Below, piece by piece: positions 1 through 52,162 of a stretch of DNA of 52,162 nucleotides; positions within the stretch are counted from its first letter, which is position 1; each line of letters opens with the position of its first letter. The stretch comes from Lachnospiraceae bacterium (GTDB lineage: Bacteria; Bacillota; Clostridia; Lachnospirales; Lachnospiraceae). The notes beneath the pieces were generated by a model, which saw only the letters and a list, made by a program, of their open reading frames with translations, was not told where the DNA came from and did not search any database. The translations under genes were made by a program, and so were the position numbers. The stretch covers positions 1-52,162 of the forward strand of contig JAKSRY010000015.1 in assembly GCA_024403415.1 (NCBI GenBank), in the 5' to 3' direction.

Positions 1-167
1 ACTGCTGATACTGCTGCTGTGCTCCATTTGTCTGATACTGTGCATTTGGATCCTGATACTGCTGTGCTCCATTTGCCTGATATTGCGGCTGATACTGCGC
101 ATTTGGATCCTGATACTGCTGCGTTCCATTTGCCTGATATTGCGGCTGATACTGCGCATTTGGATCC
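1..167. repeat. 57-bp in-frame tandem repeats
   Basis: GGATCC landmarks at 48, 105 and 162 show a 57-bp period, equal to 19 codons, inside the zinc-ribbon gene. One complete unit (105-161), one near-complete unit (48-104) and a degenerate partial unit (1-47) are visible, and the array continues past the window edge. Because the period is a multiple of three, copy-number change would alter linker length without a frameshift. Confidence 0.85.
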
Positions 168-295
168 TGATATGACTGATTATTCACACCGGCATTCTGA
201 TTGGCGTCAATTGTACCGGTAAACACCGGTGTTCCGCATACATCGCAAAACTTGCTGCCATCAGGTACCTGATTTCCACATTTTCCACAAAACAT
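1..295 (-). CDS. Zinc-ribbon protein with Gln/Tyr/Asn-rich repeats (partial)
   Basis: The reading frame starts at the ATG at 295 and runs off the window edge without a stop, so only the first 98 residues are visible. A strong ribosome binding site (AGGAGG, 303-308) precedes the start. The N-terminus is a zinc ribbon with two CxxC knuckles (CGKCG and CDVCG, residues 3-21). It is followed by 19-residue repeats rich in Gln, Tyr, Pro and Asn (QYQDPNAQYQ type), a low-complexity and probably disordered region. In this protein class such a linker commonly leads to transmembrane segments, but that part is outside the window. The zinc ribbon resembles those at 40867-42030 and 42289-43731. Function is unknown. 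Confidence 0.8.
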   Translation of the reverse strand, partial: MFCGKCGNQVPDGSKFCDVCGTPVFTGTIDANQNAGVNNQSYQDPNAQYQPQYQANGTQQYQDPNAQYQPQYQANGAQQYQDPNAQYQTNGAQQQYQQ

Positions 296-374
296 ATTTT
301 TTCCTCCTAAAATTGTTGCCAACGTCAACAAACCCGCTGTTTATTATATCCTTATACTGCTTAAATGTAAAATC

Positions 375-1505
375 TTATTCTTTTCCTCTTAGTTTTTGGT
401 TATACAATTCAAGTCCTGTCCATATCGCAAAAGCTGCAACTATATATATAACCATACCGATTACATACGAATTGTTATGCACTCCCTTAAGATAGAAATA
501 GGTAGGTAAACACAGGTTAACCGGCCCAAATTTTACATCCATAAACACTGGTGAAAATACCAGTGACAAAATAGCAAATAGCGGAATCATAATCCCTATA
601 TTTTTAATGCTGCGGCATAATAATCTGACAATATTGGAAAGAATAATCAATGCTACAACATACAATGCCAGCATTCCGATTTCTCTAAACACATTAACCA
701 TCAGTGAGCTTGCGCCAACAGCAATCAAATATGTCATGGCAGTCGGAATCATTACCGCCAAATAATACAAAAGTTTGTCTCCAATCCGCTTTCCCCCGGA
801 ACGCCAGGTAAACAGTCCATTATTTGCATCTTTCACATAATAAAGTGAAGCTGCAAGAGAACATATCATCAACCATACTGCAAGCATTCCTCTTAAAGGA
901 ATAAGAAGCACATCGAATTCTTCTTCAGCCAGTGTTCCGTCTGCATATGCCATTACAAAAAGCTGTACATCCGGGTAATTTGCCTCAAACTTATCTTTAA
1001 GTTCCGATTCGCCTATATCTATTCCCTCGACTTCTCTCATGAATCTTCCTGTGGATTTCATTGCAAGCTGTGGAAAAATACTCGAGTTTATTATCTCTCT
1101 GATAAGCTTATGCGAAACTCCCTGTTCTCTGATATATATCTGAATCGGATTAGTTATTTTCTTATAATTAATAATCTGATTAAGCGCTTGTGAAAAGTCT
1201 GCAGGAATCACTATGGCTTCATGAATTTCTACTCTTTTTAAGCTTTCTATCATTTCATCTTTTGAATCAAACCTGCAAAATCTGAATGAACTTCCACTCT
1301 TAAGCATGGTATCCATAAGTGTAACAGCATCCGAATCAGCATTTTCTTCAATATAAACACCAATATCAAGAAGTCTGGTTCCATCGTCCGAGGTCTGTCC
1401 CTTAAGAAGAAGAACCAAAAGAGGAACCATCAGCAGCATAAAAATAAAACTTGGACGCTTAAATAAACGTTTTACAAGGAGAAGGAAATAAATGGTTTTA
1501 TTCAT
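375..1505 (-). CDS. ABC-2 type transporter permease
   Basis: A 376-residue membrane protein with the layout of ABC-2 (YhgE/NatB-like) permeases. It has one N-terminal membrane segment (about residues 16-36), a soluble external domain of about 170 residues, and a cluster of five or so C-terminal membrane segments (about 205-370). Its start codon overlaps the stop of the upstream permease by one base (TAATG), which implies translational coupling. With the second permease and the ATPase it should form a heterodimeric exporter. The substrate cannot be read from the sequence. The 79-bp gap to the next gene holds a short hairpin (TTGTTG/CAACAA, 313-331) followed by T residues on the minus strand, a weak terminator candidate. 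Confidence 0.85.
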   Translation of the reverse strand: MNKTIYFLLLVKRLFKRPSFIFMLLMVPLLVLLLKGQTSDDGTRLLDIGVYIEENADSDAVTLMDTMLKSGSSFRFCRFDSKDEMIESLKRVEIHEAIVIPADFSQALNQIINYKKITNPIQIYIREQGVSHKLIREIINSSIFPQLAMKSTGRFMREVEGIDIGESELKDKFEANYPDVQLFVMAYADGTLAEEEFDVLLIPLRGMLAVWLMICSLAASLYYVKDANNGLFTWRSGGKRIGDKLLYYLAVMIPTAMTYLIAVGASSLMVNVFREIGMLALYVVALIILSNIVRLLCRSIKNIGIMIPLFAILSLVFSPVFMDVKFGPVNLCLPTYFYLKGVHNNSYVIGMVIYIVAAFAIWTGLELYNQKLRGKE

Positions 1506-2758
1506 TATTCTGCCCCTCCTTTATTTATATTATGCCTTCTTGCCCATATAGTTCCTGCTATAAATATTGACATATATATCAGTATTTCGATGATTGGCAG
1601 GAGAATGGATTTTTTCTGAATTACCATCCTCAGATACTCAAATGAAACTCCGGTGGGTATGTATTCTCCAATAAACCTTACCGTAGCCGGCAATATTTCC
1701 TTTGGATAAAAGAAACCGGAAATATAAGTAAAAATAAGATAAAGCATAAAGACAACCACTATCTTATTTATGAGGCCTGAGATAATTTCAAACAGGAACA
1801 TTTCCATTGCAGAAATAAGCATTATTACAGGAATCATTCCCAAACCAAACAGCAGGAAATTCCCCACAGGATTATCTCTAAATTCTGTTATGCTTATAAT
1901 TCCGGTTACAAAAACAATACCAAAAAGCAATTCAAAGATTACGAAGCATGCCACATTTCCAACACATATGGCAACATATTCTGACATAACCTGTCTTTTT
2001 TTATTTATTCCGAATGCAAACGCCATCCTCTCAAATTCTTTGGTCTGACCTATGTGATATGAAGTCTTTGCAAAGGATATGAGCATGATATATATAAGCG
2101 AGAATGTTGTAAAATAATAAGCAAATGTAGTAAGTCCAAGTGACATTCCGAGATCTTCGATCTCTGTCAGTTCAGACCTTATTATAACCACAGACATAAT
2201 CTCCATAAAAAGAGAATTGACATCCTCCCAATACTTTTGGGAATCAATCTGCGTTTCGTTAAGAATATCCTGCAGTGTGAAGAGTCCTGCCTCCGCACAG
2301 ATAATAATATTTGAAGCAATTGTACTTACTTCATCCATTATTACATTCGAAAGTCCCTTCTGCCCTGAATCGGAATAATATCTGATTTGTGAATCATTTC
2401 TGAAATAATTGATTGAATCTACAAATTCAGGCGGAATAACTGCATATGCTGATATTTCCAGGCCATCAAGAGCCTGCTTTGCTTCTTCTTCCGAATCAAA
2501 CTCGATTATATCAAGCATATTTTTTATATCATCCACGTTCTTAAGAAGATTAAGGCCCATACCAAGATATGAATCTTCTTTGGTGCCCACAACACCTACC
2601 GAAAATTTAACACTGTCCTTCGTGGCAGAGGAATTACTTATTACCACTCCGCAGGCAATAATAACAGCAAGCGAAAAACCAAACGCTATCAGCATTATTT
2701 TAGGAAGCAGCATCCATATTCTTTTTAATTGTATATATAAATAGTGATTTTTATTCAT
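1505..2758 (-). CDS. ABC-2 type transporter permease
   Basis: A 417-residue partner of the permease at 375-1505 with the same plan: an N-terminal membrane anchor (about residues 17-40), a large external domain to about residue 215, then a block of hydrophobic segments to the C-terminus. Its first eight bases overlap the end of the ATPase gene. It is one half of the membrane channel of an ABC-2 exporter. The pairing with a second permease and one ATPase is typical of YhgE/Nat-like systems, which export peptides, lipids or drugs. No substrate can be assigned here. Confidence 0.85.
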   Translation of the reverse strand: MNKNHYLYIQLKRIWMLLPKIMLIAFGFSLAVIIACGVVISNSSATKDSVKFSVGVVGTKEDSYLGMGLNLLKNVDDIKNMLDIIEFDSEEEAKQALDGLEISAYAVIPPEFVDSINYFRNDSQIRYYSDSGQKGLSNVIMDEVSTIASNIIICAEAGLFTLQDILNETQIDSQKYWEDVNSLFMEIMSVVIIRSELTEIEDLGMSLGLTTFAYYFTTFSLIYIMLISFAKTSYHIGQTKEFERMAFAFGINKKRQVMSEYVAICVGNVACFVIFELLFGIVFVTGIISITEFRDNPVGNFLLFGLGMIPVIMLISAMEMFLFEIISGLINKIVVVFMLYLIFTYISGFFYPKEILPATVRFIGEYIPTGVSFEYLRMVIQKKSILLPIIEILIYMSIFIAGTIWARRHNINKGGAE

Positions 2759-3428
2759 TTCTAAGATTATTTGCCAGTTGCATCATATTTCCATCATAGG
2801 AATATGGGTAAAATTTCGTATTTTTCAGAATAAAGCATCTGTCCATAAGAGATATTTCTCTCTCGTCATGAGTAACCAAAAGAATGGTTCCTCCGCTTTT
2901 CTTAAAATAATCAAAATATGTATATATTCTTTCCTTACATAAAATATCAAGGGATGCTGTAGGCTCATCCAGCAAAAGTACCTTGGGATTTGCATGTATA
3001 GCACAGCCTATTGCAAGCCTTTTCTTCATTCCGCCTGACATCTTATGCACAGGAACATCTATAAAAGAATTAATTCCCAGCATCCCAAGGAACCCACTGT
3101 CAAGTGACGCAAGCATAGAATCTTTGCTGTACCAAAGCCTCAGGTTATCCCTTGCGGTTAATTCTTCTATGAGAGGAGTTCCTTGCGGAACAAAAGCCAC
3201 AACATTCTGTCTTAGTTTTTCGTTCTTAATAAGGTCCGTTCCATCCATCATGAAGCTTCCCGAATCCGGAAGAAACTGTCCTGACAAAATAGAGAGCAGA
3301 GTAGATTTTCCGGTACCGTTTTCACCCAAAATTCCTATACTCTCGCCCTGTCCAAAGCTTAAAGAAACATCCGTAAGGACCTTCTTCTTTTTATATGTCA
3401 TATTTATATTTGAAATATCAAACTGCAT
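2751..3428 (-). CDS. ABC transporter ATP-binding protein
   Basis: A single nucleotide-binding domain of about 225 residues that powers the two adjacent ABC-2 permeases. Walker A is GENGTGKST near residues 35-43, the Q-loop is in FVPQG, the signature motif is MSGGMKKRLA, Walker B is VLLLDEPTASLD, and the switch histidine is in LLVTHDE. An upstream in-frame TTG at 3434 would overlap the aldolase stop. I prefer the ATG at 3428 because GAGG lies seven bases before it and the protein then begins MQFDISN, normal for the family. The gene follows the aldolase stop by two bases, so transporter and aldolase are one transcription unit. Confidence 0.9.
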   Translation of the reverse strand: MQFDISNINMTYKKKKVLTDVSLSFGQGESIGILGENGTGKSTLLSILSGQFLPDSGSFMMDGTDLIKNEKLRQNVVAFVPQGTPLIEELTARDNLRLWYSKDSMLASLDSGFLGMLGINSFIDVPVHKMSGGMKKRLAIGCAIHANPKVLLLDEPTASLDILCKERIYTYFDYFKKSGGTILLVTHDEREISLMDRCFILKNTKFYPYSYDGNMMQLANNLRNE

Positions 3429-3430
3429 AA

Positions 3431-4120
3431 TCAATCCTCGTTGTATCCTTTGGGCACACCGCCTCTTTTAATGCCAAATTTTTCTCTCATTTCAAGAAGC
3501 TTTGTAATCTCTTCTTTCTTAAGTTCATTAGTGGAACCAAGTATTTTTTCGGATATAAGCAATATCTTTGCATAATATTCCATAGATTCCATTCTGTAAT
3601 ACGCTCCGTATGGATCATCTCCCCAGGTAACCGCACCATGATTTGCAAGTATTACACCATTATGTGACTTCACATAAGGAGCAATGGATTCAGGCACTTC
3701 GGTCGAACCAAGTTCAGCATAGGGAACAATCGGCACCTCGCCGAGAGTAATAACAGCCTCTGCAAGAATTGGTGAATTAAGCGGCTTATTCGAAATTCCA
3801 AATGCAGTGAGAAGTGGCGGATGCGCATGCACCACTGCCCTTAGTTCCGGATCCTCCTTATATGCGCGAAGATGCATCTTTAATTCTGAAGATGGCTTTC
3901 TCTCTCCTTTAATAACATTGCCCTCAAGATCCGTCTTTACCAGCATATCCTTTGTCATAAATCCTTTAGACACGCCTGTCGGGGTGGTCCACACTTCATT
4001 TTCAGAAACTCTTACAGATATATTTCCGTCATTGGCAGCCACAAAACCGCGTACATACATACGCTGACCTATATCTATAATGGCCTTTTTAGCCTTTTTT
4101 GATGATAAATATTCACTCAT
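3431..4120 (-). CDS. Class II aldolase (fuculose/ribulose-phosphate aldolase type)
   Basis: A 229-residue zinc-dependent class II aldolase/adducin-family protein. GNISVRV (near residue 32) forms the phosphate site. HAHPP (near 98) and the later ANHG (near 160) supply the three zinc histidines, and a Glu in the SSEL segment fits the catalytic acid/base. I chose the ATG at 4120, preceded by GGAG, over an upstream start that would overlap mtnA. It follows mtnA by 13 bp. That pairing fits the DHAP shunt, in which 5-deoxyribulose-1-phosphate or methylthioribulose-1-phosphate is cleaved to DHAP plus an aldehyde. MtnB dehydratase belongs to the same superfamily and is the main alternative. Confidence 0.8.
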   Translation of the reverse strand: MSEYLSSKKAKKAIIDIGQRMYVRGFVAANDGNISVRVSENEVWTTPTGVSKGFMTKDMLVKTDLEGNVIKGERKPSSELKMHLRAYKEDPELRAVVHAHPPLLTAFGISNKPLNSPILAEAVITLGEVPIVPYAELGSTEVPESIAPYVKSHNGVILANHGAVTWGDDPYGAYYRMESMEYYAKILLISEKILGSTNELKKEEITKLLEMREKFGIKRGGVPKGYNED

Positions 4121-4133
4121 ATTAATCTCCACT

Positions 4134-5309
4134 TTACATCTGGCAGCTATGCTTCCTGTCAAGTATCTCTTTCAACGAATCCGTATATGGTGCTCTCGCA
4201 ATTCCATATTCAGTAATTATTGCAGTTACATATTCATTATCAGTGACATCAAATGCCGGATTAAACACCTTAACATTTTCAGGAGCCATTCTCTCTTTAT
4301 ACCACATATCTGTCACTTCGCTCTGAGGTCGCTCTTCTATCTTGATATCATTTCCGGTAGGAGTATTCAAATCAATAGTTGATGTGGGTGCGCATACATA
4401 AAATGGAACATTGAATCTTTTTGCAACAGTTGCAACTACTGATGTACCAATTTTGTTAGCAACATCCCCGTTTGCCGCAACTCTGTCGCATCCGACAAAC
4501 ACAGCATTAACCCATCCATTACGCATAACCATGGCAGACATGTTGTCACAAATCAAAGTAACATCCACTCCGGCTGACTGCAGTTCGTATGCCGTCAGTC
4601 TAGCCCCCTGCAGCAAGGGTCTTGTTTCATCGCAGAATACCTTAAAGTCATATCCCTTTTCATGTCCTAAATATATAGGAGCTGTTGCAGTTCCGTATTT
4701 GCTCGTTGCCAGCTGTCCGGCATTGCAATGGGTAAGGATACCGTCACCCTTTTTAAGAAGAGTAAGACCATATTCACCGAGCTTTCTGCAGGTATCGATA
4801 TCCTCTTTCTGGATTGCCTTGGCCTCAGCATTAAGCTTTGAAATGCATTTTTCGATTATATCTTTTTCGTTTTCAAAGTTTACTACAGGCCTTGACTCCT
4901 CGTACCACTCCTTAAGCACCTTCTCCATTCTGTTTAAGGCCCACGAAAGATTAACTGCTGTAGGTCTTGAGGAATTTAAGTATTCCTTTTCTTTAATAAC
5001 TCTGTCAAAGAAACTCTGATAGACAGCGACATTGTCGTTATCCTGAAGTTTATTACATTGTTTGCTCTTTTCAGCAGTTAACTCCTTATATATTTCTCCT
5101 GCCCGCACATACAATCCGAGTGCCGCAGCAACACCTATAGCCGGAGCCCCCCTTACCTTTAACAAATATATAGCTTCCCATATTTCCTCTGCGGTTTTCA
5201 GATTAATCAATTCTGTTTTTGAAGGAAGCCTGGTCTGGTCAATAATAATGACACAGTTGTTTGCTTCATCCAGTTCAACGGTATTTATATCAAGAATATT
5301 TTGAGACAT
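4134..5309 (-). CDS. mtnA: S-methyl-5-thioribose-1-phosphate isomerase family protein
   Basis: A 391-residue cytosolic isomerase of the MtnA/eIF2B-like family. It converts methylthioribose-1-phosphate (or 5-deoxyribose-1-phosphate) to the corresponding ribulose-1-phosphate. Family motifs are present: RGAPAIG near residue 53, HCNAG with the catalytic Cys near 195, and CDRVAANGDVANKIGT with the catalytic Asp near 273. The ATG at 5309 has a GAGGAG ribosome binding site. The next gene is a class II aldolase, so the product is probably cleaved to DHAP and an aldehyde. No kinase (mtnK) or nucleosidase is in the window, and no other methionine-salvage gene is adjacent, so 5'-deoxyadenosine disposal is as likely as methionine recycling. 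Confidence 0.9.
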   Translation of the reverse strand: MSQNILDINTVELDEANNCVIIIDQTRLPSKTELINLKTAEEIWEAIYLLKVRGAPAIGVAAALGLYVRAGEIYKELTAEKSKQCNKLQDNDNVAVYQSFFDRVIKEKEYLNSSRPTAVNLSWALNRMEKVLKEWYEESRPVVNFENEKDIIEKCISKLNAEAKAIQKEDIDTCRKLGEYGLTLLKKGDGILTHCNAGQLATSKYGTATAPIYLGHEKGYDFKVFCDETRPLLQGARLTAYELQSAGVDVTLICDNMSAMVMRNGWVNAVFVGCDRVAANGDVANKIGTSVVATVAKRFNVPFYVCAPTSTIDLNTPTGNDIKIEERPQSEVTDMWYKERMAPENVKVFNPAFDVTDNEYVTAIITEYGIARAPYTDSLKEILDRKHSCQM

Positions 5310-5339
5310 AATTACTCCTCATTTCTTTGTTTACAATTA

Positions 5340-5373
5340 TATAGCCTGCCATTATTACAAACAGCAGGCTATA
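5340..5373. terminator. Hairpin between symporter and mtnA genes
   Basis: A perfect 10-bp stem (TATAGCCTGC at 5340-5349 with GCAGGCTATA at 5364-5373) around a 14-base loop. It lies in the 104-bp gap between the symporter stop and the mtnA start. No long T-run follows on either strand, so it may be a weak terminator, a processing site or an mRNA-stabilising hairpin. Confidence 0.45.
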
Positions 5374-5413
5374 ACTTAATCACTATTCTATAATATCCTA
5401 TTATCAGATACAA

Positions 5414-6955
5414 TTATTTTTCTAAAGACTGAGTAACTTCTACTTCAACTTTCTTGTCGTAACAGCTGAATACTTCTTCAACAATCTTCTCATCAGGCTT
5501 CTTTGTAAGAAGTGAAACTACAGGTACAATGATAAGTCCTGCAATCATTACAAATGCACCGGCATTGATTGGTGACTGAAGAATTTCAGGAAGACTTTCC
5601 TTCCAGAACATATTGAACAGCATGAAGCCTGCACCAAATATGAAACTTGCCATACATCCGTACTTATTTGTTCTCTTCCAGTAAAGGCCATAGAGGAATG
5701 GTGCAAGGAACGCACCTGCCATAGCTCCCCATGAAACACCCATAAGCTGAGCTATGAAGGTAACTGTTGACTTATACTGAACAATTGCAATAATAACTGA
5801 AATTGCAATGAATACAACGATAAGTGCTCTGATGCAGAGTACCTGTTTCTTTTCATCCATCTTCTTAACAACATTACCCTTAATAACATCAATTGTAAGT
5901 GTTGAACTTGATGTCATAACAAGGCTTGAAAGTGTTGACATTGATGCTGAAAGAACAAGGATAACTGTAAGTCCAATAAGAACAGGACTCAAGTCGCTTA
6001 ACATTGAAGGAACAATTGAGTCATATACTATCTTTCCATCAACCACATCTATCTTATCACTGAACAGTCTTCCGAATCCGCCAAGGAAGTAACAGCCGCC
6101 TGCAACAACAATTGCAAATAATGTTGAAATAATGGTTCCCTTTGTAATTGCTTTTTCAGACTTAATGGCATAGAACTTCTGAACCATCTGAGGAAGTCCC
6201 CAGGTTCCAAGTGAAGTAAGAATTACAACACCAAGAAGATTTAACGGATCAGGTCCAAAGAAACTTGCAAACACACCGGGTGTTGTTGTTGAAGCATCCT
6301 GTACATTAGCCATTCCGTCAAGTGCAGCCATAAATCCGCCCTTTGTATTAAGAACAGCAAGAATAATTGTCACGATACCAAACAGCATAATAATACCCTG
6401 AATAAAGTCATTCACTGCTGTTGCCATATAACCGCCAACGATAACATAAACCGCTGTAAGGATAGCCATGATAATAATACATACTGTGTAGTCAATATCA
6501 AAAGCCATACCAAAAAGTCTTGAAAGACCATTATATAAAGATGCAGTATAAGGAATCATAAATACAAAAACAATGAATGAAGCTGCAATCTTTAATGGTT
6601 TAGACTTAAATCTTTCTCCAAAGAATTCCGGCATTGTTGCAGAATTCAGATGCTGAGTCATAATTCTTGTTCTTCTACCAAGAATTCTCCATGCAAGCAT
6701 CGAACCGATAAACGCATTACCAAGGCCAATCCAGGTTGCCGCAACACCATATTTGTAACCAAACTGTCCTGCATAACCTACAAAAATAACTGCACTAAAG
6801 TAACTTGTACCATAGGCAAAAGCTGTAAGCCACGGACCTACAGATCTTCCTCCGAGTACGAAGCCGTTAACGTCTTTTGCAGTCCTTCTGCAATAGATAC
6901 CAACGCCAATCATTACTCCGAAGAATAACACCAACATCAAAATCTGAATAAACAT
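5414..6955 (-). CDS. Sodium:solute symporter (SSS family)
   Basis: A 513-residue membrane protein with about 13 hydrophobic segments, the size and layout of the SSS (PutP/PanF-like) family. The early segment FVLGGRSVGPWLTAFAYGTS (about residues 32-51) and the glycine-rich VGYAGQFGYKYG stretch that follows match the conserved first helices. It should use the sodium gradient to import a small solute such as an amino acid, vitamin or organic acid. The exact substrate cannot be read. The ATG at 6955 has a purine-rich GGGGG ribosome binding site. The acyl-CoA ligase ends 66 bp upstream, so ligase and symporter may share a transcript, which could point to a carboxylate substrate. Confidence 0.88.
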   Translation of the reverse strand: MFIQILMLVLFFGVMIGVGIYCRRTAKDVNGFVLGGRSVGPWLTAFAYGTSYFSAVIFVGYAGQFGYKYGVAATWIGLGNAFIGSMLAWRILGRRTRIMTQHLNSATMPEFFGERFKSKPLKIAASFIVFVFMIPYTASLYNGLSRLFGMAFDIDYTVCIIIMAILTAVYVIVGGYMATAVNDFIQGIIMLFGIVTIILAVLNTKGGFMAALDGMANVQDASTTTPGVFASFFGPDPLNLLGVVILTSLGTWGLPQMVQKFYAIKSEKAITKGTIISTLFAIVVAGGCYFLGGFGRLFSDKIDVVDGKIVYDSIVPSMLSDLSPVLIGLTVILVLSASMSTLSSLVMTSSSTLTIDVIKGNVVKKMDEKKQVLCIRALIVVFIAISVIIAIVQYKSTVTFIAQLMGVSWGAMAGAFLAPFLYGLYWKRTNKYGCMASFIFGAGFMLFNMFWKESLPEILQSPINAGAFVMIAGLIIVPVVSLLTKKPDEKIVEEVFSCYDKKVEVEVTQSLEK

Positions 6956-7021
6956 GTTTTCCCCCTTATTTTATAAATATATCGCGTATCAAAACGCCTC
7001 TACTGCCTAAGCAGTTATGCA

Positions 7022-8662
7022 CTAACCTCTGTTCTGTGCTTCAACCAGTCGTACTCCACAGTACTGCTCACGAAGCTTCGGCTTTTCGATTTTTCCTGTC
7101 GGATTACGAGGAATATCAGCAAATACGATACTATGAGGTCTCTTATATCTGGGAAGATTTTTAGCGTATTCATTAACCTCATCTTCCGTAAGCGACATAC
7201 CTTCTTTAAGCTCGATGACCGCAAGTGTTGTCTCTCCGAGTCTCTGATCCGGTATTCCTATAACAGCCACATCGTGAATGGCTTCAAGTCCTGCGCGAAG
7301 GAAGTTTTCAATCTGAACCGGATAAATATTTTCACCACCCGAAATAATAACATCTTTCTTTCGGTCAACGAGGAAGATAAATCCGTCTTCATCTTCCATA
7401 GCCATATCACCGGTGTAAAGCCATCCCTGATCATCAAGAACTTCTTCGGTTGCCTTTTCATCATTGTAATAACATTTCATGACTCCGGGACCTTTAACGG
7501 CAAGTTCTCCGACCTCACCCTTTTTAATCTCGTTTCGCTTTTCGTCAACAAGCTTGGTATACCAGCCAAATCCGGCTTTTCCTATAGCTCCGACCTTGTC
7601 TATATTCTCAACTCCAAGATGCACGCATCCCGGTCCGATTGATTCCGAAAGACCATAGTTTGTATCATACTGATGCTCCGGGAAATTTTCCTTCCAGTGC
7701 TTAATAAGCGAAGGCGGAACCGGCTGAGCTCCTATATGCATAAGTCTCCATGCGGAAAGATCATAATCTTCAAGTTTGATTGTTCCGTTATCTATAGCCT
7801 CAAGAATATCCTGTGCCCACGGAACAAGCAGCCATACTATACTGCACTTTTCTTCTGAGGCAGCTTTAATAATGAATTCCGGTTTAGTACCTTTAAGAAG
7901 TACTGCCTTTGATCCGGAAATTAAAGAACCAAACCAGTGCATTTTTGCACCTGTGTGATAAAGTGGCGGAATACATAAAAATACATCATCCTTAGTCTGT
8001 CCGTGATGGTTCTGCTCACATCTTGCAGAATGAATGAGGCTTTCATGATTATGAAGAATTGCCTTGGGAAAACCTGTTGTTCCCGAGCTGAAATAGATAG
8101 CAGCATCATCATAAATATCAAGTCTTACTCTTGGAGCAACCGAAGAACAGTTAGCAGTAAGCTCGTTATAGCTTTCTGCATATTTAGGGCATCCTTCACC
8201 CACGTAAAAGAGCATTCTGTTTGGTGCAATCTTATCAACGATATTCTGGACTCTTTCAACAAATTCCGGTCCAAATACAAGCACATCGGCTTCAGCAAGA
8301 TTAACACAGTATTCAATTTCATCAGACGCATATCTGAAATTCAAAGGTACTGCAAGTGCACCTGTTTTTAATATTCCAAAATATATAGGAAGCCATTCAA
8401 TACAATTCATTAATAATATGGCAACCTTATCACCCTTCTTGATGCCTCTTGACATCAGCATGTTTGCAAAACGATTAGCTTTTTCGTCAAGAACACCCCA
8501 GGTTATTTCCCTTCTATATGGATGAAGCGGGTTAGCTTCAACCAAATCAGCCTCCATCCATGACAGACGCTTAACCTCTTTCATCTCGGGATTAATCTCA
8601 ACGAGAGCAACATCATCCTGAAAGGTTCTCGCATTCATCTCCAATACATCTACAATAGTCAT
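7022..8662 (-). CDS. AMP-dependent acyl-CoA synthetase/ligase
   Basis: A 546-residue member of the ANL (AMP-binding) superfamily that activates a carboxylic acid as acyl-AMP and then acyl-CoA. The ATP loop YFSSGTTGFPKA lies near residue 190, the GWLYTGD motif near 410, and DRKKDVIISGGENIYP, the hinge before the C-terminal lid, near 430. The lid contains the expected PTGKIEK lysine. I chose the ATG at 8662, which has GGGGG five bases upstream, rather than the ATG at 8674, which has no ribosome binding site. It has no signal peptide and is cytosolic. Substrate (medium or long-chain acid, or an aromatic acid) is not determinable. Confidence 0.88.
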   Translation of the reverse strand: MTIVDVLEMNARTFQDDVALVEINPEMKEVKRLSWMEADLVEANPLHPYRREITWGVLDEKANRFANMLMSRGIKKGDKVAILLMNCIEWLPIYFGILKTGALAVPLNFRYASDEIEYCVNLAEADVLVFGPEFVERVQNIVDKIAPNRMLFYVGEGCPKYAESYNELTANCSSVAPRVRLDIYDDAAIYFSSGTTGFPKAILHNHESLIHSARCEQNHHGQTKDDVFLCIPPLYHTGAKMHWFGSLISGSKAVLLKGTKPEFIIKAASEEKCSIVWLLVPWAQDILEAIDNGTIKLEDYDLSAWRLMHIGAQPVPPSLIKHWKENFPEHQYDTNYGLSESIGPGCVHLGVENIDKVGAIGKAGFGWYTKLVDEKRNEIKKGEVGELAVKGPGVMKCYYNDEKATEEVLDDQGWLYTGDMAMEDEDGFIFLVDRKKDVIISGGENIYPVQIENFLRAGLEAIHDVAVIGIPDQRLGETTLAVIELKEGMSLTEDEVNEYAKNLPRYKRPHSIVFADIPRNPTGKIEKPKLREQYCGVRLVEAQNRG

Positions 8663-8899
8663 AAAAACCCCCATTTTTCATAAAAAACAGCCCAAACCCA
8701 GGGCTATCTTAAATGTTTTTCTTTTCGGGATACTTTAACGCTTTTCCCTATTAAAGCATATAATTTTAGTCCGCCGATGTCAAGATATCTTATTGCCTCT
8801 GAAGCCCCCAAATCTTCACCAACCACGAATAATTGTTATGGCTAAATACTCGTAAATCGGTTTTGAATGGGTAAATATTTTCCGAAAGCGATATATCAA

Positions 8900-8927
8900 T
8901 TGTTTCATTCTGTCTTCTTGTGATAAT
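8900..8927 (+). promoter_or_regulatory. Predicted sigma-A promoter of the RelA/SpoT-domain gene
   Basis: TTGTTT (8900-8905) and GATAAT (8922-8927) are separated by 16 bp, with a TG extended -10 just before the second box. The promoter lies in the 303-bp divergent region 8663-8965. The rest of that region shows only a short AGCCC/GGGCT hairpin (8689-8705) in the leader of the acyl-CoA ligase, and no further gene. Confidence 0.5.
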
Positions 8928-8965
8928 ATGTTATAAAATGCTTAATTTACTATCCGGAGGCATCA

Positions 8966-10033
8966 ATGAATTCATCTGACAGAGCAATACTTACAGATTT
9001 TAAGATAAAGAGAAATACATATCTCGAACTTGAAGACATTGTATATAATAAAATTTCCAGAATCATCAAGGATAACAATATTTTTGTAATGGAAATTTCG
9101 CACAGAACAAAAGAAGTCAATTCACTCGAAGGAAAGCTTCACAGAAAATCAGGCAAGTATAAATCAATATACGACATTACTGATCTGGTAGGCATAAGAA
9201 TAATATGCTACTTTTCCGATACAATCGATGCTATTTCAAAGGAAATTGAGAAAGCCTTTGTTGTAGACCTTGATAATTCAGTTGACAAACGAAAAACCCT
9301 CGGAATCTCGGAATTCGGGTATATTTCCGTGCACTATATATGCTCGCTTTTTGAAGAAGACTGTCCCAATGATAATTTCAAGGATATCAAATTCGAATTT
9401 CAGTTAAGATCTGTTCTTCAACATGCCTGGGCAGAAATCGAACATGATCTTGGATATAAAACTTCCTATGGAATACCTCAGGCAATACGAAGAGATTTTT
9501 CGAGAGTTGCCGGTCTTTTAGAAATCGCAGACAGAGAGTTCCTTGAATTAAGAAACAGCGTCCATGCCTATGAAGACATGGTTAATACAAAAATCACCAC
9601 AAATAATGGCGATGACATCTCTCTTGACAGAGTTTCACTCAATTCATATATCCATCTCAATACAGACTTTAATAAATTTGTTGAGAGGCTTAAAACTGAG
9701 TTGTCTGTTACTATTGAATTTATCAATCCGGATTCTTACCTTGAACAGTTCGCATTCTTTGGTATTGAGACAATTGGCGACCTGTGTAAGATGTTTGAAG
9801 ATAACAAAGAGTTATTGTATAAGATAATACATAATCAAATTGCTTCGTATGAACTTGATATAATGACGTCAAATATGATTTTACGATATCTTTGTCGTGC
9901 TGAGCTTATCAACAAGGGTTATTCCAAGCCTCTAATTGAGCGTTTCCTTGGCATTACCACTGCTGACCAGGCTAAGATTGCAAGAAGAACAGAGCAGATT
10001 CTCGCCGTAATTAACGAGAATCTTTCTGAATAA
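8966..10033 (+). CDS. RelA/SpoT-domain (p)ppGpp synthetase-like protein
   Basis: A 355-residue protein whose first 200 residues are a RelA/SpoT nucleotidyltransferase domain. SGKYKSIYDITDLVGIRI near residues 63-80, FGYISVHY near 115 and EFQLRSVLQHAWAEIEHD near 145-162 correspond to the conserved substrate-binding and catalytic segments. The N-terminal HD hydrolase and the C-terminal TGS/ACT domains of long Rel are absent, so it resembles small alarmone synthetases but carries about 150 extra, mostly helical C-terminal residues. It probably makes (p)ppGpp or a related alarmone from ATP and GTP/GDP. The ATG at 8966 follows CCGGAGG. It is a single-gene unit. Confidence 0.85.
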   Translation: MNSSDRAILTDFKIKRNTYLELEDIVYNKISRIIKDNNIFVMEISHRTKEVNSLEGKLHRKSGKYKSIYDITDLVGIRIICYFSDTIDAISKEIEKAFVVDLDNSVDKRKTLGISEFGYISVHYICSLFEEDCPNDNFKDIKFEFQLRSVLQHAWAEIEHDLGYKTSYGIPQAIRRDFSRVAGLLEIADREFLELRNSVHAYEDMVNTKITTNNGDDISLDRVSLNSYIHLNTDFNKFVERLKTELSVTIEFINPDSYLEQFAFFGIETIGDLCKMFEDNKELLYKIIHNQIASYELDIMTSNMILRYLCRAELINKGYSKPLIERFLGITTADQAKIARRTEQILAVINENLSE

Positions 10034-10065
10034 GGGTAAATATCTTTGATTCCTAGTATAATGAA

Positions 10066-10098
10066 AAGGGCGCTCCTCGTGACAAGAGAAGCGTCCTT
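10066..10098. repeat. Small dispersed repeat, copy A, hairpin-forming
   Basis: An imperfect hairpin with outer arms AAGGGCGCT and AGCGTCCTT sits between the convergent RelA/SpoT-domain and plsY genes. Its core CTCCTCGTGACAAGAGAAGC matches copy B at 10833-10864 with three differences over 26 bp. In this position it can act as a terminator for either gene. Confidence 0.7.
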
Positions 10099-10103
10099 AA
10101 TTG

Positions 10104-10760
10104 TTATTTACGTAAAGAAAATTTACTTTCCGTATGATTCTTCAGCTTAATAAAGTTAGGATAATGTCTCACAATAACAAGCAAAGCCGAAACAAGACAC
10201 AAAATCCATACAGAAATATGATTATATCCAATTTCGCTATTTCCAAGGATAAACAGTGTTACCGGGCATGCAAGTGAAGCTATGCATGAAGCAATTGACA
10301 TATACCAGCAGATGAAAAGAATCAGCAAAAAGATCCCCATTGCAATAAGTGCCATACGCCAGTTTACAAACCATGTTGTTGCAAAACCTGCCATAAAAGC
10401 TTTTCCGCCCCTGAACTTATACCAGACAGGTAAGCAGTGTCCTATCATGCAGAAAAGACCTGAAAAAGCGGCTCCGAACTGTGAATAATCTGCACCGAGT
10501 ACTTTTTCAAATATCAGTGATGTCAAAAACACGCACAAAGCAGTTTTTGCAATATCAAAAATCATAACAATCCACGAAATAATACCATTTCCGTAAACTC
10601 TCTTAAAATTGGTAAATCCCGGATTCTTACTTCCGTAATCTCTTATATCCTGATGATAAACAAGTTTCGAAAAAATAATCGCACCATTTGTTCCACCCAC
10701 AAGGTAAGAAACAATTGCGCAAATAACCATTCCAATAATAAAATTAGCAGTTAATTCCAT
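10104..10760 (-). CDS. plsY: Glycerol-3-phosphate acyltransferase PlsY
   Basis: A 218-residue integral membrane enzyme that transfers an acyl group from acyl-phosphate to glycerol-3-phosphate, the first step of phospholipid synthesis. The conserved PlsY loops are present: SYLVGGTNGAIIFSKL near residues 19-34, DYGSKNPGFTNFKRVYG near 41-57, and GHCLPVWYKFRGGKAF near 107-122. About six hydrophobic segments fit the family. Two substitutions (GSKNPGFTN in place of the usual GSGNPGATN) suggest a divergent paralogue. Downstream position after fakA and the DegV/FakB gene fits, because FakAB makes the acyl-phosphate that PlsY uses. Small repeats bracket the gene on both sides. Confidence 0.93.
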   Translation of the reverse strand: MELTANFIIGMVICAIVSYLVGGTNGAIIFSKLVYHQDIRDYGSKNPGFTNFKRVYGNGIISWIVMIFDIAKTALCVFLTSLIFEKVLGADYSQFGAAFSGLFCMIGHCLPVWYKFRGGKAFMAGFATTWFVNWRMALIAMGIFLLILFICWYMSIASCIASLACPVTLFILGNSEIGYNHISVWILCLVSALLVIVRHYPNFIKLKNHTESKFSLRK

Positions 10761-10787
10761 TTAGCACCTCTAAAATATATATTCCCA

Positions 10788-10864
10788 GTCATAACAAAAG
10801 AACTGTCCTAAAAGTAGACTAGCCGTGACAAAGGGACACTCCTCGTGACAAAAGAAACGTCCCC
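10788..10864. repeat. Small dispersed repeats, copies B and C
   Basis: The fakA-plsY gap holds two related repeats. Copy C (10788-10810) and copy B (10833-10864) share GACAAAAGAA.CGTCC-type sequence on the plus strand, and a partial copy (GTGACAAAGGGAC, 10825-10837) overlaps B. Copy B is nearly the same as copy A at 10066-10098 on the far side of plsY. No coding sequence is present in this 112-bp gap. Confidence 0.7.
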
Positions 10865-10872
10865 AAAGCAGG

Positions 10873-12540
10873 CTATTCCAAAACTATATAGTAGTCATAT
10901 ATATCCTGCAGGCCGTCTGTCTCATACACTTCTACCATAGGGAAGTTCTTTCTGACATAATCAAGTATCTGTGTGGAGCCTTCTCTTGTTCCCTGTTTTC
11001 CTCTGACAATCATAATCAGATAATGATCGATAAGGTCAACATTTTCAAGAGTAGCTATTGCAGCCTCAACCGGAGTTTGACCTGTAGCAAGAATATCCTT
11101 GCCAAGGATTCCCATATAATCGCCTTCCTTAATCTGCAGACTTCCCGAAACACAGTCTCTTATGGCCTTTGATATTTCAATGGTCATAACATCCGTAAAT
11201 GCTTCATTCATCTGCTCTTCTATTTCCTTCGGATCATCCGAATCAAAGGAAAGCATTGAAAGAACTCCGTATCCATCTCCGATTGTTTTGGTCGGAATGA
11301 CATAAACCTTTGATTTTTCGTATATACCTGCAGCCTGGTTAGCTGCCATAATAATATTTCCGTTATTTGGCAGTACAAAAATATGCTCTGCATTCAGCTC
11401 ATCAAATGCTTCAAGAAAATCTGCTGTTGACGGATTCATTGTCTGACCGCCATTAATAACATAAGCTCCAAAGTCAGTGAAAGCTTCCGCTATTCCCTCA
11501 CCTGATGCAACTGTAACAACAGCATATTTAGTTCTTGGCTTTTTAGTAGTCTTTCCTGCTGCACTTTCAGGTCTTACCTCTGTAGCCTCATTATGCTGCA
11601 GCATCATATTCTCGACTTTTACTTTCAGGAACTCACCATATTTCTGGCAATGCTGCAATACCATATAAGGAGTCATAGTGTGCACATGAAGTTTAACAAT
11701 ACTGTCATTTTTGAGACATACAATTGAGTCTCCACCCATATCGGTCAGATAATCAGTAATCTCCTTCACATCAAACTCATCAATATTAACCTTGGATTTT
11801 TGAAGGCGGATAAGCAATTCGGTGCAATAACCAAACTCCATTTCCATATCTTCAGTGAACATATCGACATTGAGTTCTTCACTCGGTTCATCACCGACAG
11901 CCACTGTGGTTTCAAGTTTTAAGTCCACCACTTTGCCTGTAAGTCCCTTGATCATTCCTGCAATAATATAAATAAATCCTGCGCCACCGGAATCAACAAC
12001 TCCTGCATCCTTTAATACCTTAAGAAGTTCAGGTGTTCTCTCAAGAGATTTCTTAGCTTCTTCAATAAAGTAGTTAAAATATTCTTCAGTGTCCCTGCAT
12101 TCCTTGGAAGAAGCATAATTTGCAGCATCCTTGGCAACAGTCAGAATTGTTCCTTCGGTTGGTGTCAGAACAGACGAATACGCACGCTTCACTCCCTGTA
12201 AAAACGCCTCCTTCAAGATATCGACATCAGCTGTTTCCACATTGGCAAAGCCTTCCGCCACACCTGCAAAAAACTGTGAAAGAATAACACCGGAATTTCC
12301 TCTTGCTGCCAAAAGCATTCCGTTTGCAACACTCTTGGAAGCCTTCGCCAGTCCCATATCTTCGGAAATATCTGCCTTTGCTCCACCCTTCATGGTAAGA
12401 GTCATGTTAGAACCTGTATCTCCATCAGGTATCGGAAAAACATTAAGGTCATTCACTTCCTGTGAATTGGCTGCAAGTTCCTCAGTTCCTGCCATTATCA
12501 TATTTTGATAAATCTTTGCATTTATCTTATTGGTATCCAT
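10873..12540 (-). CDS. fakA: Fatty acid kinase catalytic subunit FakA (DAK2 domain)
   Basis: A 555-residue protein of the FakA/YloV family, the ATP-binding subunit that phosphorylates a fatty acid held by a FakB protein. The N-terminal DhaL/DAK2 kinase domain (about residues 1-205) has NVFPIPDGDTGSNM, which binds ATP and Mg, and ARGNSGVILSQFFAG. A middle domain follows with KLHVHTMTP (about 300), and the C-terminal third is DegV-like. Length matches the family. The ATG at 12540 has GGAG upstream. It follows the DegV/FakB gene by 25 bp and precedes plsY, so the three genes describe a path from exogenous fatty acid to acyl-phosphate to lysophosphatidate. Confidence 0.92.
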   Translation of the reverse strand: MDTNKINAKIYQNMIMAGTEELAANSQEVNDLNVFPIPDGDTGSNMTLTMKGGAKADISEDMGLAKASKSVANGMLLAARGNSGVILSQFFAGVAEGFANVETADVDILKEAFLQGVKRAYSSVLTPTEGTILTVAKDAANYASSKECRDTEEYFNYFIEEAKKSLERTPELLKVLKDAGVVDSGGAGFIYIIAGMIKGLTGKVVDLKLETTVAVGDEPSEELNVDMFTEDMEMEFGYCTELLIRLQKSKVNIDEFDVKEITDYLTDMGGDSIVCLKNDSIVKLHVHTMTPYMVLQHCQKYGEFLKVKVENMMLQHNEATEVRPESAAGKTTKKPRTKYAVVTVASGEGIAEAFTDFGAYVINGGQTMNPSTADFLEAFDELNAEHIFVLPNNGNIIMAANQAAGIYEKSKVYVIPTKTIGDGYGVLSMLSFDSDDPKEIEEQMNEAFTDVMTIEISKAIRDCVSGSLQIKEGDYMGILGKDILATGQTPVEAAIATLENVDLIDHYLIMIVRGKQGTREGSTQILDYVRKNFPMVEVYETDGLQDIYDYYIVLE

Positions 12541-12565
12541 TTTATCTTACTCCGCTTTCACTAAC

Positions 12566-13468
12566 CTATTTGGCGCTTTCGTTAACAGAATAGGTTACTT
12601 CTTTTCCTAATCCCCAGATTCCGAAAGCATCAGGTCCTATTGAAGCTCCGATAATAGGTCCCATATAAATAACTTCAATTGCCTTAGGAGCAATCTTTTC
12701 CTTAATAGCAGCCTTAATATAATTTATTTCTTCCTGAGAACAGTCTGCATGAGAAACATAAATAGTCTGTTCTGCTGCATTCTCAATATTTTCGGCAAGC
12801 ATATCTACAAGAGCATTAATTGAATTAAGTCTTCCCTTAACCTTCTTAACAGGTGTCTGATATCCGTCGATATCTGAAATAAGAATAGGCTTAACTCCCA
12901 TAAGATTTCCAAAAAATGCACTGCTGGCCTTAACTCTTCCGGCCTTTCTTAACCATTCAAGAGTACCAACTGTTACAAACTGATTAACCTTCTTTCTGAT
13001 GGCAAGAGTCTTCTCAACAACCTCTTCAAAAGAAAGACCTTCATTAACAAGATTAGCGGCATAAATACCTATCATACCCTCACCCAATGATGCATTAAGA
13101 GAATCGATACATTCAATCTTTGCATCAGGGAAGTCTGCAAGTACTTCCTTTGCAACTACAGTACCTGTATTAACAGATCCTGACTGCTTAAGCGAACAGC
13201 CAACATAAACAATGTCAAAGCCTTCTCCAAGGTACTGCCTGAAAGCTCTGTCAAATTCAGATGCGGGAACCTGAGTTGTTGTAATTCTGTCTCCGCCTCT
13301 CATTACTCCGTATAATTCCTGTGGTGAATAGTTTTCCCAGGTAAGCGAAGCAGTTGTTTCTTTTCCCTGATAAACTGTATTCATTCGCACATAATCCATA
13401 TTGTACTTTTCAAGCAATTCTCCTGATACATCAGAACATGAATCAACAAGAACTTTAATTGGTCTCAT
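12566..13468 (-). CDS. DegV/FakB family fatty acid-binding protein
   Basis: A 300-residue DegV fold protein. It opens with KVLVDSCSDV, the conserved lipid phosphate-binding start of FakB, and contains TTQVPASEF (family TSQPS-type motif), GTLEWLRKAGRV near 180 and VSHADC near 245. It binds a fatty acid for phosphorylation by FakA and delivers acyl-phosphate to the membrane. I chose the ATG at 13468 because GGAGG lies eight bases before it. A GTG at 13483 would place the ribosome binding site inside the gene. Close linkage to fakA supports the role. Fatty-acid specificity is not visible. Confidence 0.9.
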   Translation of the reverse strand: MRPIKVLVDSCSDVSGELLEKYNMDYVRMNTVYQGKETTASLTWENYSPQELYGVMRGGDRITTTQVPASEFDRAFRQYLGEGFDIVYVGCSLKQSGSVNTGTVVAKEVLADFPDAKIECIDSLNASLGEGMIGIYAANLVNEGLSFEEVVEKTLAIRKKVNQFVTVGTLEWLRKAGRVKASSAFFGNLMGVKPILISDIDGYQTPVKKVKGRLNSINALVDMLAENIENAAEQTIYVSHADCSQEEINYIKAAIKEKIAPKAIEVIYMGPIIGASIGPDAFGIWGLGKEVTYSVNESAK

Positions 13469-13590
13469 TTCAAAATCCTCCACATTAATATAATCAAAAA
13501 AATTTTTGTATGATGCATACCCATATCTTTAATACTTACGCAACAAAAGGTATTATATAACATTCATTTTTGGAAAAATAACATACAAAA

Positions 13591-13623
13591 AAGGAAAGTG
13601 CACAATTTTTGTGCACTTTCCTT
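13591..13623 (-). terminator. Intrinsic terminator downstream of the TetR gene
   Basis: A 13-bp perfect stem (AAGGAAAGTGCAC at 13591-13603 with GTGCACTTTCCTT at 13611-13623) with a 7-base loop. On the minus strand it is followed by a T-run. It ends the TetR transcript 23 bp after the stop codon and separates it from the fak operon. Confidence 0.9.
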
Positions 13624-13645
13624 AAAATGACCAAAAAAGTCCAAA

Positions 13646-14218
13646 TTACTTTTGCGGAGGATTCTTTTCTGAGTTTGACACTACCAGATTGATTTGTCCG
13701 TCAAACAGAATCCTTATTCTTTCACATATAAATTTAAGGTCGCCCTCTTCCGAATTATTACTGCTCAAAAGCCATCTTATGAGAATTCCGACAATAGCCT
13801 CCTCATAAAACCCAAGTATTATATCTTTATCTACGGGATTAATTCCTTTTTCACCGGCAACACTGAGCATATAGGCTTCAAGCAATACCTTAAACTTATC
13901 GATAATATGCTTTGAGAACAGTTCACGCCCCATCGCATTATATACACTCAGCCATATCTTTTTATGTTCCGAGCAATAATCCAGAATATCAAAAATCAGT
14001 CTTTCAAAGTCAAGTGGCTGAATGGCATAAAGCTCATCGATCTTATCTGACAGAACTGAATCCAATACATCATATACATCATGGAAATAATAATAAAAGG
14101 TATTCCTGGTGATTTCACATTCAGAAACTATTTCCCTGACGGTAACCTTGTTTACGGGCTTTTTTGCGACAAGCTCAAGTGTTTTATTTATTATATGTTT
14201 TCTTGTCAGCTGAGACAT
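13646..14218 (-). CDS. TetR/AcrR family transcriptional regulator
   Basis: A 190-residue one-domain-pair regulator. Residues 1-55 form a TetR-type helix-turn-helix (REIVSECEITRNTFYYYF). The rest is a helical ligand-binding and dimer domain without recognisable pocket motifs. The C-terminal part resembles the DhaS-like subset of TetR proteins, which is only a hint. It lies 27 bp downstream of the PurF paralogue on the same strand and is followed by a strong terminator, so it may be co-transcribed with that gene. Its target cannot be read. The ATG at 14218 gives the canonical start just before the helix-turn-helix. Confidence 0.88.
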   Translation of the reverse strand: MSQLTRKHIINKTLELVAKKPVNKVTVREIVSECEITRNTFYYYFHDVYDVLDSVLSDKIDELYAIQPLDFERLIFDILDYCSEHKKIWLSVYNAMGRELFSKHIIDKFKVLLEAYMLSVAGEKGINPVDKDIILGFYEEAIVGILIRWLLSSNNSEEGDLKFICERIRILFDGQINLVVSNSEKNPPQK

Positions 14219-14245
14219 GTTAAAACCTCACTTACAGGAACCTGA

Positions 14246-15652
14246 TTATTCTCTTCCGTCCCAACAGTATGTACAAAGCTTATTTTTATCGATTCCTACA
14301 GCCTCAATCATATCATCAAGTCTGTTAAAGGCAAGTGTTGTGAAATTAAGGGTCTTACAGATTCTTGAAATCATTTCCTGATATTTTTCTGAATCAGGAT
14401 TTGAGTACTCATTGAAGTTAGCTCCAACAACATCCCCTTCAATTTCCTTAATCACACGTCTTGTTATAAGCTCCATTTCAGATGATGATCTTGAGAAATT
14501 CAGGTACTTACATCCAAACAGAAGCGGAGGACAGGCAGGTCTGATATGAACTTCCTTTGCACCGCTCTGATATAAGAATTCGGTAGTCTCCCTGAGCTGT
14601 GTTCCTCGAACAATCGAGTCATCGATAAGAAGAAGGCTCTTATTCTCAATCAGATCCTGTACGGGAATCAGCTTCATCTTTGCAATAAGATTACGCTGAG
14701 ACTGAATTGTCGGCATAAATGATCTCGGCCAGGTAGGTGTATATTTGATAAACGGTCTGCTAAAAGGAATTCCTGATGCATTTGCATAACCTATGGCATG
14801 AGCAACACCGGAATCCGGAACACCGGCAACACTGTCAGGTGTTACATTATCTCTTTTAGCCATAAGAGCACCACAGTTATTTCTCATCTTTTCAACGCTG
14901 ATACCTTCGTAAGAGCTTGAAGGATATCCGTAGTAAATCCAAAGGAAGGTACAGATACGCATATCTTTACCGGGAGCTACCAGTGTACGTTCTTCTTCAG
15001 GGGTAATGATTGCTATTTCTCCGGGGCCAAGTTCACGTTTTTCTTTATAACCAAGATTCAGATAAGCAAAGGATTCAAATGAAACACAATATCCATCATC
15101 CTTCATACCTATTGAAACGGGAGTTCTTCCGAACTTATCTCTTGCTGCATATATACCTATAGGAGTAAGGATAATGATAGTCATCGAGCCATCAATAATC
15201 TGCTGTGCATACTGAAGGCCTTCAATAAGATTAGCTCTCTGATTAATAATTGATGCTACCAGCTCGGTGGGATTAATATCTCCTCCTGACATTTCAAGGA
15301 AATGTGAATGTCCGGTGTTGAAAATCTGCTGAACAATTTCATCAAGATTGTTAATTTTACCTACTGTCATAATTGCATAGGTTCCATGATGAGAACGAAC
15401 AAGCAATGGCTGAGGCTCATAGTCTGAGATACAGCCGATACCGATATTTCCCTTCATAGTATTAACATCTTTGTCGAACTTAGTTCTGAACGGAGAATTC
15501 TCTATATTGTGAATAGCTCTGTCAAAGCCTGCTTCTCTGTTATAAACTGCCATTCCTGCCCTTCTTGTTCCAAGATGTGAATGATAGTCTGTTCCGAAGA
15601 ACAAATCAAATAAACAATCCTTTTTGGAAGCAACTCCAAAAAATCCACCCAT
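14246..15652 (-). CDS. Amidophosphoribosyltransferase (PurF) paralogue without catalytic Cys
   Basis: A 468-residue PurF-like protein. The N-terminal half matches the Ntn glutaminase domain and the C-terminal half is a phosphoribosyltransferase with the PRPP loop LLLIDDSIVRGTQLRE near residues 340-355. Cysteines near 235, in LLFGCKY and in LCTYCW at the C-terminus match the four iron-sulfur ligands of Bacillus-type PurF. The N-terminus is MGGFFGVAS. Normal PurF exposes a Cys at position 1 of the mature protein, and here that position is Gly. So glutamine hydrolysis is probably lost and the protein would need free ammonia, a partner, or have another role. The ATG at 15652 is fixed by AGGAGG eight bases upstream. 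It has no purine-gene neighbours. Confidence 0.85.
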   Translation of the reverse strand: MGGFFGVASKKDCLFDLFFGTDYHSHLGTRRAGMAVYNREAGFDRAIHNIENSPFRTKFDKDVNTMKGNIGIGCISDYEPQPLLVRSHHGTYAIMTVGKINNLDEIVQQIFNTGHSHFLEMSGGDINPTELVASIINQRANLIEGLQYAQQIIDGSMTIIILTPIGIYAARDKFGRTPVSIGMKDDGYCVSFESFAYLNLGYKEKRELGPGEIAIITPEEERTLVAPGKDMRICTFLWIYYGYPSSSYEGISVEKMRNNCGALMAKRDNVTPDSVAGVPDSGVAHAIGYANASGIPFSRPFIKYTPTWPRSFMPTIQSQRNLIAKMKLIPVQDLIENKSLLLIDDSIVRGTQLRETTEFLYQSGAKEVHIRPACPPLLFGCKYLNFSRSSSEMELITRRVIKEIEGDVVGANFNEYSNPDSEKYQEMISRICKTLNFTTLAFNRLDDMIEAVGIDKNKLCTYCWDGRE

Positions 15653-15678
15653 GAATTTTTCCTCCTTGTAAGAAAAAT

Positions 15679-15728
15679 AAAAATACTTTTACATTTTATC
15701 ACAAATATATTTTTCCAAAAGTATTTTT
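15679..15728. other. AT-rich inverted repeat before the PurF paralogue
   Basis: A perfect 12-bp inverted repeat (AAAAATACTTTT and AAAAGTATTTTT) spans the 115-bp gap between the membrane coiled-coil gene and the PurF paralogue, with a 26-base loop. On the minus strand a T-rich stretch follows. It could be a weak terminator of the upstream operon or an operator for the TetR protein encoded downstream. Confidence 0.4.
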
Positions 15729-15767
15729 TAATGTCTGCATTTTGCAATGTCATATATTTATAAATCA

Positions 15768-16970
15768 CTATTTATATGCACTCTCATATTCAGACACAAT
15801 ATCCAAAATTTCTTTCGCATACTTTGGATATTTATCGACTATATCTTTAATTTCATTTTGAGCATTTAAGGCAACAACTTCCTTATTATAATCCATTCTT
15901 CGTCTAAGTGACTGACGTCTGATGATATATTTGTGCCTAATCTCCACCATCTCACGCTTATCAAGCAGTGCCTCAGTCTGGTGAAGCCATATCATTGTAT
16001 CCTTAATCTGGAATCTTCGAAGTTCTCTCAAAAAGGCTCTTTCGGCATCACCAAGCTCCGCCTCGGCCTTTTCGTACTTTTCTCTTTCTCTTCTCTCTTC
16101 CAGGAATTCCTCATAATCTGCGCCAAGCTCTCTGGAGGAATTTACCTGGTATTTCATGTACAAATATTCCAGAAGATTGGTATTATTAACGTACCTTATC
16201 TTGACTGTGTTCTGAAGACGTATAAGCCTGTTAATACCGCTTGATACACTTCTTAATTCTGCACGCGAGTCATTATTTCTGATAAATATCATTGTGATAC
16301 CTATCGCTCCTGCAAGTGCAGCCGCAAGATATCCTATTGTCGTATTTAACTTAAATCCAAACTGAAGTATGAGAAGAATACAAACACAGGCAGCAACTGC
16401 TACAAGGCAGACAACCGACATGGTCTTACAGTCATCAATGGTTCTCTTCAAATCATGACGCCTTATAAAATATGCCTGCTTTTCATTTTCAAGCTTCTTA
16501 AGATCCTTCTTTACAAGTATCTTATAATCCTCTGCTTCCTTAAGCTTCTGGTAGCCTTCCGCAAGTTCGTCTTCCATTCTCTCAAGCTTGCGGTATTTGG
16601 CATCACTCATACGGCGGCTTCTTTTCTGGTATTTGTTCTGCTCCAGTTTAAGCTCACCTATCTGTCTTGCATATCCTGCAATAAGTCCACGTTCTTCATC
16701 AGGAAGCGCTTCAATCTCTTCAATATCCTTAAGATGGGACGTAACATCATCATATTCTGTCTTCAGAATATCAACTTCTCTTGAAGCCTCCGCAATCTGT
16801 TCAAGGCAGCCTCTGATATATTCATTTCGTGAAGCCTTGTCGGATATTTTAAGATCCTCACGATTATAGACAATCTCTCCCCATTTTTCATCGTCTTCAG
16901 GGCCTTCATATCCATACAGCGGATCAGATATTTTATTTTTCCATTCCTTTATCTTTTTAAGAAGTCCCAT
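15768..16970 (-). CDS. Membrane protein with long coiled coils, unknown function
   Basis: A 400-residue protein I do not recognise. Residues about 45-185 are charged heptad-rich helices, probably coiled coil. Two membrane segments follow (about 192-214 and 218-236), separated by a very short turn. A second charged helical stretch of about 160 residues completes it. Both soluble parts should therefore lie on the same side, most likely the cytoplasm. It starts by a TAATG overlap with the TPR-like gene upstream and is the last gene of the four-gene operon. The topology suggests a membrane anchor or scaffold for the other three proteins. Confidence 0.7.
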   Translation of the reverse strand: MGLLKKIKEWKNKISDPLYGYEGPEDDEKWGEIVYNREDLKISDKASRNEYIRGCLEQIAEASREVDILKTEYDDVTSHLKDIEEIEALPDEERGLIAGYARQIGELKLEQNKYQKRSRRMSDAKYRKLERMEDELAEGYQKLKEAEDYKILVKKDLKKLENEKQAYFIRRHDLKRTIDDCKTMSVVCLVAVAACVCILLILQFGFKLNTTIGYLAAALAGAIGITMIFIRNNDSRAELRSVSSGINRLIRLQNTVKIRYVNNTNLLEYLYMKYQVNSSRELGADYEEFLEERREREKYEKAEAELGDAERAFLRELRRFQIKDTMIWLHQTEALLDKREMVEIRHKYIIRRQSLRRRMDYNKEVVALNAQNEIKDIVDKYPKYAKEILDIVSEYESAYK

Positions 16971-17803
16971 TAATCAACTACCCTGCCAATATAATCTTCC
17001 TTCATTCCTGCAATAATACCGTCTATCTCATTATAATAAGATGAAAGATTGCCCTCATCTTTATAGGTTTCAATCACATTAAGCATAATGTTCTCACTTG
17101 AACATTCATATGCACTGAGTGCTTTATCAACCTTCTTTTCAAGCAGCAGTGATAAATCACCAAGTTCAGGATTTTCGGCGATAAAGCGTATATATTTATC
17201 TTCCTTGAAAGACATACGAAGCGCTGCAAGATACTGCACTCCCGAATCTGTGAGTCCCGTGAGATCATAGGCCTTTTTATAATATCTTGCAGATATATCA
17301 AACATAAACAGTGAAGCATAGGCATATCCCATATTGTGATATATCAGAGGCCTTACTTCATTTTCAACCTCCGGTATTGTGCCAAGCAGAATCTCATACT
17401 CTTCTATAGCTGCTTCAATTCGATTATTTTTAAGAAGAAAATCAGCCTGTTGCTTACTTCTTTCATAATCAGACATTCCTGCCGTGCTTTGAAGTGTATT
17501 GTCAATATGCTCACGTTCTTCCGGGGTACAATAATTAACATATCCAAGGATGGTATCCACATATTCGCTTAACTGATTGCCTCTTTTCGAGAGGTTGCGT
17601 AATTCAACAGAAAGCTCTTTTAATTCACACTCGTTCTCAAGCCAGTTAAACAACGGTTCACTTACAAGACTCTCCGTAATCATAAAAGGATTAAGGGCAA
17701 ACAGATAACACAGTTCTTCAACTGTGTAAATATTTATACATATGCTGTTGATGTAAAACGGCTTTTCGGCTATTTTACCTGTACATAATCTTACTGTTCC
17801 CAT
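16970..17803 (-). CDS. TPR-like protein, unknown function
   Basis: A protein of about 277 residues with no enzyme motif. The N-terminal 60 residues are compact and mixed. Residues about 125-215 have helix-turn-helix spacing like tetratricopeptide repeats (for example PLIYHNMGYAYASLFMFD followed by ARYYKKAYDL). TPR modules mediate protein-protein contacts. The ATG at 17803 is one base after the stop of the Hsp70-like gene. A TTG at 17815 is possible but would overlap that gene. It is coupled by overlap to the membrane coiled-coil gene downstream, so all four operon products are probably made in fixed proportion. Confidence 0.7.
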   Translation of the reverse strand: MGTVRLCTGKIAEKPFYINSICINIYTVEELCYLFALNPFMITESLVSEPLFNWLENECELKELSVELRNLSKRGNQLSEYVDTILGYVNYCTPEEREHIDNTLQSTAGMSDYERSKQQADFLLKNNRIEAAIEEYEILLGTIPEVENEVRPLIYHNMGYAYASLFMFDISARYYKKAYDLTGLTDSGVQYLAALRMSFKEDKYIRFIAENPELGDLSLLLEKKVDKALSAYECSSENIMLNVIETYKDEGNLSSYYNEIDGIIAGMKEDYIGRVVD

Positions 17804-17804
17804 A

Positions 17805-19109
17805 CTATATATCAATCACCTGGCTCCAGGCTTTTCCGGAAGCCTTGAAAATTTCACCAAATCCTATATCTTCTATATTCATAACCACTCTGTCAACGGC
17901 ATCCATTTCAATATGAATCCTCAATCTCGTTGTAGCATAAGGACGCTCCGGTAAGTCTTCGAGAATAATAGGTTTTTCGATGATTTTACCACCGGTAAGC
18001 GAAGTAACCAGAAAGGTAATAATATTTCCTTCGTCAAGAATGATATCAAAATCCTTTTTAACTTCAAACCAGTTGCTTCCCGCGTCAATTACTGCAAGAT
18101 AAGAATCTTCTCCTCTTCTCAAAGCCTTAAGTCCAATATTGGACTTAACCTTTTCTTCTCCAAGGTACACGTGCGACTTTGACAATTCATTCGGGTTAAG
18201 CTTATCCATGATAGAATAGCAGGCACCCTTGCTGTAAAGATTATTTCCCTGAAAAACTCTCCTGTTCTTACATAAAACCTTGAGCGATTCCTTGGACCAG
18301 TTGTCCTTAAAGGTATCTCCAAGAAGGTATATTGTTGTTATATCCCCTTCATCAAGTATATTTTCACACAGTCTCTTAAACGAATAATCAAGTTCCTCAG
18401 CCTGTCTGGCCAAAACATTTTCATCCTCTGACCATTCAGGTCTTACTATCTCTTCATATTTATCCTCGTGAATAAATACAACCTTCGGAGTCGTATGATG
18501 CGAACACTCCATACGCATTGAAGAAAGGCTTTCGTTAAATTCAAGAGAAAGAACCTGGTACTGCCACAGTTCCTTACTCTGATGAATCATATATGAATAA
18601 AAGCTTTCCACATGGCTCTGGTATGTAATGTATTCACATTTTAGTGAAAGAGCTGCAACAACCCTCGATAAAACCTCCACTGTCTTTGAGGTCAGTTTCG
18701 GAACAGTTATTATGAATCCGTCTATATCTTTTAATGAGAGGGTCATACTAAGAAGGCTAAGGCTTCTTTTCATAAACAATGCAAGCAATGCCACCGGATC
18801 ATAGGATTCATCTTCAACCCTGACTTCTTCTCCGCGCTCCGCCCTCTTTAAGAGATTGTCTACCAGAATTCCTTCTGTCTTGACATATCTTTCGGCTTCC
18901 TTCCCGTAGAACCACTGCCCAACTCCGGGTCTCTTTGCAAGAATGGTCGGTATGTTATACATTTGCGTTCCGATGACCGAAGATACAGTCTCCGGCTCCG
19001 GGGAATTTATATTATAATAACTAATCTGCGAAAAACGGTTTCCCAGATCATAACCAACCACAATTTTGGCATTTCCATTTTTAATTGTTCCGTTTTTGAC
19101 TGTCAGCAT
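17805..19109 (-). CDS. Hsp70/actin-fold ATPase-like protein (DUF5716-like)
   Basis: A 434-residue protein with the plan of Hsp70-type ATPases. VVGYDLGNRFSQISYYN (about residues 17-33) resembles the phosphate-1 loop. IDGFIITVPKLTSKTVEVL (about 129-147) with the helices after it resembles the Hsp70 ITVP segment and the EPTAAAL-like helix. VFQGNNLYSKGACY (about 280-293) resembles the segment that closes the nucleotide site. The C-terminal 90 residues look beta-rich. The substrate-binding domain of DnaK is absent. From memory it matches DUF5716. It follows the 1197-aa gene by 37 bp, with an AGGA ribosome binding site. Its role next to htpG and prsA suggests, but does not show, a chaperone-like or cell-envelope function. 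Confidence 0.65.
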   Translation of the reverse strand: MLTVKNGTIKNGNAKIVVGYDLGNRFSQISYYNINSPEPETVSSVIGTQMYNIPTILAKRPGVGQWFYGKEAERYVKTEGILVDNLLKRAERGEEVRVEDESYDPVALLALFMKRSLSLLSMTLSLKDIDGFIITVPKLTSKTVEVLSRVVAALSLKCEYITYQSHVESFYSYMIHQSKELWQYQVLSLEFNESLSSMRMECSHHTTPKVVFIHEDKYEEIVRPEWSEDENVLARQAEELDYSFKRLCENILDEGDITTIYLLGDTFKDNWSKESLKVLCKNRRVFQGNNLYSKGACYSIMDKLNPNELSKSHVYLGEEKVKSNIGLKALRRGEDSYLAVIDAGSNWFEVKKDFDIILDEGNIITFLVTSLTGGKIIEKPIILEDLPERPYATTRLRIHIEMDAVDRVVMNIEDIGFGEIFKASGKAWSQVIDI

Positions 19110-19146
19110 AAAAACGTCCTGCCTGTAACATTAAAAAATCCAATAA

Positions 19147-22100
19147 TTAAATAATAGGTGAAAACAGTGTCTGCAAAAGGTATTCGTTCTTAAAATACTC
19201 TACAAGAAGAGCTTCCATCGCAGGTCTGTCATTTAATGTCCTTGAAATCGCAACATCCGTAATCATATTGTATCTTCCAAGTCCTTCATGAGCGTCAAGA
19301 TCATTCTGTGAATATGTCTTTGACTCAGTGAGTACATCCTCTCCGTCATTATGTTCAATAATGTAGTAGGAAAGTCTTTCACCGAAAAATAGAACCAGAC
19401 TCTTAACACAAATACCGTGATACATCTCTTTCATTTCTTCATGCAGATATTCGCCGTCCGACTCACCGCTTTTTTCAATCATATAGTGAATTGTTGCCGA
19501 ACTGTTCTCCTTAATTCTGTACTCAATCATAGTCTTGTCTGCAAATCTGTGCATGTAAGTAATGCTCTGTGCAAACTCTCTGAAATAAGGGAAATACATT
19601 CCCGCATTCAATATTTCCTTAAGAAATACTATCAGTACTCTGGTTACTCTTTCATCAATATCCCTTACTTTTTCGGACCATTTCTTGGTGTAGGCAAGTT
19701 TACATGATAAAGATATGTCTCCCCCGTCATCTATAAGTTTTTCAAGAACCTCAAAATAATCTTCTTCAATGATCTTTTCATTTACAAAATAATCAAAACA
19801 TACCTGAGCAATATATGCCTTAACCAGATCAATATTTTTATTTCGCCTGCTGTATGACACAAATATAGGCGTCATTCCGGGATTAAAGGTATTGGTATAC
19901 AATTGCTGAAGCAGTGCTCTTTCTTCAAGTTCTTCCGTATCAATACCGAATTCTCCGGCAGCCTTAAATATAGCACGCAAATCTTTGGTAGTTCCCTGAT
20001 AATACCTTGCAAGATAAGTTATCGATGCATCATCATATTTATTCTTTGTGAAAGCTTTGTATAGCAGACTGGTGAGTGTAGGATTCTCCGTCATATCACC
20101 ATTTAAGGTCTGCTCAGTTCTGACAAGCCTGTTGCACAATCTTACTACTACGCTTGCATCTATATTTTCACTTCCGCATCTGCATATCCATTCATACGCC
20201 TTTTCATATTTACCGCGCAGCATCATATAATGTATTACGTTCGTAACGGATTTTGCCGGTACATCATCGATTGTTAAATCTTCAAGAAGTGAATCCAGTT
20301 CCTCTATTCTGTCAGTATCATAGTAAAAACCGATAAGATTTGAATTAATGTAATTCTTTACTCTATCTGTAATTATTTCAGACTTTGAAAGGTATCTCAT
20401 GGAATTGACATTATCGTCAGTTATCCTGCCGATATCTTTTCCATCCTCGCATACCCACAGATTGAAAAACAGCTCATCCGACACATCTTTTGCAATATAG
20501 CCTGCAAGTTTATCCGGAACCATAAGCCGTTCCACTCTGTATTCACTGTCGCATAAGAATCTGTTTCTGTTTTTATCAATCAGAACTATCTGATAGTTAT
20601 TTCCATAAAGTGGAATATATATTTCTTTTTCATTACGAATCACATACTCTACAGGTGTGGTCACATTCTCATAGAATACCGCAACTGAAGCAATCTCTTT
20701 TCTGACGGGTACAATTCTGTGAACAAAAAGAGCTCTCACAAGTCCTTTTGCAATATCTTCCGATATCAGATTTTCAGTTACCATATTTCTGTAAAGGTAT
20801 GCAAGATATTTGTTACTGTGCCCCTTAAGCAGCTGAGTCATCGTAAACCGCTCGATAGCCTCACGATAATTATCGAAAAGCTCGGGATATATTCCGCGAT
20901 TCTTATAAACATAGCTGTAAAGATATGCATTATGCATAATGTCAAGTGTAGAATCAAACGCAAAATACATGAGCACCATCTTGGGTATATCAGGATTGGA
21001 ATCAATATCCATGCTCATCATATATGATTCATAAAGTTTCGTAATTCTGAGATTCTTTTCGATTGCTTTCTCATACCACGAAAAAGCATTACTGTCATTT
21101 CGTCCAAGTTTAATCAGCATCGATACTATTCTCTGAAGAATTTCATCACTTGGAAGTATCTTATAGCATTCTGTCAGCAGGTTAAAAAGTCGCTTATCAT
21201 AGGTGCTGTACCTTCCCAACTGATTCAGAAACTGATCTATAATTTCAGAGGTCAACACCTCTTTCTTTGCCATATATCTTAATAAAGAAATCTCATATGA
21301 CTTAAGCTCATTTATAAATGTAGGATTAGCATTCAGAATCTGAACTGCCTCTATATAGAGTGCCGGTGATTTTGCTCCTTTTTCGTAAAGATTTTCGAGA
21401 AATTCCCATTTCTTCTGGAGACTCATTGTATAATCTTCCGACAGATATAATAAGAACCATCCTAACTGCCAGCAGTCTGAATATTTCTCATACAGCCGCT
21501 CTATCATTTGGGTAACCTGATCGATATTGGCCATACTCTTATCTATAAGTGTAGTCAGATAATAATAATATCCATAGATTACAGGATCATCTGTTGAAGC
21601 AACCTGATTTTCATACTGTTCAAGCACCCATCTTGCTTCATTGTATCTCTCCTGAGTAATAAGAAGCTGCACATGCATTAATTGTGCATTGATGTCATCT
21701 GGGTTAAGTTCTTTTAATTTATCAATCACCCTGAGTGTTGATTCCATCCAGCTTTGCATTGATACTTTTCGTAGTCTGAATGCCTCATAATACTGCATGA
21801 GTTCAAGAATATTATGATTATAATTGCGATTCATGTCAGCAACTTTACGATTAATCGCATTTTTAATCACCGTAACGCCAATTACGATATCGTTATATGC
21901 GTTAGAGATGCGAATCGAACCAAAATTACGTCCCTCATGAAGCTTATCTGCAAGAATAGTGTATGAGAACCTTGCAGCATTTCCGATAAAGTCATCCTGA
22001 GTTATATTCGGATTTGCAATTTCTATGAAATCATCCTCCGATTCAACCTTAAGTTCAGAATATCCCCATCCGTTTCTTGATATAAGGATTGTCTTTTCAG

Positions 22101-22740
22101 CATCAGAATAAATATTTTCAATTCTTACATTAGGTTCTGCAATTAAAAACTCTGCAAGCTGCTTTTTCTTTACATAAAGCAAAAACTCCTCAAGACTCTG
22201 CTCTTTATTTGCTGAGGTCTTAAGAGCATGATAAACACTGCGATACTGCAATTCCGCACCACCGAGTATGTTTTCAAAATCATCGGAAGCAAACAGTTCA
22301 ACCGCTTCCTTCCAGTTTGTTCTTGCAAGATTTGTAAAATGGAAAAGATTTTTTATATTTCCAAGAGAAGTGTCAGGTTTATTTCTGTCGATATGAATAT
22401 CATACGGCAAAATATATTCACCCTGATTTGATACTATCTTAAATTCACCCTTGGTACAGTCTCCTTCCGAAAGACCTGCAGGGTCAAAGATATACGGGAT
22501 TTCACTTTCCTGTCCGGAGAAGTTTTCGACCGGGCACTGCATCCTTAAATCCGAAGAAGATACCACGCCTTCCGTCAGTTCATCCTTCACTCCGAAGATA
22601 GAAAAAGAGCCCTCATAGATTTCGCCCTCGCTTATCGTAAGTTCAATGACCGGAACTGAAAAAACAAGCGATTTATTATCTGTATTAAATTGACCATCAA
22701 GTATTCTTTCGATAACTGATTCCAATTCAAAAGCCCCCAT
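19147..22740 (-). CDS. Large helical-repeat protein, unknown function (DUF5717-like)
   Basis: A protein of about 1197 residues with no signal peptide or clear membrane segment. The first 350 residues contain two beta-sandwich-like stretches (for example EGSFSIFG near 45 and EGRNFGSIRISNAY near 270). Residues about 350-650 contain many helical hairpins of TPR or HEAT type, and further helical repeats follow. From memory it resembles DUF5717, restricted largely to Lachnospiraceae. I use the ATG at 22740, with AAGG seven bases before it. A TTG at 22725 behind a GGGGG is an alternative and would lie outside the stem that covers the ATG. It leads the operon with the Hsp70-like protein. Confidence 0.75.
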   Translation of the reverse strand: MGAFELESVIERILDGQFNTDNKSLVFSVPVIELTISEGEIYEGSFSIFGVKDELTEGVVSSSDLRMQCPVENFSGQESEIPYIFDPAGLSEGDCTKGEFKIVSNQGEYILPYDIHIDRNKPDTSLGNIKNLFHFTNLARTNWKEAVELFASDDFENILGGAELQYRSVYHALKTSANKEQSLEEFLLYVKKKQLAEFLIAEPNVRIENIYSDAEKTILISRNGWGYSELKVESEDDFIEIANPNITQDDFIGNAARFSYTILADKLHEGRNFGSIRISNAYNDIVIGVTVIKNAINRKVADMNRNYNHNILELMQYYEAFRLRKVSMQSWMESTLRVIDKLKELNPDDINAQLMHVQLLITQERYNEARWVLEQYENQVASTDDPVIYGYYYYLTTLIDKSMANIDQVTQMIERLYEKYSDCWQLGWFLLYLSEDYTMSLQKKWEFLENLYEKGAKSPALYIEAVQILNANPTFINELKSYEISLLRYMAKKEVLTSEIIDQFLNQLGRYSTYDKRLFNLLTECYKILPSDEILQRIVSMLIKLGRNDSNAFSWYEKAIEKNLRITKLYESYMMSMDIDSNPDIPKMVLMYFAFDSTLDIMHNAYLYSYVYKNRGIYPELFDNYREAIERFTMTQLLKGHSNKYLAYLYRNMVTENLISEDIAKGLVRALFVHRIVPVRKEIASVAVFYENVTTPVEYVIRNEKEIYIPLYGNNYQIVLIDKNRNRFLCDSEYRVERLMVPDKLAGYIAKDVSDELFFNLWVCEDGKDIGRITDDNVNSMRYLSKSEIITDRVKNYINSNLIGFYYDTDRIEELDSLLEDLTIDDVPAKSVTNVIHYMMLRGKYEKAYEWICRCGSENIDASVVVRLCNRLVRTEQTLNGDMTENPTLTSLLYKAFTKNKYDDASITYLARYYQGTTKDLRAIFKAAGEFGIDTEELEERALLQQLYTNTFNPGMTPIFVSYSRRNKNIDLVKAYIAQVCFDYFVNEKIIEEDYFEVLEKLIDDGGDISLSCKLAYTKKWSEKVRDIDERVTRVLIVFLKEILNAGMYFPYFREFAQSITYMHRFADKTMIEYRIKENSSATIHYMIEKSGESDGEYLHEEMKEMYHGICVKSLVLFFGERLSYYIIEHNDGEDVLTESKTYSQNDLDAHEGLGRYNMITDVAISRTLNDRPAMEALLVEYFKNEYLLQTLFSPII

Positions 22741-22803
22741 CAAAATGCCTTGCACATAGTGTGCCCATACTAAATTAGTATAGCATTTTTCATGGGGGCT
22801 TTT
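22729..22803 (-). promoter_or_regulatory. Three-way-junction RNA structure over a start codon
   Basis: A 12-bp perfect outer stem pairs 22729-22740 with 22792-22803 (AAAAGCCCCCAT/ATGGGGGCTTTT). After a small internal loop it continues as a 7-bp stem (22742-22748 with 22783-22789). Two hairpins fill the interior: 22752-22764 (5-bp stem, 3-base loop) and 22767-22781 (6-bp stem, 3-base loop). In the minus-strand transcript the start codon at 22740 and the next three codons lie in the 3' arm. The A-run and T-run at the stem ends also resemble a terminator for htpG. Confidence 0.7.
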
Positions 22804-22856
22804 CAATAATATTTCGACTCCGATTATGGTCCCGAAGACCTTTTCGGATGACTACT

Positions 22857-24902
22857 TTATTTTGCCAAAAGCAACATTATTTCGTTTGATCTTTCAACGA
22901 AAGCAGCCATTGCTTCCGGTTCAAGAGGTGACTGCTGAATAAGTGCAAGATCATAAAGCTGTTCGCAGATAAGTCTTGTATTATCAGACTCCTCATTTTC
23001 AACAATATACTGAACCAGAGGATGATTTGCATTAAGGATGAGTGTTATTCCATCCTTACCAAGTCCGGGCATTCCTGCCATTCCGTTCATTGCATACATC
23101 TTCATCATATCCTGCATACGACGTGCTTCTTCGGAAAGAGTAATAAGTGAAGCAACCTTCTTATTCTTAAGTTTTTCAACCTTTACAGCTATTTCGTCTT
23201 TCTTAAGAGTCTTCTTCATAAGTCCCTTAATCTTTTCTGCCTGCTCTTCGAATTCCTTTTCTTCCTTCTTAGAGGTCTTTGATTTCATGCTGTCTGTAAG
23301 GTCCGCATCAATTCTAACGAATCTGATACCTTCATTCTTTGCTTCGAGCTGAGAAATAAACGGCTGATCGATGTTGTTTTCAAGAATAACAGCACTCATC
23401 TTAGCTTTCTTAAACATTTCAATATACTGAGACTGCTGCTTCTGATCGGTTATATAGTAAATAACCTTTTCCTTCTTCTCTTCGCCATCGTCTGAATCTG
23501 CTGAAGTTCCATCAGCATTCACAACTTCTGCTTCATTTGCGTCTTTATTTTCTTCGGCATCATCAGGATCAATCTTATTGACTTCAAGACATTCAGGAAG
23601 TGTAAGATATTTACCGTCATAATCCTTAAAAAGAATATAATCTGTCATCTTCTGGCAGAACTTATCATCCTTAAGACATCCATATTTAATGAATGGACTA
23701 ATATCATCCCAGTACTTATCGTACTCTTCTTTCTCTGTCTTGCACATTCCTGATAATTTGTCAGCAACCTTCTTAGTAATATACTCAGAAATCTTTGTAA
23801 CAAATCCATCATTCTGAAGTGCAGATCTGGATACATTAAGCGGAAGATCGGGACAATCCAGAACACCCTTTAAGAGCATAAGGAATTCAGGGATAACTTC
23901 TTTAATGTTGTCAGCTACAAATACCTGATTGTTGTATAACTTAATCACGCCTTCAATTGATTCATACTCCATATTAATCTTGGGGAAGTAAAGAATTCCC
24001 TTAAGATTGAAAGGATAATCCATATTGAGATGGATCCAGAAAAGAGGCTCCTTATAGTCCTGGAATACTTTTCTATAGAATGCAAGATAATCATCTCTGC
24101 TGCAGTCATTTGGATGCTTCATCCAAAGAGGCTCTTTGTCATTTAAGAGTTCCGGACGCTTTTTAATCTTGATTTTAGGCTCATCACCATCTTTTTCAGG
24201 TTTAACTTCATCTACAATAACATCGCCCTCAAGAAGTTCCTCCTTCTTGATTGTCTGAGTATCGTCTGAATTTTCTTTAATAAGATAAATATCAACAGGC
24301 ATGAAGGAACAGTATTTCTTGATAACCTCTTTAGCCTTGTATTCGTTACAGAATTCAAGAACATCCTCATTAAGGAACAAAGTAATGGTTGTTCCTACAG
24401 TATCCTTGCTGCCTGATTCCATGCTGAATTCAGTTCCGCCATCGCATTCCCAGTGAACGGGCTCTGAATCTTTCTGCCATGAAAGAGTATCGATATGAAC
24501 CTCTGTGGCTACCATGAAGGCAGAATAGAATCCTAAACCGAAATGACCAATAATCTGATCATCATTTGCTTTATCTTTATACTTTGAAATAAAATCTGTT
24601 GCTCCCGAAAATGCAATCTGATTGATATATTCTTCAACCTCATCAGCTGTCATTCCAAGACCGTTATCAATAAATTTGATTGTCTTCTTCGCAGGGTCAA
24701 CTTTAACTTCTATCTTTGGAACATAACCATTTGGAAGCTCATATTCTCCCATCATGTCAAGCTTTTTAAGCTTTGTGATGGCATCACAACCATTTGATAT
24801 CAGTTCTCTGAAAAAGATATCATGGTCAGAATATAACCACTTTTTAATAACCGGGAAAATATTATCACTGTTAATTGAAAGACTGCCATGTTTATTTGTC
24901 AT
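22857..24902 (-). CDS. htpG: Molecular chaperone HtpG (Hsp90)
   Basis: A 681-residue bacterial Hsp90, an ATP-dependent cytosolic chaperone. The GHKL ATPase domain (about residues 1-215) has FRELISNGCDAI (usually SNASDA), DNGLGM and GHFGLGFYSAFMV. The middle domain has LNVSRSALQND near 355, and the C-terminal dimer domain completes it. An acidic insert rich in Asp/Glu near residues 435-470 is not usual for HtpG. The ATG at 24902 has AAGGAGG. It follows a PrsA-like foldase by 57 bp and precedes the operon of unknown function by 116 bp, so folding proteins cluster here. No CIRCE element is visible before it. Confidence 0.95.
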   Translation of the reverse strand: MTNKHGSLSINSDNIFPVIKKWLYSDHDIFFRELISNGCDAITKLKKLDMMGEYELPNGYVPKIEVKVDPAKKTIKFIDNGLGMTADEVEEYINQIAFSGATDFISKYKDKANDDQIIGHFGLGFYSAFMVATEVHIDTLSWQKDSEPVHWECDGGTEFSMESGSKDTVGTTITLFLNEDVLEFCNEYKAKEVIKKYCSFMPVDIYLIKENSDDTQTIKKEELLEGDVIVDEVKPEKDGDEPKIKIKKRPELLNDKEPLWMKHPNDCSRDDYLAFYRKVFQDYKEPLFWIHLNMDYPFNLKGILYFPKINMEYESIEGVIKLYNNQVFVADNIKEVIPEFLMLLKGVLDCPDLPLNVSRSALQNDGFVTKISEYITKKVADKLSGMCKTEKEEYDKYWDDISPFIKYGCLKDDKFCQKMTDYILFKDYDGKYLTLPECLEVNKIDPDDAEENKDANEAEVVNADGTSADSDDGEEKKEKVIYYITDQKQQSQYIEMFKKAKMSAVILENNIDQPFISQLEAKNEGIRFVRIDADLTDSMKSKTSKKEEKEFEEQAEKIKGLMKKTLKKDEIAVKVEKLKNKKVASLITLSEEARRMQDMMKMYAMNGMAGMPGLGKDGITLILNANHPLVQYIVENEESDNTRLICEQLYDLALIQQSPLEPEAMAAFVERSNEIMLLLAK

Positions 24903-24959
24903 AATAAAACCTCCTTAATTCAACATCGCTTAATTTCAATTTATTATCCTAAATTCGTT

Positions 24960-26084
24960 TTAAGAATAATATTTCTTATATATATCAAAGAAAGAGTCCG
25001 TTGTAATCTCCGGATCGGATTCAATACTGACACTATCCCATAATTCTTCATTCAGATATGTCAAATATTTAGATGCCTGTTCATCATACTGTTCTCCGAA
25101 TACTCTTTTCTTTTCATCCTCAACTATGCTTATTTTGTTAATATCCGTTTCCTCACGGTTGAAGGTTGTTATGCACTTCAGTATATGGTAACCATACTGT
25201 GTTTCGGTAATCTCCGAAATCTCATCTTTTCCAAGATTAAATGCCGCTTCCTCGTACTCAGGGTCCATTTCCCCTTTGCAGAAGGAATATTCGAGTTTTT
25301 CACCTTCTGAAAATTCACCGGCAAGCTCTGCAAAATCATGCTCACCATCTGTTGCAAGGTCATATATCATCTTTGATCTGTCATATGCTCTTTTTTTATC
25401 CTCAGCACTGTATTCCACTTTTTGACCGTTTTCATCTGTCGAATACGTTTTAATCAGAATCTGCTGGACTGTAATCGTTCTTGCTTCATCGTCAGAAACC
25501 TCAGGAGTAATATCCTGAATTATTTCACCATACAGCTTATTTGCAAGCGCATATTCTTCATACATTCTGACAAAATCATCCTGCGTAAGGCCAAGATATT
25601 CAATCTCCTTTTCGGTAAGCGAATCATAATATTCTTTTCCGGCCTCGCCTGCAAGTATAAGTTCATCCTCATCAAGAGTGATTCCCTTCTCATTTGCCTG
25701 CATATTCATGGCCTTAATCTGTGAAATATCCGCAAGCGCATTGTCTTTAACCGAATCAACAAGTGATTTTCCATCTGCGACCACATCCCAGATCTGTGGT
25801 CCGTAAACATTTTCATATTTATTCTTAATGTTGACAAGATATACTCTGGTCTCTGCAAGTGTGCATACGGAATCCTCTATCTTGAACAATTCGCCTTCAT
25901 TAAAACCGGTCGTTAGCACTACAAGCTTAGCATCCGCTTTCGAACATCCGGCAAGCAGAAACAGCATCAGACTAAGTACAATCAACGGCAGCAATCTAAA
26001 AGAGCGGTGCGCAGAAAAAATGCTTCTTGTACCAGAAGCATTTGTGGCTTTTATCTTTTTGATTGTATGCACTGTTTTAGTCAT
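24960..26084 (-). CDS. PrsA-like peptidyl-prolyl isomerase lipoprotein
   Basis: A 374-residue secreted foldase. A hydrophobic stretch with lipobox LLAGC ends near residue 47, so the mature protein would be a lipid-anchored extracellular protein. Residues about 60-195 resemble a SurA/PrsA N-terminal helical domain. Residues about 200-310 are a parvulin (PpiC) domain with VQQILIKTY, DFAELAGEFSEG and TQYGYHILKC. The C-terminal helices complete the PrsA plan. It should catalyse prolyl isomerisation and help exported proteins fold. The 29-residue N-terminal extension before the hydrophobic core is unusually long and contains a terminator-like hairpin, so a downstream start is possible. The ribosome binding site at 26084 is weak. 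Confidence 0.87.
   Translation of the reverse strand: MTKTVHTIKKIKATNASGTRSIFSAHRSFRLLPLIVLSLMLFLLAGCSKADAKLVVLTTGFNEGELFKIEDSVCTLAETRVYLVNIKNKYENVYGPQIWDVVADGKSLVDSVKDNALADISQIKAMNMQANEKGITLDEDELILAGEAGKEYYDSLTEKEIEYLGLTQDDFVRMYEEYALANKLYGEIIQDITPEVSDDEARTITVQQILIKTYSTDENGQKVEYSAEDKKRAYDRSKMIYDLATDGEHDFAELAGEFSEGEKLEYSFCKGEMDPEYEEAAFNLGKDEISEITETQYGYHILKCITTFNREETDINKISIVEDEKKRVFGEQYDEQASKYLTYLNEELWDSVSIESDPEITTDSFFDIYKKYYS
26018..26043 (-). terminator. Terminator-like hairpin inside the 5' end of the PrsA-like gene
   Basis: A perfect 10-bp stem (AAATGCTTCT and AGAAGCATTT) with a 6-base loop, followed on the minus strand by a T-run that overlaps the stem end. It covers codons 14-22 of the predicted reading frame. 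It has the form of an intrinsic terminator or attenuator in the leader of the PrsA-like gene. Confidence 0.6.
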
Positions 26085-26264
26085 TTATTTGATTTCTTTT
26101 AACTCAGAATTTGCTGTTATCCGGGTATTTTACTGACAAAAATATATTTCTGTCGACAATTGTTAGTTTAGCACAAAACTCCCGAATCGTTAACATCTCA
26201 AGGGTATCTTTAATAAAGCTTTTAGATTTTAAATATATATTTAAGAATCTGCTTTTCAGCCTGA

Positions 26265-27026
26265 TCAGTCGCAGTCGGCAAGATAATTTCCGTATCTGTC
26301 ATAGATTCTGTCACCATCTGTCAAAAGATACATTTTGTCAGACAGCCAGAGGTTCTTAAAGTCTTCAAAACATGTCATTGGTTCATCTGTCAAAATTCCG
26401 CCTCCAAAGAGATTAACGGAATGTACATCCGAACCTGCAGTCATGAATTTTTTATGTTTTGTTGCATAGGCTATCGCCTCGTCGTTCCATGAAGGCTCGT
26501 TGTGGGACTTGCTTAAGTGCGAAGAATGAGTCGCATTTACTCCTTCGACACCATCCACACAATCCGGGAGCAGTCTGATTTCAGGAATATAGGGTTCGAC
26601 TCTGTAAGGATGCGCATGTACTACAATACCTCCAACTTCATGAACCAGTTCAAGCTGCTTCGGAATATCTGCATCATGAAACTCTTCATGATCTCTCAGC
26701 CATTCCGGACTAACACCATATATCAGAAATTCTGTAGCGTTAAATCCTGCCTCATAGCCAAACAAAACCATAAAATCATTTTCGTCTGCCCATTTTTTTG
26801 CTTCATAATAGGGTTTTGCAAACTCCTCCACCCATTCTCTCCATGGGAGACTTCTGTCTATTGCTGTATTTCCTCCCCAGGCATGGTCAGAGATAAAGGT
26901 ACCTGCATACCCTGCCTCTTTTAGGGCTTTCATCATATCAACCGCCGAACTTCTTGCGCATTTACTTGATTCAGCAGTGTGAAGATGCGTTTCATATTTA
27001 TAAACATATTTGCTAATATCGATCAT
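26265..27026 (-). CDS. PHP-domain phosphoesterase
   Basis: A 253-residue metal-dependent hydrolase of the PHP family, the fold of histidinol phosphatase and of polymerase-associated phosphoesterases. Metal-binding motifs are in order: ETHLHTAESS near residue 12, SDHAWGG near 46, GYEAGF near 90, VHAHPYR near 137 and GSDVHS near 199. Size fits a stand-alone PHP protein. The ATG at 27026 has AAGGAG upstream. The substrate is not visible. Histidinol phosphate, 3',5'-nucleoside bisphosphate and sugar-phosphate hydrolysis all occur in the family. It is upstream of the PrsA-like gene with a 180-bp gap, so it may be a separate unit. Confidence 0.87.
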   Translation of the reverse strand: MIDISKYVYKYETHLHTAESSKCARSSAVDMMKALKEAGYAGTFISDHAWGGNTAIDRSLPWREWVEEFAKPYYEAKKWADENDFMVLFGYEAGFNATEFLIYGVSPEWLRDHEEFHDADIPKQLELVHEVGGIVVHAHPYRVEPYIPEIRLLPDCVDGVEGVNATHSSHLSKSHNEPSWNDEAIAYATKHKKFMTAGSDVHSVNLFGGGILTDEPMTCFEDFKNLWLSDKMYLLTDGDRIYDRYGNYLADCD

Positions 27027-27290
27027 ATGTCTCCTTGCTATTATTAAATAAATATTATATGATGATACAAAACTTACAAGGCGAGTGCAAACATAGGATT
27101 ATCCCGAATACGTTTTCTTGCATCGTTCGATATCATTAAAATCTGGCAACAGGTCTTTTCTATTTCTGTATCATATCTTATGCACATCTATTGTGTATAT
27201 CCTTATGTATTGATGATACTATATAAATATATATGTTGTGTAGTACGTATTTTATCTCTTAATCTCTCATATAACATATTTTTGTCTTAC

Positions 27291-27319
27291 TTGCATACAC
27301 AAAAGTTGTGTGATAGACT
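27291..27319 (+). promoter_or_regulatory. Predicted promoter with inverted repeat in the spacer
   Basis: TTGCAT (27291-27296) and TAGACT (27314-27319) are 17 bp apart. The spacer begins with a perfect inverted repeat ACACAA-AAG-TTGTGT (27297-27311), a likely operator. It lies in the 340-bp region 27027-27366, which is otherwise AT-rich and shows no gene. It would drive the two small plus-strand genes. Confidence 0.45.
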
Positions 27320-27366
27320 CAAGCCAATAAGAGCATATATAGTCGGCGGAAAGGAGTTAGATGTAA

Positions 27367-27588
27367 ATGAATACACGAAACAAAGTATTAGTTGAATCTT
27401 TTGTGAATTCTATAACAGAAAGTATTCGAGTTTATTCTAATGGTCGACTTTCTGAAGCCGAAATCAAATATCTTGCTGAATACGAGGTCAATCGGTTAGA
27501 TTTTGATAATGAATGGCAAATGCATAAAGGATTAAGCTATTTTGCAAAAAAAGCTGTTGAAAACTTTTTACAAAGAAAAACTGCGTAG
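27367..27588 (+). CDS. Small protein of unknown function, 73 aa
   Basis: A 73-residue acidic, helical protein with no signal peptide, membrane segment or cysteine. I do not recognise the family. The ATG at 27367 is preceded by AAGGAG at a distance of ten bases. It is the first of two small genes that share a promoter and a strong terminator, so expression as a real unit is likely. Its helical, charged composition would fit a regulator, antitoxin or adaptor, but no motif supports any of these. Confidence 0.6.
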   Translation: MNTRNKVLVESFVNSITESIRVYSNGRLSEAEIKYLAEYEVNRLDFDNEWQMHKGLSYFAKKAVENFLQRKTA

Positions 27589-27639
27589 CGAATAAGGTCG
27601 CTAATATCAGAAAGTATTCCAAAAGGAGGGCTTATATTT

Positions 27640-27837
27640 ATGGCAAGAATGTCAAATAGTGAATTTAATGATGCCAAGAGATATATTCAGGATGAATATC
27701 GCTATGGCTCAGGCTCCAAAGAATCTTATATCGGCTACTTAAAACGTATTATTTCAAAATACGATGATGGCTACGAATGTGCCAAGCAGCTCGATGAATG
27801 GAACAGCAAGTGGACCATTTTCGGAAAAGAATTATAG
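27640..27837 (+). CDS. Small protein of unknown function, 65 aa
   Basis: A 65-residue helical protein rich in Tyr, Lys, Asp and Glu, with one Cys and a C-terminal Trp pair (DEWNSKWTIF). It has a strong ribosome binding site (AAGGAGGG, about 10 bases before the ATG) and is followed 17 bp later by a strong terminator. The 51-bp gap after the 73-aa gene suggests one transcript. I cannot assign a family or function. Confidence 0.6.
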   Translation: MARMSNSEFNDAKRYIQDEYRYGSGSKESYIGYLKRIISKYDDGYECAKQLDEWNSKWTIFGKEL

Positions 27838-27853
27838 AATGTATATTTGAGAA

Positions 27854-27881
27854 AAACGGGTGGTCAAATGACCACCCGTTT
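27854..27881 (+). terminator. Intrinsic terminator after the two small genes
   Basis: A 12-bp stem (AAACGGGTGGTC at 27854-27865 with GACCACCCGTTT at 27870-27881) and a 4-base loop. The A-run before and T residues after it let it work in both directions. It also lies 23 bp from the stop of the convergent GH9 gene. Confidence 0.9.
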
Positions 27882-27904
27882 ATTGCATTCATATTATAAA
27901 CTTC

Positions 27905-29605
27905 TTACTTTGAATTCAGATATGCTGTCACAAATATTGCCGGTGAATTCCAATAGATTGTGATTTCATTTGTCGAATAGCTTCCGACATGATCTGCATG
28001 GCATTTCATGGGAGCAGTTCCCTTTTCAAGAATTCGAAGAGCATCCGCATCACAGAAATGGCTGAACGGGCCACCGCTTACCCAGCCTTCCATCGGATCT
28101 TCAATACCATCCATGGCTGTTGGTCTGTTATGCGGGTTCTTATAAGCGTGCTCACCAAAGCCGGTTACATAGCTTCTGTTAAGAGCATTTCTTCCAAGCA
28201 GATAATGCATCTGCTCGAATGTTATCTCCCGGTAAGACATGCTTGCTGTAGGAAGCTCAATATTTGCGATATCAGCCAGGGCAAACAATATACCTCTGTT
28301 AAGAACAGTCATATTGCTTCCCCATACGAAATCCCCGGGAGTCATTGCAAGATTATAACCATTCTGTCCCATAACGCTGATAAGTCTTAGTACTTCTTCT
28401 TTAATCGCTTCCTTAAATTTATTTTCAGCCTCTTCGCCTGCTGTATGATTCTCATCCGTCAGAACACTAAGTGCTGCAAAACCTGAAACCTCTCCCCATC
28501 CAAAGCTTGTCAAAGTGACATCTTCGTCATTTATATTTTTTTCGAACATAGCTCTGTATGCTGCAACATCACCTGTTTTATCGGTCCTTAGCATCTCCGC
28601 TGCTGCCCAGAGACGTTCATCATCGTCATCACTGTCTCCATATTCACCCGTATGAGATCCGGGGTAATTGGTAAATCCGACATATCCATGATTCTGCAGC
28701 CACTTGAACGACTTTCTTGCTTTTTCGATGGCAAGCTTCGAGAATTCAGGATCGAATTTAGCATATATTCTTGATGCAAGAGCCATAACCGCAACATAAT
28801 CAGCTACTGCCATTGAGGAAACAGGGTAGAGCATAAACTGATCCTTATCTTCTTCAGGCATAATAAAAGGCGCATGAGTAAAAGCTGTAAGCTTATGGTA
28901 TACTCCACCTTCTTCATCCTGAAGCTTTAGGAGCCAGTCAAGTTCGTATCTGCATTCGTTAAGTATGTCGGGAACTCCGTTTCCTGTCTCAGGAATATTC
29001 AATTCTCCCTGCATTACGTCGCCAAACAATTCATATGCATAAAGGATATGTCCAAGTGCAACGGCGCCCGCAGTGCTATATCTTCCAAAATCACCTGCAT
29101 CATGCCATCCGCCACGTAAATCAAAAGTCTTGGGATTGGCTGTTTTATTAACAAAGTCCATAAGATGAATTACAGGATCTGTATGACAGACCTTATGTGT
29201 ATATATTCCGGCATGCTTCGCTTCCAGTGCACAGCCGCAACGCTGAAAATATAAAGCCTTTGAGAGAGCTCTCTGAAGATCCGTATATATTTTTTCACTA
29301 ATGACAAATGTGTCAGATTTTTCAGCATCCTGCTTATTGTCATTACTCTTGTCCTGACTGTCATCAGTATTATCAGTGACCTTGTACACTCTGTATTTAC
29401 CTTCTTTATTCACTTCGGAAAAATCAACAGAATATGTTTCTTCTTCAGATAATGGGTCAACCGCTTCAAGCTTTTTAACAGCCTCTTTAACAAGAACACA
29501 TTCACCACTATCCTCATTAACCAGCTTGTAACTACCCGGTTCTGTAGTAACAATTATTTTCTTTTCATTAGATTCAAATCCGATCTGATCTGTAAAAATA
29601 CCCAT
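27905..29605 (-). CDS. Glycoside hydrolase family 9 (endoglucanase type)
   Basis: A 566-residue inverting glycosidase that hydrolyses beta-1,4-glucans or cello-oligosaccharides. Residues about 1-105 form an Ig-like N-terminal domain, linked by an acidic Asp/Lys/Asn-rich stretch to the GH9 catalytic domain. GGWHDAGDFGRYS (near 167-179) carries the base aspartates. The signature around GFGEHAYKNPHNRPT lies near 475-490, and YSTNEITIYWNSP near 543-555 carries the acid glutamate. No signal peptide or dockerin is present, so the enzyme should be intracellular and act on imported oligosaccharides. The ATG at 29605 has GAGAGG. No transporter or regulator is adjacent. Confidence 0.92.
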   Translation of the reverse strand: MGIFTDQIGFESNEKKIIVTTEPGSYKLVNEDSGECVLVKEAVKKLEAVDPLSEEETYSVDFSEVNKEGKYRVYKVTDNTDDSQDKSNDNKQDAEKSDTFVISEKIYTDLQRALSKALYFQRCGCALEAKHAGIYTHKVCHTDPVIHLMDFVNKTANPKTFDLRGGWHDAGDFGRYSTAGAVALGHILYAYELFGDVMQGELNIPETGNGVPDILNECRYELDWLLKLQDEEGGVYHKLTAFTHAPFIMPEEDKDQFMLYPVSSMAVADYVAVMALASRIYAKFDPEFSKLAIEKARKSFKWLQNHGYVGFTNYPGSHTGEYGDSDDDDERLWAAAEMLRTDKTGDVAAYRAMFEKNINDEDVTLTSFGWGEVSGFAALSVLTDENHTAGEEAENKFKEAIKEEVLRLISVMGQNGYNLAMTPGDFVWGSNMTVLNRGILFALADIANIELPTASMSYREITFEQMHYLLGRNALNRSYVTGFGEHAYKNPHNRPTAMDGIEDPMEGWVSGGPFSHFCDADALRILEKGTAPMKCHADHVGSYSTNEITIYWNSPAIFVTAYLNSK

Positions 29606-29738
29606 AGTAACCTCTCCCTGTCCTAATAACCCTCTTCAGTGCACTATCTCCATAACAGCATCATGACCCTCAGCCTTGTAATACCATAATTTCAGATACT
29701 TCTTTCACGTTCTTTGTTAAGTTCTTTAAGCATTGTTT

Positions 29739-31295
29739 TTATAACACCTTCGTGGTCCACTCCCCTGCGTCCCACACTTTGCTTACCAAACCTTCATAAA
29801 ACTCAGGTTCATGACACACCATGAGTATGCTTCCCTTATAAGCCTTGAGCGCTCTCTTTAATTCATCCTTAGCATCAACATCCAGATGATTGGTAGGCTC
29901 GTCGAGAACCAATATATTTGTCTCCCTGTTAATGAGTTTACAGAGCCTTACCTTAGCCTGTTCTCCACCGGATAAAACTTTAACCTTACTTTCAATATGT
30001 TTGGTGGTAAGTCCGCACTTTGCAAGAGCACTTCTAACTTCATACTGACTAAAGCCCGGGAATTCCTGCCAGATTTCTTCAATGCAGGAGGTCTGAATAT
30101 TCTGATCCATCTCCTGCTCAAAATATCCGATTTCAAGATAATCACCAAGTTCAACACTTCCGTTTATTGAAGGAATCATTCCAAGAATACTCTTCAAAAG
30201 AGTTGTCTTTCCTATTCCGTTAGCACCTGTCAGTGCAATCTTTTCACCGCGTTCCATCTGAATATTAAACGGCTTTGACAATGGTTCATCATAACCAATA
30301 ACCAAATCTTTAGCGGTAAATATAAACTTACTCGGAGTACGTGCCTCCTTAAAATTAAATTCAGGCTTTGGCTTCTCTGCTGCCTTCTCAATAATATCCA
30401 TATTATCGAGCTTCTTCTGTCTCGACATAGCCATATTTCTTGTGGCAACTCTGGCCTTATTTCTTGCTACAAAATCCTTAAGATCCTTAATTTCCTGCTG
30501 CTGTTTATTATATGCGGCCTCCTGCTGCGCCTTTTTCATTTCATATACTTCAAGGAACTTATCATAATCGCCGACGTAACGGTTAAGTTCTCTGTTATCC
30601 ATATGATAGATAATATTTATAACGCTGTTCAGGAAAGGCATATCATGCGAAATGAGTATAAACGCATTTTCATAGTCAATAAGATATCTTTTTAACCACT
30701 CAATATGCTGAACATCAAGATAGTTTGTAGGCTCATCCAACAGGAGAATGTCAGGCTTTTCAAGAAGAAGTTTTGCAAGCAGTACCTTGGTTCTTTGGCC
30801 TCCGCTCAATTCGGTAACATCTCTGTCCAGCCCAAGTTCAAGAAGTCCAAGTGCTCTTGCAACCTCTTCAACCTTCGAATCTATCATATAAAAGTCGTGC
30901 ATGGTCAGAAGATCGGATATAGTACCTGCTTCATCCATGAGTTCCATCATACGATCTTCATCAACATCACCAAGACTTCCGTAGATATCATTCATCTTCT
31001 GCTCAAGTTCGAACAGATACTCAAAAGCGCTTTCAAGAACAGATTTAATTGTCATTCCTTTAGTCAAAACTGCATGCTGGTCAAGGTATCCTGTGTGCAC
31101 ATTTTTTGCCCACTCAACCTTTCCTTCATCAGGCATCAGTTTGCCGGTAATGATGTTCATGAAGGTACTTTTTCCTTCTCCGTTAGCTCCGATAAGTCCT
31201 ATATGTTCACCCTTCAAAAGTCTGAAGGATACATCTTCAAATATAGCTCTGTCCCCAAAGCCATGGGTCAGATGCTCCACATTCAATATACTCAT
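29739..31295 (-). CDS. ABC-F family ATPase (ribosome-associated)
   Basis: A 518-residue soluble protein with two ABC domains and no membrane part, typical of ABC-F translation factors. Domain 1 has Walker A GANGEGKST near residue 37, signature LSGGQRTK near 163 and Walker B ILLLDEPTNYLD. The charged linker (about 240-305, QQEIKDLKDFVARNKARV) is the P-site tRNA interaction region. Domain 2 has GANGIGKTT near 357, LSGGEQAK near 450 and LVLDEPTNHLD. Both catalytic Glu residues are present. I chose the ATG at 31295 because the family begins there (SILNVEHL), although its ribosome binding site is weak. It probably relieves ribosome stalling. Antibiotic protection cannot be inferred. Confidence 0.93.
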   Translation of the reverse strand: MSILNVEHLTHGFGDRAIFEDVSFRLLKGEHIGLIGANGEGKSTFMNIITGKLMPDEGKVEWAKNVHTGYLDQHAVLTKGMTIKSVLESAFEYLFELEQKMNDIYGSLGDVDEDRMMELMDEAGTISDLLTMHDFYMIDSKVEEVARALGLLELGLDRDVTELSGGQRTKVLLAKLLLEKPDILLLDEPTNYLDVQHIEWLKRYLIDYENAFILISHDMPFLNSVINIIYHMDNRELNRYVGDYDKFLEVYEMKKAQQEAAYNKQQQEIKDLKDFVARNKARVATRNMAMSRQKKLDNMDIIEKAAEKPKPEFNFKEARTPSKFIFTAKDLVIGYDEPLSKPFNIQMERGEKIALTGANGIGKTTLLKSILGMIPSINGSVELGDYLEIGYFEQEMDQNIQTSCIEEIWQEFPGFSQYEVRSALAKCGLTTKHIESKVKVLSGGEQAKVRLCKLINRETNILVLDEPTNHLDVDAKDELKRALKAYKGSILMVCHEPEFYEGLVSKVWDAGEWTTKVL

Positions 31296-31582
31296 AATTT
31301 TGATTCTTTCACATTCTGCATTGTTATTCACATCAGCCACTGCTGCCGACGCTTCGCAAATCAAAATTATTTTATCATATAAAGATATGCTTTTAATAGT
31401 TTTTTATTATCCTGTATGTTTCTTATTTGCAGGTCCATATTTCTTATCCATAGTCTCTTTTCGCTTTTGTGGGTTGTCTACTTAAAATCAAGACGGAACA
31501 TATTACAGCCGTAATGGTTTACTTTTAGCCCTCATTTTGATATTTTGGATAGGAACTAAAATAAATCGGAGAGTGTATTATT

Positions 31583-33082
31583 ATGAAAAAACTATTATTT
31601 ATATTGACTTCCAGTGCTTTAATGCTTGCCTTAACAGGTTGTCATGAACATACCTTTAGAGCTGCCACTTGTACAACACCACCCACCTGCACAGAGTGCG
31701 GCGAGACACAGGGACTTGCTTTAGGTCATGACTATGCTGACCCTACCTGTGAAGCTCCGGCAACTTGTACAAGATGTAGTGCCACAACAGGCAAAGCATT
31801 GGGACATAAATGGGAAGAGGCAACCTGTGAAAAGGCCAAAACCTGTAGTGTATGCGGTAAAGAAGAGGGAAATCCGCTTGGTCACGATTATGCGAAGGCT
31901 ACATGTACCGAAGCAGCCAAATGTAACATATGCGGTCAGACTACCGGCAAGCCTCTTGGGCATGACTATAGTGAAGGAAGCTGTACGGAGGCTAAAAAAT
32001 GTAAAGTATGTGGAGATAAAATCCCTGCGCCGGGACATGATTTTAATGCAGCTACCTGCACCGAACCTAAGAAATGTAAGAATTGTGACGAAACTGAAGG
32101 CGACGCACTGGGGCACAATATTGTAGATGGTAAATGCTCAAGATGTGGCCTCGATATTAGTTCAGTTGACGCCATTAAAGCAATTGCAGGACTTAAAGCA
32201 GCCTGCGAGACAGATTACACTTACTGCGTTGTTGATGCAGACTGCGATCCTTCAACCGGAAATCCATATGATGTAACCTATGATTACGGCCCGGAATATG
32301 CTTCTTACGCAGACATCTGTGACTGGTCATTAATCTACGACCACGACTATTACGTTAAAACATATCCAATCCTTGCCAAGCTATATCATAACGATAAGCG
32401 CTTATTACTCGAGCATTTCAAGACAGTAGGTATTCACGAAGGCCGCCAGGCAAAATCATCCTTTAGCATTTCTGCTTATAAGGATAACTGTCCGGCCAAC
32501 ATTAAGAATGCTTTCGGCAACGACTATGCAGCCTACGCAATCTACTATATGCTCAACTACTCTACTGAGAAAGACTCCGAGCATCTAAAGCTTGCAAATG
32601 GCAAGACTCCTGCCAAGCAGCAGAAGGTTGTGCTTACTGTAATGCAGGCAAAGGAATTACTTGAATGTAATAACTACAGAGCTGAAGTTAACGCCCAGGA
32701 ATTAACTATTGATCCGGAACTTTGTGCTTATGCCAACTACAGAGCGTGGATGAATGCCCACGATGACTGGGCTGCTCATGACTGGGCACAGAAGCACAGT
32801 GATAAAGTATGGGATTTACTTGGAACCATGTCTGCCGGGGCAGTAGCAGAAAACACTGTTACATCACATAAAAAGCTGTCTCGAGGTGAAGCAAAGTATG
32901 TGAGCTACCGTAATTCCAAAGAACACTACGACGCGATGATAAAAACCAAGTACAACTATTTTGGAACCTCACATTTTTACAGTAGTGTCAACGAAAACCT
33001 CAACAACAAAGAATGGGTAGGAAAGTATGTAGCTTCTACCTTTGACTGCTTCACTGATAAAGCGGACACTGCGTATAATTAA
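31583..33082 (+). CDS. Lipoprotein with Cys-rich repeats and CAP domain
   Basis: A 499-residue surface lipoprotein: signal peptide with lipobox LTGC ending near residue 20. Residues about 20-190 hold six 25-26-residue repeats of the form GHDY..ATCTE..KC..CG, with four Cys per repeat, plus a truncated seventh. Residues about 225-320 contain two copies of a D-YY-YP-EGR-type repeat common in clostridial surface proteins. The C-terminus (about 345-495) resembles a CAP/SCP domain, with IDPELCAYANYRAWMN and AENTV at the positions of the CAP motifs. It is a single plus-strand gene with GGAGAG before the ATG. The function is unknown; surface adhesion or envelope binding is an inference. Confidence 0.82.
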   Translation: MKKLLFILTSSALMLALTGCHEHTFRAATCTTPPTCTECGETQGLALGHDYADPTCEAPATCTRCSATTGKALGHKWEEATCEKAKTCSVCGKEEGNPLGHDYAKATCTEAAKCNICGQTTGKPLGHDYSEGSCTEAKKCKVCGDKIPAPGHDFNAATCTEPKKCKNCDETEGDALGHNIVDGKCSRCGLDISSVDAIKAIAGLKAACETDYTYCVVDADCDPSTGNPYDVTYDYGPEYASYADICDWSLIYDHDYYVKTYPILAKLYHNDKRLLLEHFKTVGIHEGRQAKSSFSISAYKDNCPANIKNAFGNDYAAYAIYYMLNYSTEKDSEHLKLANGKTPAKQQKVVLTVMQAKELLECNNYRAEVNAQELTIDPELCAYANYRAWMNAHDDWAAHDWAQKHSDKVWDLLGTMSAGAVAENTVTSHKKLSRGEAKYVSYRNSKEHYDAMIKTKYNYFGTSHFYSSVNENLNNKEWVGKYVASTFDCFTDKADTAYN

Positions 33083-33633
33083 GACCTTTTTTCAGCCTTA
33101 AGACTATTTATCTGCCTTTCAAGAGGAGTCAGGCTTAACGCAAGCTTCATAAGTACTCCGAGTACTATACAGGTTCCACCCTGAATAACATTACTTATGA
33201 CAGATTCAAGTGCTACCCATCCATAACCAAGTAAAAATGCCTCATAGAACAAATATCCTGCAATCATAATTATTTCTGCAACTATTGCACTGATAACCAA
33301 AGTTACTACCTGAGGCATCTTGGTTTTCTTACCGGCCTTATAGATAAGATATGCTACAAAAGCCATCAAAAACTTAATCACTGTAGTTCCTGGAACATAG
33401 CTTGCATAACCTAAAAGCAAATCTGCAAGACCCGAACCGATTCCTGCTGCCAAGGGCCCATAGGGAAGAAATAATAACCATGCCGAAAGAAGCACTGCCG
33501 CATCTCCTATATTCACATATCCCTCAGTACCTACCGTAGGCACCTTAATAATCATAGTTGCAACACATGTAATTGCTGCCATCATTGCTGCATATACTGT
33601 TAGTGTAAGTTTTTTATTCATAATATTCATCAT
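33079..33633 (-). CDS. ECF transporter S component (vitamin/metabolite binding)
   Basis: A 184-residue membrane protein with about six hydrophobic segments. The stretch GYVNIGDAAVLLSAWLL with GIGSGLADLLLGYASYVPGT is typical of ECF S-components of the PF07155 type, often used for riboflavin, pyridoxine or other cofactors. It needs a shared energising module (EcfT and two ATPases), which is not in the window. The MocR-type regulator gene is divergent, and vitamin B6 precursors are typical targets of such pairs. Three ATGs (33633, 33630, 33621) are possible. A GGAGAAG lies 5' of a small hairpin (33635-33653) that would bring it next to the first ATG. Confidence 0.82.
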   Translation of the reverse strand: MMNIMNKKLTLTVYAAMMAAITCVATMIIKVPTVGTEGYVNIGDAAVLLSAWLLFLPYGPLAAGIGSGLADLLLGYASYVPGTTVIKFLMAFVAYLIYKAGKKTKMPQVVTLVISAIVAEIIMIAGYLFYEAFLLGYGWVALESVISNVIQGGTCIVLGVLMKLALSLTPLERQINSLKAEKRS

Positions 33634-33661
33634 CCGGTCACTGTGTCAGACCGCTTCTCCT

Positions 33662-33780
33662 TTCAATATTTGTTTAAGTTCAATATTTGTCTAATTTCAA
33701 TATTGTTTTAGTTTCAATATTTGTTTAGTTTCAATATTGGTTTAGTTTCAGAATTTGATTTACTTCAGTTTCAAATTTCG
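33662..33780. repeat. Seven 17-bp tandem repeats in a divergent promoter region
   Basis: Seven consecutive 17-bp units begin TTCA. The first five follow TTCAATATTTGTTTAGT closely and the last two are degenerate. They fill half of the 244-bp region between the divergent ECF S-component and MocR genes. No other gene is visible there. Their position suggests an iteron-like regulator-binding array. Confidence 0.85.
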
Positions 33781-33877
33781 TTATAATCGCGCGCTATATT
33801 GACTTACTATGCTGTAAAAGATAATATATGTCTGAGTATATAATAATAACCAGTTTGAAAGGATTTTATATAACCAG

Positions 33878-34957
33878 ATGAATTATTCCGTTGATACTGA
33901 TTTGAAGACACCGGCATATTTACAAATATATGAGCAGTTGCGAGAAGACATTATTAATGGCACCTACACTTATGGAAGCAAAATTCCTTCAAAGCGACTG
34001 CTGTCACTTGAAATTGGAGTAAGCGTTATTACCATAATGCACTCACTGGAGCTTTTATGTGATGAGGGCTACCTTGAGTCAAGACAAAGAAGTGGTTATT
34101 TCGTGATATTCAAAAAAGATGATTTTCTTGGTGCCCCCGTGCATACGGTAACACCATTGGAAAACGTGGAAAATTCTTTACGAAAAGGGGATTTTCCATA
34201 TTCTGTTTTGGCTAAGACAATAAGAAAGGTTCTTCTTGATTATTCTGATAAGATTCTTGTCAAATCTCCAAATTACGGATGCACTGAGCTTCGTGAAGAA
34301 ATTTCAGCATATCTTGCAAGAAGCCGTTCTATTTATGTAAAACCTTCTCAGATAATAATAGGCTCCGGAGCCGAATATCTTTATGGCCTTATCGCGCAGT
34401 TTTTCGGAGCCGGTACGAAATTTGCCATAGAATCACCATCCTATAGCAAAATACACCAGGTATACGATGCTTTTAATATTTCATATGATTCACTGACACT
34501 TTATCCGGATGGTCTGAGTTCTGATGATCTAAAAAACACCGGAGCAACCGTTCTTCACACTACTCCCTTCAACAGTTATCCGACAGGAGTTTCCATCAAC
34601 AGTTCAAAGAAGCACGAATATATACGTTGGGCAGTAAATCGTAATGGGTTCATAGTTGAAGATAATTATGATTCAGAACTTACTGTATCAAGCAAGCCCG
34701 AAGACTCACTGTTTTCAATTTCCGGTGGAGAGAATGTAATCTATCTGAATACCTTCTCCCAGACAATCGCACCTTCAATCAGAATCGGTTATATGATTCT
34801 TCCTGAAAGACTGCTGCCAGAGTTTGATCAAAAGCTTGGGTTCTATTCATGTACTGTTCCGCTATTTAGTCAGTATGTACTTACCGAACTTATTCATAAT
34901 GGAGATTTTGAAAGACACATTAACCGCATACGTAGAAAGAAGCGTAAACTGTCGTAA
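33878..34957 (+). CDS. MocR-type GntR regulator, short and lacking the PLP lysine
   Basis: A 359-residue regulator: N-terminal GntR winged helix (about residues 1-75, YLQIYEQLREDIINGTY and LESRQRSGYFV), then an aminotransferase-like domain (about 85-350) as in PdxR and GabR. The segment NTFSQTIAPSIRIGYM has Gln (codon CAG) where the family has the PLP-binding Lys (usually TFSKT). The EDNYDSE motif is kept. Typical MocR proteins are about 460 residues, and this one stops near HINRIRRKKRKLS without the C-terminal subdomain. An 89-bp gap then leads into the palindrome array. It probably regulates the divergent ECF gene but may not respond to PLP. It could be decaying. Confidence 0.8.
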   Translation: MNYSVDTDLKTPAYLQIYEQLREDIINGTYTYGSKIPSKRLLSLEIGVSVITIMHSLELLCDEGYLESRQRSGYFVIFKKDDFLGAPVHTVTPLENVENSLRKGDFPYSVLAKTIRKVLLDYSDKILVKSPNYGCTELREEISAYLARSRSIYVKPSQIIIGSGAEYLYGLIAQFFGAGTKFAIESPSYSKIHQVYDAFNISYDSLTLYPDGLSSDDLKNTGATVLHTTPFNSYPTGVSINSSKKHEYIRWAVNRNGFIVEDNYDSELTVSSKPEDSLFSISGGENVIYLNTFSQTIAPSIRIGYMILPERLLPEFDQKLGFYSCTVPLFSQYVLTELIHNGDFERHINRIRRKKRKLS

Positions 34958-35045
34958 CACCCACAAAATATCAATGAAGATAATGACATTTTGGAGGAAT
35001 TATTGAGAGGATTTTTACGTCATATTGAAAATATGGATGGATTTT

Positions 35046-35457
35046 TACCAGTGTAACTCAGATATGTAAATTCCACTGGTACTGAAAATGAAATGATTCA
35101 TGTTTTTTACCAGTGAGGTTCAGATATTCTATTTCCTACTGGTAATGAAAATGAGTGGTTTACTAATTATTACCAGTGAAATTCAGATATTCTATTTCCT
35201 ACTGGTAATGAAAATGAAATGATTTATGTTTTTTACCAGTGAGGTTCAGTTATTCTATTTCCTACTGGTAATGAAAACAAAAGAATTCTCAAAAAATACC
35301 AGTGAAATTCAAAAAACTGAATTTCGCTGGTATTTTTTCGTTTCCAACACTTCTTCTGTACCTGTAAAAATTCATAATCTTAGGTTTCACTGGTAAAATC
35401 ACGTTTCTAAAGAATCAACCGTACCAGTAGAAATTCAAAAAGCAAGATTCACTGGCA
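35046..35457. repeat. Seven-unit palindrome array with 62-63-bp period
   Basis: Palindromic units of 36-37 bp begin at 35046, 35108, 35171, 35234, 35297, 35359 and 35422, and all six spacers are exactly 26 bp. Units 1-4 begin TACCAGTG and end C/TACTGGTA. Unit 5 (35297-35332) is a 14-bp stem with one T-G pair and flanking A-run and T-run, so it can terminate transcription in both directions. Units 6 and 7 are degenerate. Spacers 1-4 are similar to each other (ATGAAAA-type). The array fills the 510-bp region between the MocR gene and the dehydrogenase gene, and has no cas genes. Confidence 0.9.
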
Positions 35458-35467
35458 AAATTGTCTA

Positions 35468-36454
35468 TCAATAGATTCTATTTTTAATCTCTTCTCCATC
35501 ACAATATCTTTTAAGATTTTCACATACGATATCGCACAGGATTTTTTCGGTCTCTTTGAAATGACCAAATGAAGCTCCCGAAGCATGCGGAGTAATCATG
35601 CACCTTGGATTCTCCCAGAGCGGATGGTCCTTCGGCAATGGTTCAGGACTTGTAACATCAAGAGCAGCCCCCCAGATTTTCCTATTATTTAAGGCATCAT
35701 TCAGTGCCATGCAGTCTATAAAATTACCGCGACCAACATTTACAATAACGGCACTTTCTTTCATAAGACCGATTTTAGTTCTATCCATATATCCAACAGT
35801 TGCCGCATTATTCGGAATACAGCATACTATTACGTCTGCTGATGGAATATATTTTTCAGCATTCTCAAGCGTACAAAGTTCATTAAAGTATGGTCTTTTT
35901 TTATCGACATTTCGGCATACACCTATGCAATAGGCATCAAAGCCCTGCAGTCTTTGGGCCACCGCCGTACCTATATCTCCGGCACCAAATATTAAAACTC
36001 TAGCATGGTCAAGCGATTGAACAGGCCCTCTTCTCTCCCATATCTTCGCTGTCTGCTGTCTGTGATAATCATTAAAATTGAGCATAACCGATAATGTCAT
36101 TCCAATAACAAATTGAGACATAATAAGTCCATATGCACCGCTTCCGTTTGCAAGCATAATCTGCTCGCTTGGGAATTTTTCTTCAACAGCAGTATACATG
36201 TCAGTTCCTGCCCAGACCATCTGAACAAATTTCAATTTGGGACAGTTCACTTCCGGCTCCAAAAGCAATGAAAGAGGAGGTGCACCAATTACTACTTCTG
36301 CGTCTTTAAGCTCTTCCTTAAGCGTCTTTTTATCTGTATTTCCATAAATATTTTTAATATAGAAATCATCAGTTACTGCAGCTTTCATCTTACTGATTTC
36401 AGGCTCGTCAAAAGCCTCTATCTGTATGATTTTTCTTTTATTTATTTCAGTCAT
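35468..36454 (-). CDS. D-2-hydroxyacid dehydrogenase family protein
   Basis: A 328-residue NAD(P)-dependent oxidoreductase that would interconvert 2-keto acids and D-2-hydroxy acids. The Rossmann motif LIFGAGDIGTAVA lies near residues 150-162. The catalytic Arg is in VNVGRGNFID (about 237), the Glu in PEPLPKDHPLW (about 272) and the His in TPHASG (about 290). Length matches the family. The ATG at 36454 has GGAGA upstream. It stands alone between the GH2 gene and the palindrome array, whose last unit ends ten bases from the stop. Substrate (for example hydroxypyruvate, glyoxylate or a branched keto acid) is not visible. Confidence 0.9.
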   Translation of the reverse strand: MTEINKRKIIQIEAFDEPEISKMKAAVTDDFYIKNIYGNTDKKTLKEELKDAEVVIGAPPLSLLLEPEVNCPKLKFVQMVWAGTDMYTAVEEKFPSEQIMLANGSGAYGLIMSQFVIGMTLSVMLNFNDYHRQQTAKIWERRGPVQSLDHARVLIFGAGDIGTAVAQRLQGFDAYCIGVCRNVDKKRPYFNELCTLENAEKYIPSADVIVCCIPNNAATVGYMDRTKIGLMKESAVIVNVGRGNFIDCMALNDALNNRKIWGAALDVTSPEPLPKDHPLWENPRCMITPHASGASFGHFKETEKILCDIVCENLKRYCDGEEIKNRIY

Positions 36455-36550
36455 TATATGTCTCCAAAATATGATAAATATACAAACCCTGTTTCATCAA
36501 ATAGAAACTGTCATGGTTTTGTTATAAATGATTACTACTTCATGCAATCA

Positions 36551-39022
36551 TTACATACAGTTAAAACAAACTTCTACATCATTAATATTGATTGTATCTT
36601 TTGCCTTAACTTTAATCCTGATTTCACCCGCAGTGTATCCGCTTCTGATGATTGCCGTAGCCTGACCTCTAAAGGTTGTTGTTGTATTATCTGTATATTT
36701 TTCCTCCGTAATAGGATTTCCTGTTCCGAATCCTGCAAGGAAGCCGGCTCCTTCGACACTGATCTCAAGATTAATAGATGCATCAGTTACGGTCAGACCT
36801 TTTTCATCCTTCACATCTATATTGACATACATCACATCATGACCATCTGCCTTAAGAGCATCCTTTTCGGTTGTCACTTCGATTCTGCATGGTGTGCCTG
36901 TACTTACAAGACTGTCTCTGCTTATTTCGACACCATTCTTGTAAGTTACTGCTTCCACTTTCGCAGGCTTATATTTAGTCTCGAATTTAACGGAATTAGG
37001 TAATGGTCTCTCTTTTGAAACAGGGCGTCTGTCAACTTCAACCCCATCAATCAGTAAAGCCACCTCATCACCATTTGAAAATACTATAAGTTCAACAGGC
37101 GAACCTTCATATCCTCTGTAATCCCAGGTCTTGACTGCTGCCGGGAATCCCCACATGGTCATCATCTCAACCTTTCCATAGCAGTCTGGATGAAAACTGT
37201 AAAGATGAGTCTTTTCACTTCCCCATACAACGCTTCTGTAGGCTCCCTGAGCAAGCCTTCTTCCCGTAATATCATAATCTGCGTCGTTGGAAGTTCTCCA
37301 TGGGAATGGTGAACCTTCTGGTGGCATCAAAGACCAGCTTCCCTTCTCAATAAGTTCATCATCCTCTGTTACATATACTGCTTTTCCGATTCCTGCTTCG
37401 CCAAGATAATCCCATGCCGTCCAGGTAAAATCTCCAATAACATATGGAAGCGATTCCACCAGTGGCCATCTGAAACCTATCTGCTGAGGGAAGTTTTCGG
37501 AACCCACAATAACCCTGTCAGGGAACATTTCGTGATCCTTCTCGTACTGGTCTTCCATATAATTGTATCCCACAACATCGAGCCCGTTTGTAAAGGGATC
37601 AGTAACCTTTTCCCAAAGATTTTCGACTGTTCCGATGTTGGCATTCTGTGACTGATCCTGAGTTTTGGCAAGATAATCATCAAGCCCTGCCCATAAAGAA
37701 CACACGCCATTGCTAACAGGTCTTGTAGCATCAAGCTTCTTTATTGTCTCTGCAAGCTTAGTTGCAAGTGTATAGCCATTATTCAACCCACCGCGTTCCG
37801 GGATTTCATTTCCGATTGACCACATAATAACCGAAGGATGCACTCTGTCACGTCTTACAAACGCTGTAAGATCCTTCTCCCACCAGGAACTAAAATACTG
37901 GCTGTAATCTCCGGTTCTTTTAGCAATCCCCCAGGCATCGAAGGCCTCGTCAAAAATATACATTCCTTCTCTGTCGCAGGCTTCTACCAGCGCTGCCGAT
38001 GGTGGATTATGCGTAGTTCTTATTGCATTAAATCCCGTTTCTTTAAGCTTTCTTACTTTTCTTGCTTCACTTTCGTACAAAGATACAGCTCCAAGAAGAC
38101 CGTTATCATGGTGAAGACATCCACCCTTTAGTTTGGTACTCTTTCCATTAATTCTAAGTCCCCTTACTGCATCTACGGAAATAGTTCTTATTCCAAACAA
38201 AGCATTGGCAACATCCGTTGTTTCAGTCTCATTTTCAGTCAGATGAGTTCGATAAACTCCAACATCTGTCACCTCAACCTTTACATTATACAGATTAGGA
38301 TTGTCGCAGTCCCAAAGCACAGGATTTTCAACCGTGAATGCAAGTCTTGCCGTTTCAGATTTTCCTTTATTTACATATATTACTTTGTTGGTTGTTGTGA
38401 CACATGTGTCACTTTTATCTTTGTATAAAGATACAGTAACAGAAGCAAGTCTGTTCTCTGCAGAATCATTACATACATCAATCAGCGCCTCGCAAATAGC
38501 AAGGTTATCACTCACTTCTTTTGTGTACAAATATATACCGTCGTCTGCAACATGTACCTTCGGGCCAACCATCAGGTTAAGTTCTCTGAACAGGCCTGAA
38601 CCGGTGTACCATCTTGAGCTTGGCTGAACACCTGTATTCAAATTAACAGTAATTCTGTTTTCTTCACCAAATGTAACAAAATCTGTGATATCAACATAAA
38701 AAGGAGAATATCCATAATGATGCTCTGCAACCTTGCAGCCATTAATCTCCACAGAAGCATGCATCATAGCTCCATCAAACTTAAGTCCAATACTCTTATC
38801 TTTCCACTCATCTGAGATCAGGACGTATTTAGTATAGTTACACACATCTCCAAGGAAATAACCTGAGTCTGATCTCGCATCTGCCTTGGCAGATACGGCA
38901 GTACTTATAAGTCCGTCATGCGGCAGGTTCACTAAAACTCCCGGATCTTTTTCCATTGCGCCAAGTGAATCCAGCAATCCTCTTCTAAAAGTCCAACCCT
39001 CATCAATACAAATTTTTTTCAT
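36551..39022 (-). CDS. Glycoside hydrolase family 2 (beta-galactosidase type)
   Basis: An 823-residue retaining glycosidase. It has an N-terminal jelly-roll sugar-binding domain (about residues 1-165, with NLPHDGLI and WYTGSGLFR), an Ig-like domain to about 285, and a TIM barrel to about 590. The C-terminal domains to about 820 include one resembling DUF4982 and an Ig-like end. The acid/base Glu is in SIGNEIPER near 400 and the nucleophile in VGSENFPQ near 497. No signal peptide is present, so it is intracellular. Activity on beta-galactosides, glucuronides or mannosides cannot be told apart here. The ATG at 39022 has GGAGG. Confidence 0.92.
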   Translation of the reverse strand: MKKICIDEGWTFRRGLLDSLGAMEKDPGVLVNLPHDGLISTAVSAKADARSDSGYFLGDVCNYTKYVLISDEWKDKSIGLKFDGAMMHASVEINGCKVAEHHYGYSPFYVDITDFVTFGEENRITVNLNTGVQPSSRWYTGSGLFRELNLMVGPKVHVADDGIYLYTKEVSDNLAICEALIDVCNDSAENRLASVTVSLYKDKSDTCVTTTNKVIYVNKGKSETARLAFTVENPVLWDCDNPNLYNVKVEVTDVGVYRTHLTENETETTDVANALFGIRTISVDAVRGLRINGKSTKLKGGCLHHDNGLLGAVSLYESEARKVRKLKETGFNAIRTTHNPPSAALVEACDREGMYIFDEAFDAWGIAKRTGDYSQYFSSWWEKDLTAFVRRDRVHPSVIMWSIGNEIPERGGLNNGYTLATKLAETIKKLDATRPVSNGVCSLWAGLDDYLAKTQDQSQNANIGTVENLWEKVTDPFTNGLDVVGYNYMEDQYEKDHEMFPDRVIVGSENFPQQIGFRWPLVESLPYVIGDFTWTAWDYLGEAGIGKAVYVTEDDELIEKGSWSLMPPEGSPFPWRTSNDADYDITGRRLAQGAYRSVVWGSEKTHLYSFHPDCYGKVEMMTMWGFPAAVKTWDYRGYEGSPVELIVFSNGDEVALLIDGVEVDRRPVSKERPLPNSVKFETKYKPAKVEAVTYKNGVEISRDSLVSTGTPCRIEVTTEKDALKADGHDVMYVNIDVKDEKGLTVTDASINLEISVEGAGFLAGFGTGNPITEEKYTDNTTTTFRGQATAIIRSGYTAGEIRIKVKAKDTININDVEVCFNCM

Positions 39023-39079
39023 ATAACCTCCAAGTCACAAAATCTCTATAACTAATACCGTATTCCTTTCGTTTTTTAT

Positions 39080-39157
39080 ATATTTGTTCCATATATTCAC
39101 TTCAAATATTCATTTCATATGTTCGTTTTACATATTTACTTCATATATTTATTTCAC
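39080..39157. repeat. Six 13-bp tandem repeats
   Basis: Six AT-rich units of 13 bp with the pattern ATATTYAYTTCAT run from 39080 to 39157 without gaps. The array covers the stop codon region of the nitroreductase gene (stop at 39149-39151) and most of the 126-bp gap before the GH2 start. The period is not a multiple of three and the array is mainly non-coding. Confidence 0.75.
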
Positions 39158-39736
39158 ATATGTGACTACATTACCTGTTCTATCAAGTGGTTTCCTTACA
39201 GGAAGACCATCCTCGGTATCCGCATATCCAAGTGCAAGTGCACCATATACTCTTTCATCGTCTGCCATACCAAGTTCCTTCATTTTGGCAAGTATTACAG
39301 GATTTTCGTTAAGCCATCTCAATTGGTTAATCCATACACTTCCAAGATCAAGGGCATTCGCCATCAACATCATATTCTCTAAAGCGCACGCACAGTCTGC
39401 TATATTATTTCCGTAATCTTTCTTATTGGCAGTTATTATCAGAACCGGACAGTTATAATGAAATGTGTAATCTCCGTTCTTCGATGCCGTAATGGAGTGA
39501 ACAAGTGACTTATACATATTCTCTTCTATCTGCATCTTTGCAAACTCTTCCTTTGCAAGATCCTTAAGTTCTCTCAATATGTCTTTATTTTCAACAACGA
39601 TAAAGTGAGTGCTCTGATTATTGCCGCCACTTGGGGCATAACGCCCTGCCTCAATAACCTGATTTAGTAATTCTTCTGGTACTGAATCCGATTTGAATTT
39701 CCTCATACTTCTTCTGCTTTTTATTAACTTTAGCAT
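39149..39736 (-). CDS. Nitroreductase family flavoprotein
   Basis: A 195-residue FMN-dependent oxidoreductase. It begins with the family start IKSRRSMRKF (FMN-phosphate contacts), followed by AGRYAPSGGNNQSTHFIVV near residues 31-49, an alanine/cysteine-rich central helix near 115-125, and LGSVWINQL near 132. The C-terminal ALGYADTEDGLPVRKP segment is also typical. It reduces quinones, nitro compounds or enones with NAD(P)H. The size is normal and AAAGG precedes the ATG. Tandem 13-bp repeats overlap its 3' end. It appears to be a single-gene unit, with no partner that would show the natural substrate. Confidence 0.9.
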   Translation of the reverse strand: MLKLIKSRRSMRKFKSDSVPEELLNQVIEAGRYAPSGGNNQSTHFIVVENKDILRELKDLAKEEFAKMQIEENMYKSLVHSITASKNGDYTFHYNCPVLIITANKKDYGNNIADCACALENMMLMANALDLGSVWINQLRWLNENPVILAKMKELGMADDERVYGALALGYADTEDGLPVRKPLDRTGNVVTYVK

Positions 39737-39786
39737 AAATATATACCTTTCATATTCATTATGATAACATGCATAGTTGCTTAAAC

Positions 39787-40755
39787 CTAGTATGCACTCT
39801 CCACTCTTATCAGGGCTCTTCGTAAACTTTCTTTGGTGATTCTTCTTCCCCAGTGAATACCGCGATTAAAGTTACCTTCTGCAATTGTTATTTCAGTGTC
39901 AGTCTTACTTAATACTATTCCCATATGTGTAACACTCTGAACAAGGTCGCCCACTCTGAGATTAGCATATATTTTTTCAAAATTGCCATTAACAACAGGA
40001 TCTGTTCCATCGTATCCTGCAACCTCAACAGCCCCAACAGTTCCTGTCTCTGAATTGAACTTAGCTCCATAGCTCCAGCTTCCATATTTAGCAAGAAGAT
40101 TCTTGTTTACCCACTGTTCTAATCCGGTAGCTCTACCCTTTATCTTTGTTCCCTTACCAAAAGCATAGTCCTGTGCGAAATACCCAAAAGCCTGACATCC
40201 GCCAACAATTCCGGAATTAATTCTACCCCTGTTAATAGTCTTGTAGGTATTCCTCATAGTCCAGGGAGTTCCATCCGGATACATTGCTTTTAATTCCATC
40301 AGTTTAGCATATACAACTGCATCCTGAACTGCCAGGCCATTCTGTGCTGCGGCAGCGCTCTCCTTGACTACCATAACCATCAGATTGGTCTTAACATCAT
40401 ATCCAATATTTATCTCCACATTATCTGTGGCTGCTTCGTAGGTCGTACCCCATTCACCATTAGGATCGTTATTCAAATCCTGCAATGTAGAAACTGTATT
40501 TTTACCTCTTGCATTTATAGTCCCCGGGCCATAAATATTCGCTGTTATCTTCTGCCCCTTGGACATATTATATATAGCAGCCGGTCTGGCCTCATTAAGA
40601 ACATCTGCCTTAACTACCTGACCTGATGCGTTACAAATTGTAATATTAACTACGCCCCTTACCTTGGTTTCTGCCGCATTTGGCTTAACACATATACTCA
40701 AAAGCAGAATACAAGCAAATATGTACATGCTTACTATTTTTCTAACCTTATTCAT
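39787..40755 (-). CDS. Secreted papain-like cysteine peptidase/amidase (NlpC/CHAP-like)
   Basis: A 322-residue secreted protein with a signal peptide (residues 1-28, cleaved near NAAET). Residues about 30-130 form an uncharacterised beta-rich domain. The C-terminal half has YPDGTPWTMRNTY, then GGCQAFGYFAQDYAFG with a likely catalytic Cys near 196. VTHMGIVLSK follows with the His near 285, and then IAEGNFNRGIHWGR. This order of Cys, His and polar residue matches the papain-like fold of NlpC/P60 and CHAP enzymes, and this domain variant is common in Lachnospiraceae. It probably acts on peptidoglycan or peptides outside the cell. The ATG at 40755 follows GGGAGG. Confidence 0.78.
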   Translation of the reverse strand: MNKVRKIVSMYIFACILLLSICVKPNAAETKVRGVVNITICNASGQVVKADVLNEARPAAIYNMSKGQKITANIYGPGTINARGKNTVSTLQDLNNDPNGEWGTTYEAATDNVEINIGYDVKTNLMVMVVKESAAAAQNGLAVQDAVVYAKLMELKAMYPDGTPWTMRNTYKTINRGRINSGIVGGCQAFGYFAQDYAFGKGTKIKGRATGLEQWVNKNLLAKYGSWSYGAKFNSETGTVGAVEVAGYDGTDPVVNGNFEKIYANLRVGDLVQSVTHMGIVLSKTDTEITIAEGNFNRGIHWGRRITKESLRRALIRVESAY

Positions 40756-40866
40756 ACACTAACCTCCCGGTTTTCAATATATCTCAAATCTAATAAATCA
40801 GTTTTTTACCGACATAATATCATATTTTCCATTAAGACCTCTGTAATATTAATTCCTCTACGTAAA

Positions 40867-42030
40867 CTATCTATGTATATTAAATAGTTTATATAAACTA
40901 TCTGTCATAGAAAAGGTATGACTACCACCTGAATCTTTCATTACATAATCATTATATATATGATCTACATATAAATCTATATATCCGCCCGAAGAAGTAC
41001 CACCTTCAAAGTTCAGTGAAAAATCTCTGTTTTCAGGTATCTTACCATAGTATTTTTCATGCATATAATTCCCATCCGCATCAAATTTTAAGTTTTCAAA
41101 TGTTACAGGATAATAAACTTTAGTTGGTTCATGAAAATCTTTAACTTTTTCTCTGTCTCTTATATCTGTAACAGTTGCACTGCAGATAATATAAACATGA
41201 TTATATTTGGAAATATAGCCCTGCCTATACACTATGGTGCCTTCATATTTAATATCTGATATACTATATTTTTCTTTACGATAAGAATTTTCTTCGCCAA
41301 ATTCCTTTACTTTTTCAATAGCCGCATCCGCCAATTTTTCCATTGTGGATTCATCTATATCCTCCAATTCATCAACATATCTGCTTACATTTGAAATCTG
41401 ATATTCAAATGTCTTTCTTGTAACTGTATATCCTCTGTTAGTCAGTTCGTCAAAATCTGTATAAAAATTAACTGTTATAATATCTCCTTCCCTTATTTTT
41501 TCCCACTTTTCAAACGAATACCATCCGCTTAAAAAGATGTCGTCATTAGTGAATCCTGCATCAAGTTTCAAATAGGGTGATGTTCCTTTCAACTCGGGAT
41601 GAAAATATTTTTCCGAAAAAGGATCAATCTCTATCAGATCCTCTAATCCACTTTCTTCAATCTCCCTTTCCTCAATTTCCTTTTCTTCAGTATCCAGAGC
41701 CATATGATTACTTTCATAATTCTCAACTTTAATTACTTCACCAAACTCCGATTTATTTGATGCTCTAACATCTGAATCGTCTGCATCTCCGCCAATAAAA
41801 ATACATAGTACGATAATTGCAACAATAGCAACAGCGCTGCCAATCAAGGTCGGCAGGAAGAATTTCTTTTTATATAAAGGGGTATTTTCCCGAGTCGGTG
41901 CAACAGGCATATAGTTATAATAAGCGCTTGCTGCATTCTCCTGCATTCCCTGTGACTGCGCTGCTCCGCACATGGGGCAAAACCTCGTTCCGTCTTCAAT
42001 CTGATTTCCACAATTACCACAATAAGCCAT
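40867..42030 (-). CDS. Zinc-ribbon membrane protein, paralogue 1
   Basis: A 387-residue protein. A zinc ribbon (CGNCG and CPMCG, residues 4-20) is followed by a short linker, one membrane segment (about 55-75, AVAIVAIIVLCIFIGGD) and an external region of about 300 residues. The external part contains one copy of a domain with DPFSEKYFHPELKG and GDIITVNFYTD. The ATG at 42030 is chosen because GGAGG lies five bases before it. An upstream ATG at 42042 would hold the ribosome binding site. Sequence, leader and promoter region are close to those of the neighbour at 42289-43731, so the two arose by tandem duplication. Function unknown. Confidence 0.78.
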   Translation of the reverse strand: MAYCGNCGNQIEDGTRFCPMCGAAQSQGMQENAASAYYNYMPVAPTRENTPLYKKKFFLPTLIGSAVAIVAIIVLCIFIGGDADDSDVRASNKSEFGEVIKVENYESNHMALDTEEKEIEEREIEESGLEDLIEIDPFSEKYFHPELKGTSPYLKLDAGFTNDDIFLSGWYSFEKWEKIREGDIITVNFYTDFDELTNRGYTVTRKTFEYQISNVSRYVDELEDIDESTMEKLADAAIEKVKEFGEENSYRKEKYSISDIKYEGTIVYRQGYISKYNHVYIICSATVTDIRDREKVKDFHEPTKVYYPVTFENLKFDADGNYMHEKYYGKIPENRDFSLNFEGGTSSGGYIDLYVDHIYNDYVMKDSGGSHTFSMTDSLYKLFNIHR

Positions 42031-42114
42031 ATAATCCTCCATCCTTTCACGCCTTCGTGAATATAAGTTTGAAATAAAGTCAATTTATCAGCTATCATTT
42101 AATACTTCTCATAA

Positions 42115-42149
42115 GCGTCTTAAAAATAGCTTTTTATTTTCGTTTCTAA
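42115..42149 (-). promoter_or_regulatory. Conserved leader element shared by the two zinc-ribbon paralogues
   Basis: A 35-bp block at 42115-42149 is identical to 43816-43850. Both lie at the same distance upstream of their genes and belong to a longer duplicated leader. Conservation outside the coding region suggests a shared promoter or regulator site. I cannot define the -10 and -35 boxes with confidence. Confidence 0.5.
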
Positions 42150-42226
42150 TATATATACAGGCAAGAGTTCTATTCGGTTTTAAAAATATGAAAAAATTTA
42201 AGTCCCAAATATATACATATCAAAAA

Positions 42227-42251
42227 AGGCTTCGGGATAATCCCGAAGCCT
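42227..42251 (-). terminator. Intrinsic terminator of zinc-ribbon paralogue 2
   Basis: An 11-bp perfect stem (AGGCTTCGGGA at 42227-42237 with TCCCGAAGCCT at 42241-42251) and a 3-base loop. On the minus strand a run of six T residues, starting with the last stem base, follows. It ends transcription 38 bp after the stop of the 480-aa gene, so the two paralogues have separate transcripts. Confidence 0.93.
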
Positions 42252-42288
42252 CAAAAATCTTAATACTTACAATTATTATATCGCCATA

Positions 42289-43731
42289 TTACTTAAATAA
42301 TTTCTTTAATCCATCTGTCATCGTGCATGTATATTTTTCTGCATCAGCAGCTATTATATTTTCATACATCTTCTCTGTTCCAACATATCCGGCGGTGTTA
42401 GTTCCTCCTCCAAAACTAAGTGGATCACAATTCTGATCAGATATAAATCCGGCCTTTCCATAAACCTGTTTTCCATTTGCATCCTGCATTAATTCCTCGA
42501 ATAATACAGGATAATAAACTTTAGTGGGTTCATGAAAATCATCAGTTTTTTCTCTGTCTCTTATATCTGTAACTATGGCACTACAGATAACATAAGCCTT
42601 ATTACCTATGTAAGAAGTCATGCTCTTATCAATCTCATTAAGTGTAAGCAGCACAGCGCCTTCATATTTAATATCCGATATACTAAATTTTTCCATGCGG
42701 TATGAGTTTCCAGTCGCCCATTCTTCTATCTTTTGGGTAACAATCCCCTTCATTTCATTCAATACCGACTCATCGATATCGTCCACATCATCAATAAATT
42801 TAGTCACATTTTGAATCTGATACTGATAAGTAGAATTTTTAACCTTGAATCCGCTTTCAGCCAGTCTTTTCTGATTTGCGTTAAAAGTAACCGTTACTAT
42901 ATCGCCTTCCTTTAAGTTTTCACTCTTATCGCATTTATAGCTGCCATTATTTATTCTCGTATCGTTACTAACAACTCTAGGGAAAAATTTAGCAAATGGT
43001 GATACTCCGGTTATCTCAGGCTGCACAAATTCTTCCGAAAAAGGATCAAACTCAGTTAATTCAGTTAATCCACTTACTATATATTCTATTTCATCAACCA
43101 GCGTAATATTATATTTTTCATATAAATCAGACGCTTTTGTTCTTACAGAAATCTTTACAACATCACCATTGCTTAATTCCTTTTTCTTATCTATATCACA
43201 GCTAAAGGTTCCAGCCATACGCCTTACTTCATCATCGGATATTTCACTATTAATTCTGCGAATCTCGTCCGCTACTTTGTCAGTGTCCATGAACTTTGCA
43301 TAATAGTTAACTGCTATTCCTACAGTATCGTATCCCTTAAATGCCGTTGCTAAATAGGGTTTGATATTTAAGACATTTTCATAACCCCCATATTTATTAT
43401 CAAAATCCATCTCCGGTTCGGCCTCAGTTTCCATGTAATTCTTTTCAGAATACTCATGTTTATTAGAAGCCTTTAGGTTTGAATCGTCTGCATCTGCCCC
43501 CATCAAAACACATAATACGATAATTGCAATAACTGCGACAGCACTGCCAATCAAAGCCGGCAGGAAGGATTTCTTTTTATATATAGGAGTAACATCTGCA
43601 TATGTATTCTGTGCAGGGTCTGCATAATAATAACCTGATACATCTGCATATGTATCCTGAGGAGCTCCGCACATAGGGCAGAACCTTGTTCCGTCTTCAA
43701 TCTGATTTCCACAATTACCACAATAAGCCAT
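42289..43731 (-). CDS. Zinc-ribbon membrane protein, paralogue 2
   Basis: A 480-residue protein that shares its first 30 residues (MAYCGNCGNQ, CPMCGA) and its membrane segment almost exactly with paralogue 1. Its external region is longer and contains two related domains. The first, about residues 120-240, includes GDVVKISVRTKASDLYEKY. The second, about 240-380, includes DPFSEEFVQPEITG and GDIVTVTFNANQ. The start at 43731 follows GGAGG by five bases. A perfect terminator ends it. Its upstream region matches that of paralogue 1 for over 100 bp and then meets the hipBA module. The function is unknown; an envelope sensor is an inference from topology only. Confidence 0.78.
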   Translation of the reverse strand: MAYCGNCGNQIEDGTRFCPMCGAPQDTYADVSGYYYADPAQNTYADVTPIYKKKSFLPALIGSAVAVIAIIVLCVLMGADADDSNLKASNKHEYSEKNYMETEAEPEMDFDNKYGGYENVLNIKPYLATAFKGYDTVGIAVNYYAKFMDTDKVADEIRRINSEISDDEVRRMAGTFSCDIDKKKELSNGDVVKISVRTKASDLYEKYNITLVDEIEYIVSGLTELTEFDPFSEEFVQPEITGVSPFAKFFPRVVSNDTRINNGSYKCDKSENLKEGDIVTVTFNANQKRLAESGFKVKNSTYQYQIQNVTKFIDDVDDIDESVLNEMKGIVTQKIEEWATGNSYRMEKFSISDIKYEGAVLLTLNEIDKSMTSYIGNKAYVICSAIVTDIRDREKTDDFHEPTKVYYPVLFEELMQDANGKQVYGKAGFISDQNCDPLSFGGGTNTAGYVGTEKMYENIIAADAEKYTCTMTDGLKKLFK

Positions 43732-43952
43732 ATAATCCTCCATCCTTTCACGTCTTCGTGAATATAAGTTTGAAATAAAGTCAATTTATAAGCTTTCCTA
43801 AAATACTCCTTATGAGCGTCTTAAAAATAGCTTTTTATTTTCGTTTCTAACATATATACAAATAGGATTGGGATTAGGTTTTAAATCAATACCATTAAGT
43901 TAAGGATTATTGAAACAATAAAAGTACCCAGTCGGATGATTATGCTCACAGA

Positions 43953-45299
43953 TTAGGTATTTTTTGTATTTGATTCACCAGTACCTGATGGAGGTATGCT
44001 TTTATCATGGGTATTTATCATTTCGTTATGAAATCGCCGTATCTCATTCATTCTTTCTTCTGAAACACCTGCTTTTTCTGCAAACGATGGCCATTGATTA
44101 ACTACTTGTGCTACTTCACTAATAATTCTTTGTACCGTAGAGGAACTCAAATTAAATCGGCTTCCGCATTGTATAAAATCACTTATCGTGAGATTTTCGC
44201 TTTTTCCATTTAGTAACATTTGATGCTTTGATATATATTGATTATTTCTGTTAAAAGCAAATGTAATATCATAAGCGGGAGATATTGACCATTCTCCAGT
44301 TTTATCCATTAAAAAAGCAAAATTTTTAACATGGTCATCATAATTTTTTGATAATTCATTAAATACAATTCGTCTAAATGTTTGCTCTTTTTCAACTTGA
44401 GGAATGCTAAGTTTACTCATGATAATCGCCATCTGCTCATAACTACAAGTTCTTGGAACTTCGTAGTCATAATGACCAATAGCCGCTAATGATTGCATAA
44501 ACATTTTTTTTCCATCGTCTGTTCTGTCAAATCTTTTGGTTATAAAATGACTACAGCCGTTTTCTTTATACAACCTGCACTCTGACATGTTTATATCCGC
44601 TTTACTTGCCATAAGATAATATGCGTATTCAATTTTTGTGTATTCTCTATTGTTAGGTAAGAGAATCTGATTTTCATTCTCTTGTACGGAATCAAATTTT
44701 AATAACCAATAAGAATATCCTTCTCCTGCATTTATTTGTCCAGAACGAATAGAGTTTGTAGATTCATTCCATGCTATGTAGGCTTTAGCTCGTGAACCAC
44801 CTGTAGAGGAACTTACTTGCAATAACTGCTTCATTGCTTTTTCGTCTTTAGTAGAAATGTCGATACTTTTTCTGTTGTTAAGAACTTTTTCTGCTAATTG
44901 AGTTAACTCATTTACGTCCAATTCTCCAGTATAATCATCTATCTGTATTGCTGGTTTATATTCTAAGGCTCCGCCACCCCTTGAACCTATATATAATAAT
45001 TTTTCGACAGGATTCATACTATTATCTTCTCGCCCCTGCATAGCCAAATATTCATTTATTAAATAATTACCAAATGTATCAGGCAATGAATCCGCTAATA
45101 AACCGGGAACTCCACAGAATGATGTGTTAACTAAGTTGGGGTATTGATAAATATTATTTGAAAGTGGCATTTGAATTGGTGCTATTTCGATTCCTGAATG
45201 TGAAAAATCTTTGTCATATGAAAATTTTATTTTGCCATCATTATCGGATACTATTGTTCCGATTTTTCTACCCCATAAAACAACCTCTGCTGCCGTCAT
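43953..45299 (-). CDS. hipA: HipA-family serine/threonine kinase toxin
   Basis: A 448-residue HipA-like kinase, the toxin of a HipBA module. In the E. coli system HipA phosphorylates glutamyl-tRNA synthetase and causes growth arrest. The N-terminal HipA_N domain (about residues 1-110) has FCGVPGLLADSLPD. The ATP loop SSSTGGSRAK lies near 165-175. The catalytic loop NYDDHVKNF near 320 carries the expected Asp, His and Asn. The metal-binding ISPAYDITF lies near 340. All key residues are present, so the kinase should be active. The start overlaps the hipB stop by one base (TAATG). The locus is AT-richer than its neighbours. Confidence 0.93.
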   Translation of the reverse strand: MTAAEVVLWGRKIGTIVSDNDGKIKFSYDKDFSHSGIEIAPIQMPLSNNIYQYPNLVNTSFCGVPGLLADSLPDTFGNYLINEYLAMQGREDNSMNPVEKLLYIGSRGGGALEYKPAIQIDDYTGELDVNELTQLAEKVLNNRKSIDISTKDEKAMKQLLQVSSSTGGSRAKAYIAWNESTNSIRSGQINAGEGYSYWLLKFDSVQENENQILLPNNREYTKIEYAYYLMASKADINMSECRLYKENGCSHFITKRFDRTDDGKKMFMQSLAAIGHYDYEVPRTCSYEQMAIIMSKLSIPQVEKEQTFRRIVFNELSKNYDDHVKNFAFLMDKTGEWSISPAYDITFAFNRNNQYISKHQMLLNGKSENLTISDFIQCGSRFNLSSSTVQRIISEVAQVVNQWPSFAEKAGVSEERMNEIRRFHNEMINTHDKSIPPSGTGESNTKNT

Positions 45300-45628
45300 T
45301 ATTCATCCCCCCATTTCCATTCGTTTATTATTTGTTTTTTCTTTACACGCTGTCTCTTTGTTTTTTTCTCAAACAGTTCTAATGGTGTTAGTTCTGTTTG
45401 AGGAATCAATAATTCAAGATTGTTTAGTAAACGTAGTTCCCGTAATATTATAATTAGTTGTTCTAAGGTAATATTATCTCCTTTTTCTGCCCTTGTTACA
45501 GTGCTTAATGAAATATTTGCACGACGAGCTAATTCGGATTGAGTATAATTTAACCCTATGCGAGTGTCTTTAATACGAGAACCAAGTTCTTTCAATATTT
45601 CTTTGTTATTCATTAAATTATTAATCAT
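45299..45628 (-). CDS. hipB: HipB-like antitoxin (XRE helix-turn-helix)
   Basis: A 109-residue antitoxin and repressor. The Cro/C1-type helix-turn-helix (YTQSELARRANISLSTVTRAE) covers about residues 28-50, and a basic C-terminal tail (KKTKRQRVKKKQ) follows. An ATG at 45664 opens a longer frame, but it lies inside a large palindromic operator. The ATG at 45628 puts the palindrome just upstream, with AAGGA about ten bases before the start, so I prefer it. HipB normally neutralises HipA and represses the operon. The gene is coupled to hipA by a one-base overlap. Confidence 0.9.
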   Translation of the reverse strand: MINNLMNNKEILKELGSRIKDTRIGLNYTQSELARRANISLSTVTRAEKGDNITLEQLIIILRELRLLNNLELLIPQTELTPLELFEKKTKRQRVKKKQIINEWKWGDE

Positions 45629-45642
45629 AGCGTAAATATCCT

Positions 45643-45687
45643 TATCTGAATAATTATAATGCATTATATCATATAATTATTCAGATA
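45643..45687 (-). promoter_or_regulatory. Large palindromic operator of the hipBA operon
   Basis: A perfect 16-bp inverted repeat: TATCTGAATAATTATA at 45643-45658 and its complement at 45672-45687, separated by 13 bases. A third, partial site follows at 45685-45698. It lies 15 bp upstream of the preferred hipB start. The region 45700-45992 beyond it is AT-rich and holds the right flanking repeat but no gene. Confidence 0.75.
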
Positions 45688-45992
45688 TGAATAATTATAT
45701 TGTCATTTCATTAAACTTAGTATTTTGTCATTCTGCCTGCTCTTTGACGGAAGCAGATGAAGAAGAAACAATACTATCGCATTTATTATAAAGACCTATT
45801 TTTCTAAAGGTAAATGTGACAGATATTTTAAAAATGAAATTTTAGGCTTAACTTAATGGGATTAGGTTTTAAATTTTTTAAAAAAAATTTTAAAAATAAA
45901 ATAGAAGCTCCAACATAAACACAAACAAAAACTGAGGTGATTAAAACCCGTTGTGCTTATATTGGTGCTCCCGTTTTATATGAAGAAAATGA

Positions 45993-46916
45993 TTAAATCA
46001 GTTTTACTACAGATGTGTTTGCATAGGTAAGCGGATCACTATGCATAAAAAATACTTTTGCTTCCGTTGGTGCAAATAAAGTCTCCAATATTTCTCCGTC
46101 ATACGGATGCACAATATTGGCCAGAGGAGTTCCTTCTCTTACTGAATCCCCTACCTTAACCAAAGGTTCAAATATACCTGATTTTGCAGTCTGTACCGAT
46201 ACCATATCGGTATCATAGACAACCTTCGATTTCTTATCAGATTCCGAATGGTTATATTTTATAATCCCCAGTGATGACAGAAATTTCATTACACTTAATA
46301 CTGACTGTCCGGCTGAGTTTCTGTCTATAGTAGTTGTCGAAGTTGTATAGAAGCTGAAGGCTTCCGTATCCCACACCTGCCAGTTATAGTTGAGCGTCGC
46401 AGTGTCATATGGTCTTACTTTTCGAATTACTACATAGGGCATCTCAAATTTAAGTGCCGTTTCAATCTTGCTATAGCCTTCATCCATCATTCTGATATGC
46501 GGCATAAATTCTCCCGGCATATAGAACGAAGTAAACTGAATACCATACTGGTAATCCATTATCTCTTTGAAAACACCATCTGCAATTCGCTGGGTGGTTT
46601 CTCCAAGATCATACCCCGGAAACATTCTGTTAATATCCGTGTTATCTATAGGCCAGAAACGCTTCTGTATATTTATTGAATAAGGGTTGCAGCTCGGTAT
46701 GATAAGAATTTTATGTCCCGGACTAATTCTTCCATCGCTCTCCAACTGCTTGAATTTTTTAACAAGCAATGAACAACAGTACAGCTGCTGAACTTCATTA
46801 CCACGCATCGTTCCTACAATGCACACACTCTTTTTTCCTTTTCCGAACTCATAACCTGTTATTCTCAAGTTATCTCTGTAGAGACCTTTTAATTCATAAA
46901 TGATTCTTTTTTTCAT
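45993..46916 (-). CDS. Aspartoacylase-like protein that lacks zinc histidines
   Basis: A 307-residue protein of the succinylglutamate desuccinylase/aspartoacylase (M14-like) fold, with a biotinyl/lipoyl-like beta domain near the C-terminus (VKVGDSVREGTPLANIVHPYDGEI). Active members have HxxE and a second His. Here the first motif reads GTMRGNEVQ, with Arg (codon CGT) for His and the Glu retained. The DIHAS segment of its neighbour is replaced by GIQFTSFY, with no His. Zinc binding is therefore unlikely. It overlaps its catalytic-looking paralogue by four bases (ATGA). The pair may form a complex in which this one is regulatory or structural. It is the last gene of the ATP-grasp operon. Confidence 0.82.
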   Translation of the reverse strand: MKKRIIYELKGLYRDNLRITGYEFGKGKKSVCIVGTMRGNEVQQLYCCSLLVKKFKQLESDGRISPGHKILIIPSCNPYSINIQKRFWPIDNTDINRMFPGYDLGETTQRIADGVFKEIMDYQYGIQFTSFYMPGEFMPHIRMMDEGYSKIETALKFEMPYVVIRKVRPYDTATLNYNWQVWDTEAFSFYTTSTTTIDRNSAGQSVLSVMKFLSSLGIIKYNHSESDKKSKVVYDTDMVSVQTAKSGIFEPLVKVGDSVREGTPLANIVHPYDGEILETLFAPTEAKVFFMHSDPLTYANTSVVKLI

Positions 46917-47860
46917 TTTTCGTACGCCTCCTTGCGAAGAAGTCTGCCTACTAAAGATCCTTCATCAACAATAGGATATTCGCGGATTGTAAATAATATT
47001 CCATCAACCGGAGATAGTACGTCTTCTAATACCTTTCCACTTAACGGATCTATAATCTGTCCAATCAAATCTCCGGTCTTCAAGGTTTCCCAATGTCTCA
47101 CATTTTGAATGAACAATCCACCTACTGCTGCATTCAAATAGCTGACATCATCGGGATCACTTGAAATAATAGGCTCTCTTGGAATAATTGCATCGCCTTC
47201 CCATATTCCAAGTTCTTTCATAAGGGAAAAGATACCATCTACCATTTGGTTGCCATATTCTTTTGTTATACGCATACCAACCCCCATCTCAACAACAAGA
47301 CATGGAGTTCCCGTACTATTTAAGCTGTATGCAAAGGTTGATTCCAAAACCGTGCTTGCGCCATGAATCCAGACAAAATCAACATTAGCCTTCTTTGCAT
47401 AAGGCACGAGTTCTTTTTCGTTAAGTTCATTTATTCTGATTTGCGGAATTTCAGTTAAGAAAATATTACTTGCATGAATATCAACAACCAAATCGGAGCC
47501 TGATACATCCTTTATGATTTCGGCTGCCAGATACTCCGTCATATTTCCATCGATATTACCGGGGAACAATCTGTTCATATCTAAATCAAACGCCGGAATT
47601 CCTCTTGTTATGGAATCAATTCCCAAGGGGTTCATCGCAGGATAAATATCTACTATTCCCTTTAATTTATCAAAGTCCTTTTCTATTCTTCTTGATAACT
47701 CATAACAGACATACTGACCTTCAAGCTCGTCTCCATGTATTCCTGTTACTACACTAATCCTTTTTAGACCTTTGGTCTTTCCTTTTGGTGCAATACGCCT
47801 CTTTTGAATTGCAAGCACTTCATCTACAGGCAACTCAACTGATGCAATTGTTTTAATCAT
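46913..47860 (-). CDS. Succinylglutamate desuccinylase/aspartoacylase family zinc hydrolase
   Basis: A 315-residue M14-like zinc amidohydrolase. GIHGDELEGQY near residues 41-51 supplies the His and Glu ligands, VVDIHAS near 130 the second His, and VEMGVGMR near 195 a typical active-site strand. The C-terminal 70 residues are a lipoyl-like beta domain (LKTGDLIGQIIDPLSGKV). It hydrolyses an amide bond next to an acidic side chain in known members. In this operon the substrate is probably a peptide or acylated amino acid made by the ATP-grasp enzyme. The ATG at 47860 has AGG upstream. A pseudoenzyme copy follows directly. Confidence 0.88.
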   Translation of the reverse strand: MIKTIASVELPVDEVLAIQKRRIAPKGKTKGLKRISVVTGIHGDELEGQYVCYELSRRIEKDFDKLKGIVDIYPAMNPLGIDSITRGIPAFDLDMNRLFPGNIDGNMTEYLAAEIIKDVSGSDLVVDIHASNIFLTEIPQIRINELNEKELVPYAKKANVDFVWIHGASTVLESTFAYSLNSTGTPCLVVEMGVGMRITKEYGNQMVDGIFSLMKELGIWEGDAIIPREPIISSDPDDVSYLNAAVGGLFIQNVRHWETLKTGDLIGQIIDPLSGKVLEDVLSPVDGILFTIREYPIVDEGSLVGRLLRKEAYEK

Positions 47861-47868
47861 CCTTATAC

Positions 47869-48660
47869 CTACTTTTCTATTTCGTTTACCTGAACGGTAA
47901 TTGTTTGTGTGTGTGGTCCCCCGCCATGCATAATTCCACGATTTATCATGCAGTCTGCGGCATCCCGTCCAATTCCGAGTCTGATATACCCGTCTGTTAC
48001 TATTTTGTCGTGTGTCGGATCAAATCCATACCATTTATTATTGTGAAGTATTTCTACCCAGGCATGACTCTGTCCCTCACCCACAATAAAGCCCGTGACA
48101 TAACGGGCTGATATACCTGCAAGATGAAGGAGTGCGATAAATATATGTGCATAATCCTGGCATACACCATGCCCCTGAGTGAATGCTTCTTCAGCTGAAG
48201 TATTTACATCAGTGGACAGCGGAACATATTTGAAATTTGCATTTAATTCATGCATTAATATTTTTGCTTTTGAATAATCATCCGCTTCCCTCAAAAGCCA
48301 TATATCTTTGTAAAAAGATTTAATATTCTCACCTGCCGTATTTAAGCCATGTTCGTGTCTGAATATCATATCAAGGTCATCATTGATATCTTTTTCATAC
48401 TCCGAAAGACCTGTCCTGGCATCAGCTTCAAGATGAAATCGAAAGGTCTTGTGAGAATTTTCATTTACACCATATATTTGTATATTGTTTAATCCGTCTT
48501 TTCCGTAGTAATATTTAACGTCCGGAGAGATAGATATCCTGACATTGCTTATACTCTGTCGCATTGAATCGGTCGGAATACACTTAATGGTGAAATTACA
48601 TCTTTCCACCGCTTTAGAATATTCAATTAACATATCATAAGATAAGTGAAGCCGTTTCAC
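47869..48660 (-). CDS. Transglutaminase-like cysteine peptidase
   Basis: A 263-residue cytosolic protein of the transglutaminase-like superfamily found beside ATP-grasp and alpha-E genes. The N-terminal half (about 1-130) is a beta-rich domain. The triad is complete: Cys in HGVCQDYAHIF near residue 165, His in GQSHAWVEI near 198 and Asp in GFDPTHD near 213. I chose the GTG at 48660, with AGGGGG eight bases upstream, over the GTG at 48669, which overlaps that site. It is probably a peptidase or amide transferase acting on the ligation product. The operon continues eight bases after the stop with the zinc hydrolase. Confidence 0.88.
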   Translation of the reverse strand: MKRLHLSYDMLIEYSKAVERCNFTIKCIPTDSMRQSISNVRISISPDVKYYYGKDGLNNIQIYGVNENSHKTFRFHLEADARTGLSEYEKDINDDLDMIFRHEHGLNTAGENIKSFYKDIWLLREADDYSKAKILMHELNANFKYVPLSTDVNTSAEEAFTQGHGVCQDYAHIFIALLHLAGISARYVTGFIVGEGQSHAWVEILHNNKWYGFDPTHDKIVTDGYIRLGIGRDAADCMINRGIMHGGGPHTQTITVQVNEIEK

Positions 48661-48675
48661 AGCTCTCACCCCCTT

Positions 48676-49338
48676 TTAGAGGATTGTTTCAACATAATCC
48701 ACTATCTTGTAATAATCGATAGTATCCTCATCAACCAATCTGTTTATTTCTCTTAACTTAAATGCATCATAATCCAAACCACTCTTTTCAAGTCTTGGAA
48801 TCAGTCGATGAATCTGACGGGCAATCTCTTTTCTTTCAAGACCAAGTCTTGCATAAAGATCGATTCGTTCGATACGCCTTCCAGCCTTGATAATATTTCT
48901 TATATTTTCACTGTCAATCTGATCATCTACTGTTCCATAGAAGGCCAGCAGATTGTCATTAACCTTCTGAAGTTCAATCATTGGAGATTTACTCTTTTCA
49001 GCCTTGTTCATCTCATAGATTGCAAGCTGAATGTATGCAAGAGTCTCTGAACCAATGCTCTCTCTTAATGTGATTGCATTATCATGTGCTCTTATAAGAT
49101 TGCTGATAATTGAATCCGGATTATTGTTATCAAAAGGGTAATTTTTGACAAAATCAGCCTTGTCGGCATATACAACCGGAATATCTATACTTTTACAGAA
49201 ATCTTCATAACTGTTTGCTGCTCCATCGATTAAGACATCAAATCTTTTTGCAAAAATATTTAGTGTTGTGTAAACTCTTTCCGTGTATCTTCCAAGCCAG
49301 TATAAGTGGTCTGCCTGTTCTATTGAGATAATATCCAT
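48676..49338 (-). CDS. Alpha-E domain protein (DUF403-like)
   Basis: A 220-residue all-helical protein. ADHLYWLGRYTERVY near residues 9-23 is the conserved opening of the alpha-E family (usually ANRLYWLGRYLERA). The family is nearly always linked to the permuted ATP-grasp protein, as here. Known members are about 310 residues long, so this form is about 90 residues shorter, with the reduction in the middle and C-terminal helices. The start overlaps the ATP-grasp gene by 19 bases, with AAGGA before the ATG, so production is coupled. The biochemical role is unknown. It is thought to work with the ATP-grasp ligase. Confidence 0.87.
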   Translation of the reverse strand: MDIISIEQADHLYWLGRYTERVYTTLNIFAKRFDVLIDGAANSYEDFCKSIDIPVVYADKADFVKNYPFDNNNPDSIISNLIRAHDNAITLRESIGSETLAYIQLAIYEMNKAEKSKSPMIELQKVNDNLLAFYGTVDDQIDSENIRNIIKAGRRIERIDLYARLGLERKEIARQIHRLIPRLEKSGLDYDAFKLREINRLVDEDTIDYYKIVDYVETIL

Positions 49339-50639
49339 GTGTCCTTAAAACCTCCGCCCTGTGATGAATTTACGATAAATGAATCCGGATTTCTTGAGAA
49401 TCTTGTCAGTCCGCTTTTCCAAACCAAAGGCTCGTCTGCCATTAGTACAAATGCTCTCAAGTCTGCTTTTCTTGGAACGGGTTCTCCATCTTCCAAAATG
49501 TCAAGATCCTGGAAATCTATAACTTCCTGTGCTATGAATCTTCGAGGTTCCTTTTCCAGTAATTTAAGGAAATCCTCCTTTTGCTGTTTAGTCATGGTAT
49601 TACCGAATACAACCCCGTAACCACCTGCTTCAGCCACATCTTTAAGTACCAGATCATCAAAATGCTCAAGTACGTATTTATAATCATCCTCATAGAACGG
49701 AAGATAAGTCGGCGCATTTGACAATATCGGTTCTTCATTCAGATAATATTTGATCATTTTGGGAACAAAATAGTAGATACCCTTATCATCAGCCACACCA
49801 TTTCCGGGAGCGTTAAGCAAAGCTACATTTCCCTTCTTGAAAACGTCATAAATATGCGGAATTCCAATCAATGACTCCGGATTAAAATTCATTGGATCAA
49901 GATATTCATCTGAAATTCTTCTGTATACTGCACCTACCCTTTCAAGCTTCTGGTCTGCTGTCTTGAAGAAGAGCTTGTCATCTTTAACAACAAGTTCCGA
50001 ACCATTAACCAGATGCGCTCCTGTCTGTTCAGCCAGGTAACTATGCTCAAAATATGCTGCATTATATCTGCCCGGTGTCAGAATAACTGTGTGACCTCCG
50101 GTATTAACATTGTCAAAGGTTCTCCTTAGCAGCTTCGCGTAGTTTCTATTGTCTTCTATCTTTAATTCAGAAAATGTATCCGGTGATGAACGTCTGCATA
50201 ATTCTCTTGCTATCATCGGATAGGAAGCGCCTGAGGGAACTCTCAAATTATCTTCAAGAATGTACCATTGTCCATCTTTACCCTTAACAAGATCAATTCC
50301 GGAAATGTGTGAATACACATCCTTAGGTGGAGTTACTCCTTCGCATTCAACCATATATCCACTTGAAGCGAATATAAAATCCTCCGGGATAACACCATCT
50401 TTTACAATCTGCTTTTTTGAATATATATCTTTTAAGAACAGATTAAGTGCTACAACTCTTTGCTTTAATCCCTTCTCAAGATATGCAAATTCCTGTTCTT
50501 CTATAATTCTTGGAATGGCATCAAACGGAAATAATTGCTCTTTGAATTCGTTATTCTTATAAATTCCAAATCTAACCCCATATCTGGCGAGTAATTCATT
50601 AACCGTGTCGGTATGCTCCAATAATGCCAAATTTTCCAT
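49320..50639 (-). CDS. Circularly permuted ATP-grasp ligase (DUF407-like)
   Basis: A 439-residue member of the circularly permuted ATP-grasp family, which joins a carboxylate to an amine with ATP. SGYMVECEGVTPP near residue 95, DLVKGKDGQWYILEDNLRVP near 119-138, NAPGNGVADDK near 280, KDVAEAGGYGVVFG near 330 and RKADLRAFVLM near 390 match the ATP and substrate segments. The protein ends with a conserved SSQGGGFKDTW segment. I chose the ATG at 50639, which has AGGAGG eight bases upstream. An upstream frame would run through a terminator. It leads the operon, with alpha-E, transglutaminase-like and two zinc-hydrolase-type genes downstream. The substrate is unknown. Confidence 0.9.
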   Translation of the reverse strand: MENLALLEHTDTVNELLARYGVRFGIYKNNEFKEQLFPFDAIPRIIEEQEFAYLEKGLKQRVVALNLFLKDIYSKKQIVKDGVIPEDFIFASSGYMVECEGVTPPKDVYSHISGIDLVKGKDGQWYILEDNLRVPSGASYPMIARELCRRSSPDTFSELKIEDNRNYAKLLRRTFDNVNTGGHTVILTPGRYNAAYFEHSYLAEQTGAHLVNGSELVVKDDKLFFKTADQKLERVGAVYRRISDEYLDPMNFNPESLIGIPHIYDVFKKGNVALLNAPGNGVADDKGIYYFVPKMIKYYLNEEPILSNAPTYLPFYEDDYKYVLEHFDDLVLKDVAEAGGYGVVFGNTMTKQQKEDFLKLLEKEPRRFIAQEVIDFQDLDILEDGEPVPRKADLRAFVLMADEPLVWKSGLTRFSRNPDSFIVNSSQGGGFKDTWILSQ

Positions 50640-50670
50640 AATGACACCTCCTGTGTATATTTGTAATAAA

Positions 50671-50703
50671 AAAGGGCTCATCCCGAATAGGATAAGCCCC
50701 TTT
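50671..50703 (-). terminator. Terminator or attenuator ahead of the ATP-grasp operon
   Basis: An imperfect hairpin (AAAGGGCTCATCC with GGATAAGCCCCTT, two mismatches, 6-base loop) followed on the minus strand by a T-run. It lies between the LuxR-type gene and the ATP-grasp gene, 32 bp before the latter's start. It can end the regulator transcript, or act as an attenuator if the promoter is further upstream. Confidence 0.8.
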
Positions 50704-50814
50704 GCTTAACATTTTTAATTGATTTGAATGTTAAACCATGTTAAGTCTGCTTTCAATTCACACCAAGTACCATTTTTCTACTACTAAAGGAGTAAAAACA
50801 GATTATCTTTATCA

Positions 50815-51564
50815 TTATTCTTTTTCCTTAACAAGCTTAAAAAGATTAACTCTGTTTTTAATGCCAAGCTTTCTGTAAATATTAAGGATGTGTTTTTTAA
50901 GAGTATTTGCAGTAATAAATAGCTCCTCACATATATCCGAATTATCTTTTCCTGACATAAGCTCCTTTAATACTGTCGCCTCCCGCTTTGAAAGATCATA
51001 TTTAGCAATTGTCTCAGATATAGTCAGTTTTTCGTTGGAAGTTTCAAGTCCTGAAAGATATTTCTCAAGTCTGTATGACAGATGATCCTTCAACATATCA
51101 AGAATAAATATGTCATCATAATGAAAGTTTTCTTTTCCTATGGTTCTATAAAAGGTGATTGTTCCCAAAAACTTCTTATGTCTGGCAATTATAATCTGCA
51201 AAGCAAAATGCCAGTTATTAGGTTTATATACCTTCTTATAATAATCGGTTTCAAGTCTGACATCATCTGACAGAATGTCTGTCTCCCTGAATATTAACGA
51301 TTTTCCGCTTAGCATTATACCTCTGCTGTAATCCAAATCCTCATGCATTTGGGTCAGATTGGTATCACAGTTATAGGCAACAGGATCACCTACAAGATGT
51401 CCCTCTTCTTTTGACGCGAGCAAAAAATATGCACTGTCATAATCAATAATCATTTTTAGCTGCTCAAGCAGGTCATGTCTCATTTCATCGAAGTTATCTG
51501 TAGTATGAATTTTGTAGATAATGTTATTAAGAACTATCCAGTCATTGGTCTCAAGTTTTCGCAT
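50815..51564 (-). CDS. LuxR-family regulator with N-terminal sensory domain
   Basis: A 249-residue regulator. The C-terminal 65 residues are a LuxR/GerE helix-turn-helix (LSKREATVLKELMSGKDNSD and TANTLKKHILNIYRKLGI). The N-terminal 175 residues look like a GAF-type fold (IDYDSAYFLLAS, LGTITFYR), with no receiver Asp, so a ligand or redox signal is more likely than phosphorylation. I chose the ATG at 51564, which has GGAGG six bases upstream. A longer frame would read through a terminator. It lies upstream of the ATP-grasp operon on the same strand, which makes it a candidate regulator of that operon, although a hairpin separates them. Confidence 0.88.
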   Translation of the reverse strand: MRKLETNDWIVLNNIIYKIHTTDNFDEMRHDLLEQLKMIIDYDSAYFLLASKEEGHLVGDPVAYNCDTNLTQMHEDLDYSRGIMLSGKSLIFRETDILSDDVRLETDYYKKVYKPNNWHFALQIIIARHKKFLGTITFYRTIGKENFHYDDIFILDMLKDHLSYRLEKYLSGLETSNEKLTISETIAKYDLSKREATVLKELMSGKDNSDICEELFITANTLKKHILNIYRKLGIKNRVNLFKLVKEKE

Positions 51565-51594
51565 ACCATTCCTCCTTCCAAAATAGACATCCAA

Positions 51595-51625
51595 AAAGGC
51601 GAAGAGTTTAGACCTCTTCGCCTTT
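51595..51625 (-). terminator. Intrinsic terminator of the Rpn-type gene
   Basis: A 12-bp perfect stem (AAAGGCGAAGAG at 51595-51606 with CTCTTCGCCTTT at 51614-51625) and a 7-base loop. On the minus strand a T-run follows. It lies 52 bp after the stop of the nuclease gene and 30 bp before the LuxR-type start, so the regulator has its own promoter or reads through. Confidence 0.9.
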
Positions 51626-51677
51626 AATTGCAATTTAACACTCCTAATGAAGTATTGTCAACTACCAAAAATGAGTA

Positions 51678-52162
51678 TTATTTAAATTTAACTGCTGTAC
51701 CTGATGCAAGCATCTCTGCACCGCCCTGAACTATAGATGAAGATGCAAAACGAACATTAACTAATTTTTCTATTTCTTCTGAAACTCCGGCTTCCTGAGC
51801 TGCTTCTTTGATCATGTTCAGCATTTGTTGTTTTCCGATTTCTATCCCACGTTGTTCACCGATTTCGATTCCTCGCCGTTCTCCGACTTCGATTCCTCGC
51901 TGTTCACCGATTTCGATTCCTCGCTGCTCACTCTCTTCACACAGCTGGTCTATTTTATCCCCCATTGTCATAAACGCTTCCTCCACTTCAGGTGATTTCT
52001 TCACCTTGTCTACATACTCCGAAATCTCTTTCGTTGCTTCATCTACTATGTTTTCAGGAACGCTGTTCTCCATGAATCGAAGTAAATTCTTCACTCCTTC
52101 ATTTACGCCTTTTGTTCCCTTGGTATTAAAATATTTGAATGTCAGTCCATCATCATATTCAA
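51678..52162 (-). CDS. Rpn/PD-(D/E)XK nuclease family protein, C-terminal part
   Basis: The reading frame is open to the window edge, so only the C-terminal 160 residues or so are visible. A GTG at 52094 is in frame but is not the real start, because the sequence before it (DGLTFKYFNTKG) is normal for the family. The visible part has a helical segment (ENIVDEATKEISEYVDKVK), then four eight-residue repeats (EQRGIEIG), then a helical end. This is the C-terminal plan of the Rpn recombination-promoting nuclease/putative transposase family. The catalytic PD-(D/E)XK part is outside the window. Such genes are often multi-copy in Firmicutes. Confidence 0.75.
   Translation of the reverse strand, partial: EYDDGLTFKYFNTKGTKGVNEGVKNLLRFMENSVPENIVDEATKEISEYVDKVKKSPEVEEAFMTMGDKIDQLCEESEQRGIEIGEQRGIEVGERRGIEIGEQRGIEIGKQQMLNMIKEAAQEAGVSEEIEKLVNVRFASSSIVQGGAEMLASGTAVKFK
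51835..51930. repeat. Four 24-bp in-frame tandem repeats
   Basis: Four 24-bp units (51835, 51859, 51883 and 51907) encode the EQRGIEIG-type octapeptide repeats of the Rpn-like protein. Copies differ by a few bases each. The number of such repeats commonly varies in this family. Confidence 0.9.

What the first reader, a model, noticed from the sequence alone, without database searches (positions are those of the whole stretch)
35046..35457. Seven palindromes spaced at 62-63 bp with uniform 26-bp spacers
Seven palindromic units of 36-37 bp repeat every 62 or 63 bp, and each of the six gaps is exactly 26 bp. 63 bp is six turns of B-DNA, so all units would face the same side of the helix. The spacers are not random: the first four share an ATGAAAA start. 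The central unit is a near-perfect terminator-like stem, and the last two units are degenerate, with the better arm on the other side, as if inverted. Strict spacing with diverged sequence suggests selection on geometry, for example for a DNA-organising protein, a structured RNA, or a recombination or replication-pausing site. I know of no described element with this exact form.
Basis: partly seen in the sequence, partly recalled or inferred. Interest (0 to 1): 0.75.

Follow-up and report, generated by a model that had tools for sequence, protein, structure and literature searches.

The report
Helix-phased arrays of paired DNA sites
Between its genes this bacterium carries about a dozen arrays of a short DNA word, written alternately forwards and backwards at a spacing of a whole number of turns of the double helix; some related species have arrays of the same design with other words, which suggests an undescribed DNA-binding system in which geometry matters more than sequence.

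Summary
In detail: seven units of 36-37 bp lie at 35046-35457, and all six gaps are 26 bp. It is one of about 13 places in this genome (53 units counted on 12 contigs). They share the half-site wTTACCAGTrAAw, strictly alternating in strand. Of 40 spacers, 35 are 26 bp, although interiors and spacers differ between arrays. The arms do not covary, so it reads as double-stranded protein sites, not an RNA hairpin.

A same-genus species (G001) has 8 places of another motif (TGACCC): 36 of 36 pairs at gap 21-22, period 52. A third (G005) has periods 52-53, 63 and 73, with two poorly fitting steps of 85-86. Steps cluster on multiples of 10.5 bp (R 0.956). Near rplQ, glyA and roughly comEC, different species carry arrays of different motifs; other loci do not match. 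A PD-(D/E)XK-like gene adjoins an array in 4 of 4 standalone copies found, two of them fetched because of the array.

Best reading: helically phased sites for a DNA-binding protein of fast-changing specificity. BIMEs are closest, but tag, hairpin and transposase tests fail. The protein is not identified; the structure job failed.

The parts
35046..35457 (.). whole array, 7 palindromic units = 14 alternating half-sites, 6 spacers of 26 bp
35046..35081 (.). unit 1 (36 bp) TACCAGT-N22-ACTGGTA
35108..35144 (.). unit 2 (37 bp)
35171..35207 (.). unit 3 (37 bp)
35234..35270 (.). unit 4 (37 bp)
35297..35332 (.). unit 5 (36 bp), one mismatch in right half-site (GCTGGTA); with flanking A6/T6 (35291-35338) a 21-pair stem, possibly doubling as a terminator for the convergent neighbours (inference)
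   Evidence: terminator scan negative
35359..35395 (.). unit 6 (37 bp), one mismatch in left half-site (TACCTGT)
35422..35457 (.). unit 7 (36 bp), one mismatch in right half-site (ACTGGCA)
33878..34957 (+). left neighbour: GntR-aminotransferase (MocR-type) gene, C-terminus missing; it ends 89 bp before the array
35468..36454 (-). right neighbour: D-2-hydroxyacid dehydrogenase gene, convergent, ends 11 bp after the array

Best explanation
The array is a string of double-stranded binding sites for a sequence-specific DNA-binding protein. SHOWN: the conserved element is an asymmetric ~12-14 bp half-site (wTTACCAGTrAAw). Half-sites alternate in strand, 29-30 bp apart inside a unit and 33 bp apart across the spacer (start to start), so units repeat every 62-63 bp. 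About 13 intergenic places in the genome carry such units. Two same-genus species use other motifs with the same alternating design at periods near 52.5, 63 and 73.5 bp, that is 5, 6 or 7 helical turns. Some loci are shared between species although the motif differs. INFERRED: one protein dimer binds each inverted pair, and neighbouring dimers sit on the same face of the helix and contact each other, forming a cooperative filament or folded nucleoprotein complex at a fixed chromosomal point. Changes of spacing are tolerated mainly in whole turns. The protein's specificity changes fast, and its sites within a genome follow by duplication and conversion. The partner protein is not identified. 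The best lead is a PD-(D/E)XK-like gene beside some arrays; what the complex does (anchor, insulator, homing target) is open.
For: Genome-wide layout: 53 units, 43 of 37 bp and 10 of 36; 35 of 40 spacers 26 bp, the rest 16, 16, 25, 27, 57. Units came from the list; nine of its rows were left out: eight isolated two-mismatch hits judged chance, and C3:73370. Of 42 everted pairs with gap 14-40, 30 have gap 26 and 34 lie in arrays; control 5 (recounted by hand). Motif logo of 106 half-sites: information is 0.41 bit or less left of -2 and 0.23 or less right of +11. No arm covariation: at arm positions 0-6 pairing equals shuffles; of 16 positions only position 8 has p below 0.05 (0.0225). Sister species G001: 36 of 36 GGGTCA/TGACCC everted pairs with gap 10-40 have gap 22 (34) or 21 (2), at 8 places on 7 contigs; control 1. 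Other motifs in the own genome at period 62-63: ATTGCCGG and TTAGTCT. G005: 63, 52-53, 73. RGIG5638: steps 74, 63, 73 in one array. Detector control: 0 clusters in 1.15 Mb of Markov-1 sequence. Shared loci: rplQ (G000, G001), glyA (G000, G005), comEC neighbourhood (G000, G001, G005).
Against: No binding protein has been shown. Some regularity may be inherited: C23 and C27 share a spacer, and G001 spacers are alike between places. The G005 steps of 85 and 86 do not fit 84, and the best-fitting pitch was 10.8 rather than 10.5. Step classes are few, chosen after the fact and not fully independent. Shared loci are few: 1 exact match each for G000-G001 and G000-G005, expected 0.045 and 0.017 with an assumed 2,500 gaps (P 0.044 and 0.017). 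G005 has no array downstream of rplQ. Around ispE none of the five other genomes has a detectable array in the flanks fetched, up to 1.5 kb each side, and between PilT and YifB neither G001 nor G005 has one. No array in 322 kb sampled from G002-G004 and only one short non-phased hairpin repeat in 306 kb of 20 other family genomes. Eight of nine other units folded as RNA reach z -2 or lower, so a role in RNA is not excluded.
Confidence: 0.6

Rival explanations
1. A new REP/BIME-like family: palindromic units spread by a Y1 (RAYT/TIRYT) transposase, regular only because arrays grow by tandem duplication.
For: [quoted passage not shown] G000 and four of the five other genus genomes carry a Y1_Tnp gene (5 of 6); for the two tested, G000 and G001, the best NCBIfam model is REP-associated tyrosine transposase, below its cut-off. 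Local duplications are visible (C35, copy offset 156 bp).
Against: No GTAG or CGTC tag at a fixed place (logo; tags as in PMC3733652 passages). Arms do not covary. Of seven Y1 loci four (G000, G001, G004, G005) have inverted repeats of their own of 13 to 29 bp, and none of the seven has an alternating pair of the array motifs beside it (gene ends of four loci were approximate).
Confidence: 0.2
2. Operator clusters of a MocR/GntR-type regulator: boxes spaced by whole helical turns, the left neighbour in the window being such a regulator.
For: PMC5320631 passages: MocR boxes lie one or several DNA turns apart, mostly with a TGT or TGG core, direct or inverted, 2-4 boxes; ACTGGTA holds TGG. The window array is beside a MocR-type gene; the TTAGTCT array of C35 is directly upstream of a gene that I read by eye as GntR-family.
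Against: Neighbours of other TACCAGT arrays look like unrelated genes such as rplQ, glyA and ispE (names by eye). Arrays reach 16 or more half-sites. Three places (C7, C76, C13:10802) lie between convergent genes. The window regulator is truncated.
Confidence: 0.12
3. RNA element: strings of hairpins in 3' or 5' untranslated regions acting in termination or mRNA stability.
For: Unit 5 is a near-perfect stem (z -10.1) and 8 of the 9 other units folded reach z -2.05 or lower; the window array sits between convergent genes.
Against: No compensatory change in the arms. Unit 6 does not fold (z 0.40). Arrays also sit between divergent and tandem genes. Whole-turn spacing has no evident meaning for RNA. 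Rfam: 0 matches in the window at gathering scores.
Confidence: 0.07

Closest known systems
REP/BIME (bacterial interspersed mosaic elements) with RAYT transposases
   Same: Intergenic, short motif in alternating orientation at regular spacing, species-specific sequence
   Different: Only a ~12-bp half-site is conserved, no hairpin constraint seen, no GTAG/CGTC tag, no cognate transposase flanked by the motif, spacing close to whole helical turns
TIRYT / TIRtron repeats (PMC3733652 and PMC6006769, passages and one section)
   Same: Y1 genes with a C-terminal HTH in G000 and G001 and with flanking inverted repeats in 4 of 7 loci
   Different: Those inverted repeats are not the array motif; G000/G001 arrays lack clear terminal inverted repeats
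MocR/GntR helically phased operators
   Same: Boxes separated by whole DNA turns, TGG core
   Different: 2-4 boxes per site there, up to 16 or more half-sites at unrelated loci here
CRISPR arrays
   Same: 36-37 bp repeat with 26 bp spacers, might fool a CRISPR finder (inference)
   Different: Repeat interiors vary and spacers resemble each other within several arrays
BOX and NIME mosaics (recalled; only a search listing seen)
   Same: Variable numbers of a core repeat between genes
   Different: No phased half-site geometry known to me

Membership tests
REP/BIME | regularly spaced motif in alternating orientation, intergenic | tested here: met
REP/BIME | unit is a conserved stem-loop | tested here: not met
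   in-unit pairing equals shuffled pairing at arm positions 0-6, 30 non-redundant units; many single units can still fold
REP/BIME | GTAG or CGTC tag at one end (definition from PMC3733652 passages) | tested here: not met
   logo of 106 half-sites shows no such tag from -13 to +17
REP/BIME | cognate RAYT gene flanked by the repeats | tested here: not met
   seven Y1 loci L266-L272: no alternating pair of the array motifs; own inverted repeats of 13-29 bp in 4 of 7. Second copies missing from the drafts cannot be excluded
REP/BIME | >100 copies per genome (usual, PMC2817692 abstract) | tested here: not met
   53 units counted in an assembly 87% complete
MITE / TIR element | terminal inverted repeats at array ends | tested here: not met
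   10 arrays with both flanks compared: 9 none at E 0.05, C23 one 21-bp 81% match (E 0.016) that overlaps half-site remnants; the RUG10816 array L061 does have 79-bp TIRs
CRISPR | near-identical repeats and unrelated spacers | tested here: not met
CRISPR | cas genes nearby | not tested
   flanks were not scanned for cas genes
MocR-TF operator | located in promoters of the regulator or its regulon | tested here: not met
   convergent, tandem and divergent gaps beside genes that look unrelated; the regulon itself is unknown
MocR-TF operator | bound by a MocR protein | not testable with these tools
   needs a binding assay
coding repeat | period a multiple of 3 kept in frame | tested here: not met
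   63 = 21 codons leaves frames open in C12, C23, C27, C29, but 36/37-bp units in C7, C77, C35 and periods 52, 53 and 73 break the frame

The most novel reading that the evidence does not exclude
A two-part system not yet described: a nuclease-type protein (standalone PD-(D/E)XK-like, ~265 aa, with a diverged N-terminal half) of fast-changing DNA specificity together with helically phased arrays of its sites. The arrays stay at the same chromosomal places over species while their motif is exchanged, as in a drive or homing system or a chromosome-anchoring system.
Probability: 0.2. Interest if true: 0.88.

Novelty: new variant of a known kind. Interest (0 to 1): 0.72.

Why it matters
A family of intergenic elements in which spacing in whole helical turns is kept while the recognised word changes between species, and even between arrays of one genome, would be a natural test of how nucleoprotein filaments constrain DNA, and a bacterial parallel to fast-changing DNA recognition elsewhere. 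It also bears on a practical problem: in this draft genome contigs C2, C3, C5, C6, C12 and C13 end inside or within a few dozen bases of such arrays, and CRISPR finders may misname them (inference).

Tried and rejected
Rejected: simple recent duplication of one terminator (12 contigs). Coding repeat (frame broken). CRISPR. Hairpin RNA as the conserved product. Rfam families (0 in the window). TIR-bounded mobile element for G000/G001. Y1 transposase as partner, made less likely by its own inverted repeats.

Led nowhere: viral contigs pattern scans; the 14 stretches were only run through the detector and the half-site listing; the four stretches were read by eye and judged coding or other operator clusters. 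From it I kept L061 and L058/L109 as real arrays and dropped the rest; L106 was judged coding by eye, and the Xenorhabdus and Fimbriimonas repeats were set aside as of another kind. The nuclease had no relative confirmed in viral contigs, only partial matches (36-49% of the query) in 4 plasmid records, no Pfam or NCBIfam family and no PDB sequence match of meaning. Its structure job failed, so no fold is claimed. My early rule that arrays start with a + and end with a - half-site failed at C23 and C76. In one search the contrast set wrongly held a 105-bp step from a G001 array; one search repeats it without that row (R 0.29 instead of 0.22).

Literature: searches of the held library (two returned nothing); none of the listed titles or abstract openings described such arrays. 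Papers seen: PMC2817692, PMC3733652, PMC6006769 and PMC5320631 in passages found by term, plus one section of PMC6006769; the others only in search listings.

Full report
OBSERVATION. The window holds seven units TACCAGT-N22/23-ACTGGTA at 35046-35457 with six spacers of exactly 26 bp, so unit starts are 62 or 63 bp apart. The array fills the gap between two convergent genes. Unit 5 with its flanks folds into 21 pairs; unit 6 does not fold. Gene names below such as rplQ, glyA, ispE, comEC, PilT and YifB are read by eye from the translated sequences; no family search was run on them.

THE SAME DESIGN THROUGHOUT THE GENOME. The window is contig C7 of a 2.71-Mb, 77-contig draft of 87% completeness. 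A pattern for the pair of half-sites finds arrays or single units at 13 places: C5, C6, C7, C12, C13 (two places), C23, C27, C29, C35, C59, C76 and C77; one more unit at the end of C3 probably continues into the start of C13. From the list I took 53 units and left out nine rows: eight isolated two-mismatch hits judged chance, and C3:73370. Of the 53, 43 are 37 bp and 10 are 36 bp; of 40 spacers 35 are 26 bp, two are 16, and 25, 27 and 57 occur once each. Everted pairs with gaps 14-40 number 42, 30 of them with gap 26; 34 lie in arrays and 8 are scattered, against 5 for the reversed control. The interior core (13 nt) is 0.372 identical between arrays against 0.327 when shuffled, so geometry is kept while sequence is nearly free. 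In C29 five units with interior identities of 0.30 to 0.70 keep exact 37+26 spacing.

WHAT IS CONSERVED. A logo of 106 half-sites (60 non-redundant) is wT-TACCAGT-rAAw, with information of 0.41 bit or less left of -2 and 0.23 or less right of +11. If the palindrome were kept as a hairpin, changes in one arm would be matched in the other. They are not: at arm positions 0 to 6 the in-unit match equals that of shuffled partners, and of 16 positions only position 8 has p below 0.05 (0.0225, 30 non-redundant units). The unit is therefore best read as a pair of protein half-sites in double-stranded DNA.

OTHER MOTIFS, SAME GRAMMAR. A detector of alternating exact 7-mers at constant period gave 0 clusters in 1.15 Mb of Markov-1 controls. 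In this genome it also found an ATTGCCGG array (C6 end; a related short one at the start of C2, seen by eye and measured, perhaps the same array across a contig gap) and a TTAGTCT array (C35:10019-10181), both at 62-63 bp. In 20 arbitrary stretches (399 kb) of the same genome it gave one weak hit and missed the short C2 array. With a degenerate pattern, four of the five other genomes of the genus have no TACCNGT array and G005 has one match judged chance. Of 397 family genomes only the own genome has them; two others have one match each, judged chance. But G001 has TGACCC arrays: 36 of 36 everted pairs with gaps 10-40 fall at gap 22 (34) or 21 (2), at 8 places on 7 contigs, some at contig ends and possibly halves of one array; control 1; period 52 with a few 50-53. 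G005 has GCAACAC (63), CACACGCC (52-53) and GTGTCG (73, with 86 and 85 once each) arrays. G002-G004 gave none in 322 kb, and 20 other family genomes gave one non-phased short hairpin repeat in 306 kb. Outside the genus, RUG10816 (L061) has steps of 73, 74 and 74 and RGIG5638 (L058) has 74, 63 and 73 within one array.

HELICAL QUANTISATION. Eight other alternating repeats reported by the detector give R 0.29, reached by 10,614 of 20,000 random sets (one search had wrongly added a ninth from a G001 array). The 53-bp variant at C13 against 63 elsewhere, and 63 against 73-74 inside one RGIG5638 array, differ by about one turn. This is the main evidence for selection on phase over mere inheritance of a period. 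The classes are few, chosen after the fact and partly related, and the 85-86 steps fit poorly.

SAME LOCI, DIFFERENT WORDS. Downstream of rplQ G000 has a TACCAGT array and G001 a TGACCC array. Downstream of glyA G000 has one TACCAGT unit and G005 a GCAACAC array. Around comEC, G000 (C3 end), G001 (C8 end) and G005 (C26/C27) each have an array within a few kb, not in exactly the same gap. Expected exact coincidences are 0.045 and 0.017 with an assumed 2,500 gaps, P 0.044 and 0.017. Counter-examples: G005 has no array downstream of rplQ but another inverted-repeat element; G004 and G002 could not be judged there (wrong side read, contig end) and G003 had no rplQ match. In the ispE loci of all five other genomes, up to 1.5 kb each side, the detector found nothing. 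Between PilT and YifB neither G001 nor G005 has an array.

A NUCLEASE-LIKE NEIGHBOUR. A ~265-aa protein with the pattern RSKSE...PDFTI...EHFG, which I read as PD-(D/E)XK-like from recall, has no Pfam or NCBIfam match. A profile of four copies, run over all DNA fetched by then (3.2 Mb with overlaps), finds four standalone copies and one domain in a larger protein. All four standalone copies adjoin an array: G000 C77 (array 66 bp before the gene start), G001 C36 (first GGGTCA at 9659, gene start at 9583), G000 C2 (ATTGCCGG-type array just upstream) and G005 C27 (array at the 3' side, resembling the array at the C26 start). Two of the four were fetched because of their arrays; the other two were arbitrary contig starts, and contig ends are enriched for arrays. 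At PilT-YifB both the array and the gene are absent from G001 and G005. This is a lead, not proof; most arrays have no such gene in the flanks examined.

TRANSPOSASE LINK. Five of six genus genomes have a Y1_Tnp gene, with an HTH match at the C-terminus in G000 (below cut-off) and G001, as in the TIRYT-like subclass 2.1 (PMC6006769 section). In G000, G001, G004 and G005 it has inverted repeats of its own, 13 to 29 bp, and no array motif pairs. PMC3733652 passages describe such TIRtrons.

MOBILITY. C23 and C27 share exactly one spacer's worth of sequence (26 bp) at their left ends; in C23 it follows a CCTGGTA half-site, in C27 unrelated DNA. So at least one pair of arrays is related by copying, with a break at a half-site edge. 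G001 C16 and C12 share 72 bp upstream at 82% (array edges set by eye).

ORGANISM. No name is given. The match in G030 contig C6 (23311-23393 of 90,469 bases) and that in the named Coprococcus catus record L094 have the same coordinates and contig length, so the family is very likely Lachnospiraceae (inference).

VERDICT. The observation and its geometric reading stand and extend to a class of elements. The mechanism preferred is cooperative binding of a sequence-specific protein on helically phased alternating sites; the protein and the purpose are unknown. In the library searched nothing listed described it. I file it as a new variant of BIME-like alternating intergenic arrays, not as a member of REP/BIME, because tag, hairpin and transposase tests failed.

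Noticed in passing
window 33878-34957: The MocR-type regulator is 359 aa and aligns to residues 8-370 of a 478-aa PLP-dependent aminotransferase family protein (7pq9), so about 108 C-terminal residues are missing; the array starts 89 bp after the gene ends.
   Followed up: partly
L061 1-~455: The RUG10816 array (period 73-74) is enclosed by 79-bp terminal inverted repeats, 90% identical, and the contig starts at the repeat: a MITE-like carrier of a phased array.
   Followed up: partly
L186 downstream of rplQ (G005): Where G000 and G001 have phased arrays, G005 shows a GGGGACGGGGTTAG inverted-repeat element resembling the repeats beside its Y1 transposase gene.
   Followed up: no
L165 7520-7682 (G000 C35:10019-10181): TTAGTCT/AGACTAA array directly upstream of a gene that looks GntR-family, same 62-63 bp period with another motif.
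   Followed up: partly
left flanks of the arrays at L162 5760 and L163 9166: The C23 and C27 arrays share 26 identical bases equal to one spacer, suggesting copying with a breakpoint at a half-site edge.
   Followed up: partly
G001 C8 end, C36 end, C12 end, C29 start: Several G001 arrays stop at contig ends with alike units, so some may be halves of one array; if C8 and C36 join, comEC, array and nuclease gene would be neighbours (inference).
   Followed up: no
window 32-172: 57-bp tandem repeat, 2.5 copies, 96% matches, near the contig start; not examined.
   Followed up: no
window 33661-33762: 17-bp tandem repeat TTTCAATATTTGTTTAG, about 6 copies, upstream of the MocR gene.
   Followed up: no
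L058 and L109: RGIG5638 also carries TTTACGGGC/GCCCGTAAA inverted pairs next to its TTTACTGGTAAA array, i.e. two motif families side by side.
   Followed up: no
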